NCBI GenBank assembly: GCA_021808285.1
Contig: JAKBBV010000023.1
Coordinates: forward strand, 1-41,022
Reading direction: 5' to 3'
Source: Pseudomonadota bacterium
Lineage (GTDB): Bacteria > Pseudomonadota > Alphaproteobacteria > Caulobacterales > Caulobacteraceae
DNA length: 41,022 nucleotides
Within the stretch, counting starts at the first letter, position 1, and each line of letters starts with the position of its first letter. A program made the position numbers and the translations under genes. A model generated the notes under the pieces. It did no database searches, had not been told where the DNA came from, and worked only from the letters and a program-made list of their open reading frames with translations. Shown here piece after piece: positions 1 to 41,022 of this stretch.

Positions 1-1
1 A

Positions 2-493
2 ACGGAGGATGCCATTGAGAAGTTGGGCTATCAGTCGGAATCGGGGCCCTGGCGCGATTTCTACCTCACCGGCGCCGCGGAGCTCCGCAATCCCCGTCCT
101 GCAGCGGCCGAGCCGCGCCAGGGTGCGCTCGGTCAACTGCGCAGCCTGCCAGCAACAGACCTTCTGGATTCCCTTTCGGTGCGGCTGGATGCCAGGCGGG
201 CGGACGGACGCGATATCGCCTTCACCTTGCGTTTCACCGACGTGGATGAGCGCTTCGCAATTCAGGTGCAAAACGCCGTGCTCTATCACGACGCCATCGA
301 GGGCGCCGATGAGGACGGCCTCCCCTCAGTGGAGCTCTCGCGCGCCGACCTGATCGAGCTGGTGTCGGGTGCGCTGGCGATCGAGGACGCGAAGGCATCG
401 GGGCGCGCTGCCGGAGCCGGCGCGGCGGAGCTGGGTCAGCTTCTGGCTTGCCTCGACCGCTTCGATTTCTGGTTCAACATTGTCCTCCCCTGA
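2..493 (+). CDS. Alkyl sulfatase (metallo-beta-lactamase fold), C-terminal part, 5' truncated
   Basis: The reading frame is open from base 2 and the start lies outside the window. The first visible residues (EKLGYQSESGPWRDFYLTGA) match the conserved segment just before the C-terminal domain of linear alkyl sulfatases of the SdsA/BDS1 type, which cleave sulfate from alkyl sulfates such as SDS. The remaining ~120 residues form the SCP2-like C-terminal domain, with the family features DLLDSLSVRLD and the hydrophobic end FDFWFNIVLP; this domain is thought to bind the alkyl chain. The zinc-binding metallo-beta-lactamase domain is not visible, so activity cannot be judged. The stop is 14 bases from the end of the convergent cytochrome b561 gene. 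Confidence 0.85.
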   Translation, partial: TEDAIEKLGYQSESGPWRDFYLTGAAELRNPRPAAAEPRQGALGQLRSLPATDLLDSLSVRLDARRADGRDIAFTLRFTDVDERFAIQVQNAVLYHDAIEGADEDGLPSVELSRADLIELVSGALAIEDAKASGRAAGAGAAELGQLLACLDRFDFWFNIVLP

Positions 494-507
494 CTTATGG
501 GGCGGCC

Positions 508-1110
508 TCAGTCGGACTTGGGGTCGCGGCGCTTCAGAAACGGCGCCATGCGCCACAGCACCGGATTCCCGTCGAACTGGTGCTTGAACGCGCCGGCGAC
601 ATGCAGGGCCCAGACCACCACCAAGGCCCAGATGAGGACAAACACGTGGATGTGCTTGAGCTGGTGCAGTTCAGGGCGGCTCAGAGCATTGAGACCCGAA
701 ATCGCCGGCCAGGACGCCCCCCAGAAACCGATCGGCCGGCCGCGCCCTGAGACGAGGGCCCACCCGCTGAGCGGGATGACGACCATCAGCGCGTAGAGCG
801 CGCCATGGACGAGGTGGGCCAGCGTCTTCTCCCACCGGCTGAGGCCGTCGGGCAAGGCAGGAGGCCTGTTCGCCAACCGCCACAGGACCCGCACGGCGAC
901 CACCAGCATGAGTGTCAGGCCCAGGGAGATGTGGATGTGTTCGATCTGCTCTTGGGCGGGCGAGTGATCAGGAAGCACCTCATTCATATACCAGCCCAGA
1001 CCCAGCTGGGCGGCGATGAGGGCGGCGATCACCCAGTGCAGCGCCACAGCCATCGGCTTGTAACCGGGGATGGGCGGGGCGGGCGGCGGCGCCCAGGGCG
1101 AGGCGGTCAT
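508..1110 (-). CDS. Cytochrome b561 family membrane protein
   Basis: A 200-residue di-heme cytochrome b561 of the bacterial CybB type, carrying electrons in the inner membrane, probably to or from quinone. Four hydrophobic helices are visible. Candidate heme-ligand histidines lie in VALHWVIA, QIEHIHISLG, LAHLVHGALYALM and LKHIHVFVLIWALVVVWALHVAG. The frame stays open 19 codons further upstream, but the ATG at 1110 is chosen because AGGAG sits five bases before it and the family begins near this point. The N-terminus is rich in proline (PWAPPPAPPIPGYKP). It is convergent with the alkyl sulfatase gene. The electron partner cannot be told from context. Confidence 0.9.
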   Translation of the reverse strand: MTASPWAPPPAPPIPGYKPMAVALHWVIAALIAAQLGLGWYMNEVLPDHSPAQEQIEHIHISLGLTLMLVVAVRVLWRLANRPPALPDGLSRWEKTLAHLVHGALYALMVVIPLSGWALVSGRGRPIGFWGASWPAISGLNALSRPELHQLKHIHVFVLIWALVVVWALHVAGAFKHQFDGNPVLWRMAPFLKRRDPKSD

Positions 1111-1179
1111 AGGAGCTCCTGATTTTCCCGGCGGGCCATGCGCCGTGAGTCCGAGATGCGCCCTCACCCCGTCTCGAAG

Positions 1180-1530
1180 TCAAGAGGGCAGAGCGGCCTT
1201 GTCATAGGCTTTGACGGTCGCCTTCGGCGCCGCGCGCCGCCAGCGCCGTTCGAGAAAAAATCGCAATGTCCGGGCATCCAATGCCTCGAGCCGCGCCAGA
1301 ATGCACGGATAGCCCTGATAATGCGGGGTGAGGTGGAACGTCTCCGGATCCGCCTCCAGAAGCATGTCCCGCTCATCGAAGCCGACATCGCCCAGGACGA
1401 GGCTCTGGTCTTCCGGTCGCAGACGGGTGAGGAGCTTGCCCTTCACCTTTAAGGCCGGAAAGCCGTAGGCCATTCCCTCTTGGACGTCCGGCAGGGCCAT
1501 AGCGACGGCGCGAACCTCCTCCCAGGTCAT
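1180..1530 (-). CDS. MmcQ/YjbR family protein
   Basis: A 116-residue protein of the MmcQ/YjbR (DUF419) family, small proteins with a CyaY-like fold often annotated as DNA-binding; no biochemical role is established. Typical features are the opening TWEEVRAVAMALPDVQEG, the Y-G-FPALKVKGKLLTRL strand, and the FHLTPHYQGYPCILARL segment, followed by a basic helix (FFLERRWRRAAPKATVKAY). The ATG at 1530 is supported by GAGG five bases upstream. It stands alone between the cytochrome gene and an intergenic repeat. Confidence 0.85.
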   Translation of the reverse strand: MTWEEVRAVAMALPDVQEGMAYGFPALKVKGKLLTRLRPEDQSLVLGDVGFDERDMLLEADPETFHLTPHYQGYPCILARLEALDARTLRFFLERRWRRAAPKATVKAYDKAALPS

Positions 1531-1607
1531 GTGATCCTCATGACCAGGCTCGCAGGATCACCGACGCCTTCCCGACAGCTGACAACGGGCCATGCGCAAG
1601 GCTCATG

Positions 1608-1729
1608 CGTCTAGAGCGCCGTCCGACCAGGTGGGAACTGGCTGGGCGGCCAGACGGCGCGTAAGCGATTGAATCTAGAGCGGTGTAAAGACTCAGGGGT
1701 GATTCCGTCAGTTCGAGAACCGCTCTAGG
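1608..1729. repeat. Imperfect palindromic intergenic repeat (CTAGAGCGG type)
   Basis: CTAGAGCGGT at 1675-1684 is the exact inverted complement of ACCGCTCTAG at 1719-1728. GATTCCG at 1701-1707 lies between the arms, as in the dispersed repeats common between genes in Caulobacterales and related alphaproteobacteria. Just upstream is a second, partial unit beginning CTAGAGCGCC at 1611, with its own inverted arms GCGCCGTC (1616-1623) and GACGGCGC (1653-1660). The right arm supplies the TAG stop of the desaturase gene. The block could fold as a transcribed hairpin or be a decayed miniature element. Assignment to a dispersed family rests on recollection; only this copy is visible. Confidence 0.6.
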
Positions 1730-2663
1730 CGGGCGTCTGAGAAACCGCGGTGACGGCGCCTAAGACCTGAAGATAGCCGGGCGCCGTCTCCATCCGGGGC
1801 AGAACCCCGTTTCGCGCCAAGAGGCGATGGGCGTGCGGCAGGCTCCAGCACGGCACGTGCATGACCATGTGATGTTCGCAGTGATAGTTGACGTAGTAGG
1901 GCGCGATCAGGGCCCGCTCGATCAGATTTGCGTGGGTCGTCCGGGCATGGCGTAACGGATCGGGCTCGTTCTTGGCGACCAGGGCGTGCTCGGCGATGTT
2001 GCGCATGCGCGTGACGAGTTGGAACCAGGTGGCCCTTGGAACCAGCCAGAGCGCGAACCAGCCCCAGGGATAGCCGGCGGCGGTAAATCCGGCGATCGCC
2101 AGGCCGTTGAAGATCAGCCATCGCCCTTGACGCCTGAACTCGTCCGCCAGAATCGGGGTCAGCGGCTCGCCCCTCCTCCGCGCCTTCAAGCGCGCCGACA
2201 AACGCCCGAAGCGCTGTTTGAACCAGGTCTGGCCCGTGAGGTCCCGCAGCACCTTGCGTCGGAAAGAGGCCCGACTGATCGGAAAGGGCGCCGAGAGAAC
2301 AAGGTCGGGATCCTCCGCCTGCTGAGCGTATTTGTGATGTTGAAGGTGGTATTTGCGATAGCTCACGACGCCGCCGCCGCATAGCCACTCGGCTGCCGCA
2401 TCATTGACGCGTGCATCGGAGTGCAGGGCCCCGTGGGCGGCATCATGCAGGAGGATCGCTAGACCAAGCTGGCGGGCGCCGATGATCATGATGATGAGCG
2501 GCAGCGTCAGGGGCCAGATGAGGCCGACCACTGTCGCGAGGCCGATGACCGCCCAGCAGTGGGCGATAAGTGCAAGCCCCCTCCACGACGAACGCGCCGT
2601 CAGTCGCGCCCAATCCTGGGGCGCAAAATAGTCCTTCGGGTCAATGCGCGCGGCGACCGCCAT
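1725..2663 (-). CDS. Membrane fatty acid desaturase
   Basis: A 312-residue integral membrane di-iron desaturase. The three histidine boxes are all present: HDAAH (73-77), HLQHH (106-110) and HCEHH (261-265), between hydrophobic helices at about 30-72 and 183-213. It should insert a double bond into a membrane lipid acyl chain or a related substrate; regiochemistry cannot be read from sequence. The ATG at 2663 has no strong ribosome binding site (GCAGG directly before it). The last codons run into the flanking palindromic repeat, which provides the stop. The SDR gene lies 46 bases upstream on the same strand, so co-transcription is possible. Confidence 0.9.
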   Translation of the reverse strand: MAVAARIDPKDYFAPQDWARLTARSSWRGLALIAHCWAVIGLATVVGLIWPLTLPLIIMIIGARQLGLAILLHDAAHGALHSDARVNDAAAEWLCGGGVVSYRKYHLQHHKYAQQAEDPDLVLSAPFPISRASFRRKVLRDLTGQTWFKQRFGRLSARLKARRRGEPLTPILADEFRRQGRWLIFNGLAIAGFTAAGYPWGWFALWLVPRATWFQLVTRMRNIAEHALVAKNEPDPLRHARTTHANLIERALIAPYYVNYHCEHHMVMHVPCWSLPHAHRLLARNGVLPRMETAPGYLQVLGAVTAVSQTPA

Positions 2664-2709
2664 CCTGCGACTATACTCCCCTCCCGCCCTACCGGGAGTC
2701 TGTTCGTCC

Positions 2710-3582
2710 CTATCGGCGTGGCCCGGCGGCGGCGCGCATGTCGTCCGCCGACATGCCGAATATGGCCGAGAAGGGCGATGGCGCGGCCGCGTCCCAGGCG
2801 TGACGCGAGCCGATCGTCAGCCCTCCGTCGACGACGATTTGGGTTCCGGTGACGAAACGGGAGTCGTCACTGGCCAGGTAGAGAGCGGCGGCGGCGATAT
2901 CCTCCGGAAGTCCAGGCTTGGGGATCGGTTGGGCCGTCGCCGCGTTCTGAGCCACCATCGCCGCCATCTGATCGGAGGCCTCCCGGCTCATGCCGAGCGC
3001 CGCCCCGAAAATCGACGTGGCGATCAGCCCTGGACAGATCGCGTTGACGCGGATGTTCTGAGGCGAAAGCTCCGCCGCCGCGCACCGGCTCAAATGGACA
3101 ACCGCCGCCTTGGCCGCCGAATAGGCGAGTGGGCCCCACCCGGCCTGCAGCCCGGCGATGGACGCCGTGTTTATCACCGAGCCGCCGCCGCGGGCCCTCA
3201 TCAGGGGAAGCGCATGCTTCATACCGAGCGCGGGGCCGCGCACGAGGAGGGCGAAGGTCTTGTCCCAGCCCTCGGCGTCAATGGCTTCGACGGCTCCTGG
3301 CGATCCGGCGTGTCCTGCATTGTTGAAGATCACATCCAGACCGCCGAAGTGAGCCGCGGCGGCCTGGCACGCGGCGGCGATATCCGCCTCCTCGGTCACA
3401 TCGCAGGGTGCGAAGCGCACGGCGCCGGAAAAGCGCTCCTCCAGCCGCTGACCCTTTTCGACCTGAAGATCGGCCGCGACCACCTTCGCCCCTTCAGAGA
3501 CAAAGAGCTCGACCGCTCCCAGGCCGATGCCCGAACAACCGCCCGTAATCAGGGCGACCTTGCCCGCTAGTCTGTTCGCCAC
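2710..3582 (-). CDS. SDR family NAD(P)-dependent oxidoreductase
   Basis: A classical short-chain dehydrogenase of 290 residues. The nucleotide-binding motif TGGCSGIG is at 13-20, NNAG at 87-90, and the catalytic Ser141, Tyr154 and Lys158 lie in INTASIAG and YSAAKAA. The segment NIRVNAICPGLIATS and the C-terminal VTGTQIVVDGG are also standard. After the core there is a tail of about 30 residues (HAWDAAAPSPFSAIFGM...), longer than most members. The start is GTG at 3582, with GGAG about six bases upstream. Substrate is unknown. It lies 31 bases downstream of the quinone oxidoreductase gene on the same strand, so the two may form an operon. Confidence 0.9.
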   Translation of the reverse strand: MANRLAGKVALITGGCSGIGLGAVELFVSEGAKVVAADLQVEKGQRLEERFSGAVRFAPCDVTEEADIAAACQAAAAHFGGLDVIFNNAGHAGSPGAVEAIDAEGWDKTFALLVRGPALGMKHALPLMRARGGGSVINTASIAGLQAGWGPLAYSAAKAAVVHLSRCAAAELSPQNIRVNAICPGLIATSIFGAALGMSREASDQMAAMVAQNAATAQPIPKPGLPEDIAAAALYLASDDSRFVTGTQIVVDGGLTIGSRHAWDAAAPSPFSAIFGMSADDMRAAAGPRR

Positions 3583-3613
3583 CGTCGTCTCCCTCGGGTT
3601 TTCGTTTCCGACT

Positions 3614-4612
3614 TCAGTTCATCGTCACCACGACCTTGCCCAGGGCCTTTCGGCTGGCGAGGTGGGCGATCGCCGAGGCGCCGTCAGCCAGAGCGAACCG
3701 TTCGGAGACGTGCGGGCGGATCTTGCCGTCCATGTAAAGCTGCATCAGTTCGCCGACATTGCGCCGATGTCCGGCGGGATCACGCGCGACGGCGGCGCCC
3801 CAGAATACCCCGACGATATCGCATCCTTTGAGCAGCGCGAGATTCAGCGGAATGCGCGGTATGCCGGCGGGAAATCCAATCACCAGAAATCTCCCCTCCC
3901 AGGCTGTCGCCCGTAGCGCCGCCTCGGCGTAGTCGCCCCCCACACCGTCATAGACGATGTCGGCGCCATCGGCCCCGCAGGCGCTCTTGAAAAGGTCCGC
4001 CAGCGCCTTCTGGCCGTCTCTATCGAAGGGGCCGGCCGGATAAACCACGCCCTCAGCAGCTCCGCGCGCCCTGGCGAGCGCAACCTTCTCCTCGGAGGAC
4101 GCCGCGGCGATGACCCGCGCGCCCATAGCGGCGCCGAGCTCGACCGCCGCCAAGCCAACTCCGCCCGCCGCCCCCAGGACAAGCAGGGTCTGACCCGCTC
4201 TGATATGGCCCCGGTCCTTAAGCGCATAGTAGGAGGTGCCGTAGGTCATGATGAAGGCGGCGGCCTCCTCGAATGGCATGGCGTCCGGAATCGGAATCAG
4301 GCGCGAGGCTTCAATGGCGACTTCCTCCGCCATACCCCCTGCGGTGTTGTTGGCCAGAACGCGGTCGCCGACCTTGACCGATGTGACGGCCTCGCCAATC
4401 GCCTTGACCACGCCCGATAGCTCACCGCCTGGCGAGAACGGCCGGGGCGGCTTGAACTGGTACTTGTCTTCGATGATGAGGACGTCGGGATAGTTCACGC
4501 CACAGGCTTTGACCTGGATGACGGCTTGAGTAGGGCCTGGGACAGGGCTCGGAACATCCTCCAGAACCAGGGTCTCCGGCCCACCGACGGCCTTGCTCAA
4601 CAGCGCCTTCAT
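3614..4612 (-). CDS. NADPH:quinone oxidoreductase family protein (zinc-free MDR)
   Basis: A 332-residue medium-chain dehydrogenase/reductase of the quinone oxidoreductase branch. The N-terminal GroES-like domain has FSPGGELSGVVKAIG near 59-73. The Rossmann motif LGAAGGVGLAAVE is at 147-158 and lacks the zinc ligands of alcohol dehydrogenases. DIVYDGVGGDY and FLVIGFPAGIPRIPLNLALLKG are typical of the group. The frame is open 33 codons further upstream, but the ATG at 4612 is preferred: the family begins with MKALL and AGGA lies five bases upstream. It probably reduces a quinone or an alpha,beta-unsaturated acyl compound with NADPH. It is transcribed divergently from the peptidase gene. Confidence 0.88.
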   Translation of the reverse strand: MKALLSKAVGGPETLVLEDVPSPVPGPTQAVIQVKACGVNYPDVLIIEDKYQFKPPRPFSPGGELSGVVKAIGEAVTSVKVGDRVLANNTAGGMAEEVAIEASRLIPIPDAMPFEEAAAFIMTYGTSYYALKDRGHIRAGQTLLVLGAAGGVGLAAVELGAAMGARVIAAASSEEKVALARARGAAEGVVYPAGPFDRDGQKALADLFKSACGADGADIVYDGVGGDYAEAALRATAWEGRFLVIGFPAGIPRIPLNLALLKGCDIVGVFWGAAVARDPAGHRRNVGELMQLYMDGKIRPHVSERFALADGASAIAHLASRKALGKVVVTMN

Positions 4613-4724
4613 TTCGTCCTCGCGTTTCCCGGGCCCGGACCATCTTGCCTTCGGGCGCGGGGAAGCTATCGGAAGGCGCCGGCGCGCGGAAGGGCTGGTC
4701 TGTTGACCCATGGGAGAGTTGCTG

Positions 4725-5597
4725 ATGGCGTCGAGCCGCGTTCGTCTGGTGCTGCACGGAGGCGCCGGCGCGCTTCCCGACCGAGACTACTCGCGTCAGA
4801 TCGAACACATGCACGGCTTGATAGAAGCTGGCCGGGACCGTCTCAACGCGGGAGCGGAGGCTATGGACGTCGTGGTGGAAACGATCACGCAGCTCGAAAT
4901 ATCCGGTCTCTACGTGGCGGGACGGGGGGCTTCACCGAATGCCGCCGGCGCCTATGAACTTGACGCCAGCCTCATGGATGGGCGGTCGCGCCGGGCCGGC
5001 GCGGTGGCGGGGCTCCAAGGATTTGTCTCGCCGATCGTCGCGGCGCGCGCGGTAATGGAGCGCACTCGCCATGTGATTCTGGCCGGCGAGGGGGCGGGGC
5101 GCTTCGCCGCCGTCCAGGGTCTGGAGGCCATTGCCGATACGCAGACCTGGTTCACTCCCGCCGCGCCGCGAGGCGAGTTCGGCCCCGCGGCGAGGATGGG
5201 TACCGTAGGCTGCGTGGCGCTCGACCAGACCGGCGGCCTGGCCGCAGGCACGTCCACCGGCGGCACCTTCGATAAGCTGCCGGGACGGGTCGGCGACACT
5301 CCCGTCCCCGGCGCCGGAATGTGGGCCGACGAAACCGTCGCCGTGTCCTGCACGGGCGAGGGAGAGATGTTCATTCGCAGCGCCGTCGGGGCTCAGATCG
5401 CCTTCCGCATGCGATTTGGCGGTCAGTCCCTCGGCGAAGCGGCGCGAGAAGCCCTCGCCGAGGTCGGAGCGTTAGCAGGCGAAGGAGGGTTGATCGCGCT
5501 CTCCGCCACCGGTGACATCGCCATGCCGTTCAACAGTCGCGGAATGAAACGCGCCTGGCTCGGCCCCAACGGAGAGATCGGATCCGAGGCGTTCTGA
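4725..5597 (+). CDS. Isoaspartyl peptidase / type 2 L-asparaginase (Ntn hydrolase)
   Basis: A 290-residue plant-type asparaginase, made as a precursor that cleaves itself just before the catalytic threonine. The opening VRLVLHGGAGALP is the family signature. The cleavage and nucleophile site is Thr160 in ARMGTVGCVALD, and the substrate-binding GTSTGGTFDKLPGRVGDTPVPGAG follows. The enzyme hydrolyses isoaspartyl dipeptides and L-asparagine. The C-terminal region keeps ALSATGDIAMPFNSRGMKRAW. An upstream in-frame ATG lies at 4710, but the ATG at 4725 is preceded by GGGAGAG at a normal distance. It ends convergently with the ABC ATPase gene across a hairpin. Confidence 0.9.
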   Translation: MASSRVRLVLHGGAGALPDRDYSRQIEHMHGLIEAGRDRLNAGAEAMDVVVETITQLEISGLYVAGRGASPNAAGAYELDASLMDGRSRRAGAVAGLQGFVSPIVAARAVMERTRHVILAGEGAGRFAAVQGLEAIADTQTWFTPAAPRGEFGPAARMGTVGCVALDQTGGLAAGTSTGGTFDKLPGRVGDTPVPGAGMWADETVAVSCTGEGEMFIRSAVGAQIAFRMRFGGQSLGEAAREALAEVGALAGEGGLIALSATGDIAMPFNSRGMKRAWLGPNGEIGSEAF

Positions 5598-5625
5598 AGT
5601 TGGCCGCTCGCGACGGTCCCGACCC

Positions 5626-5642
5626 GGATCGGCCCCCGATCC
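5626..5642. terminator. Perfect hairpin between convergent genes
   Basis: GGATCGG at 5626-5632 pairs perfectly with CCGATCC at 5636-5642 across a three-base loop (CCC). It lies in the 56-base gap between the convergent peptidase and ABC ATPase genes. It has no T-run, so if it is a terminator it is a symmetric, GC-rich one serving both strands. Confidence 0.5.
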
Positions 5643-5653
5643 CGTCTGTGGCT

Positions 5654-6610
5654 TCAGAGCTGAGCGGGGGTCTCCCCAGACCCGGAGGTTAGGGCCACAA
5701 AGACGTCTTCGAGGTCCGGATCCTCCGTCCTCAAGTCTCTGATCGTGATGCCCGCGGCGCGCACCTGGGCGAGGACCTGTTCAACCCCCGCGCCCGCCGA
5801 CTTGAAGGCGACGGCGAGGTCGCCGTTCGGCCGCAGCCGTGAGTCGAAATCGCCGATCCGGGGCGCCTCGGACAGCGTCTCGTCCGGCGTGACCACCACG
5901 GTGCGCGTATCGAGCCTCCGAAGCAGCTGGCTGGTCGCCTCGCATGCCACGACCTGACCATGGTTGACGATGGCGATCGTGTCGCAGAGCGCCTCGGCTT
6001 CCTCCAGATAATGAGTGGTCAGCACGATGGTGACGCCTTGCCGGTTCAGAGCCTCCACATAGGCCCAGAGTTGACGGCGGAGCTCGACATCCACGCCGGC
6101 CGTGGGCTCGTCGAGAACCAGGACGGGCGGATTGTGAACCATGGCTTTGGCCACCATCAGCCGCCGCTTCATGCCGCCGGAGAGCTGCCGGACATAGGCG
6201 TCCGCCTTGTCCGTCAGACCGAGCGCCGCCAGCAGCTCATCGGTACGGCGTCTGGCCTTCGCGACCCCATAAAGCCCCGCCTGAACCTCCAGCGACTCTC
6301 TTGGCGTGAAGAAGACGTCGGCGGCGATCTCCTGCGGCACCACGCCAATGGCGGCGCGCGCATCGCGCGGGCGTTGATCGATATCCCGTCCCCAGATCTC
6401 CACCTGGCCGGCCGTTTTGCGGGTGAGACCGGCGAGGATGTTGATGAAGGTCGATTTTCCCGCCCCATTTGGCCCGAGCAGGCCGAAAATAGAGCCGCGC
6501 GGCACCACCAGATCCACGCCCTTCAAGGCCCGCATGGCGGGCATCGTTCGTGTGGCGGGATAGGTCTTCACCAATCCGCGCGCGGCGATCGCGTTGTCGG
6601 GCAGATCCAT
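5654..6610 (-). CDS. ABC transporter ATP-binding protein (ABC-2/DrrA type)
   Basis: A 318-residue ATPase subunit of the ABC-2 type export family. Walker A GPNGAGKST is at 46-54, the Q-loop in GVVPQEIAADVF, the signature LSGGMKRR at 143-150 and Walker B VLVLDEP at 163-169, followed by AGVD and the switch histidine in LTTHYLEEAEALCD. The C-terminal ~90 residues are the variable domain usual in DrrA-type ATPases. The reading frame also has a GTG two codons upstream (6616), but AGGAG at 6616-6620 overlaps it, so ATG at 6610 is the start. No ABC-2 permease gene is next to it, which is unusual; the partner must be encoded elsewhere. Substrate unknown. Confidence 0.92.
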   Translation of the reverse strand: MDLPDNAIAARGLVKTYPATRTMPAMRALKGVDLVVPRGSIFGLLGPNGAGKSTFINILAGLTRKTAGQVEIWGRDIDQRPRDARAAIGVVPQEIAADVFFTPRESLEVQAGLYGVAKARRRTDELLAALGLTDKADAYVRQLSGGMKRRLMVAKAMVHNPPVLVLDEPTAGVDVELRRQLWAYVEALNRQGVTIVLTTHYLEEAEALCDTIAIVNHGQVVACEATSQLLRRLDTRTVVVTPDETLSEAPRIGDFDSRLRPNGDLAVAFKSAGAGVEQVLAQVRAAGITIRDLRTEDPDLEDVFVALTSGSGETPAQL

Positions 6611-6769
6611 CGTCACTCCTCTACGCCGGACCCCGGCCGAAACGCGGACGCAGATTGACGCTCCCTCGCCCCTCCGACTATCTAGAGATGCTCATTCACC
6701 CCGCCAAGTCCGCCCAGAGGCGAAACCGTCTCGGCCGTCCCCACACACGTCCGCAAGGAGCCGCCGCCG

Positions 6770-7021
6770 ATGGTTCGCCTTCACACGGATGATGCGCCCG
6801 CCCCGGAAGTGGTGGTCGTGCATTCGCCGCGCGTGTCTTGCGGCGGCGTCGGCGGAGCCCTCGGCCATCCTCGTGTTTGGCTCGAGATGGGTGAGGAGGA
6901 TCATGTCGAATGCGGCTATTGCGATCGCCGTTTCGTCCGCGCCGGTTCCCCCGAGGCTCGGGCTTTGAAGGAGCCGCAGAGCCAGGCCCCTGGCGTCTAC
7001 GAGTCCGCGTCGGGCCATTGA
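6770..7021 (+). CDS. Zinc-finger (zf-CHCC) domain protein
   Basis: An 83-residue protein with the zf-CHCC fold shared with the NDUFS6 accessory subunit of complex I. Zinc ligands are Cys24, His33, Cys48 and Cys51 in the order C-GG-ALGHPRVWL and V-ECGYCDRRF. Alphaproteobacterial relatives of similar length are common and often linked to respiratory complex I or housekeeping genes. The C-terminal 25 residues are poorly conserved in appearance. AAGGAG about ten bases upstream supports the ATG at 6770. It is divergent from the ABC ATPase gene across about 160 bases in which I see no recognisable operator. Confidence 0.88.
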   Translation: MVRLHTDDAPAPEVVVVHSPRVSCGGVGGALGHPRVWLEMGEEDHVECGYCDRRFVRAGSPEARALKEPQSQAPGVYESASGH

Positions 7022-7091
7022 AGGCGCGCATCCCTTGTGAGCCTTCGCGCGTTTCGACGTGGGTGAAGTCCGGGGCGCAGGGAGAACGCTC

Positions 7092-7436
7092 ATGAAGTTC
7101 GTTGCAGCGGGCCTGACGGCCCTGGCGATCACGGCCGGCCTTGGCGGATGTGCGGGCGGATATTATGGCGGCGACGTCGGATACGGATACGGCGGCCCGG
7201 TCGCGATGAGCGACTGCGGCGGTTACTACGATGGCTATTACGGCCCCGTGGATGATGGATGCTGGGGTAGCGACGGCGCGTTCTGGTATCACGGGGCGGG
7301 TTACGGCTGGCGGCGGGATGGGGGCGGTCACTTCGATCACGCCCAGCGCGATGGCTTCCACGAGTTCCACGGCCGCGGACCGGGCGCCGGACACTTCTTC
7401 CGGGGCGGTCCGCGCAGCGGCGGCCATCACGCCTGA
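7092..7436 (+). CDS. Small glycine/tyrosine-rich lipoprotein
   Basis: A 114-residue predicted lipoprotein. The N-terminus MKFVAAGLTALAITAGLGGC is a type II signal peptide with lipobox LGGC and lipidated Cys20. The mature part is low-complexity: Gly-Tyr repeats (GGYYGGDVGYGYGG, GGYYDGYYGP), then a His/Gly-rich tail ending GGHHA. Two more cysteines (DDGCWG and SDCGGYY) might form a disulfide. The start is ATG at 7092 with GGAG seven bases upstream; the frame extends 11 codons further but without better support. I do not recognise a function. A short gap separates it from polA on the same strand. Confidence 0.75.
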   Translation: MKFVAAGLTALAITAGLGGCAGGYYGGDVGYGYGGPVAMSDCGGYYDGYYGPVDDGCWGSDGAFWYHGAGYGWRRDGGGHFDHAQRDGFHEFHGRGPGAGHFFRGGPRSGGHHA

Positions 7437-7493
7437 AGCTTTCCGGCCTCAGGGGCGTGACCGGAGCCGACCGGCGATCTAGTCTCCGCATCG

Positions 7494-10379
7494 ATGAGCC
7501 CGACCGCCCCTCCCTTCCCTGACAGCGCCGCCACCGCAGGACGGTCCCAGGGCTCGGCCACCCGCCTCTATCTGGTGGATGGCTCGGGCTTCATTTTCCG
7601 CGCCTTTCACGCCCTGCCGCCTTTGACCCGCAAGTCCGACGGACTGCCTGTGGGCGCCGTGCAAGGTTTCTGCAACATGCTGTGGAAGCTGCTGGTCGAT
7701 ATGAAGAGCACGGCCGAGGCGCCCACACATCTGGCGGTGGTCTTCGACCATTCAGAGACCACGTTTCGGACCCGAATCTATCCAGACTACAAAGCGCATC
7801 GGCCGCCGCCGCCGCCGGATCTCATGCCACAGTTTCCCCTGGTGCGGGAGGCGACACGGGCATTCGGGGTGGCCAGTCTGGAACTGCCAGGCTTTGAGGC
7901 CGATGACCTGATCGCCGCCTATGCCGAGCATGTCAGCGCACAGGGTGGTGAGGTGATGATCGTCTCCTCCGACAAGGACCTCATGCAGCTCGTGAGCGAC
8001 AAGGTCAGACTGATCGACACCATGAAGAACCTGCATATCGGACGGGATCAGGTCATCGAGAAGTTCGGCGTCCCCCCGGAAAAGGTGATCGACGTTCAGG
8101 CCCTGTGCGGCGACCCGGTGGACAATGTGCCGGGCGCCCCTGGCATCGGCGTCAAGACCGCCGCCGCTCTGATTCACGAATATGGCGACCTCGATAGCGT
8201 CCTCGCCCGCGCGGGGGAGATCAAGCAGGACAAGCGCCGGGCGATTCTGCTGGAGTTCGCCGATCAGATCCGCCTGTCCCGGGAGCTTGTCACCCTGGAC
8301 CGATCCGCCCCCCTGCCGGAGCCGCTGGACGCCTTGAGAGTGGCGCCGCCGAATCCGTCCACCCTTTCGGCCTTTCTGGAAGCCATGGAGTTCCGAACCC
8401 TGGCCCGACGGGTCGGTGACGGCGCGGGCGCCGCGTCGCGCCCAACCAACGCCCCGGCCCTCGTAGACGCCTCGGTCGCCGCATCCGAACCGACGACGAC
8501 AGGGGGGGGCAGTCCGCGGACGGTCGCGGCGATCGATCCTGACCGCTATGTCTGTGTGCAAACCCTCGAAACTCTGGACGCCTGGATCGCGCGGGGCTTC
8601 GAGGCCGGGCTGATCGCCTTCGATACCGAGACTGACGCGCTCTCATCGTCCCACGCCAACCTGTGCGGCATTTCACTCGCCGTGGCGGCTGGGGATGCCT
8701 GCTATATCCCCCTCGGCCATGAGGCGGAGCCCGGTCTCGGCCTGGAGATCGCTGCCAGTTTCGACCAGATCCCGCTCACTGACGCTCTTGCCCGCCTCAG
8801 GCCGCTTTTGGAGTCCCCGGCCGTTCTGAAAGTCGGGCAGAACGCCAAATACGACATCGCCGTCCTGTCGCGTTACGGAATCGATGTCGGCCCGATCGAC
8901 GACACCATGCTCATTTCCTATGTGCTTGAGGGCGGCCTGCACAATCACGGCATGGACGAGTTGTCGCGTCTTTGGCTTGGCCACGACCCAATCAGCTTCA
9001 AGTCCGTGGCCGGCGTCGGGAAGGCGCAAAAGAGCTTCAAGCATGTGGAGCTGCGCGCGGCGACCCGCTACGCCGCCGAGGATGCGGACGTCACACTCCG
9101 TTTGCATCAGATTCTGCGCCCGGGTCTCGTTCGGGAGGGTCTGCTCAACGTCTATGAGACCCTGGAGCGGCCCATGCCCGCAGTCCTCGCACGGATGGAG
9201 TGCGACGGGGTGCGCGTGGACCCCAATCGCCTGCGGCGCCTGTCTCAGGACTTCGCCATGCGAATGGCGGAGTTCGAAGTCAAGGCTCACGCCCTGGCGG
9301 GACGATCTTTCAATCTGGGAAGCCCCAAGCAGATCGGCGAGGTGCTGTTTGGCGAGCTTGGCCTGGATGGCGGAAAGATGACGGCGACGGGTGCGCGGAG
9401 CACCGACGCCGCTGTTCTGGAGGATCTGGCGACGGCGGGGCACGAACTTCCGCGGGTTTTGCTGGAATGGCGTCAACTGGCCAAGCTCAAGGGGACCTAT
9501 ACCGACTCCCTGGCGCTGGCGGCGGACCCTCAGACGAGCCGCGTCCATACTTCCTATGCCCTCGCCTCCACGACGACCGGGCGGTTGTCCTCCTCCGATC
9601 CCAACCTGCAGAATATTCCGGTCCGCACTGAAGAGGGGCGGAAGATCCGCGCCGCGTTCGTCGCTCCGCCCGGCGCCCTGCTGGTCAGTGCGGATTACAG
9701 CCAGATCGAGCTGCGCCTTCTGGCGCATATCGGCGACATCGCCCAACTTAAGGCCGCTTTCCGTGAGGGTCTCGATATCCACGCCATGACCGCCTCGGAG
9801 ATGTTCGGGGTTCCCGTAGAGGGTATGCCAGCCGAAACGCGACGTCGCGCCAAGGCGATCAATTTCGGGATCATCTATGGCATCTCAGCCTTTGGCCTCG
9901 CCAACCAACTCGGAATCCCGCAGGACGAGGCTGCGACCTATATCAAAACCTACTTCGAGCGGTTCCCCGGCATCCGCGCCTACATGGACCGAGCGCGCGC
10001 CCTGGTGCGAGATCAGGGCTATGTCACAAGCCTCTTTGGCCGCCGCATACATATTCCGGCGATCCGATCGAAATCGGTGGGCGAACGCCAGTTCGCCGAG
10101 CGCGCCGCCATCAATGCCCCGATACAGGGCGCCGCAGCGGATATTATCCGCCGGGCCATGATCCGCATGCCGGCGGCGCTGACGGCGGAGGGGCTCTCCG
10201 CTCGTATGCTGCTCCAGGTCCATGACGAGCTCGTCTTCGAAGCGCCCGAGGCCGAGGCCGAGGCGGTCTGCGAGGTCGCGCGCCAGGTCATGTCCCAGGC
10301 CGCTCTGCCCGCGGCCGAGATTTCCGTGCCGCTGGTGGTCGAGGCGCGGGCGGCAGAGACCTGGGACGAAGCCCACTGA
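7494..10379 (+). CDS. polA: DNA polymerase I
   Basis: A full-length 961-residue DNA polymerase I, used in Okazaki fragment processing and repair. The 5'-3' nuclease domain covers about 20-310 (YLVDGSGFIFRAFHALPP, FEADDLIAAYA, SSDKDLMQLV, GDPVDNVPGAPGIG). The 3'-5' proofreading domain follows from about 365, with the active-site DTETDA near 377 and YAAEDADVTLRL, so proofreading looks intact. Polymerase motifs are A (SADYSQIELRL, ~733), B (RRRAKAINFGIIYG, ~782) and C (QVHDELVFE, ~908). No strong ribosome binding site precedes the ATG at 7494. It is convergent with rnhB, 38 bases away. Confidence 0.98.
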   Translation: MSPTAPPFPDSAATAGRSQGSATRLYLVDGSGFIFRAFHALPPLTRKSDGLPVGAVQGFCNMLWKLLVDMKSTAEAPTHLAVVFDHSETTFRTRIYPDYKAHRPPPPPDLMPQFPLVREATRAFGVASLELPGFEADDLIAAYAEHVSAQGGEVMIVSSDKDLMQLVSDKVRLIDTMKNLHIGRDQVIEKFGVPPEKVIDVQALCGDPVDNVPGAPGIGVKTAAALIHEYGDLDSVLARAGEIKQDKRRAILLEFADQIRLSRELVTLDRSAPLPEPLDALRVAPPNPSTLSAFLEAMEFRTLARRVGDGAGAASRPTNAPALVDASVAASEPTTTGGGSPRTVAAIDPDRYVCVQTLETLDAWIARGFEAGLIAFDTETDALSSSHANLCGISLAVAAGDACYIPLGHEAEPGLGLEIAASFDQIPLTDALARLRPLLESPAVLKVGQNAKYDIAVLSRYGIDVGPIDDTMLISYVLEGGLHNHGMDELSRLWLGHDPISFKSVAGVGKAQKSFKHVELRAATRYAAEDADVTLRLHQILRPGLVREGLLNVYETLERPMPAVLARMECDGVRVDPNRLRRLSQDFAMRMAEFEVKAHALAGRSFNLGSPKQIGEVLFGELGLDGGKMTATGARSTDAAVLEDLATAGHELPRVLLEWRQLAKLKGTYTDSLALAADPQTSRVHTSYALASTTTGRLSSSDPNLQNIPVRTEEGRKIRAAFVAPPGALLVSADYSQIELRLLAHIGDIAQLKAAFREGLDIHAMTASEMFGVPVEGMPAETRRRAKAINFGIIYGISAFGLANQLGIPQDEAATYIKTYFERFPGIRAYMDRARALVRDQGYVTSLFGRRIHIPAIRSKSVGERQFAERAAINAPIQGAAADIIRRAMIRMPAALTAEGLSARMLLQVHDELVFEAPEAEAEAVCEVARQVMSQAALPAAEISVPLVVEARAAETWDEAH

Positions 10380-10417
10380 AGCGGTCGCCCGGCCCCGCAG
10401 CCGCAGCACAACGGGAC

Positions 10418-11029
10418 TCAGGCGCTCCAACGCCTCAGCGGCGCAAATCCCATCCTGTGAAGGGGGCAAGGCCCCAACCGCTCCAGGGCTTCGATATGAG
10501 AGGGGACCCCGTAGCCCTTGTGGGCCGCAAATCCGTAACCGGGATATACCGCTTCCATCTCGATCATGACCCGATCCCGAGCCGTCTTGGCCAGAATCGA
10601 GGCGGCGGCGATCGAAGCGCTCAAGGCGTCCCCGCCGATGACCGGACGCGCCGGACAGGGCAGGACAAACCGATAGGAGCCGTCCACGAGGGCGAAGGCC
10701 GGCGCCGGAGTCAGATCGGAGACGGCCCGGCGCATCGCCAAACCCGTGGCCCTCAGGATGTTGAGCTCCGCGATCTCCTCCACGGACGCAAAGGCCACGG
10801 CGAAGGCCCGCGCCCGCGCCTTGATCTCACGCTCCACTATCCCGCGCCGGGCCGCGCTGAGCGCCTTGGAATCATCGACGCCGGCGATCGCGTCGTCCAA
10901 TATCACTGCTGCGGCGCACACCGGTCCGGCCCAGGGGCCCCGGCCAGCTTCATCGACGCCACAAACGGGAGCGGGCAACCCCGCCTCCAGACTCAGATCC
11001 GGGACGGGACGATGCCTACGGCCGACCAA
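10418..11029 (-). CDS. rnhB: Ribonuclease HII
   Basis: RNase HII, which cuts the RNA strand of RNA-DNA hybrids and starts ribonucleotide excision repair. The catalytic pair is in [15 protein letters not shown] (Asp26-Glu27 from the chosen start). Further acidic residues are in [10 protein letters not shown] and in [11 protein letters not shown], and the C-terminal [18 protein letters not shown] is typical. The frame runs open into the tag gene; the TTG at 11029 gives 203 residues, the normal length, and overlaps the tag stop by 14 bases with GAGG in reach upstream. A TTG at 10978 is a weaker alternative. The overlap implies translational coupling with tag. Confidence 0.93.
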
Positions 11030-11621
11030 TGGCCGCCACCTCGGCGTGTCGTGGACAGGTCGTGACGTGGTCGTTGACCATGCCCACAGCCTGCATGAAG
11101 GCATAGACGATCACCGGGCCACAGAACTTGAACCCCTTTGCCTTGAGCGCCTTGGCCATGTCCACAGCCACCGCGGTCTGGGCGGGCAGCTGTGAGACGT
11201 GGTCCCAGCGATTCTGCTTCGGCGAACCGCCGGCGAAGTCCCAAAGCCAGGTCGAAAAATCCTCGCCCGCCTCTCGCATGTCGAGATAGAGGCGCGCGCC
11301 GGCTATGGCCGCATCGATCTTGGCGGCGGATCGGACGATGCCGGCGTCCGTGAGCAAGCGAGCGCGGTCGGCTTCATCGAAGCGGGCCACCCGGTCCGGG
11401 TCGAAATCGGCGAAGGCGGCGCGGAAGGCCTCGCGCTTTCGCAGAATGGTGATCCAGGCCAGGCCGGCCTGAAAACCGTCCAAGACCAGCTTTTCCCAGA
11501 GGGCGCGGCTGTCATATTCCGGGACGCCCCACTCGAGGTCATGATAGGCGCAATAGAGCGCATCGGCGGGATTGGCCCATGAGCACCGTCCCTCGTCTGC
11601 GGAATACAGTTTGATGCCCAA
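11016..11621 (-). CDS. tag: DNA-3-methyladenine glycosylase I
   Basis: A 201-residue Tag enzyme, removing 3-methyladenine from alkylated DNA. It matches the E. coli family along its length: [23 protein letters not shown] near the N-terminus, [35 protein letters not shown], then [24 protein letters not shown] and the CPRH zinc-binding end. The start is a TTG at 11621 with a strong AGGAGG seven bases upstream. It overlaps rnhB, forming a two-gene DNA repair unit opposite polA. Confidence 0.95.
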
Positions 11622-11657
11622 GCCGCACCCTCCTCCGTCTCAAGCGCCCGGCGAACA

Positions 11658-12731
11658 ATGAAAATCCTGAATGTCGGCGACTTCAACTGGATGACCGGGG
11701 CCGAGCGCCACACCGCGAACCTCTCGCTGTTCGACATCCGTCGCAAGCTCAGCTTGGCCGCCATTCGCGCCCAGCATCTGGTGGTGGAGTATTCAGACCG
11801 GGCGGTAGCGCGAACTGCCGCGCCTCTCGGCCTGCGCGTCCTGGGTCGACCCGTGGCGGATCGTCGATTTCTGCAACTCGTCGATGAGCTTCGGCCCGAT
11901 CTGATTCTGTTGAATTTCGCCGACGATCTCACCAATCGGGCCCTCGCCGAAGCGCGGCGGCTGGCGCCCGGTCTGGTTATCGCCGATATCCAGATTGACC
12001 CCATATGGACGGCCAAGACCCGGGCCAGAATGGCGTTCCGGAAGGGAGCCGTTGACGCGCTCTTCACCACCACGGCGGAACCTTTCTTGTCACAGTTCGC
12101 CGGCACGGGAGCCTTCGCCGCTTTCCTGCCCAATCCCGTCGACCCTAGCATCGAGACAGGTCGCGCCTTCGCCGAGCCCGAGCCCGCCTACGACCTGGTC
12201 TTCCCCGCCACTGACGACGCGCCCCGCGCCGTGGGATCTCGCGAACTGGCGCCGAGCCTCGCCTGCGCCTTGATGCAGGCGGAAACCTCCGGCCTGCGTC
12301 TTCTCGCTCCCGGGGTCGGCGATGAGCCAAAGCTCAGAGGCGCCGCCTATTTCGAGGCCTTGCTGAGCGCCCGCATGGGATGGTCGCTGTCCCGCCGCAG
12401 CGACCTGCCGCTCTACGCCTCCGACCGAATGGCCCACATGTTCGGTTCGGGACTGGCGGTCCTCCTTGATCGTCGCTCTGGCTTCGATCGGTTTTATCAG
12501 CCCGGTGAGGCGGTGTTCTATTCGGAGCTGTCCGATCTCTCGGCCGCCGCGGCGCGGCTCATCGCCGATGACGCAGAGGCCAGATCGATCGCTGAGCGCG
12601 GGTGGCGCAGGACCTGGGAGCTGTTTCACGGGGATAGAGTGTTCGCCTACCTGCTTGCGCAACTGTTCGACGAAGGCGGAACAAGGGGTTTTGCCTGGCC
12701 GTGTGATCGCTGGAGCGGGTCAGGCTCCTGA
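11658..12731 (+). CDS. Glycosyltransferase, CgeB/family 1-like
   Basis: A 357-residue protein beginning MKILNVGDFNWMTGAERH. The first half has ELRPDLILLNFADDL and VIADIQIDPIWTAK, and the C-terminal third (LPLYASDRMAHMFGSGLAVLLDRRSGFDRFY, then DLSAAAARLIADDAEARSIAERGW) matches the C-terminal donor-binding domain of CgeB-type glycosyltransferases (Glyco_trans_1_2). It may transfer a sugar to a surface polysaccharide or protein; substrate unknown. It starts 36 bases from the divergent tag gene and overlaps the convergent ygfZ gene by 12 bases. Confidence 0.75.
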   Translation: MKILNVGDFNWMTGAERHTANLSLFDIRRKLSLAAIRAQHLVVEYSDRAVARTAAPLGLRVLGRPVADRRFLQLVDELRPDLILLNFADDLTNRALAEARRLAPGLVIADIQIDPIWTAKTRARMAFRKGAVDALFTTTAEPFLSQFAGTGAFAAFLPNPVDPSIETGRAFAEPEPAYDLVFPATDDAPRAVGSRELAPSLACALMQAETSGLRLLAPGVGDEPKLRGAAYFEALLSARMGWSLSRRSDLPLYASDRMAHMFGSGLAVLLDRRSGFDRFYQPGEAVFYSELSDLSAAAARLIADDAEARSIAERGWRRTWELFHGDRVFAYLLAQLFDEGGTRGFAWPCDRWSGSGS

Positions 12732-13553
12732 GCCGGGCTCGGCGAGCCATTCGGGCCATTCGGGGGACCACGCACCGCCGTCGAAGGTCCGCTCACCCGC
12801 CGCCAGACGGTCCAGTCGGACGAGCGCCATGGCGCGGTCCCCGCACACCGATTTCACCTCGCCGACGCGAAGCGTTCCGGCCAGGAGCTCAGCGCCCTGG
12901 GCGGGCGACTTCCCGGACAGGCGAACCGGGATCATGCGATTGCGAACCGCGCCTCGCCGCTTCATCCGGGAGGTCGTTTCCTGACCGACAAAGCAGCCCT
13001 TTTGGAAGTCGATCCCGTTCAAAAGGTCGAAATTGGCTTCGATCGGGTAGGTCTCGTCGCAACCCCAGTCGTTTGGACCCGGAATGCCTAAGGTCAGGCA
13101 ATGGGTTTCATAGGCATCGCCGTCGACGGCCTGTGCTGCGGGCGGCAGTGTCCCGGCGTAGACCCGCCATCCCAGGCGGCGATGCCGGGGGTCGGGGAGG
13201 CCTCCTTCGGGCGTGAGCGCGGTCTGTGAGTCGGCCCAGGCGGCAATGACGGGCGTGTCCACAGGCACGATCTCCACCTTGGCCCTGAGGCGGTACAGAC
13301 TGAGGCGCGACAGCAGCTGATCGCGATGTTCAGCCGCGCAGTCGATCAGGCAGCCATCGCCCAGACCGATTAAGAACAGATCATAAAGGAGACGTCCTTG
13401 CGGCGTCAGAAGCGCGCCGAAACGGAGCTCGCCCGCGCCCAGGCTCAGGACATCCTGAGTGATCAGGCCCTGGAGGAAATCCCTCCAGCCCGGACCGTAG
13501 ACCCGAAGTATCGCCCGTCGCGTCAAATGGGCTGCACGGTAGGAGGCGGTCAT
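12720..13553 (-). CDS. ygfZ: Folate-binding YgfZ/CAF17-like protein
   Basis: A 277-residue member of the YgfZ/IBA57/CAF17 family, folate-dependent proteins that help assemble or repair iron-sulfur clusters in enzymes such as radical SAM proteins. The diagnostic motif KGCFVGQE is at 185-192, preceded by YPIEANFDLLNGIDF and followed by TTSRMKRRG. The opening half has the GcvT-like LRVYGPGWRDFLQGLITQDV and LTPQGRLLYDLFL. The catalytic-type cysteine (Cys187) is present. It is divergent from the family 9 glycosyltransferase gene across 71 bases. Confidence 0.93.
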   Translation of the reverse strand: MTASYRAAHLTRRAILRVYGPGWRDFLQGLITQDVLSLGAGELRFGALLTPQGRLLYDLFLIGLGDGCLIDCAAEHRDQLLSRLSLYRLRAKVEIVPVDTPVIAAWADSQTALTPEGGLPDPRHRRLGWRVYAGTLPPAAQAVDGDAYETHCLTLGIPGPNDWGCDETYPIEANFDLLNGIDFQKGCFVGQETTSRMKRRGAVRNRMIPVRLSGKSPAQGAELLAGTLRVGEVKSVCGDRAMALVRLDRLAAGERTFDGGAWSPEWPEWLAEPGSGA

Positions 13554-13624
13554 CGCCCTAACTTAAGTCTCCTTCGGGAAACCGCCAGGGTGAAGAGGGG
13601 GGAAGGCTCGTCTATAAGGGGCTG

Positions 13625-14635
13625 ATGGCGGCCCCGTGTTTGACTATCCTGGTGATCGTCCATAGCCGGTTGGGTGACGCGATTCTGTCTTCCGGCGTGA
13701 TCACGCGGCTCGCGGAGCTCCACCCGCAAGCCCGGTTCACGATCGTCGCCAGCGCGCTCACCGCGCCTTTGTTCGCCCACACGCCTGGCCTCGACCAGGT
13801 CATAGTCCTTGAAAAGCGGCGCCTCGGGAGCCACTGGATCGCACTGCTGTTTGAGCTTGGCCTTCGTCGGTGGGGGCTCATCGTCGACCTGCGCGGCGCC
13901 CCGATCACCGCGATGTTCAATCATCGTCGGCGCCTGGTCCACAGGCCATCTTCGCGAGCGGAACACAAGGTGGTGGAGACCGCACGCCTGTTAGGCGCGA
14001 CGTCGGAGCCGCCCGCCCCTTTCCTTTATACGAGCTTAGACATCGAGGCCCGGGCTCGCGCCCTGACCCAGGGATGCGGACCCATCCTGGCCATCGCCCC
14101 GCGCACGAACTGGATCGGCAAGACATGGCCGGCCGAGCGTTTCGCCTGGGTGGCGCGGGAGCTCCTCGGGCGCGAGGGTCCGCTGGCGGGCGGACGTCTT
14201 ATGGTTGTTGGCGGGCCCCGGGACCGCCGGGACGCTCTGCCCGTCCTGAGCGCCGTTCCGAAAGAGCGGGTGATCGATCTCGTGGGGCGAGAGGACCTGC
14301 TGGTTCTCTTCTCGGCCCTGAAACACGCCCGCCTGTTCATCGGCGGCGACAGCGGACTCACGCACATGGCTGCTGCGGCGGGCGCCCGGACGCTGGCTTT
14401 GTTTGGCCCGTCCGACGAAAACATCTACGCTCCGTGGGGCCCGCGCTCACGGACCGTGAGAGGCGCGCGGAGCTTCGCCGAGTTCAAGCGCATAGACCCT
14501 CGCCTCGATCTCGCCCTATGTCACATGATGGACCTCAGGCCGGAGACCGTTCTTGCCGCCGCCGCCGAGCTCCTCACAGAGACACAGACGCGGTCGACCA
14601 CGACCGCGTCACCCGCCGACAGCCAGGAGCCCTAG
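13625..14635 (+). CDS. Glycosyltransferase family 9 (LPS heptosyltransferase-like)
   Basis: A 336-residue GT-B fold enzyme of family 9, which includes the ADP-heptose:LPS heptosyltransferases. SRLGDAILSSGVI (14-26) is the N-terminal motif. The donor-binding half has IAPRTNWIGKTWPAERFA and the diagnostic GGDSGLTHMAAAAG near 239-252, followed by LFGPSDENIYAPWG. It probably adds a heptose or similar sugar to the LPS core at the inner face of the inner membrane. The C-terminus is a low-complexity TRSTTTASPADSQEP tail. It is the first gene of a tight run: its stop lies four bases before the dihydroorotase ATG. Confidence 0.88.
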   Translation: MAAPCLTILVIVHSRLGDAILSSGVITRLAELHPQARFTIVASALTAPLFAHTPGLDQVIVLEKRRLGSHWIALLFELGLRRWGLIVDLRGAPITAMFNHRRRLVHRPSSRAEHKVVETARLLGATSEPPAPFLYTSLDIEARARALTQGCGPILAIAPRTNWIGKTWPAERFAWVARELLGREGPLAGGRLMVVGGPRDRRDALPVLSAVPKERVIDLVGREDLLVLFSALKHARLFIGGDSGLTHMAAAAGARTLALFGPSDENIYAPWGPRSRTVRGARSFAEFKRIDPRLDLALCHMMDLRPETVLAAAAELLTETQTRSTTTASPADSQEP

Positions 14636-14639
14636 AACC

Positions 14640-15974
14640 ATGCCTCAGACCTATGACCTGATCGTGCGCGGAGGAGAGCTCGTCAATCACGCCGGCCGGG
14701 GCCGGGGCGATATCGGCGTCCGGGGCGGCAAGATCATCGATGTGGGTGATCTCGGACAGGCGTCAGCGGGTCAGGTTTACGACGCCACGGGCCTCACAGT
14801 GCTGCCTGGGGTGATCGACAGTCAGGTGCATTTCCGCGAGCCGGGCCTGGAATGGAAGGAAGACCTCGAGAGCGGATCCCGAGGCGCTGTTCTGGGCGGC
14901 GTGACGGCTGTCTTCGAGATGCCGAACACCGAGCCCGCCACAACGAACCCCGAGGCCCTCGCCGACAAGCTGGCCCGGGCGAAGGGGCGGATGCATTGCG
15001 ACCACGCCTTCTATGTTGGTGGAACGCATGAGAACGCCGTCTTTCTGGGAGACATGGAGCGCCTGCCGGGGTGCTGCGGCGTCAAGGTCTTCATGGGGGC
15101 ATCGACGGGATCGCTGCTGGTTCCCGACGACGAGGGCGTCGGAGCCATACTGCGACATATCAACCGTCGCGCGGCCTTTCACTCCGAGGACGAGTTCCGC
15201 CTGGCCGACCGCAGGCCCCTCGCGCGCACGGGGGACTGGGCCAGCCACCCGGAGGTCCGCGACGCGGAATCCGCCATCCGGTCCACCCGCCGCCTGGTGG
15301 CTCTGGCCAAGGCGCTGGGCAAACGCATCCATGTCCTGCATGTCACCACGGCCGAGGAAATCGCCTTCCTCGCCGACCATAAGGACGTGGCCAGCGTCGA
15401 GCTGACGCCCCAGCATCTGACCCTGACCGCGCCTGAGGCCTATGAGCGACTCAAGGGCTTTGCTCAGATGAACCCGCCCATCCGCGACGGCCACCATCAG
15501 TCGGCGCTCTGGAGCGCCATCGAGACCGGGCTTGCGGACGTGCTGGGATCAGATCACGCACCCCACACGCGCGAGGAGAAGGCGCGGCCCTATCCGGCGT
15601 CTCCGTCCGGTATGCCAGGGGTTCAGACACTGCTGCCGATCATGCTGACCCATGCGGCGGCCGGGCGACTCACCCTGGAGCGGCTGGTCGATCTGACAAG
15701 CCACGGACCCCAGCGCATCTTCGGGCTGGCCGACAAGGGTCGCATGGCTGAGGGCTTCGACGCCGATCTCACCATCGTCGATCTCAAGGCGCGCCGGACC
15801 ATCTCGCACCAAGACATGGCCACTCGCGCCGGCTGGACGCCTTTTCACGGCTTTGAGGCGCGGGGATGGCCGGTCGCCACCCTCATCCGGGGAGAGGTCA
15901 TCATGCGCGACGGCGAAATCATCGCCCCCCATCGTGGCGAGCCGGTGCGGTTTCTGGAGACGCTCGCCGCATGA
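14640..15974 (+). CDS. pyrC: Dihydroorotase (class I)
   Basis: A 444-residue amidohydrolase of the class I dihydroorotase type, catalysing ring closure of carbamoyl-aspartate in pyrimidine synthesis. VLPGVIDSQVHFREPG (55-70) holds the metal site; the first His of the usual H-x-H is Gln62 here. Lys149 in GVKVFMGAST is the carboxylated lysine. IHVLHVTTAEE and LGSDHAPHTREEKARPYPASPSGMPG supply further ligands. The ATG at 14640 has AGGAG ten bases upstream; the frame's longer start inside the previous gene lacks support. It overlaps the next gene by ATGA. Allantoinase-like or other cyclic-amidase activity cannot be excluded. Confidence 0.87.
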   Translation: MPQTYDLIVRGGELVNHAGRGRGDIGVRGGKIIDVGDLGQASAGQVYDATGLTVLPGVIDSQVHFREPGLEWKEDLESGSRGAVLGGVTAVFEMPNTEPATTNPEALADKLARAKGRMHCDHAFYVGGTHENAVFLGDMERLPGCCGVKVFMGASTGSLLVPDDEGVGAILRHINRRAAFHSEDEFRLADRRPLARTGDWASHPEVRDAESAIRSTRRLVALAKALGKRIHVLHVTTAEEIAFLADHKDVASVELTPQHLTLTAPEAYERLKGFAQMNPPIRDGHHQSALWSAIETGLADVLGSDHAPHTREEKARPYPASPSGMPGVQTLLPIMLTHAAAGRLTLERLVDLTSHGPQRIFGLADKGRMAEGFDADLTIVDLKARRTISHQDMATRAGWTPFHGFEARGWPVATLIRGEVIMRDGEIIAPHRGEPVRFLETLAA

Positions 15975-17803
15975 ACGAACTCATCCTGCCGCCGGACCCG
16001 GCGGCGCTGGGTCTTAGAGATCCCCGTTATCGCCCGCGCCGGCTCGTCGTCGACCGGCGGGCCGACGGCTCGGTCGTCTTGACGCATCCAGGCGCTTTCG
16101 ACGTGAGCGTTGCGACCCCGCTCGACGCCGTGCGCCGATGGGCCGAACTGACGCCAACAGCGCCGTGGCTCGCCGAGCGGTCAGGGGAGGGCTGGCGCAT
16201 CACGACCTATGCCGAAGGGCTGGAGCGGATCGAAGCCCTCGCCGGGGGACTCGGCGAACTCGCCCTTGGCCCGGAGGCTCCGCTCCTGGTCCTGGCGCGA
16301 AACAGCATCGATCACGCGCTCATCGCCTTCGCCGCCATGAGCCAGGCGATTCCTGTGGCGGCGATCTCGCCCCAGTACGGCCTTCACGGCGCGGTCCTCG
16401 CGCGGCTGGGCCACGCCGTAGACTTGATCCGTCCCGGCGCCGTTCTGGTGGACGAAGCCCGGATGTTCGCCACGGCGCTCGAATCCGACTTTCTGGCGCA
16501 TCTGCCGGTGATCGCCTCGATCCCCTCAGCGCCCGACCAGATCGCCGTTGAGGCGCTGGCCCGAGCGGCGCCCGTCGCCCCTCGAGCCCGCCCGGACGAT
16601 ATCGCCAAACTGCTGCTGACATCGGGGTCAACCGGGCAGCCCAAGGCCGTAGTCTGTCTGCAAAAGGCGGTGGCGATCACCGCCGCACAGGTCGCCGCCT
16701 GTTATGACGATCCAGAGCCGCCGGTCGTGGTTAATCAGGCGCCTTGGAGCCACAGCCTAGGCGCCAATGCGATCCTGCAGATGGTCACCCATCGGGGCGG
16801 CGTGCTCTATATCGACGCCGGCCAGCCCGTGGCCGGACGGCACATCGAGACAGTGCGCAACCTCGCGGAGATTGCGCCGACCTATCACAATATGGTGCCG
16901 GCGGGCTGGGACCTTCTGTCCGGAGAACTTGAGCGCAACGCCGACCTGGCGCACCGCTTCTTCAGCCGCGTGAGGGTTCTCCAGTATGGAGGGGCGGCCC
17001 TGTCCCAGAGCACCTGCGATCGGATCCAGGCCGTGGCGCGCGCGGTGGCGGGAGAAGGCATCAGCTTCGCCAGCGGCTATGGCGCCACGGAAACAGGCCC
17101 AACGGCAACCAACGTCCACTGGCCCAACCTCACCATGGGGTTAATGGGACTGCCCGTGCCTGGCGCCACGGTGAAGCTCACACCGGCCCAGGGCAGGCTG
17201 GAATTCCGGGTCAAGGGCCCGCAGGTGTGTGCAGGCTATTTCCGCAACCCTGCGGCGACCAAGGCGGCCTTCGACGAGGAGGGTTTTTACAAACTCGGCG
17301 ACGCCGCCGCGCCGGTCGACCCCAACCGGCTGGAGAGGGGTTTGAAGTTTGACGGGCGACTGTCGGAGAACTTCAAGCTTTCCAACGGAACCTTCGTCAA
17401 TGTCGGAGGACTGAGGATCGCCCTGATCTCCAGCATCGGCGGCGCGGCGTCCGACGCCGTCATCTGTGGGGAAGGAAAGGACCGGGTCGGCGCGCTGGTG
17501 TTCCTGAACGCCCCCTTCTGCCAGGCCCTCGCCGGTGCGCTTGCGGACGAAAGCGATATCGCTTCCCGCGAGGATATACGCAAAGCCATCCGAGATGGCG
17601 TGATGCGACACAACAGTGCGGCCCAGGGCGCTGCGGGCCGGCTCGGGCGGGTTCTGATCCTTTCCGACGCCCCTGACGCGCCGTCCGGCGAGATCACAGA
17701 TAAGGGTTACATCAATCAGTCGCTCGCGCGATCACGACGCGCCCCCGATGTGGCTCGGTTGTTCGCAAACCCTCCCGACCCGTCCGTGCTGAGTTTCGAC
17801 TGA
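15971..17803 (+). CDS. Feruloyl-CoA synthase-like AMP-dependent ligase
   Basis: A 610-residue ANL-superfamily acyl-CoA synthetase. The ATP motif LLLTSGSTGQPKAV is near 213, YGATETGPTATN near 370, and FKLSNGTFVNVGGLR near 467; the last is characteristic of feruloyl-CoA synthases that activate hydroxycinnamic acids for side-chain removal. The C-terminal lysine region is PSGEITDKGYINQ. No hydratase-lyase or vanillin dehydrogenase gene is nearby, so the substrate is inferred from sequence only. ATG overlaps the dihydroorotase stop (ATGA), so translation is likely coupled, an unexpected pairing. Confidence 0.82.
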   Translation: MNELILPPDPAALGLRDPRYRPRRLVVDRRADGSVVLTHPGAFDVSVATPLDAVRRWAELTPTAPWLAERSGEGWRITTYAEGLERIEALAGGLGELALGPEAPLLVLARNSIDHALIAFAAMSQAIPVAAISPQYGLHGAVLARLGHAVDLIRPGAVLVDEARMFATALESDFLAHLPVIASIPSAPDQIAVEALARAAPVAPRARPDDIAKLLLTSGSTGQPKAVVCLQKAVAITAAQVAACYDDPEPPVVVNQAPWSHSLGANAILQMVTHRGGVLYIDAGQPVAGRHIETVRNLAEIAPTYHNMVPAGWDLLSGELERNADLAHRFFSRVRVLQYGGAALSQSTCDRIQAVARAVAGEGISFASGYGATETGPTATNVHWPNLTMGLMGLPVPGATVKLTPAQGRLEFRVKGPQVCAGYFRNPAATKAAFDEEGFYKLGDAAAPVDPNRLERGLKFDGRLSENFKLSNGTFVNVGGLRIALISSIGGAASDAVICGEGKDRVGALVFLNAPFCQALAGALADESDIASREDIRKAIRDGVMRHNSAAQGAAGRLGRVLILSDAPDAPSGEITDKGYINQSLARSRRAPDVARLFANPPDPSVLSFD

Positions 17804-17808
17804 AGGGT

Positions 17809-17842
17809 CCCGGGGCGAGGGCTTCGCGGCGCCCGCCCCGGG
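17809..17842. terminator. GC-rich hairpin between convergent genes
   Basis: CCCGGGGCG at 17809-17817 pairs perfectly with CGCCCCGGG at 17834-17842, with a 16-base loop. It fills the short gap between the convergent CoA ligase and cysteine-repeat protein genes and would act in both directions. No T-run follows. Confidence 0.5.
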
Positions 17843-17854
17843 GTGATCGCCTCA

Positions 17855-19231
17855 TCAGCTCTTCTTCGGCGTATTTCCGGGCAGCTGGCAACCGCCGTTA
17901 ATCTCACCCGCCTGAGCGCAGATGATGGCCTCTGACGCTTTCATAGGCTGCGGCGGATTCACGGCGAACTTCAGCATGTAGCCTTGCAGCCCATCGGAAC
18001 AGCCTACCTCGATGAAGCCTGTCTTTTCCTGAGCGTTCAGGCCGACGACGCGGCTCTCCGACACCGTGCAGCTATTGCGGCCCAGGCTCTTGAGATCATC
18101 GGTGAGACTCGCAAAGCTGGCCGACGGCTTGGTCAGGCTGCAGCGATAGCCCACCAGTTCAGAGTGGGCGCAGTCATAGACCGCCGACGGGTCCGACGCG
18201 GTCGCACCAAAGAAACCAATTCCGCCCTCCGGACGGTTGGAGCAGGCCAGTTCCACCACTTCCGTGTTGGCCAGATCCGCCTTACCAGGCAAGGGAGCAT
18301 AGCCGGAGACGGCGCAGTCAAATCCCGCCTTCTTTGAGAGTTGCGTGTAGAGAGCCGCCTGTTCGGTCTTTGCCTGACGCGTATCGGTCAGTTTACAGCC
18401 GCCGAGAATCATATCGGCGTCGGCGCAGGCGATGGTGTCCGCCAGAGCGCCGTTCGGCGCCTCGATCAGGACATAGCCTTTTCCGTCCGAACAGGCCTCC
18501 TCATAGTAGGATTTGCCGCTTTGGGCCTCACCGAGAAAACCTCTGCCGCCATCCTTGATCGTGCAGTTCTTGTTCGCCTGCGCATTCAGGCGGTCGACGA
18601 CCGCCAGCTGCGTGGCGCGGTCCGTCAGTTCGCATTTGAGGTTGGAGGTGTCGGGCACCATGATGCACGGATTGACGACCACAGGCTTGTCCAGCCTAAG
18701 AGGCGATGAGGTCACCAGGATGAAGCCCCCCGGGTTGTTCGAGCACGCCAGCTCAAAGAAGGTGTTGGAAGCGGACTGACCTATGGCCCGCACCTTGTCC
18801 GGCGTGCAGGTCAGTTGAGCCTTGGCGATATAGGGCGAGAGGCCTGCATTGGGATCAGAATTATCCGGCAGCATGCATCGCGACGTGCTGGGCTTGCCAT
18901 CAGCCTGAGGCTGATCCGCCTGTATGCAGGTGAAGGCGCTGACGGCGTCCCCCTTCTGCACCAGAACCAGGCCCTCGGACGCCTTGCAGGCGACCTCGTA
19001 AGCCGTCTGCTTGACCTTGGTCTTGGGGTCCGTGCCTTCGCCAATGATCCGCGCGTCCGAGGGATCACAATCCGCCCCTGCCGCCGAAATCAGGCCGGGC
19101 GCTGCAGCCATGCCCTTGGCGCGCGCCTCCTTGGATATCGGGGGAGGCGCGGCATCCTTCGCCCAGACGGTCGCCGGCGCAATGAGCGCCAGCAGCAGGG
19201 CTGCGAGGAGCCCCGTGCGTATCGCCTTCAT
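17855..19231 (-). CDS. Exported protein with five cysteine-rich tandem repeats
   Basis: A 458-residue protein of unknown function. Residues 1-24 (MKAIRTGLLAALLLALIAPATVWA) form a clear signal peptide with an AxA-type cleavage site before KDAAPP. The mature protein consists of five related units of about 70-80 residues, each with four cysteines: C, about 25-30 residues, then an E-x-[AG]-C-(S) segment (VACKASEGLVLV, LACSNNPGGFILV, EACSDGKGYVLI, LACSNRPEGGIGFF, VGCSDGLQGYML), then a third C, then C with Leu/Met (CMLPDN, CELTD, CKLTD, CSLTK, CQLPG). Twenty cysteines in regular spacing point to disulfides in the periplasm or outside the cell. GGGAGA upstream supports the ATG. Confidence 0.85.
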   Translation of the reverse strand: MKAIRTGLLAALLLALIAPATVWAKDAAPPPISKEARAKGMAAAPGLISAAGADCDPSDARIIGEGTDPKTKVKQTAYEVACKASEGLVLVQKGDAVSAFTCIQADQPQADGKPSTSRCMLPDNSDPNAGLSPYIAKAQLTCTPDKVRAIGQSASNTFFELACSNNPGGFILVTSSPLRLDKPVVVNPCIMVPDTSNLKCELTDRATQLAVVDRLNAQANKNCTIKDGGRGFLGEAQSGKSYYEEACSDGKGYVLIEAPNGALADTIACADADMILGGCKLTDTRQAKTEQAALYTQLSKKAGFDCAVSGYAPLPGKADLANTEVVELACSNRPEGGIGFFGATASDPSAVYDCAHSELVGYRCSLTKPSASFASLTDDLKSLGRNSCTVSESRVVGLNAQEKTGFIEVGCSDGLQGYMLKFAVNPPQPMKASEAIICAQAGEINGGCQLPGNTPKKS

Positions 19232-19347
19232 GGAAGGTCTCCCTCATAAGTCTCGATTACAAGATCGTTGGCTTCCCCCATGCCTCGCACGGCCATCGGG
19301 GGTCAAGACGTCTGCCCCGCCCCGTCGCCACTGGAGACCCGATCACC

Positions 19348-19839
19348 ATGAGCCTTTCACTTCGTCCCGCCCGAATCGCCGACGGGCCTCTGATCCTGGC
19401 GTTCATCCAGGAGCTCGCGGCCTATGAGCAGATGGCCGACCAGGTGCGCGCGACCCTGAGAGACGTGGAGGGGATGCTGTTCTGCGACCACCCGCGTGCG
19501 TTCTGCGACATCGCTGAATGGGATCAGGAGCCAATCGGATTCGCTTTCTGGTTTTATAATCTATCGACCTTCGAAGGACGCCACGGGATCTATCTTGAGG
19601 ACATCTATGTCCGGCCGACGTTCAGGGGGCGGGGCGCCGGTCTGGCGCTGATGGCCGGCCTGGCGCGACGCTGCCTTGCCGAGGGCTTGGGTCGAATGGA
19701 CTGGTCGGTGCTTGACTGGAACAGCCCGGCGCGGGCGTTTTACGATGGGCTGGGCGCGTCAGAGCAGGCACAATGGATCACCCGGCGCCTGTCAGGGGAG
19801 GCTCTCGCCCGGTTGGCTTCGGTGCAGCCGGCAGGTTGA
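19348..19839 (+). CDS. GNAT family N-acetyltransferase
   Basis: A 163-residue GNAT acetyltransferase. The acetyl-CoA motif is VRPTFRGRGAGLALM (near 89-103), preceded by IYLEDIY and followed by GRMDWSVLDWNSPARAFYDGLGA, a layout seen in the spermidine/diamine acetyltransferase (SSAT-like) branch. The acceptor amine is not identifiable. GGAG lies upstream of the ATG at 19348. It is divergent from the cysteine-repeat protein across 116 bases, and the cobalamin riboswitch follows it. Confidence 0.88.
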   Translation: MSLSLRPARIADGPLILAFIQELAAYEQMADQVRATLRDVEGMLFCDHPRAFCDIAEWDQEPIGFAFWFYNLSTFEGRHGIYLEDIYVRPTFRGRGAGLALMAGLARRCLAEGLGRMDWSVLDWNSPARAFYDGLGASEQAQWITRRLSGEALARLASVQPAG

Positions 19840-19861
19840 CGACCCGACCGATTTGGGGGCA

Positions 19862-20185
19862 CCTGACTGCGTGGCTCCCGAAAGGGATTAATAGGGAATG
19901 CGGTGAGAGGCGCCCCGCATGGGGAGAGCTTCAATGCCGCAGCTGACCCCGCAACTGTAAGCGGAGAGTCTGACAGTCTCCAAGGTGTATGGCGCTCACG
20001 TCGATTCGTTTGGCGAGGGCGCAAGGCGCTGAGGAAACCAAAGCCTGGGAACGATCGGCGTCTTCGCGATTTTGCGTCGACGCCCCGTCCTCCGGCAGGC
20101 CACTGGCTCTTCGTGGGCCGGGAAGGCCGGTCTGTCGCGACGAAGACCCGCGAGCCAGGAGACCTGCCACACGTCGTGGTCACAC
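19862..20185 (+). ncRNA. Cobalamin (B12) riboswitch with enlarged internal arm
   Basis: Conserved blocks of the adenosylcobalamin-type riboswitch are in order: ATTAATAGGGAATGCGGTG (19887-19905), GCCGCAGCTGACCCCGCAAC with TGTAAGCGG (19936-19964), GCCACTGG (20099-20106), GGGCCGGGAAGGCC (20115-20128) and GAGCCAGGAGACCTGCC (20152-20168). These form the core binding site and the receptor for the kissing loop. The stretch between TGTAAGCGG and GCCACTGG is about 134 bases, much longer than usual, and contains its own hairpins (for example GGCGTC pairing with GACGCC). It lies upstream of a BtuB-like receptor gene, which it should repress when cobalamin is plentiful. Outer boundaries are approximate. 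Confidence 0.93.
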
Positions 20186-20281
20186 GCGAACGCGTCGGGC
20201 GGGGTGCTCCGAAGCGGACGGCGGAGTTGCGCGCGGAGGGCCCCAGAGATGGCCCGAGGCAGGCGGGAGTCGTCGTCGCAT

Positions 20282-20312
20282 TCGCGGTGACGTGTCACGT
20301 CTTACCGCGAGG
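20282..20312 (+). promoter_or_regulatory. Hairpin overlapping the btuB ribosome binding site
   Basis: TCGCGGT at 20282-20288 pairs exactly with ACCGCGA at 20304-20310. The 3' arm covers the first bases of GAGG (20309-20312), the likely ribosome binding site for the ATG at 20323. Inside the loop lies GTGAC-GT-GTCAC (20287-20298), which overlaps the 5' arm and could compete. This is a plausible expression platform, hiding the ribosome binding site when cobalamin is bound; that role is inferred. Confidence 0.5.
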
Positions 20313-20322
20313 TCATTTCGAA

Positions 20323-22269
20323 ATGTCGTCTTCTCTTAAAGCCGCCGCAGGAGCGGGACTTGTCGCCTGCGCACTATCCGGCCCGTCCCCCGCCAATGCG
20401 CAGGATATCAGTCAGGCTCCCAAGACCGACGTGTCGGCCGTCGTCGTCACCGCGACGCGGGTCGCCACCCCGTTGGACCAAGTCGCCAGCTCGATCACGC
20501 TGATCACCGACAAGGACCTGAAGGATTTCCAGTGGCGCGACCTTCCGAGCGCCTTGCGAACGACCCCCGGACTGGACGTCGTGCAGACCGGCGGCCCGGG
20601 GGGACTGACTTCGGTTTTCATTCGAGGCGCCGACGCCAATCATACCGCGGTGTTCATCGACGGAATCGACGTGGAGGATCCCAGTGTGGGCGCCTTCGAT
20701 TTCGGCCAGGTGATGACGGCCGGCATCGACCGGATCGAGGTCCTGCGCGGCCCCTCCTCCAGCCTGTACGGGTCCGATGCCGTCGGCGGGGTGATCAATA
20801 TCATTACCCAGCGCGGGGCTGGTCCGGCCCATATCGAGGCCACGGTGGAAGGCGGCAGTTTCGATACGATCAACGCCAATGCGCGGCTCTCAGGCGGAGA
20901 TCAACGCTTCGACTACAGCGTCGAGCTCTCCAACTCCTATTCGGGGGCCACGCCAATCACTCCGCTCGGCCTGCTCACCTCTGGCGAGGCGCTCAACAAT
21001 GACCGCTACGAGAACTTCACGGCGTCCACCAAGTTCGACTATCAGCTCGCCCCTGACCTCAGCCTGGGCCTTGTCGCCCGCTTCGTGAACGCGGACCTGC
21101 GCTACACCGGCGAGGATTATGCGGTCTTCCCGGCGATCCCGGACCCCAACCAGTCCGACCAGCTGACGAGGCAGATCTTCACGCGCGCCGAGGCCAGACT
21201 CACCAGTTGGGGCGGACGCCTAGAGAACGTGTTCGGGTTCGGTTACACGCTCTATCGGACGTCTATCCTCTCGCCCAACGATGGGTTTGGGCCCTCACCT
21301 CCGACCCTTGATGACGGCGACCGCATTCGCGGCGACTGGCAGGGAACGCTTCAGCTATCGAAACTCGCCACGCTTGTTCTGGGGGCCGACGCCAATCTCG
21401 ATCGCCTGAACGACAGCCCGATCAACGCCAGCGATGCCCGCGGCGCCGTCTTCGGTGAGGCGATTCTGACGCCGCTCCAGAACCTGAACCTCTCGGCCAG
21501 CATTCGCGAGGACGATGACCAGCGCTTCGGTTCGGCGGCCACCTGGCGCATCGCTCCGGTCTACACGCTCGCGGCCACGGGAACGCAAATCAAGGCAAGC
21601 GTCGGCACCGGCTTCAAAGCCCCAACCTTGCAAGAACTCTACGTGAGTTATCCCAGCTTCGACTTTTTTGCTAACCCGAACCTCAGGCCGGAGCGCAGTC
21701 AGGGGTACGACGTTGGGTTCGAACAGCCCTTGTTCGGCGACGTGTTCCGCTTTGGCTCGACCTGGTTCCACAACGTGATCACCGACCTGATCGACACGAA
21801 TGCAGACGGCACATCCTACGCCAATATCGGTCGCGCCACGACCTACGGCTCCGAAACCTTCGCCACCCTCAAGATCTCGCCTCGGTTCAATCTGAGAGCT
21901 GACTATACCTACACCTTCACCCAGGATGACGCGACGGATCAGGAACTCCTGCGACGGCCCAAGGACATCGCCAGCCTGACAGGCGACTGGACCCCTACCC
22001 CGCGCCTCCAACTCTCGGCGACGCTCTACTACAAGGGCGGCTGGGTCGACGGGAGCCGGGACTTTTCTGTCCCGCGTCTCTGGGCAAGCCCCTATGCGAC
22101 GGTGAACCTGGCCGCCACCTACAAGCTCAATGACAAGATCAGCGTTTTCACGCGAATCGATAACCTGTTGAACAGGCAGTACCAGGACCCCGTTGGCTTC
22201 GAACAGCCCGGCATCGGGGTGTTCGGCGGGTTCACCGTGAAGCTCGACGTCGCGAAGGCGGCTTCATAG
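20323..22269 (+). CDS. btuB: TonB-dependent vitamin B12 receptor, BtuB-like
   Basis: A 648-residue outer-membrane receptor. Signal peptide MSSSLKAAAGAGLVACALSG... ends near ANAQD. The TonB box region is VSAVVVTATRVATP, then the plug domain (ITLITDKDLKDFQWRDLPSALRTTPGLDV, FIRGADANHTAVFIDGIDV, IDRIEVLRGPSSSLYGSDAVGGVINIITQ) and the 22-strand barrel with late motifs ASVGTGFKAPTLQELY and NPNLRPERSQGYDVGFEQ. The upstream riboswitch supports cobalamin or a cobamide as substrate. The open frame extends 140 codons upstream through the riboswitch, so automated starts there are wrong. The C-terminus ends KLDVAKAAS, not in the usual aromatic residue. Confidence 0.92.
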   Translation: MSSSLKAAAGAGLVACALSGPSPANAQDISQAPKTDVSAVVVTATRVATPLDQVASSITLITDKDLKDFQWRDLPSALRTTPGLDVVQTGGPGGLTSVFIRGADANHTAVFIDGIDVEDPSVGAFDFGQVMTAGIDRIEVLRGPSSSLYGSDAVGGVINIITQRGAGPAHIEATVEGGSFDTINANARLSGGDQRFDYSVELSNSYSGATPITPLGLLTSGEALNNDRYENFTASTKFDYQLAPDLSLGLVARFVNADLRYTGEDYAVFPAIPDPNQSDQLTRQIFTRAEARLTSWGGRLENVFGFGYTLYRTSILSPNDGFGPSPPTLDDGDRIRGDWQGTLQLSKLATLVLGADANLDRLNDSPINASDARGAVFGEAILTPLQNLNLSASIREDDDQRFGSAATWRIAPVYTLAATGTQIKASVGTGFKAPTLQELYVSYPSFDFFANPNLRPERSQGYDVGFEQPLFGDVFRFGSTWFHNVITDLIDTNADGTSYANIGRATTYGSETFATLKISPRFNLRADYTYTFTQDDATDQELLRRPKDIASLTGDWTPTPRLQLSATLYYKGGWVDGSRDFSVPRLWASPYATVNLAATYKLNDKISVFTRIDNLLNRQYQDPVGFEQPGIGVFGGFTVKLDVAKAAS

Positions 22270-22289
22270 GGCGACGGCGGAAGGTCGGC

Positions 22290-23171
22290 TCAGGCGGCTG
22301 CCCAGCGATGAGGGGTCGGGTCGAAGAGGTCCGGTTCCTCAAGCGCCATATCATCCCAGTCCAGGTCCGGGGGCGGATTGGCGGCGGCGGCAACTATCGC
22401 CGACAGCTCGGCGGCCGTGGAGGCCCCGGCGATCACGACATCCGCCTCGTGGCGGGACAGGGCGAATCCGAGCGCCGCCTGCAACGGATCGCTCCGCCCT
22501 TCTGCGATCATACGCCGCGCTCGCGACAACCGGACAGCCGCCGCCTTCAGATGCGACGGAACCCGATCGGGGGGGCGGAACAGCGGGCCGTTGAGGAAGA
22601 TCGCGCGCAGATGAACCTCGATGCCGAGGTCCCGAACGGCCTTGAGGCTTCCGTCGACCAGGAGTCTCTGGTCGAGCAGGCTCGCCGGCGCCTGGATGAG
22701 GTCGGGATGGAACCGGCGGGCGAGGCCGAGCGGGTCATCGGACGCGTAGGCCGAAATCCCGATCCGATCAAACAGCCCTTCGTCGCGGAGACGACGCAGT
22801 CGCGTCCACACCTCTCCGCCGAACGGCGAGAAGAGATCGCCCGCCGCCTGGACCATAATCGCATCGGCCCGACTGACCGCCAGTCTCGCCAGCGAAGCTC
22901 GCGCTTCGGCCTCGACGTGGTCCGGTCCCTTATCGCCGCGCGCGGCCTTGACCGTCAGTCGAAGATGACAGGGGCGCGGCATGGCGGCGCCGATCACCGC
23001 CTCGCCATGAGCGGAAGCGGCTCCGGCATCAAGAACCGCGAGGCCGGAGCGCTCCGCGAGCCCGAGCATGTCGCGGACTTCCGCCTCGGGCGACCGAGCC
23101 GAGCCCCGGGACCGCCCGTCCAGTCCGAACTGGGCGACGCCCAGACCGAGCTTTGAAACCAGAGGATGCAT
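22290..23171 (-). CDS. Aldo/keto reductase family protein with altered active site
   Basis: A 293-residue TIM-barrel protein of the aldo/keto reductase family, recognised from the N-terminal SKLGLGVAQFGLDG, the central IGISAYASDDPLGLARRFHPDLIQAPASLLDQRL and the C-terminal ALGFALSRHEADVVIAGASTAAELSAI cofactor region. Of the catalytic tetrad only Asp48 and Lys75 (LTVKAAR) are evident: the Tyr position reads LDAGAASAHGE and the His position reads IMVQAAGD. It may be non-catalytic or use other chemistry. ATG at 23171 has AGG four bases upstream; a GTG nine codons earlier is an alternative. It ends 20 bases from btuB, convergently. Confidence 0.8.
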   Translation of the reverse strand: MHPLVSKLGLGVAQFGLDGRSRGSARSPEAEVRDMLGLAERSGLAVLDAGAASAHGEAVIGAAMPRPCHLRLTVKAARGDKGPDHVEAEARASLARLAVSRADAIMVQAAGDLFSPFGGEVWTRLRRLRDEGLFDRIGISAYASDDPLGLARRFHPDLIQAPASLLDQRLLVDGSLKAVRDLGIEVHLRAIFLNGPLFRPPDRVPSHLKAAAVRLSRARRMIAEGRSDPLQAALGFALSRHEADVVIAGASTAAELSAIVAAAANPPPDLDWDDMALEEPDLFDPTPHRWAAA

Positions 23172-23368
23172 AAGACCTGCCGCGTCCTTTCCTTCCACCG
23201 ACGACGCGGCGGCCCGGGCGCAAGATGCGCGATAGGTGTAAAGAAGCGGTATCGAGGAGCTTGAACGAAGGTTAATGGCTGACCATGGACTCCAACGGCG
23301 CCCACGGCCCTGACAGGTCCCTGACCGGTTCGGCGATGCTGTTCCGGCGAGGACATTCCTGAGCCCAG

Positions 23369-24259
23369 ATGGACACCTTTCCGGCCTATATCCCGCTTAG
23401 CGGATGCCGCGTCGTTATCGTTGGCGAGGGCGAGGCCGCAACGAACAAGGCGCGCCTCTTTGAGGACTCGCCGGTCGTCGTCGAGCGGATCGCCCTGACG
23501 GCGGCGCGGGACCCGGAAGCCTTCGCGGGGGCAAAACTCGTCTTCATCGCCGCCGCACCGGATGAGGCCGCCGACATTATCCGGGTTGCGAAGGCCGCCG
23601 GAGCGCTGGTTAACGCCATCGACCTTCCCGATCTGTCGGATTTTGTCAGCCCCAGCATTGTGGACAGGGGGCGGCTGGTCATTGGCATCGGCACCTCGGG
23701 CGCCGCTCCGGTGATCGGCTCGTGGTTAAGGAGCCAGATCGAGACGGTGATTCCCCCGGGACTGTCCCGCCTGGTCGGACTTCTTGCAGAACGTCGGAAA
23801 CAGATTCGCGAGGCCCTTCCCGAAATGGCGCGCCGACGCGCCTTTTTCAGAGGGCTTCTCACTGGCCCCCTGGCGACCGGCGAGCTGGACCCGGACAAGG
23901 CGTCTCGGGCGCTTGAGGAGGCTCTCGCCGCCGCCAATAGCGGCGAACCCCGGCCAGGCAGGTTCTGGGCCATCGAAACCCCTGCAGACCTTGGGCGGCT
24001 GTCCTTGAGAGCCGTTCAGGCGCTGAATGCCGCCGATATTGCTTTCGCCCTTGATGGCGCTGGGGCGGCGCTCTCACGATTCACCCGCAGGGACGCGGAA
24101 TGCTGGATGAACCCGACGCCTGACCAGGTCGTGAAGGCCGTATCGTCCGGTCTCGGCGTCGCCGCCACTTTCAGCGTCACGCCGTTCGACTACCTGAAAG
24201 ACGTTGAAGATCTGGGCGCAGCCGTGATCCGGCTCACCGCGGCCCCGGCGCCGTGGTGA
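23369..24259 (+). CDS. cysG: Siroheme synthase-type precorrin-2 dehydrogenase/ferrochelatase (short CysG)
   Basis: A 296-residue protein whose N-terminal ~200 residues match CysGB/Met8: PLSGCRVVIVGEGEAATNKARLF (NAD-binding), VNAIDLPDLSDFVSPSIVDRGRLVIGIGTSGAAPVIGSWLR (with the catalytic-type Asp) and the dimerisation part LAERRKQIREALP. It should oxidise precorrin-2 and insert iron to give siroheme. The last ~100 residues (FWAIETPADLGRLSLRAVQALNAADIAFAL...SRFTRRDAECWM) resemble only the start of a uroporphyrinogen-III methyltransferase domain, so methylation must come from another gene. No sulfite or nitrite reductase genes are adjacent. Confidence 0.85.
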   Translation: MDTFPAYIPLSGCRVVIVGEGEAATNKARLFEDSPVVVERIALTAARDPEAFAGAKLVFIAAAPDEAADIIRVAKAAGALVNAIDLPDLSDFVSPSIVDRGRLVIGIGTSGAAPVIGSWLRSQIETVIPPGLSRLVGLLAERRKQIREALPEMARRRAFFRGLLTGPLATGELDPDKASRALEEALAAANSGEPRPGRFWAIETPADLGRLSLRAVQALNAADIAFALDGAGAALSRFTRRDAECWMNPTPDQVVKAVSSGLGVAATFSVTPFDYLKDVEDLGAAVIRLTAAPAPW

Positions 24260-24265
24260 CGATCC

Positions 24266-25945
24266 TTAGGGGTCCAGTCTCCGTCCCAGGGTCTCGGGCA
24301 AGAGAAACGGCAGGGTAACGACGCTGATCCCGGTGAAGATGGCCGGATACCAGAGGCCAGAATAAAGGTTGCCACTGGCCGTGACGATGGCGAAGGCGCT
24401 TACCGGAACGAAGCCTCCCACCCAGCCTGTCCCCACATGGTAGGGCAGGGACAAGGCCGTGTAGCGTATCCTGGTGGGGAAGAGCTCCACCAGAGTTGCG
24501 GCGATCGGGGCGTAAAGCGCCGTCGCGGCGATGACGAACACGATCATCACCGCAAGCAGACCCGCGAAATTCACCCGCGCCGGGTCGGCGGAGGCAGGAT
24601 AGCCCGCCCGCGAAAGTGCGGTGCGAAGCCGGGTCTCAAACCGTGCCTTGGCCGCCGTGAGTGCGGACGATGAAAGTTCACGCCCGTCGAATGACGCTAC
24701 AGTCTCCCCCCCAACATGCACCTCCGCCACTCCGGACCCGGACCTGGCCTGATTAAGGTAAGACACCCCGGCATTGGCGAGGGCCGCCTTGGCGATGTCG
24801 CAGGAACCCAAGAATCTGGACTTGCCGACGAGGTCGAACTGCACTGCACATCGGGCGGGATCCGCCACCACCGTCACAGGCGTGCGGGCCTGAGCTGACA
24901 CCAGGGCCGGGTTCGCGAACTGCGCCAGGAGGTGGAAGCCAGGCGGAAAGGCGACGAGTGCGAGGGTCATGCCACACCAGATGACCCACTTTCGTCCGAC
25001 CCAGTCGGAGAGCGCGGCGAAGGCGACATAGAGCGGACCGCTGATCATCGTGGCGATCAGCAACAGGGCGGCGCCGGTGTCCGGGGAGAGCTTCATGAAG
25101 CGCTCCAGGAACACCTGCTCGGCATAAAAGAACACCGTGTACCAGACGGCCCCCTGAGCGCTCATCACGGCCACCAAGGCGATGATCACCAGCTTGAGGT
25201 TAGCCCATCGGCCGAAGGCTTCGCGCAAGGGCGCCTTGGCGAGGCCGCCGCTGGACTCCAGCGCTTGGAAGGCCGGACTCTCGCTCAGCCTCAAACGCAT
25301 CCATACGGAAATGCCCAGGAGCAGGGCGGACACCAAAAAAGGGATCCGCCAGCCCGCCAGCCACCCGTCCGCGGAGAATCGCGCATCCCCCATTGCCGCC
25401 CTCAGCACCAGGATGAGGCTGAGGGCGCCGACCAGCCCCGGAGCCGCCGCGACGGCGATCCAGCCGGTGGCCGCGCCGCGCTTGTTGGCGGGGGCGTGTT
25501 CGGCCACATAGACGGCGGCGCCGCCCCACTGACCTCCCAGCGCCAGACCCTGAAGGATGCGCATCAAGACGAGAAGAAGGGGAGACACGGCCCCGGCTTG
25601 GCGCCAGGTCGGCAGGAGACCTATGGCGATCGTCGCGCCGCCCATCAGCGTTACGGTGGTGAGGAAGGCGCCCTTTCGGCCAAGACGATCCCCGACGCGC
25701 CCAAATATGATCGCGCCGATAGGCCGGAAGAAGAATCCCGCGCCAAATAGCCCCAGGGCCGCCAAAAGCCCCGCCGTGGCGTCAAGGCCGCTGAAGAAAA
25801 CCTTGGCGATCACCGGCGCAAGCACACCGAACACGAAGAAATCGTACCACTCGAAGATAGCTCCCAGAGACGAGGCGGCGACCACCGTCCTCAGCTTGGC
25901 TTGATGGCCCGCGCCTCCGGGAGCCGAGATCGACGGGGGGACCAT
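24266..25945 (-). CDS. MFS transporter, MHS (metabolite:H+ symporter) type, with periplasmic insert
   Basis: A 559-residue major facilitator of the metabolite:H+ symporter group (relatives carry alpha-ketoglutarate, citrate, proline/betaine). FEWYDFFVFG (31-40), FGRVGDRLGRKGAFL (81-95), LQGLALGGQWGGAAVYVAEH (131-150) and FPTRIRYTALSLPYHVGTG are hallmark segments. About 115 extra residues (345-458) lie between predicted helices 9 and 10; that loop should be periplasmic and contains Cys366 and Cys382, a possible disulfide. Its gene starts 11 bases after glutaryl-CoA dehydrogenase on the same strand, so a dicarboxylate such as glutarate is a reasonable substrate guess. The ATG has no clear ribosome binding site. 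Confidence 0.87.
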   Translation of the reverse strand: MVPPSISAPGGAGHQAKLRTVVAASSLGAIFEWYDFFVFGVLAPVIAKVFFSGLDATAGLLAALGLFGAGFFFRPIGAIIFGRVGDRLGRKGAFLTTVTLMGGATIAIGLLPTWRQAGAVSPLLLVLMRILQGLALGGQWGGAAVYVAEHAPANKRGAATGWIAVAAAPGLVGALSLILVLRAAMGDARFSADGWLAGWRIPFLVSALLLGISVWMRLRLSESPAFQALESSGGLAKAPLREAFGRWANLKLVIIALVAVMSAQGAVWYTVFFYAEQVFLERFMKLSPDTGAALLLIATMISGPLYVAFAALSDWVGRKWVIWCGMTLALVAFPPGFHLLAQFANPALVSAQARTPVTVVADPARCAVQFDLVGKSRFLGSCDIAKAALANAGVSYLNQARSGSGVAEVHVGGETVASFDGRELSSSALTAAKARFETRLRTALSRAGYPASADPARVNFAGLLAVMIVFVIAATALYAPIAATLVELFPTRIRYTALSLPYHVGTGWVGGFVPVSAFAIVTASGNLYSGLWYPAIFTGISVVTLPFLLPETLGRRLDP

Positions 25946-25956
25946 GGTTTTCGAGA

Positions 25957-27147
25957 TCAGAAGGCGTTCTCGCCGGTGATCGCGCGACCAATGATCAGGG
26001 CATGAACATCGTGCGCGCCCTCATAGGTGTTCACCGTCTCCAGGTTCGCGGCGTGGCGCATGACGTGATACTCGCCAGAAATCCCGTTGCCGCCGTGCAT
26101 GTCCCGGGCGATGCGAGCGATGTCGAGAGCTTTTCCGCAGTTATTCCGCTTCATCAGACTGATCGCCTCAGGAATCCAGTCGCCACGATCGATCCGGCGC
26201 CCCAAGGCCAGGGCTCCCTCCAAGCCCAGAGCAATCTCCGTCGCCATATCGGCGAGCTTTTTCTGAACCAGCTGACGGGCGCTCAGCGGCCGTCCGAACA
26301 GCATGCGTGAGGCGACGTAGTCGCGGGCGGCGTGCAGGCAGAACTCCGCCGCGCCCATGGCCCCCCAGGCAATGCCGTATCGCGCCTTGTTGAGACATGA
26401 GAACGGCCCTCTCAACCCCCGGACGTCGGGCAGCAACGCTGTTTCGGGGACGAACACATCGGACAGCGAGATCTCTCCCGTGACGGAAGCCCTCAGCGAC
26501 AGTTTGTTCTCGATCCGGGGCGTAGAGAGGCCTTTGGAATCCCGCTCCACGAGAAAGCCTCGGATGACGCCGTCAAGCTTGGCCCAGACCAGGGCGACAT
26601 CAGCAATCGGCGCATTGGTGATCCACATCTTCGCACCATTGATGACAAACCCTCCTGGCGCGGGGCGGGCCACAGTGCGCATGGCGGAAGGATCGGAGCC
26701 TCCGTCCGATTCCGTAAGACCAAAGCAGCCGATGATGTCTCCTCTCGCCATGCCGGGAAGCCATTTGCGCCGCTGCTCCTCCGAGCCGAAGGCGAAGATG
26801 GGGTACATGACAAGCGAGGACTGCACGCTCATGGCCGACCGGTAGCCGCTGTCGATGGCTTCCACTTCCCGTGCGATGAGGCCGTAGGCGACATGGCTGA
26901 CGCCGGCGCAGCCATAGGCCTCCGGAAGTGTCGGCCCCAGAAAGCCCAGAGCGCCCATCTCAGTCATGATCTCGCGGTCGAAACGTTCCTCGGCAAAGGC
27001 GCTCACGATCCGCGGCAGCAATTCGCCCCGCGCGTAGTCTCTCGCAGCGCGCCAGACCAAGCGCTCGTCCTCAGTGAGGCGCGACTCCAGATCAAGCGGG
27101 TCCTCCCATCGAAACCCCTGGGTTCCGGCGCTTGCGTCAAGCGGCAT
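25957..27147 (-). CDS. gcdH: Glutaryl-CoA dehydrogenase
   Basis: A 396-residue flavin acyl-CoA dehydrogenase of the glutaryl-CoA type, converting glutaryl-CoA to crotonyl-CoA in lysine, tryptophan and glutarate breakdown. [47 protein letters not shown] and [16 protein letters not shown] are typical of the subfamily. The catalytic base is Glu376 in [25 protein letters not shown] seven bases before the ATG at 27147 supports the start. The transporter gene follows directly in the same direction. Confidence 0.93.
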
Positions 27148-27293
27148 GCATCACTCCTCATTTCTGTCGGCCCTTATGGCCTGAGCGTCCGCCCTTGGCA
27201 AAGCTCGGCGGGAACCGGCCAGGAGCCAACGCAGCGTTGCAGGCGATCTCAGCCCGCGCCTAGAAGGGCGGCGCAGCAACCGCGCGAGGACAC

Positions 27294-27815
27294 ATGACCC
27301 AGAACTGGAAGGAAGTTGGACCGCATCGCTACCGCGAGTCTTTCGGGAGATACTTCGAGGACTTCTCGCCGGGTGATGTATATGAGCATCGTCCTGGAAA
27401 GACCGTTCTTGAGTCTGACAACCACCTATTCACTCTGCTGACGCTAAACACCCACCCGCTGCACTTCGACGCGGAATACGCCAAGGGCAGCGAGTTCGGG
27501 CGCAACCTCGTCGTCAGCACCTACACGCTCGCCCTTCTGATCGGGATGAGCGTCACCGACTGCTCGCAGAAGGCGATCGCCAATCTCGGCATGGATGAGG
27601 TTCGGTTCACGGCGCCTGTGTTTGCCGGGGATACCCTCTATGCGGAAAGCGAAGTCCTGGCCAAACGGGAGTCCCGCAGCCGACCGGGCCAAGGCATCGT
27701 CTCGATCCGCACCTTGGGCAAGAACCAGCGCGCGGAGGTGGTCTGCAGCTTCAAACGCGACATGCTCATCCCCGCGCGGGGCCAGAGCGTAGAAGACCGG
27801 TTGGGAAGCTATTGA
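27294..27815 (+). CDS. MaoC family dehydratase
   Basis: A 173-residue hot-dog fold protein of the MaoC family, which hydrates or dehydrates enoyl-CoA-type thioesters. The hydratase catalytic region is recognisable in LTLNTHPLHFDAEYAKGSEFGRNLVVSTY, followed by MDEVRFTAPVFAGDTLYAESEV and GIVSIRTLGKNQRAEVVCSFKRDML. The sequence resembles the mesaconyl/methylfumaryl-CoA hydratase-like branch, but the substrate cannot be fixed. GAGG about four bases before the ATG at 27294 supports the start. The acyl-CoA dehydrogenase gene follows 26 bases downstream, so the two should act in one pathway. Confidence 0.87.
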   Translation: MTQNWKEVGPHRYRESFGRYFEDFSPGDVYEHRPGKTVLESDNHLFTLLTLNTHPLHFDAEYAKGSEFGRNLVVSTYTLALLIGMSVTDCSQKAIANLGMDEVRFTAPVFAGDTLYAESEVLAKRESRSRPGQGIVSIRTLGKNQRAEVVCSFKRDMLIPARGQSVEDRLGSY

Positions 27816-27841
27816 CGGCGAACGGGTGAGGAGAGACCGCA

Positions 27842-29041
27842 ATGACGACGACGACCGCCCTCAGCGAGGCTGACGAACGGGCGCTGCTGGACGCGATCGA
27901 CCGATGGCTGGTCAAGAAAGTCGCCCCTGTCGCCGCCACCTACGAGCAGGCCGACGAGTATCCGCACGAGCTGGTCGCAGATATGTGCGAGATGGGCCTT
28001 TATGGCGCACTCATAGCCCCGGAATATGGCGGACTCGGTCTGTCGGCCTCGACCTATGTGAAGATCGTCGCGCGCATCTCCGAAGAGTGGATGAGCCTCA
28101 CCGGCTTTTTCAACAGCCATCTGATGATGGCGCTTATCGTGCAGAACTTCGGGACAGAGTCACAGAAGGCCTATTGGCTGCCGAAATTCGCCTCCGGTGA
28201 GCTACGCGGCGGCCTCGGATTGACCGAACCTTCGGCGGGCACCGACCTACAGGGAATCCACACCGTCGCGCAGCGCCGCGGCGAGCGGTATGTGGTCAAC
28301 GGCTCCAAGCTCTGGATCACCAACGTCATCGAGGGCGATGTCCTCGCCCTGCTTGTCAAGACCGATCCCACAGCCCAGCCCCGTCATCGCGGCATGTCGA
28401 TGCTCATCACCCCGACCCGCGATCCGGCGACACGCGCCGATCTCCCGGGGGTGCAGCGGGGACGCAAGCTGCCGAAGCTGGGCTATAGGGGTATCGACAC
28501 CGGTGAGATTGGTTTTGCCGACTATGAGTGCGATGCGGCGCTTTCGCTGGTTGGAGAAGAGGAGGGTCGAGGGTTTCTGATGGCCACCGGGGGCCTTGAG
28601 ATTGGCCGAGTCAATGTAGCGGCCCGCGGCGTCGGGGTCGCCCGCAGGGCCCTCAACGAGGCCGTCATCTACGCCCAGACGCGGCAGACCATGGGTAAAC
28701 CGATCGCCGAGCATCAGGCGATCCAACTCAAACTCGGCGAAATGGCGGCAAAAACCCGGGCCGCCGAACTCCTCGTCGCCGACGCGGCGGCGGCCTATGA
28801 CAGGGGCGGTCGGGTGGACATGGAGGCCGGAATGGCCAAGTGGTTCGCCACGGAGACGGCTTTCGAGGTGGCCACCGAGGCCATGCGGATCTTCGGAGCC
28901 AACGGCTACTCGAAGGACTACCCGATCGAGCGCCTCTATCGGGACGCCCCGCTGATGATGATCGGCGAGGGGACCAATGAAATGCAGCGCATCATCATCG
29001 CCCGCCGGTTGATCGCCCGCGGTGGTCTCTCCGCCCTTTAA
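27842..29041 (+). CDS. Acyl-CoA dehydrogenase
   Basis: A 399-residue flavin acyl-CoA dehydrogenase distinct from the nearby GcdH. GLYGALIAPEYGGLGLS, GGLGLTEPSAGTDLQGI, VVNGSKLWITN, KLGYRGIDTGEIGF and RQTMGKPIAEHQAIQLKLGEMA are the expected blocks, and the catalytic base is Glu376 in MMIGEGTNEMQRIIIARRL. A short- or medium-chain, perhaps branched, acyl-CoA is the likely substrate; the exact one is not determinable. GGAGAG precedes the ATG. It is co-oriented with the MaoC gene and ends convergently with cysQ. Confidence 0.92.
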   Translation: MTTTTALSEADERALLDAIDRWLVKKVAPVAATYEQADEYPHELVADMCEMGLYGALIAPEYGGLGLSASTYVKIVARISEEWMSLTGFFNSHLMMALIVQNFGTESQKAYWLPKFASGELRGGLGLTEPSAGTDLQGIHTVAQRRGERYVVNGSKLWITNVIEGDVLALLVKTDPTAQPRHRGMSMLITPTRDPATRADLPGVQRGRKLPKLGYRGIDTGEIGFADYECDAALSLVGEEEGRGFLMATGGLEIGRVNVAARGVGVARRALNEAVIYAQTRQTMGKPIAEHQAIQLKLGEMAAKTRAAELLVADAAAAYDRGGRVDMEAGMAKWFATETAFEVATEAMRIFGANGYSKDYPIERLYRDAPLMMIGEGTNEMQRIIIARRLIARGGLSAL

Positions 29042-29075
29042 CCCTCCGCACAGAGCCTCTCGCTGACCATATCCC

Positions 29076-29867
29076 TCAGGGCAGGCCCCTGGCCACAAAG
29101 GCTGGGTTGCGGAATCCGGCGTCCGCCTTGCCATAGGCGAGGGGCGCCCCATCCAGGGTCATCACGGTTCCGCCCGCCGCCTCCAGGACCGCTTGGGCGG
29201 CAGCGATATCCCACTCCATTGTCGGCCCATGGCGCGGATAGAGATCGGCGGCGCCTTCTGCGATCCGGCAAAGCTTGATCGACGAATCGATCGCCTGGGT
29301 CCGCGTGAAGCCGTACTCGGCCTTCAGTTTCTCCAGGGCGTCTGGTTTCATGGTGTGACTGATCAGAGTCAGGGGGTCGCGCTTGGCGCTGCGAACCCCA
29401 ACGGACCAGGCCTCCGATCCGCCCATGGATCTTTTGAGGGCGCCCGACGAAGACGTGAACCACGTTTCCGCTGAGGCGGGGGCGACGACAGCGCCGACGA
29501 TCGGCGCACCATCCTGCACCAAGGCGATGTTTACCGTGAAGTTGGGGTCCTGTCGGATAAACGCCTTGGTCCCGTCCAGGGGATCGACCAGAAAAAATCG
29601 CCTCCCGATCCTCTCCGGAGCACCGTGAAGACTGGCGTGCTCTTCGGACACCACCGGTACGCGCTCAAAGACGCTCGCCAGGCGCGCAAGAATGAGCGCC
29701 TCAGCCGCGCGGTCAGCCTCGGTGACCGGACTCGCGTCCGACTTGGATTCGACGGCGACGCCAGCGCGCCAGAAGGGGAGAATCAACCTTCCCGCCTCTT
29801 CTGCGATGTCGGCGAGAATGTCGCCGGTGTTTTGAGGGATGTCATCTGGAAGGAATGTGTTTGGCAT
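29076..29867 (-). CDS. cysQ: 3'(2'),5'-bisphosphate nucleotidase CysQ
   Basis: A 263-residue inositol monophosphatase-fold enzyme that removes the 3'-phosphate from PAP, a by-product of sulfate assimilation. Metal-binding motifs are SEEH (about 74-77), DPLDGTKAF (95-103) and MEWDIAAAQAVLEAAGG near 217-233; SKSDASPVTEADRAAE at 41-56 is typical of the CysQ branch. The start ATG at 29867 is preceded by AAGGA. It is divergent from the chpT gene. Confidence 0.92.
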   Translation of the reverse strand: MPNTFLPDDIPQNTGDILADIAEEAGRLILPFWRAGVAVESKSDASPVTEADRAAEALILARLASVFERVPVVSEEHASLHGAPERIGRRFFLVDPLDGTKAFIRQDPNFTVNIALVQDGAPIVGAVVAPASAETWFTSSSGALKRSMGGSEAWSVGVRSAKRDPLTLISHTMKPDALEKLKAEYGFTRTQAIDSSIKLCRIAEGAADLYPRHGPTMEWDIAAAQAVLEAAGGTVMTLDGAPLAYGKADAGFRNPAFVARGLP

Positions 29868-29959
29868 GAGCCGTCCTTAGGGATTCATCTGGACCTTGGG
29901 AACGCCCCGCCTGCGGCGCCTTCCTCTGACGGACAAATCAGCCAAGACTCCGCGCCGGA

Positions 29960-30613
29960 ATGACCAGCCGCCCTCCGCCTGCCGATGACCCCGGGCCCCG
30001 CCTCATCGCCCGTATTCTCCACGATATCGCAGGGCCGATATCGGGCCTGACTACAGCGGTGGATCTGCTCTCCGATGAGACCCAGTCCGCCCTGCGGCCG
30101 GAGGCGATCACCCTGGCGCGGGACAGTCTCGCCCGACTGGCCGAGAAAATCGCGTTCTTTCGCGCTGTATTCGCCGAGTCGACGAACCCCACGGGGGACA
30201 CCTTTGGCGAGCTGGCGTCCGCTCTGTTCGCCGGTTCCCGGATCGAGCTCAATGCGACGCCTTTGCCGCCAGACGCCCCGGCCGAAATGGCGAGGGTCCT
30301 GCTCATCCTGTTGCAGATATTGGGCGAGGCCCTGCCCTCCGGCGGCGGGATAGCGTTCACGGCGGACGTCACGACGCAGAGTTGCATTGGGGCCCTGGTC
30401 GGGTCTGGACCGCGCTTGAGGCTGCGCGAGGAAAGCCGGCTCGGCCTCGCCGCAGCCCCCGCGCCCGCGACTCTCACCGCCCGCTGGGCGCCCGCCGCCC
30501 TGGCGCGCCTACTGGCCGATCGTGCGAAGGCTCAACTCATCGTGGAGGAGAACCAGGAGAGCCTGGGGTTTCGCTTGGTTTGGCCCCATGCTTCCGCCGA
30601 GATCACGGTTTAG
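29960..30613 (+). CDS. chpT: Histidine phosphotransferase, ChpT family
   Basis: A 217-residue protein with the ChpT layout: a DHp-like helical hairpin with phospho-acceptor His21 (IARILHDIAGPISGLTTAVDLL), then a degenerate ATPase-like domain (ILGEALPSGGGI, SGPRLRLREES) with no N-, G- or F-box. In Caulobacter ChpT carries phosphate from CckA to CtrA and CpdR, controlling the cell cycle. There chpT (CC_3470) lies close to the stress-response genes, as here, which supports orthology. The sequence is nevertheless rather diverged: HDIAGPISG replaces the more usual HDFISP. The stop overlaps the convergent entericidin-like gene by 11 bases. Confidence 0.78.
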   Translation: MTSRPPPADDPGPRLIARILHDIAGPISGLTTAVDLLSDETQSALRPEAITLARDSLARLAEKIAFFRAVFAESTNPTGDTFGELASALFAGSRIELNATPLPPDAPAEMARVLLILLQILGEALPSGGGIAFTADVTTQSCIGALVGSGPRLRLREESRLGLAAAPAPATLTARWAPAALARLLADRAKAQLIVEENQESLGFRLVWPHASAEITV

Positions 30614-30740
30614 CGTCATTCGCCGTATTGGTCACAGCGTGGCCCACCGAGGAGACATCACGGCCCGCGCCGGCGATGGTGTTGCAGGCTGTGACGGCTA
30701 GGCTCGCCGCGAGGACGGCGAGGATGACGAGGTGACGCAT
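30603..30740 (-). CDS. Entericidin-like small lipoprotein
   Basis: A 45-residue ORF below common length cut-offs. MRHLVILAVLAASLAVTAC is a lipoprotein signal with lipidated Cys19. The mature part NTIAGAGRDVSSVGHAVTNT has the entericidin (EcnA/EcnB) pattern CNT-x-G-G-D. AGGAG lies eight bases before the ATG at 30740 (an ATG six bases earlier is too close to it). Entericidins are small membrane-active lipoproteins, EcnB being stationary-phase and stress induced in E. coli. The position between chpT and phyK fits a stress-related role, but no EcfG promoter motif is visible directly upstream. Confidence 0.85.
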   Translation of the reverse strand: MRHLVILAVLAASLAVTACNTIAGAGRDVSSVGHAVTNTANDAKP

Positions 30741-30814
30741 GGGCATGGCTCCTTTTGCGGTTATTCAAAGCGCGAAAGTTAAGGGCGTTCGCCTGGCCTG
30801 AACAGGGGGGCGCC

Positions 30815-32509
30815 TCAGCCGGTCGGCGGGGAAGCCTCCATATCCCCCGCCAAGGGAAAGACGAGCGTGACACGAAGACCTTCCTCGTCGGCCACAAGAG
30901 TCATCTGGCCCTGCATCTGGCGCGCGAAGGCCCTCATCAGCACCTGACCGATGCCATCATTGAGCGCTGCGCCCGCGCACCCAGGACCGGTTGGGTCGGC
31001 GAGAGACAACGTCGCGATGGTCCCGTTCGCTGATATCCGGGCCTCCAAGGCCCCGCCATCGCGAGCATATCCGTAGCGCCGGGCCAGAGTGACCGCCTCG
31101 ACCGCGAAGAGCGCAAGGGGTGCGAGCCGATCCGGGTCCAGTTCCAGCGGATCCACCTCAAGTCGGATATGAGCCGGGGGCGCGCCCTCCGCGGATACGA
31201 CATGCGAGATCAACTCCTCCATGAACTGGCGCAAGTCGATCCTTCTGAGATCGGCGCCTTGATAGAGCGCCCGGTAGATGAGAGCCAGGGCCGTGATGCG
31301 ATGTCGCGTGTCGGACATCGCGGCCCTCGCCGCAGGATCCGTGAGAGACCTTTGTTGGAGGCTCAGAAGCGAGGAGATGACCTGGAGATTGTTCCGTACC
31401 CGGTGATGAATTTCGCGCATCAGCGCGTCTTTCTGCTTCAGGCTTTCCTTGAGGGCCTGATCTCTGGCGGCGATCAACCTCGCCATGGCGTCCATTGTCG
31501 TCGCGAGGTCTCGAATCTCCGGAGGACCATCGCGCGCCCGTTGCGGACGTGCGCCATATCGCCCCCGGGCGTAGAGGGCCGTGAACCGGCGCAGGTAGAT
31601 GATCCAGCGCACAATGCTGCGATCGGCCACGAGCCAGACAGCGCCCAGACCAAAGACCAGTGCCGCGACCGGTAAGGCAACCGCCAGGATCGGGTTTGTC
31701 AGGGCAAAGGAAAAGACGTCGTTCGGCGCCGAAATCACGACGATGACGTCTTCGCCCACAAGGGGCGCCGCGGCGAAGACCCGACCCTCGCGCGCCCGAC
31801 TACGCGCCTGCCACAGGAACGAGCCCATTCGCACCCGGCGAACGATGTCGGGCTTCAGGCGCTCCGGAAATGCCGACGCGTCGGTGCTTGATATGTATCG
31901 ACCGGAGGCATCTGCGATCGCCACCTCAGAATGCGCTGGCGCGCCGGCAGGTCGCGCCGGCCTGAGACTTGAGAGTGAGAGCACAGCCGTCAGGACGCCA
32001 CTGAAGTGACCTGCACCATCCTCATCTCGAAAGCTGGCGATGATTGACGGCGTGTCGGCGTACGGCACCCCGGGTTCGGCCGTTATGGTGATGGCCTGAC
32101 CCGAGGCGAGGGCGCGAAACCAGGGTCTGTCCCGACGCCACGGGTCGGCAGGGGCGCCCACCGCCGAACAAGCGACCCGGCCGATGGAATCGAATCGAAT
32201 GAGATTCGCAAATCCCGTCAGTCGATCGCGAATTTCAGCAAGCCTTTGGGCGCAGTCGACCCCGACGTCGCCAGGCGCGAGCGTCTGGAGAAGCACCTGG
32301 CCCGCCAGCATTCGGCCCCTGACGCTTGCGGCGCCGCGCTGGGCCGCATCGACAAGCTCTGTTCGACGCTCGCTCATTTCGAGCCGGTAGTTGGCGAGGG
32401 ATAGTCCTGTTCCAAGCAACAGTAGGGGCCCCAGTCCCAGGGCCAGGGCCAGGGCCAGGCGCAGCCGGATCGACGCCCAAGTCCATCCCATTGCAAGGTG
32501 TGACGCCAT
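30815..32509 (-). CDS. phyK: PhyK-type sensor protein of the general stress response (HisKA_2)
   Basis: A 564-residue membrane sensor encoded with ecfG and nepR. Helices at about 13-38 and 272-296 flank a periplasmic sensor domain. A cytoplasmic linker leads to the HisKA_2 dimerisation domain with MREIHHRVRNNLQVISSLLSLQQR; the phospho-acceptor is His368 or His369. The ATPase-like domain is abnormal: at the N-box, EAVTLARRYGY has Leu475 where Asn is expected. This fits reports that Caulobacter PhyK passes phosphate to PhyR as a phosphotransferase and does not act as a kinase. The TGATG junction with ecfG implies coupled translation. Confidence 0.92.
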   Translation of the reverse strand: MASHLAMGWTWASIRLRLALALALGLGPLLLLGTGLSLANYRLEMSERRTELVDAAQRGAASVRGRMLAGQVLLQTLAPGDVGVDCAQRLAEIRDRLTGFANLIRFDSIGRVACSAVGAPADPWRRDRPWFRALASGQAITITAEPGVPYADTPSIIASFRDEDGAGHFSGVLTAVLSLSSLRPARPAGAPAHSEVAIADASGRYISSTDASAFPERLKPDIVRRVRMGSFLWQARSRAREGRVFAAAPLVGEDVIVVISAPNDVFSFALTNPILAVALPVAALVFGLGAVWLVADRSIVRWIIYLRRFTALYARGRYGARPQRARDGPPEIRDLATTMDAMARLIAARDQALKESLKQKDALMREIHHRVRNNLQVISSLLSLQQRSLTDPAARAAMSDTRHRITALALIYRALYQGADLRRIDLRQFMEELISHVVSAEGAPPAHIRLEVDPLELDPDRLAPLALFAVEAVTLARRYGYARDGGALEARISANGTIATLSLADPTGPGCAGAALNDGIGQVLMRAFARQMQGQMTLVADEEGLRVTLVFPLAGDMEASPPTG

Positions 32510-33114
32510 CAGCGCGAACCGCTCAGGCGCTCCGCCTGAGCGAGGATGGTGTCGATCGCCCCAAGGGCCGGGGCGCCGTCGCGTTGATAAGCGCCGCGCT
32601 CAAGGATGTCGTGAAGCGCGCGCCTCGCCCGGCTCACGCGGCTCTTCACGGTTCCGACAGCGCAACCGCAGACCTGAGCCGCCTCCTCGTACGAGAAGCC
32701 GCTGGCTCCCACGAGAATGAGAGCCTCCCTCTGTTCCGCCGGCAAGGCGGCCAGGGCTTGGCGCAGTTCGTCCAGCTCTAGGGTGGCGGAGGGATCGTCC
32801 GGGGCAATGAGGCTTCGTTCCGCGGTTTCCGGATCGAGCGAGGTCTGCCGCCACGAGCGCCGCTTCTCCGAATAAAAGAGGTTTCTCAGAATCATGAAGG
32901 TCCAGGCCTTCATATTGGTCCCCATGCGAAAGCTCGATCGCGCCGACCACGCCTTCAAAAGCGTGTCCTGCGCGAGATCATCGGCGGCCACCGCATCGCC
33001 GGTCAGGGTCCTGGCGAAGGCGCGCATCTGAGGGATCAATGTGATCAGTTCGGATCTGAAGGGGTCACTGTTGGAGGGGGGCGTGAGAGTCGGAACCATG
33101 CCGTCGCGCTTCAT
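32509..33114 (-). CDS. ecfG: General stress response sigma factor EcfG/SigT
   Basis: A 201-residue ECF sigma factor of the EcfG group, called SigT in Caulobacter. Region 2 is MRAFARTLTGDAVAADDLAQDTLLKAW with RNLFYSEKRR; region 4 is LAALPAEQREALILVGASGFSYEEAAQVCGCAVGTVKSRVSRARRAL. It should direct transcription from GGAAC/CGTT promoters and be held inactive by NepR. The ATG overlaps the nepR stop (ATGA), so translation is coupled; a second ATG five codons later is possible. Its operon carries a matching promoter, implying self-activation. Confidence 0.96.
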   Translation of the reverse strand: MKRDGMVPTLTPPSNSDPFRSELITLIPQMRAFARTLTGDAVAADDLAQDTLLKAWSARSSFRMGTNMKAWTFMILRNLFYSEKRRSWRQTSLDPETAERSLIAPDDPSATLELDELRQALAALPAEQREALILVGASGFSYEEAAQVCGCAVGTVKSRVSRARRALHDILERGAYQRDGAPALGAIDTILAQAERLSGSR

Positions 33115-33320
33115 TCGGCTCCGTCCTCACGGGCCGACCGCGCACCGTCAGTTGGGCTCGCTGAGTCGGCGGTCCGAAGGATGTCCAGGAACTCCTCCGG
33201 CACCGCTTCATTGACGACGTCCTCGAAGATTTGCCGGAGACCTGCGCCGATGGCCTGCTGTCTGAGCCTCATCTCGGCCGCGTTCTTAGGCGTCCCTCTA
33301 GTCACGGCCCGGGCCCCCAA
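33111..33320 (-). CDS. nepR: Anti-sigma factor NepR
   Basis: A NepR-type anti-sigma factor, at most 69 residues. The two short helices that clamp EcfG, or PhyR when it is phosphorylated, are in QQAIGAGLRQIFEDVVNEAVPEEFLDILRTAD. The start is uncertain: the open frame allows TTG at 33320, GTG at 33305 or ATG at 33272. The ATG leaves only a few residues before helix 1, and none of the candidates has a well-placed ribosome binding site. It is the first gene of nepR-ecfG-phyK and overlaps ecfG by four bases. Confidence 0.9.
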   Translation of the reverse strand: MGARAVTRGTPKNAAEMRLRQQAIGAGLRQIFEDVVNEAVPEEFLDILRTADSASPTDGARSAREDGAE

Positions 33321-33378
33321 TCCTCGTCATTCTAACGATCCCGCGACCAGCCTCGATTCTGAGGCATGCTCCGCGGCC

Positions 33379-33404
33379 GGAACGTTCGGCTTTCCTATCG
33401 GGTT
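33379..33404 (+). promoter_or_regulatory. Possible overlapping sigma-EcfG promoter facing phyR
   Basis: On the plus strand, GGAAC (33379-33383) is followed after 17 bases by GGTT (33401-33404), one mismatch from CGTT. It overlaps the minus-strand promoter almost base for base because the block GGAACGTT...GGTTCC is nearly palindromic. It lies about 110 bases before the phyR start. Confidence 0.45.
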
Positions 33405-33406
33405 CC
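33381..33406 (-). promoter_or_regulatory. Sigma-EcfG promoter for nepR-ecfG-phyK
   Basis: On the minus strand, GGAAC (33406-33402) and CGTT (33384-33381) are separated by exactly 17 bases, a perfect match to the EcfG/SigT consensus. Transcription would begin roughly ten bases further on, ahead of every possible nepR start. This predicts that the sigma factor activates its own operon. Confidence 0.85.
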
Positions 33407-33511
33407 ACAAGACACCTTCTGCCGGACGAAACACCGCCTCCTACCGGGGGTTTGTCCCGCGCTTCAGGTCGCCTAAACACTCGTCATCGGCAAGGCGGCT
33501 CCTGAGGATCT

Positions 33512-34315
33512 ATGACCCTTATCTCGACCATAGCCCCGCACGTTCCCTATCTAAGACGCTATGCCCGGGCGCTTCTAGGCGAACAAGGCGTGGCGGACGC
33601 ATTCGTCCGATCCGCTCTTCAGGCCCTGGCGGCAGGCGAGCGGACCCCGCCAGCGGGCGCCAATGCCCGGACCGGGCTGTTCTGCATCTTCCATGGGGTT
33701 TTGGAGGCGTCCGGTATGCCCCAGACCCCTGGGAGTGGGCCGCTTTCGAGCGAGGACCTGGGGCCCGTTCAACGGCTTCAGCGGATCGCGCCACCATCTC
33801 GACAGGCCTTCCTGCTGACGGCGCTCGAAGGATTCTCGATCGAGGAAACGGCGCAAGTTCTCGCTGTGGCGCCATCGCGAATCGAGCAGTTGATCGCCCG
33901 AGCGCAACGCGAAATTGACGCGGAACTGGCCACCGAAGTGCTGATCATCGAGGACGAGGCCGTCATCGCTGCGGACATCGAGGCGCTCGTTCTGGACCTT
34001 GGACACCGGATCGGGGGCGTCGCGGCCTCACGAACGGAGGCGGTCTTACTCGCCAGAGAGAGGCCGCCCGGGCTCGTGCTCGCCGATATTCAGCTTGCCG
34101 ACGGCTCATCAGGCATCGACGCCGTCAAGGACATCCGCTCTTTAGCCGACGTCCCGGTCATCTTCATCACGGCCTTTCCCGAGCGCCTTCTTACAGGAGA
34201 GCGGCCCGAGCCGACCTTTCTGATCACCAAGCCGTTCCAACCCGAAACCGTGAAGGCCGCGATCGGCCAGGCCCTGTTCTTTCACCCCCGGCGCCGCGAA
34301 GCCGGTAGCGACTGA
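33512..34315 (+). CDS. phyR: General stress response regulator PhyR
   Basis: A 267-residue PhyR: an EcfG-like N-terminal domain (1-138, including APPSRQAFLLTALEGFSIEETAQVLAVAPSRIEQLI) fused to a receiver domain. In the receiver, Glu147-Asp148, phospho-acceptor Asp192 (VLADIQLADGSSG), Thr220 (FITAFPERLLTG) and Lys240 (ITKPF) are all present. When phosphorylated, the sigma-like domain binds NepR and frees EcfG. AGGA lies three bases before the ATG at 33512. It is divergent from nepR. Confidence 0.96.
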   Translation: MTLISTIAPHVPYLRRYARALLGEQGVADAFVRSALQALAAGERTPPAGANARTGLFCIFHGVLEASGMPQTPGSGPLSSEDLGPVQRLQRIAPPSRQAFLLTALEGFSIEETAQVLAVAPSRIEQLIARAQREIDAELATEVLIIEDEAVIAADIEALVLDLGHRIGGVAASRTEAVLLARERPPGLVLADIQLADGSSGIDAVKDIRSLADVPVIFITAFPERLLTGERPEPTFLITKPFQPETVKAAIGQALFFHPRRREAGSD

Positions 34316-34344
34316 AACCACCCGGCCGTCCCGAAAGGACTGCC

Positions 34345-34668
34345 TTACCTCCGCCCGCTGGCGAAGACCGCGCCAATGACAAACCCAACGCCGAGAGCGA
34401 TAAAGGTCGCGGTCACCGGCTGTGCGTTGACCTGTTCGACCAGCACCCTCTGCGCCTCATCCATCGAGGTCTTGGCCGTCTCGCCGTAACGACCCGCACG
34501 GGACATCAGCCGCTCGAGATTCTCCCGAATCAGTTTCTCGCTCTCCCTCAGCCGTTGCTCGGCGCGCCGCGCGGCCTCGGCGAGCACCTTCTCCGCTGCG
34601 GCGAGGGCTTCGGCGATCGCCTCACGGCTGGCTGTCTCTGGGGTCGCTTTAGAGGTGTCGGCGTTCAT
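34345..34668 (-). CDS. ElaB/YqjD/DUF883-like membrane-anchored protein
   Basis: A 107-residue protein with a long amphipathic, probably coiled-coil region (about 15-75, with AEKVLAEAARRAEQRLRESEKL) and one C-terminal transmembrane helix (QPVTATFIALGVGFVIGAVF) ending in ASGRR. This layout is that of the ElaB/YqjD/DUF883 family, inner-membrane proteins that in E. coli associate with ribosomes and accumulate in stationary phase or stress. GGAGG five bases before the ATG is a strong ribosome binding site. It lies convergent to phyR. Stress control is plausible, but no EcfG motif is seen upstream. Confidence 0.82.
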   Translation of the reverse strand: MNADTSKATPETASREAIAEALAAAEKVLAEAARRAEQRLRESEKLIRENLERLMSRAGRYGETAKTSMDEAQRVLVEQVNAQPVTATFIALGVGFVIGAVFASGRR

Positions 34669-34829
34669 TTGGGCCTCCGGAGCACATCATGGGGTCGCGC
34701 GAGCGGCGCCGGGCGTCGGACGCCTCACGCCACCTGAAGATAGAGGCCCCTGCGCCACGGTTCAAAGCCTTCTTCCCCGGAATGGCGCATCGCCCTTGGC
34801 TTTGAGCGACGAAGCCTTAGGTTGAAATC

Positions 34830-36278
34830 ATGGAGACGCCTCAATTCGCGTCGGATGCATTGTCGGCCAACTCCTTGGCGGAAAGGGTGCTTTCGGCCAC
34901 CGGAATGGTGGAAGCCTTCTGGGATTCGCGGACGGACTGCCTGCTCGTGAGCTCGCGCCTGGCGGCGCTGACGGGCTTTGACGAAGGCGCCGTCCCTGCG
35001 GTCCGAGGCTTGGCCCTGGCTCCGTTTTTGCCGGCCGCGGACCGGGATGAGGCGCGCCTGGCCATCCGTCGGGTCGCCGCAGAGCGGTGCAAATGCAACC
35101 TTGAGTTCCAGTTCGCCAGACCTGGAGGCGGACTCCAAAAGCGGTTCGAGGCGACGCTTGCCCCGGTCGAGGATGCATTTGGACAACTGGTGGGCATCGC
35201 GGGCCTGTTGCGGGAGCTTCCCAACTCCGTCGAGGCTGTCAGCGAACTGACCGCGTGGCCCGCCGCGCTTCCTCCGTCCGATGCGGCCGTGGAGCATGAC
35301 CATCGTGTCAAGAACCTCCTCTCGGCGATCCAATCTCTGGCGACGCTGTCAGCTCGATACTCGGCCTCAACGGAGGAATGTCTCAGTGCGTTCTCGAGTC
35401 GCGTCGACGCCTTGGCCGCCGCCCATAGCCTTCTGACGGCCAAGGGATGGCGGGGCGCGGAGCTATCAGAGGTCGTAGAGATGATCCTCGGGCGCCTGCC
35501 GGAAGGGCGAGCGGCCTGGGGCGGCGTCTCGGTGCAGGTCTCACCCAAAGCGATCAACGCCCTCGCCTTGGCTTTGCACGAGCTGACTCATCACGCCCTT
35601 CTTCATGGCGCCCTTTCGCTCGCTTCCGGCCGCATCGATGTCCGATGGCGAGACACCACCGGAGGCGGTTTCGAGATCGAATGGCTGGAAACCGGCGGTC
35701 GCGCGGCGACAGAGTCAAGCTTTGGCTTTGGCAAGACCTTGTTTGAGCGTGTCACCGCCCGGGAAATCCAGGGAGAGGCGACGGTCTCCTTTGCCAGTAA
35801 TGGGGTTCGAGCCCTTCTGAGGGCGGGCGTCTCATCGCGCATGCGGCCCGTGAACGCGGCCGAATCTCCGGCGAGCGCCGAGGATGAAGTCGATGGCGAG
35901 TCCTCAGGTGGAAGCGGGCCGGCGGACATCAGGGGCGTGCGCATTCTTCTGGTAGAGGACGCGGTCCTTCTCGCGCTTGAGTTGGAGACGGGACTCGTCG
36001 CCGCTGGCGCCGAAGTCGTGGGCATCGCGTCCACCCTTCAGGAGGCGGAGGCGTTGATGGGGCTCGAGTTTGACGCCGCCGTACTCGATACGAATCTAAA
36101 CGGGGACTCGGTCGCACCCATCGCCGCCGCGCTGCTTGCCAGGGGCATCCCCTTCATCTTCGCGACGGGCTATCGGGAGTCAGCGGGTATCATAGGAGCC
36201 TTCGAAGCGCCGGTGGTCCGCAAGCCCTACAATGTTCACCAGATCGCGGCCGCAATCCGCGCTGCGCGCCAGACTTGA
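34830..36278 (+). CDS. PAS-HWE kinase-like-REC hybrid protein with altered N-box
   Basis: A 482-residue soluble protein. Residues ~20-135 resemble a PAS domain. The HWE-type DHp has His158 in EHDHRVKNLLSAIQSLA. The HWE ATPase domain keeps ALHEL (248-252), WLE (285-287) and GFGKTLFERVTAREIQGE, but the N-box reads HELTHHALLHGALS, with His255 in place of the conserved Asn. A linker leads to a receiver (369-482) with Glu376-Asp377, Asp420, Thr446 and Lys465; its FATGY (444-448) marks the FATGUY receiver class found in single-domain stress regulators. It may shuttle phosphate between receivers without using ATP. It sits beside the stress-response genes. Confidence 0.85.
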   Translation: METPQFASDALSANSLAERVLSATGMVEAFWDSRTDCLLVSSRLAALTGFDEGAVPAVRGLALAPFLPAADRDEARLAIRRVAAERCKCNLEFQFARPGGGLQKRFEATLAPVEDAFGQLVGIAGLLRELPNSVEAVSELTAWPAALPPSDAAVEHDHRVKNLLSAIQSLATLSARYSASTEECLSAFSSRVDALAAAHSLLTAKGWRGAELSEVVEMILGRLPEGRAAWGGVSVQVSPKAINALALALHELTHHALLHGALSLASGRIDVRWRDTTGGGFEIEWLETGGRAATESSFGFGKTLFERVTAREIQGEATVSFASNGVRALLRAGVSSRMRPVNAAESPASAEDEVDGESSGGSGPADIRGVRILLVEDAVLLALELETGLVAAGAEVVGIASTLQEAEALMGLEFDAAVLDTNLNGDSVAPIAAALLARGIPFIFATGYRESAGIIGAFEAPVVRKPYNVHQIAAAIRAARQT

Positions 36279-36332
36279 GGCGCCCATGCGGCGGTTCAGT
36301 CCCGCCGGCGAGAGCCCCCTAGGAGGTCAGGA

Positions 36333-36464
36333 ATGACCGACGAGATCTGGGGCCATTTTGACGTGTTCACCGCCAGTCGGCGACCTCCGGCGTGTCAAGG
36401 CCGCGCCACTAGCGCCTCGCCATCGGCCCCGCTAAGACCGGACTATGACAGGATTCGTCTTTGA
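36333..36464 (+). CDS. Possible 43-codon ORF with strong ribosome binding site
   Basis: ATG at 36333 is preceded at six bases by a perfect AGGAGG (36321-36326), the strongest ribosome binding site near here. It encodes 43 residues (MTDEIWGHFDVFTASRRPPA...YDRIRL) with no recognisable domain, signal or membrane segment. It overlaps the first 20 bases of the next gene, whose ATG at 36445 lacks a good site of its own, so it could act as a translational leader. A chance ORF, or a remnant, remains possible. Confidence 0.4.
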   Translation: MTDEIWGHFDVFTASRRPPACQGRATSASPSAPLRPDYDRIRL

Positions 36465-37134
36465 ACCTCCGCCGCGGCCTGCCGTAGCTGTTCTTGATCG
36501 TGTCGAGAGCTTTCCCGTGCGCCGCATCCTTTGCGTCGGGCGAAATTACGCCGCCCACCGCAGAGAGATGGGGGGCGATGACCGCGAGCCGCCCTTCTTC
36601 TTCGCCAAACCCGCGGATGCTGTTCGAGCCGCCGGGTCGCGACTCCCCTTTCCGTCCGTCACCACCAATCTGCACCATGAGGTCGAGCTGGTGGTGGCGC
36701 TTGGAAGCGGCGGCGTCGACATCCCGGCGGACGAGGCTCTGACGCGTGTGTTTGGATACGCCGTCGGCGTCGATCTCACCCGTCGCGACCTGCAGTCGGC
36801 GGCCAAGGAAAAGGGCCAGCCCTGGGAGTCGTCCAAGGCATTCGACGCCTCAGCTCCGATGGGGCCGATCCGCCCGTGGTCTGGCGCGCCGCCCCAAGGG
36901 CGCATCGCGCTGCGCGTCAATGGCGCGCCTCGGCAGGACGCCTATCTCTCCGACATGATCTGGAGCGTGCCGGACATCATCGCCCAAGCATCGCGGCTCT
37001 GGGCGCTGGAGGCCGGAGATCTGATATTTACCGGAACGCCAGAGGGCGTTGGGCCGCTGAACCCCGGCGATGAGGTCTCATGCGACATCCAGAGCGTGGG
37101 GTCGCTTGCCTTTTCCCTCGATTCCAGGTCGTGA
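36445..37134 (+). CDS. Fumarylacetoacetate hydrolase family protein
   Basis: A 229-residue FAH-fold hydrolase or isomerase. ILCVGRNYAAHRREMG and PPFFFAKPADAV open the catalytic domain. The metal ligands Glu79 and Glu81 (HHEVELVV) and Asp110 (GVDLTRRDLQ) are present, as are the lysine region KEKGQPWESSKAFD and the closing IFTGTPEGVGPLNPGDEV. Relatives split fumarylpyruvate, acylpyruvates or similar 2-oxo acids in aromatic breakdown. The exact substrate is unknown and no aromatic pathway genes are adjacent. The ATG has no clear ribosome binding site but lies inside the short ORF upstream. Confidence 0.9.
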   Translation: MTGFVFEPPPRPAVAVLDRVESFPVRRILCVGRNYAAHRREMGGDDREPPFFFAKPADAVRAAGSRLPFPSVTTNLHHEVELVVALGSGGVDIPADEALTRVFGYAVGVDLTRRDLQSAAKEKGQPWESSKAFDASAPMGPIRPWSGAPPQGRIALRVNGAPRQDAYLSDMIWSVPDIIAQASRLWALEAGDLIFTGTPEGVGPLNPGDEVSCDIQSVGSLAFSLDSRS

Positions 37135-37335
37135 CGACATACGCGCTCTTAACGGTTTTCCGTCAGAGATAGGGTCTTCCTGGTGGTGCGAGCCCGACGC
37201 GTCGAAGCCGCGCAAAGGGCGCCGACCGAGCGCCAGGAGCGGACTCTTGCGGTTTACTTAGGACCATGTGGATCGGAGCCGGGCGTCCGGACTGAAACAC
37301 CCGACCTCTCTATGACTGCGGAAGGGGAGTAGCGT

Positions 37336-39636
37336 ATGGGCGGTTCGTTCGCTCGCGTCGCATCCGGTGCAAGGCAGCTGTTTGTCCTCAGTCCGCGGCT
37401 GCTAAAGCCCTTGCGCGCCGCGCCGCCGCTCGCCCTGGGCATAGGCCTGGGCTTGGCGCTGGCGACCTATCATCCGACAGATCCCAGCCTGAATACCGCC
37501 TCCTTCGGCGTCGCTCGCAACCTGATGGGCGGTTCGGGCGCCCTCGCTGCGGACCTCCTCCTCCAAGGCGTCGGCCTGTCAGCGTGCGTCCTGCCTATCC
37601 TCCTGACAGCGGCGGGCATCGACAGACTGATCGAGCCGCGCCCCCCTAGACTGTCGGCGTCCATCGTGCGGGCCCTGCTCGGGATACTCGGGATGCTCTT
37701 GATTTCGGGCGCGCTCGCAGCGCTCCCCGCTCCACGAATCTGGCCGCTGGAGTGCGGAATCGGCGGTGTGTCCGGCGATGACCTCCTGTCCGCCGCCCGC
37801 GAAGGGCTCTCGCGATTGGGAGTCGTTCGCCAAGCAGGGTCGGCTGCAGCCGCGTTGGGCGTTTTTGGCCTGGCGTCAGGCGCAATGGCCCTGCGTCTGT
37901 TTGGCGGGCGCTCCCATCAAAAGGCGCCGTCCCTGGCGCCGGATTCGGCGAAGCCTCGCCGCCCGAAGAGCGGTCGGGTTCGTATAGCGTTGCAGCCCTC
38001 AGCGGACGCCGTCCCCCACTTCGCTCAGGATGCGACAGCGCAGGATCTCGACGCCGCTCCAGAAATCCGCACCCCCCGCGCAGCGCCGCGCCAATCCAAT
38101 CGTGAGGCGCGTGAACAACAGCCCGCGCTTCCGTTCGCAGAGCCAGGGTTTCGACTTCCCGAACTCGCCATGCTGGCCAAGTCCGTAGCTCGTGAGGCCG
38201 GCTTCGATGAGGCCAATCTCAGGCAGAATGCGCGCCTCCTTGAGGAGGTGCTGGCCGATTTCGGCGTCCGCGGGCAGATCGACAATATTCGACCAGGTCC
38301 TGTGGTCACGCTTTACGAACTTGTGCCGGCTGCGGGGGTCAAATCGGCCCGAGTCGTCGCATTGTCGGATGATATCGCCCGCTCGATGAGCGTCGCGGCG
38401 TGCCGTGTCAGCGTCGTGGCCGGCCGCAATGCCATCGGCATCGAACTTCCGAATGCGAAGCGGGAGACCGTCTATCTAAGGGACCTGCTTTCCAGCGCCG
38501 AATATGAGAAGGCGGGTCAAGTTCTGCCCCTCGCGCTTGGCGAGACTATCGGCGGCGAGCCTTATATCGCTGATCTTTCGCGGATGCCACATCTGCTCAT
38601 CGCCGGCACGACAGGCTCGGGCAAATCGGTGGGCGTCAACGCCATGATCTTGTCAATTCTCTATCGGTTACCGCCGGAGAAGTGCCGGTTCATCATGATC
38701 GACCCCAAGATGCTGGAACTGAGCGCCTATGACGGCATTCCTCATCTCCTCGCCCCGGTGGTCACCGAGCCCAAGAAGGCGATCGTCGCCCTCAAGTGGA
38801 CGGTCCGGGAGATGGAGGACCGATATCGCCGGATGTCCAAGATCGGCGTTCGCAATATCGCGGGTTATAACGAGCGGGCCACGGAGGCGATCCAAAAGGG
38901 AGAGCACTTCGTTCGCACGGTGCAGACTGGGTTTGATGAGCGAGGCCGGGCCATTTTCGAGGAGGAAAAGCTTCGTCCCGAGCCGATGCCCTACCTCGTC
39001 GTGGTGATCGACGAGGTCGCCGACCTCATGATGGTCGCAGGCAAGGACATAGAAGGCGCCGTCCAGCGCCTAGCCCAAATGGCGCGCGCCGCCGGAATCC
39101 ACCTGATCATGGCCACCCAGAGACCTTCGGTCGACGTCATTACTGGGACGATTAAGGCGAATTTCCCGACCCGAATCAGCTTCCAGGTAACCTCAAAGAT
39201 CGATTCCCGCACAATCATGGGAGAACAGGGCGCGGAGCAACTCCTGGGCTTTGGCGACATGTTGTACATGGCGGGGGGCGGGCGCGTCACCAGGTTGCAT
39301 GGTCCATTCGTCTCCGATGGAGAGGTGGAGAAGGTCGCCAGATTTCTTCGGGATCAGGGCGAACCTCAATATTTGGAAGACGTCACCGAAGCTCCGGATG
39401 AGGCGGGCGCTCTGGAGGGTGGGCTTGATGGGGAGACCGCAGGCAACAGCCTTTATGACCAGGCCGTGGCGGTGGTCACGCGGGACGGCAAAGCCTCCAC
39501 CAGCTATATCCAGCGGCGTCTCCAGATCGGCTATAATCGCGCCGCGTCGCTGATGGAGCGGATGGAGAACGAAGGCATCGTGGGGCCGGCTAATCACGCC
39601 GGAAAGCGTGAGATTCTGGCGCCGCCGCCGCCATGA
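37336..39636 (+). CDS. ftsK: DNA translocase FtsK
   Basis: A 766-residue FtsK/SpoIIIE translocase, which moves chromosome termini through the division septum and promotes dimer resolution. The N-terminus holds about four membrane helices within residues 24-190. A short linker precedes the alpha-beta motor, with [18 protein letters not shown] (Walker A at 425-432), [17 protein letters not shown] and [13 protein letters not shown] (Walker B, near 554). The gamma winged helix that reads KOPS is [30 protein letters not shown] near the C-terminus. GGGAG six bases before the ATG supports the start. The stop overlaps lolA. Confidence 0.97.
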
Positions 39637-40298
39637 TGAGACGCGCGAAAAGGGGCCTTGTCGGGTACGCGGCGTTGAGCCTCGCGATGTCGACTCACCT
39701 GCAGGCCGCTAAGGGGCCAACGGGTCCGGCGTCCGAGGCGACGTCGGATTCCGGGAGCATGGCGGTCGAGGACGCGGCCAAATACCTGGACGGACTGAAA
39801 AGCGCCTCGGGCCGGTTTGTGCAGACCGATCCCGACGGACGTCAGGAAACCGGGCGGTTCTGGCTTTTGCGCCCAGGTCGCGCGAGGTTTGACTATGATC
39901 CGCCCTCAGGGCTTCAGATCGCGTCGGATGGTCGACTCGTTTCCGTGATCGATCGTCGCCTCAAGACTGTGCATAACTATCCCCTCGGTCTGACGCCCCT
40001 GGGCCTGTTTCTTGCAAGAGATATCCGCCTGGATGCCGATGTGCGGATTCTGAAGGTCATTGATCGGCCTAGCGCCTTGACCATCGAGGTCGCGGCCCGG
40101 AAGACGCCCGATCGAGGGCAAATCGCCTTGCAGTTCTCAAAAGCCCCGCTGCGACTCGCTGGCTGGGCCCTCACCGACGCCAGAGGTCAGACCGTGCAGG
40201 TCAGCTTGATGGGTCTCTCCCAGACGGCGGCTATGCCCAAGGCCTTTTTCGACCCACCCGATCCGCGGCGCGAGCCGACTGACTCCCCATCGCCGTGA
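39633..40298 (+). CDS. lolA: Outer-membrane lipoprotein carrier protein LolA
   Basis: A 221-residue periplasmic LolA, carrying lipoproteins from the LolCDE complex to the outer membrane. Signal peptide [19 protein letters not shown]... ends near LQA. The fold is recognised from [46 protein letters not shown] and [26 protein letters not shown] at 39633 overlaps the ftsK stop (ATGATGA); the second ATG at 39636 is equally possible. The C-terminal tail [15 protein letters not shown] is low-complexity. Confidence 0.93.
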
Positions 40299-40330
40299 TC
40301 GGCGCGTCGAACCAGGACCCAGATCACGGT

Positions 40331-41022
40331 ATGATCCTCCGTATCGCCTCCTGGAACGTGAACTCGGTCCGGCTGCGTCTTGATCACATTCTCCGCTTTG
40401 TTTCGGAAGCGCGCCCCGATGTCCTTTGTCTTCAGGAGATCAAGTGTCAGGAGAGCGAATTCCCAAGGCGCGCTCTGGCGGCGGCCGGTCTGCCGCATGT
40501 TCTGGTGGCGGGCCAGAAGGGCTGGCACGGCGTCGCCATCGCGTCAGCTGTGCCTCTTGAACCTCTACCGGCCCTTGGGGTCTGTCGGGAGGGACAGGCC
40601 CGAAGCCTCTCGGCCCGCGTCGCCGGCCTGGATCTCCATACCCTCTACGTCCCAGCGGGCGGTGATCTCCCGGACCCCGCGCTGAACGCCAAATTCGCCC
40701 ACAAACTGGACTTCTTCGCCCGGCTAACCGCCAAAATGGCGGTCCTAGACGGCCAAAGTCCCGTCGTCCTCTGCGGCGATCTAAATGTGGCGCCCGGGAT
40801 GTTCGACGTCTGGAGCCACCGTCAGATGTCCAAGGTGGTGAGCCACACCCCCATCGAGATCGCCGCCATGGAATCCCTTCGGGCGAGCCTCGGCTTCGTT
40901 GATGTGATCCGCAGAGCCCATCCTGAGCCGGAGAAGGTGTTTACCTGGTGGAGTTACCGAGCCGCCGATTTTCGAACCTCTGATCGTGGACTGAGGCTCG
41001 ACCATATCTGGGTCTCGCCATC
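40331..41022 (+). CDS. xth: Exodeoxyribonuclease III, 3' truncated by window
   Basis: The frame from ATG at 40331 is open to the window end (230 codons) and encodes an exonuclease III/AP endonuclease. Visible active-site parts are ASWNVNSVRLRLDH, VLCLQEIKCQESEFP (catalytic Glu), VVLCGDLNVAP, VFTWWSYRAADFRTSDRGLRLDHIWVS (catalytic Asp-His). It removes 3' blocks and cuts at abasic sites in repair. The sequence is missing only the last part of the family's usual ~255-270 residues. The ftsK-lolA-xth order, all on one strand, suggests an operon. Confidence 0.95.
   Translation, partial: MILRIASWNVNSVRLRLDHILRFVSEARPDVLCLQEIKCQESEFPRRALAAAGLPHVLVAGQKGWHGVAIASAVPLEPLPALGVCREGQARSLSARVAGLDLHTLYVPAGGDLPDPALNAKFAHKLDFFARLTAKMAVLDGQSPVVLCGDLNVAPGMFDVWSHRQMSKVVSHTPIEIAAMESLRASLGFVDVIRRAHPEPEKVFTWWSYRAADFRTSDRGLRLDHIWVSP

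Follow-up and report, generated by a model that had tools for sequence, protein, structure and literature searches.

A SkaH-type hybrid protein with a degenerate N-box beside the general stress response genes of a member of the Caulobacteraceae

In the published account of MrrA, this regulator relays phosphate from several kinases, the HisKA kinase CC2874 among them, to PhyK and LovK, both of which take phosphate from MrrA and still relay it when they carry mutations in the G1/G2-box, that is, in the ATP pocket (PMC5964349). The same account reports that Caulobacter PhyK does not autophosphorylate, that LovK is both a phosphotransferase and a phosphatase for LovR and drains MrrA, and that the reason for the well-conserved CA domain of PhyK and LovK, which are without autokinase activity, is unclear (PMC5964349). 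PhyT, which has a degenerate ATPase domain, is described as handing phosphate from SdrG to PhyR (PMC5898713), and the FATGUY motif is reported from intermediary receivers, for example that of CckA, with its role given as unresolved (PMC9981736).

The closest described protein to the one considered here is SkaH (CC_3560), known from holdfast control. As reported, the D550A mutation of SkaH abolishes LovK(H180A)-dependent repression of hfiA, whereas H285A has no effect; the partners of SkaH are LovK and SpdS, and in two-hybrid experiments its receiver was needed for LovK binding and aided SpdS binding (PMC6530869).

Identity of the hybrid protein

The stretch of DNA analysed here (the window; 41,022 nucleotides from a member of the Caulobacteraceae) carries chpT, phyK, ecfG, nepR, phyR and a DUF883-like gene, followed by the gene for a hybrid protein (Table 1), so that the stress-locus setting given in the preliminary description was borne out. 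The best match of this protein in the Caulobacter vibrioides genome was L157 of strain DSM 9893 (E 2.3e-88 versus 1.1e-44 for the next match), which, read from its first ATG, encodes 612 residues with H82, H285 and D550. The residue numbers are those of the published SkaH mutants H82R, H285A and D550A (PMC6530869), and we therefore assigned the family to SkaH, the basis of the identification being residue numbering and species. The only further HWE/HisKA2 protein found in the window's own genome is PhyK. By sequence comparison, the hybrid is identified as an orthologue of Caulobacter SkaH, a described hybrid HWE kinase.

The C. vibrioides orthologue shares with the hybrid the domain order PAS, HWE, receiver, a FATGY receiver and a DUF883-like neighbour, and its His-to-Asp spacing is 265 residues versus 262. 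It differs in that its N-box, HELAVNAVRYG, is intact, in that 127 more residues precede the phospho-His (612 versus 482 residues in total), and in that no phyR match lies within 9 kb upstream of it, whereas phyR of the window ends about 0.5 kb from the hybrid gene. A unique architecture was ruled out by the orthologues in Caulobacter and Phenylobacterium, as was a new PhyK paralogue, the hybrid scoring 20.5 bits against NF051872 (cut-off 750) and phyK being a separate gene. The hybrid gene could not be linked to CC3569 of the MrrA paper, from whose text SkaH/CC3560 is absent (PMC5964349).

Table 1. Features of the stress locus and of the hybrid protein, in window coordinates
Feature	Position	Strand	Basis
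chpT	29960..30613	+	PF10090, 64.5 bits (cut-off 22.9); NF046025, 89.6 bits (below cut-off)
phyK, with Leu for the N-box Asn at residue 475	30815..32509	-	NF051872 is best model, 598.8 bits (below cut-off of 750)
ecfG-type sigma factor gene	32509..33114	-	Assigned from Pfam domains and gene position; none of the specific NCBIfam models at cut-off
nepR open frame, start codon unsettled	33111..33326	-	Counterparts 45-75% identical, in same place in relatives
Divergent, overlapping EcfG-type promoter-like sites in nepR/phyR gap	33379..33406	.	Pattern match; number of matches in window at chance
phyR	33512..34315	+	NF006623, 331.1 bits (cut-off 240); PF22029, PF22233, PF00072
DUF883-like small protein gene	34345..34668	-	PF19029, 15.4 bits (below cut-off); often beside hybrid in relatives
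SkaH-like PAS-HWE-receiver hybrid protein, 482 aa	34830..36278	+	Intact frame, Pfam, motif script, orthologues
PAS domain, residues 57-130	34998..35219	+	PAS_4, PF08448, E 5e-6
DHp domain, residues 153-226 (codon of phospho-acceptor His158, 35301-35303)	35286..35507	+	PF07536
CA (ATP-binding) domain, residues 227-335	35508..35834	+	Window-only changes in excess; W-x-E 285-287 and GFG 299-301 kept
Degenerate N-box HELTHHALLHG, residues 250-260	35577..35609	+	Motif script, alignment
Receiver domain, residues 372-476 (D420, PFIFATGY, K465)	35943..36257	+	Pfam, motif script, alignment

When 60 relatives were searched with the protein, 42 of them gave matches (E 1e-10 or better), a count that includes paralogues. 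Apart from the window's own, the genus comprised 15 genomes, of which 12 had a match at E 1.7e-80 or better, and G003, G004 and G008 had none at E 1e-30. The best loci in GTDB named genomes, among the matches listed (80 loci kept), were those of Caulobacter and Phenylobacterium.

In a Pfam search of the hybrid, HWE_HK (PF07536) matched residues 155-221 (E 1.8e-19); among the 99 aligned rows, 98 carry the phospho-acceptor His158 and the remaining one has a gap there. A motif script placed DHRVKN, which includes His158, at residues 157-162, WLETGG (285-290) and GFGKTLF (299-305) in the CA domain, and LVED (374-377), VLDTN (418-422, with Asp420), FATGY (444-448) and RKPY (464-467) in the receiver; the phospho-acceptor His158, the W-x-E motif, the glycine loop and all of the receiver residues, FATGY included, are thus kept at the positions at which they had been described. 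Among the residues expected of an active HWE kinase, the hybrid has the phospho-acceptor His with R-x-x-N, the N-box His-Glu and W-x-E, and lacks the N-box Asn (for Mg-ATP) and the Lys or Arg that goes with it, which are replaced by H255 and L258. Of a FATGUY receiver it has PFxFATG(G/Y), the acidic pair, the Asp, the Thr and the Lys, and its Response_reg match, over residues 372-476, scored 16.7 bits, under the cut-off of 30.2.

The solved receivers closest in sequence were SdrG (5ieb) and 2lpm, which we take to be Sma0114. The PFxFATGY receiver is shared with the FATGUY single-domain regulators MrrA, SdrG and Sma0114, but in the hybrid it is fused to a DHp-CA unit. The hybrid can also be set beside CckA, which belongs to the HisKA family. 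CckA-type hybrid kinases likewise carry a C-terminal receiver, with a FATGUY-like motif, that passes phosphate on; CckA differs from the hybrid in being described as an active hybrid kinase that starts its phosphorelay (PMC9981736). An AlphaFold model of the hybrid (mean pLDDT 83.4, pTM 0.55) had ordinary PAS, DHp-CA and receiver folds, and its top Foldseek matches were the Brucella LOV-HK structures 6ph4 and 5epv; the relative placement of the domains in this model is unreliable and was left unused.

The degenerate N-box

The N-box of the hybrid carries two changes, Asn255 to His (codon 35592-35594) and Lys258 to Leu (codon 35601-35603). The preliminary description had recognized the first of these, which the motif script and the alignment both confirmed, and had overlooked the second. 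HELTHHALLHG of the hybrid pairs with YELATNAVKYG in the sequence of the Brucella structure 5epv. Since the first N-box Asn of HWE/HisKA2 kinases is reported to be already replaced by Glu (PMC12148442), the Asn lost in the hybrid is the remaining one.

Of the 99 aligned rows, 97 carry Asn in column 255; the window protein is the only one with His, and L167, a broken frame, has a gap there. After identical DHp+CA rows were collapsed (n=95), there were 93 Asn, one His and one gap. Column 258 held Lys in 89 rows, Arg in 9 (one being the misaligned L167 fragment) and Leu in the window protein only, so that with L167 left out Lys or Arg stood in 97 of 98 rows. These counts include four frames without an aligned receiver (L165, L166, L168 and L185) as well as the frame-broken L167 and G020, and also G005, which a contig edge cuts short. 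The nearest relative, G001, whose hybrid is 54% identical, has Asn at 255. A single-base sequencing error was excluded as the cause, because two residues are changed and the codon of Leu258, CTT, differs at all three positions from both Lys codons, which one misread base cannot account for.

A looser survey of HWE/HisKA2 proteins (57 rows, with frames caught by a regular expression) found departures from Asn in the window hybrid and four PhyKs only; 48 rows were read as Asn by the expression and 3 unparsed rows by eye, and 1 row was misparsed (L217, in which “G” was an error of the expression and which has Asn in the PhyK alignment). The preliminary description had named common tolerance of His at this position in the HWE subfamily as a finding that would undo its reading. 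Across the 99-row alignment, the PhyK alignment and the 57-row survey, the hybrid and the four PhyKs (plus the broken L167) were the only proteins without Asn; on these rows, His as a frequent HWE variant at position 255 was rejected. In the portions of text returned by open-access literature searches of more general aim, no SkaH-type protein was described as having a degenerate N-box. The degenerate N-box is the sole peculiar feature of the hybrid, its architecture having been described already.

We compared constraint on the four domains in a set of 65 of the 99 rows, made up of the window, G001 and 63 further orthologues; 16 rows were dropped by name (fragments and frameshifted, contig-end, duplicate or paralogous sequences), and the others fell beyond a cut-off placed at L162. 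At columns at least 80% conserved in the 63 others, changes found only in the window stood to changes found only in G001 as 11:1 in the CA domain (binomial p=0.006, uncorrected for four domains), 3:2 in DHp, 1:0 in the receiver and 3:0 in PAS, and the CA ratio was 17:4 (p=0.007) with a conservation cut-off of 50% and 7:0 (p=0.016) with one of 95%. In these alignments the CA domain is the only one with a significant window-only excess over G001. The terminal branches of the window and G001 measured 0.945 and 0.361 in CA, 0.333 and 0.372 in DHp, 0.48 and 0.314 in the receiver and 0.735 and 0.452 in PAS. A Fisher contrast of CA with DHp plus receiver was not significant (p=0.25). The CA excess of the window relative to the whole protein ranked sixth of 57 branches, and its DHp, with a ratio 1.61 times the median (rank 14), was also somewhat on the fast side. 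Conserved columns that had changed in both the window and G001 numbered 15 (of 42) for DHp, 4 (of 51) for CA and 7 (of 59) for the receiver; the receiver has 47 columns with 95% conservation across relatives, of which 3 were changed in both and not one in the window alone. This pattern among the domains fits relaxed constraint on ATP handling with the phospho-sites kept, although it is not proof.

Possible routes of phosphate through the hybrid and PhyK

The chief interest of this genome is that both of its detected HWE/HisKA2 proteins, the hybrid (His255) and PhyK (Leu475), have lost the N-box Asn. The assembly (2.91 Mb, 105 contigs, 97.75% complete, so that a further HWE kinase could be missing) gave these two proteins in searches with PF07536 and PF07568 (E limits of 0.001 and 0.1, respectively), and no HWE/HisKA2 protein with an intact N-box was found in it. 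G001 likewise has two HWE/HisKA2 matches; in the other 14 genus members, PF07536 has no match in G003 and 3 to 10 in the remaining 13, and PF07568 has 1 to 11. Asn stood at this N-box position in 20 of 24 distinct PhyK sequences, and the other four had Glu (G015 and G005), His (G001) and Leu (the window); loss of the Asn thus recurs in PhyK, and among SkaH rows it is seen in the window protein alone. One-sided changes between the PhyKs of the window and G001 (CA 7:2, DHp 2:3) were a weaker version of the pattern in the hybrid.

LovK appears to be absent from the genome, given that only two HWE/HisKA2 proteins were found. The genome has 25 HATPase_c matches (not all of them kinases) and 28 receiver matches, and among these are a RegB/RegA pair of the SpdS/SpdR type (419.9 bits for a cut-off of 350 and 298.1 bits for one of 250) and a single-domain FATGUY-type regulator (FCTGY) at 8180-8524 of contig C27 (minus strand), so that the genome offers candidate donors from other families than HWE/HisKA2 as well as a candidate hub. 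The C27 regulator, with 2lpm and SdrG as its nearest PDB entries, is the best hit of SdrG in this genome and a possible counterpart of MrrA/SdrG; its own counterpart in C. vibrioides has the Asp at 58 from the first Met, versus 53 in MrrA.

We consider it probable that this skaH orthologue has lost the CA residues that hold Mg-ATP (N255H and K258L), makes no phosphate itself and carries phosphate between partners on its His and Asp. Loss of ATP use is likely, judging from sequence, and the direction and partners of transfer that we set out are those that seem most likely. A kinase outside the HWE/HisKA2 family would phosphorylate the FATGUY receiver of the hybrid, of the C27 regulator or of both; the phosphate would then move to DHp histidines (His158 of the hybrid, or PhyK) and from there onward to PhyR, or would run in the reverse direction and be drained. 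The likeliest reading is a kinase-dead SkaH passing on or draining phosphate that other kinases supply, because PhyK and LovK are published phosphotransferases that do not need the ATP pocket and because, in one assay, the Asp of SkaH is needed and its His is not. PhyK and LovK of Caulobacter and PhyT of Sphingomonas melonis share an HWE/HisKA2 DHp with the hybrid, and the ATP pocket is unneeded in the first two and degenerate in PhyT, as the N-box is in the hybrid; the hybrid differs in having a FATGUY receiver of its own, and the available descriptions of the three do not present them as hybrids. A kept W-x-E, GFG and Glu251 argue against a dead kinase, since by sequence they leave nucleotide binding possible; His can also bind metal.

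The preliminary description had proposed a shuttle from receiver to histidine serving PhyK/PhyR, which is plausible by analogy, being partly precedented; the His of SkaH was dispensable in the published assay (PMC6530869), a result that does not favor a His-Asp shuttle. A phosphatase or sink role fits the hybrid as well as transfer to PhyK/PhyR does. Our estimates for the favored reading and its rivals overlap, a dead kinase being common to several of them. It is a tentative and rather doubtful extension that the whole HWE/HisKA2 complement of this small-genome lineage (PhyK and SkaH, the two of them encoded at the stress locus) has lost ATP catalysis and that SkaH is a fused receiver-histidine shuttle fed by HisKA-family kinases; if so, the general stress response would be left without any kinase of its own family. 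Two detected HWE/HisKA2 proteins without the N-box Asn and with their phospho-sites kept amount to a natural loss-of-function experiment, from which we predict that the alphaproteobacterial general stress response can draw on kinases outside this family, and that SkaH-type hybrids are able to serve as phosphate relays or drains.

It is rather unlikely that the hybrid acts only through D420 and the binding of kinases, as SkaH does with LovK and SpdS, with His158 as a relic. Such a role would agree with the effect of D550A and the lack of one with H285A in SkaH and with the part of its receiver in LovK and SpdS binding, as published (PMC6530869), with the RegB/RegA pair encoded in the genome and with the 0 of 47 highly conserved receiver columns changed in the window alone; against this, His158 is kept, DHp shows no real excess of window-only over G001-only changes (3:2), and the partner LovK is apparently absent. 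We think it unlikely, and a little more so, that a kinase-dead hybrid strips PhyR or an MrrA/SdrG-like receiver of phosphate and dampens the stress response, like Caulobacter LovK-LovR. In EnvZ, N347 is the equivalent N-box Asn, and the N347D mutant is reportedly kinase-minus and phosphatase-plus, with reverse phosphotransfer. LovK, as phosphatase for LovR and drain of MrrA, is a further precedent (PMC5964349), but sequence gives no direction of flow, and SkaH is nowhere called a phosphatase in the parts of the SkaH literature searched.

That the hybrid is still an ordinary ATP-dependent kinase, with His255 standing in for Asn, is improbable: W-x-E, GFG and Glu251 are conserved and the PhyK of G001 also has His for the N-box Asn, but the loss is double (N255H and K258L), Asn fills column 255 in each of the 97 other rows without a gap there, changes are in excess in CA, and Caulobacter PhyK, from the family in which Asn loss recurs, is reported not to autophosphorylate (PMC5964349). 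Gene decay starting with the CA domain is just as improbable: the small genome with only two HWE/HisKA2 proteins, the excess of changes in CA and the divergence of DHp in both the window and G001 speak for it, but the frame of 482 codons is intact, the receiver is well conserved and the gene order is kept.

Gene neighborhood and EcfG-type sites

We examined 18 stretches around hybrid matches from 17 genomes of relatives. The order phyK-ecfG-nepR-phyR, then the DUF883-like gene and the hybrid, was found in 10 of them (G001, G014, G010, G015, G011, G012, G009, G005, G021 and G020), with chpT in 8 of the 18 and ftsK in 7. Of the other 8, four lie on contigs of 4-10 kb (G002, G013, G007 and G023), and a phyR match was absent from four stretches of 19.5 kb (G006, G030 and both places of G034, one of which is a paralogue). 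On contig C3 of G020 (L050:8178-10071), the hybrid gene is split in two frames, a possible frameshift or assembly error.

The preliminary description knew of no described protein with this combination at the general stress response locus. The architecture is that of SkaH as published (PMC6530869), and the same architecture does occur beside phyR elsewhere: among the matches listed, phyR lies 2.5-6.6 kb before the hybrid at 37 of 58 named loci, which places SkaH, known from another process, near phyR. The remaining 21, again among the matches listed, had no phyR match (tblastn, E 1e-60); 9 of these have at least 8.8 kb of upstream sequence, the C. vibrioides loci L155 and L157 included, and 12 have 31 to 6,716 bases.

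For EcfG-type sites we used the pattern GGAAC-N15-17-CGTT, which we take to be the appropriate one. The placement of the window's own sites between nepR and phyR suggests a function. No match to this pattern was found ahead of the hybrid gene as a promoter in the window, and in relatives the sites are on the opposite strand. Among the matches listed, 55 of the named loci L106-L162 have at least 1 kb upstream, and all of these but L131 (54 of the 55) have an EcfG-type site within 1 kb upstream of the hybrid on the opposite strand, as compared with 3 strand-hits in 384 downstream 1-kb control blocks. Neither the window (33830-34829) nor G001 has such a site upstream of the hybrid. In those named loci in which a divergent DUF883-like gene was found, the sites point towards it, and this gene looks like a member of the stress regulon that has lost its site in the window.
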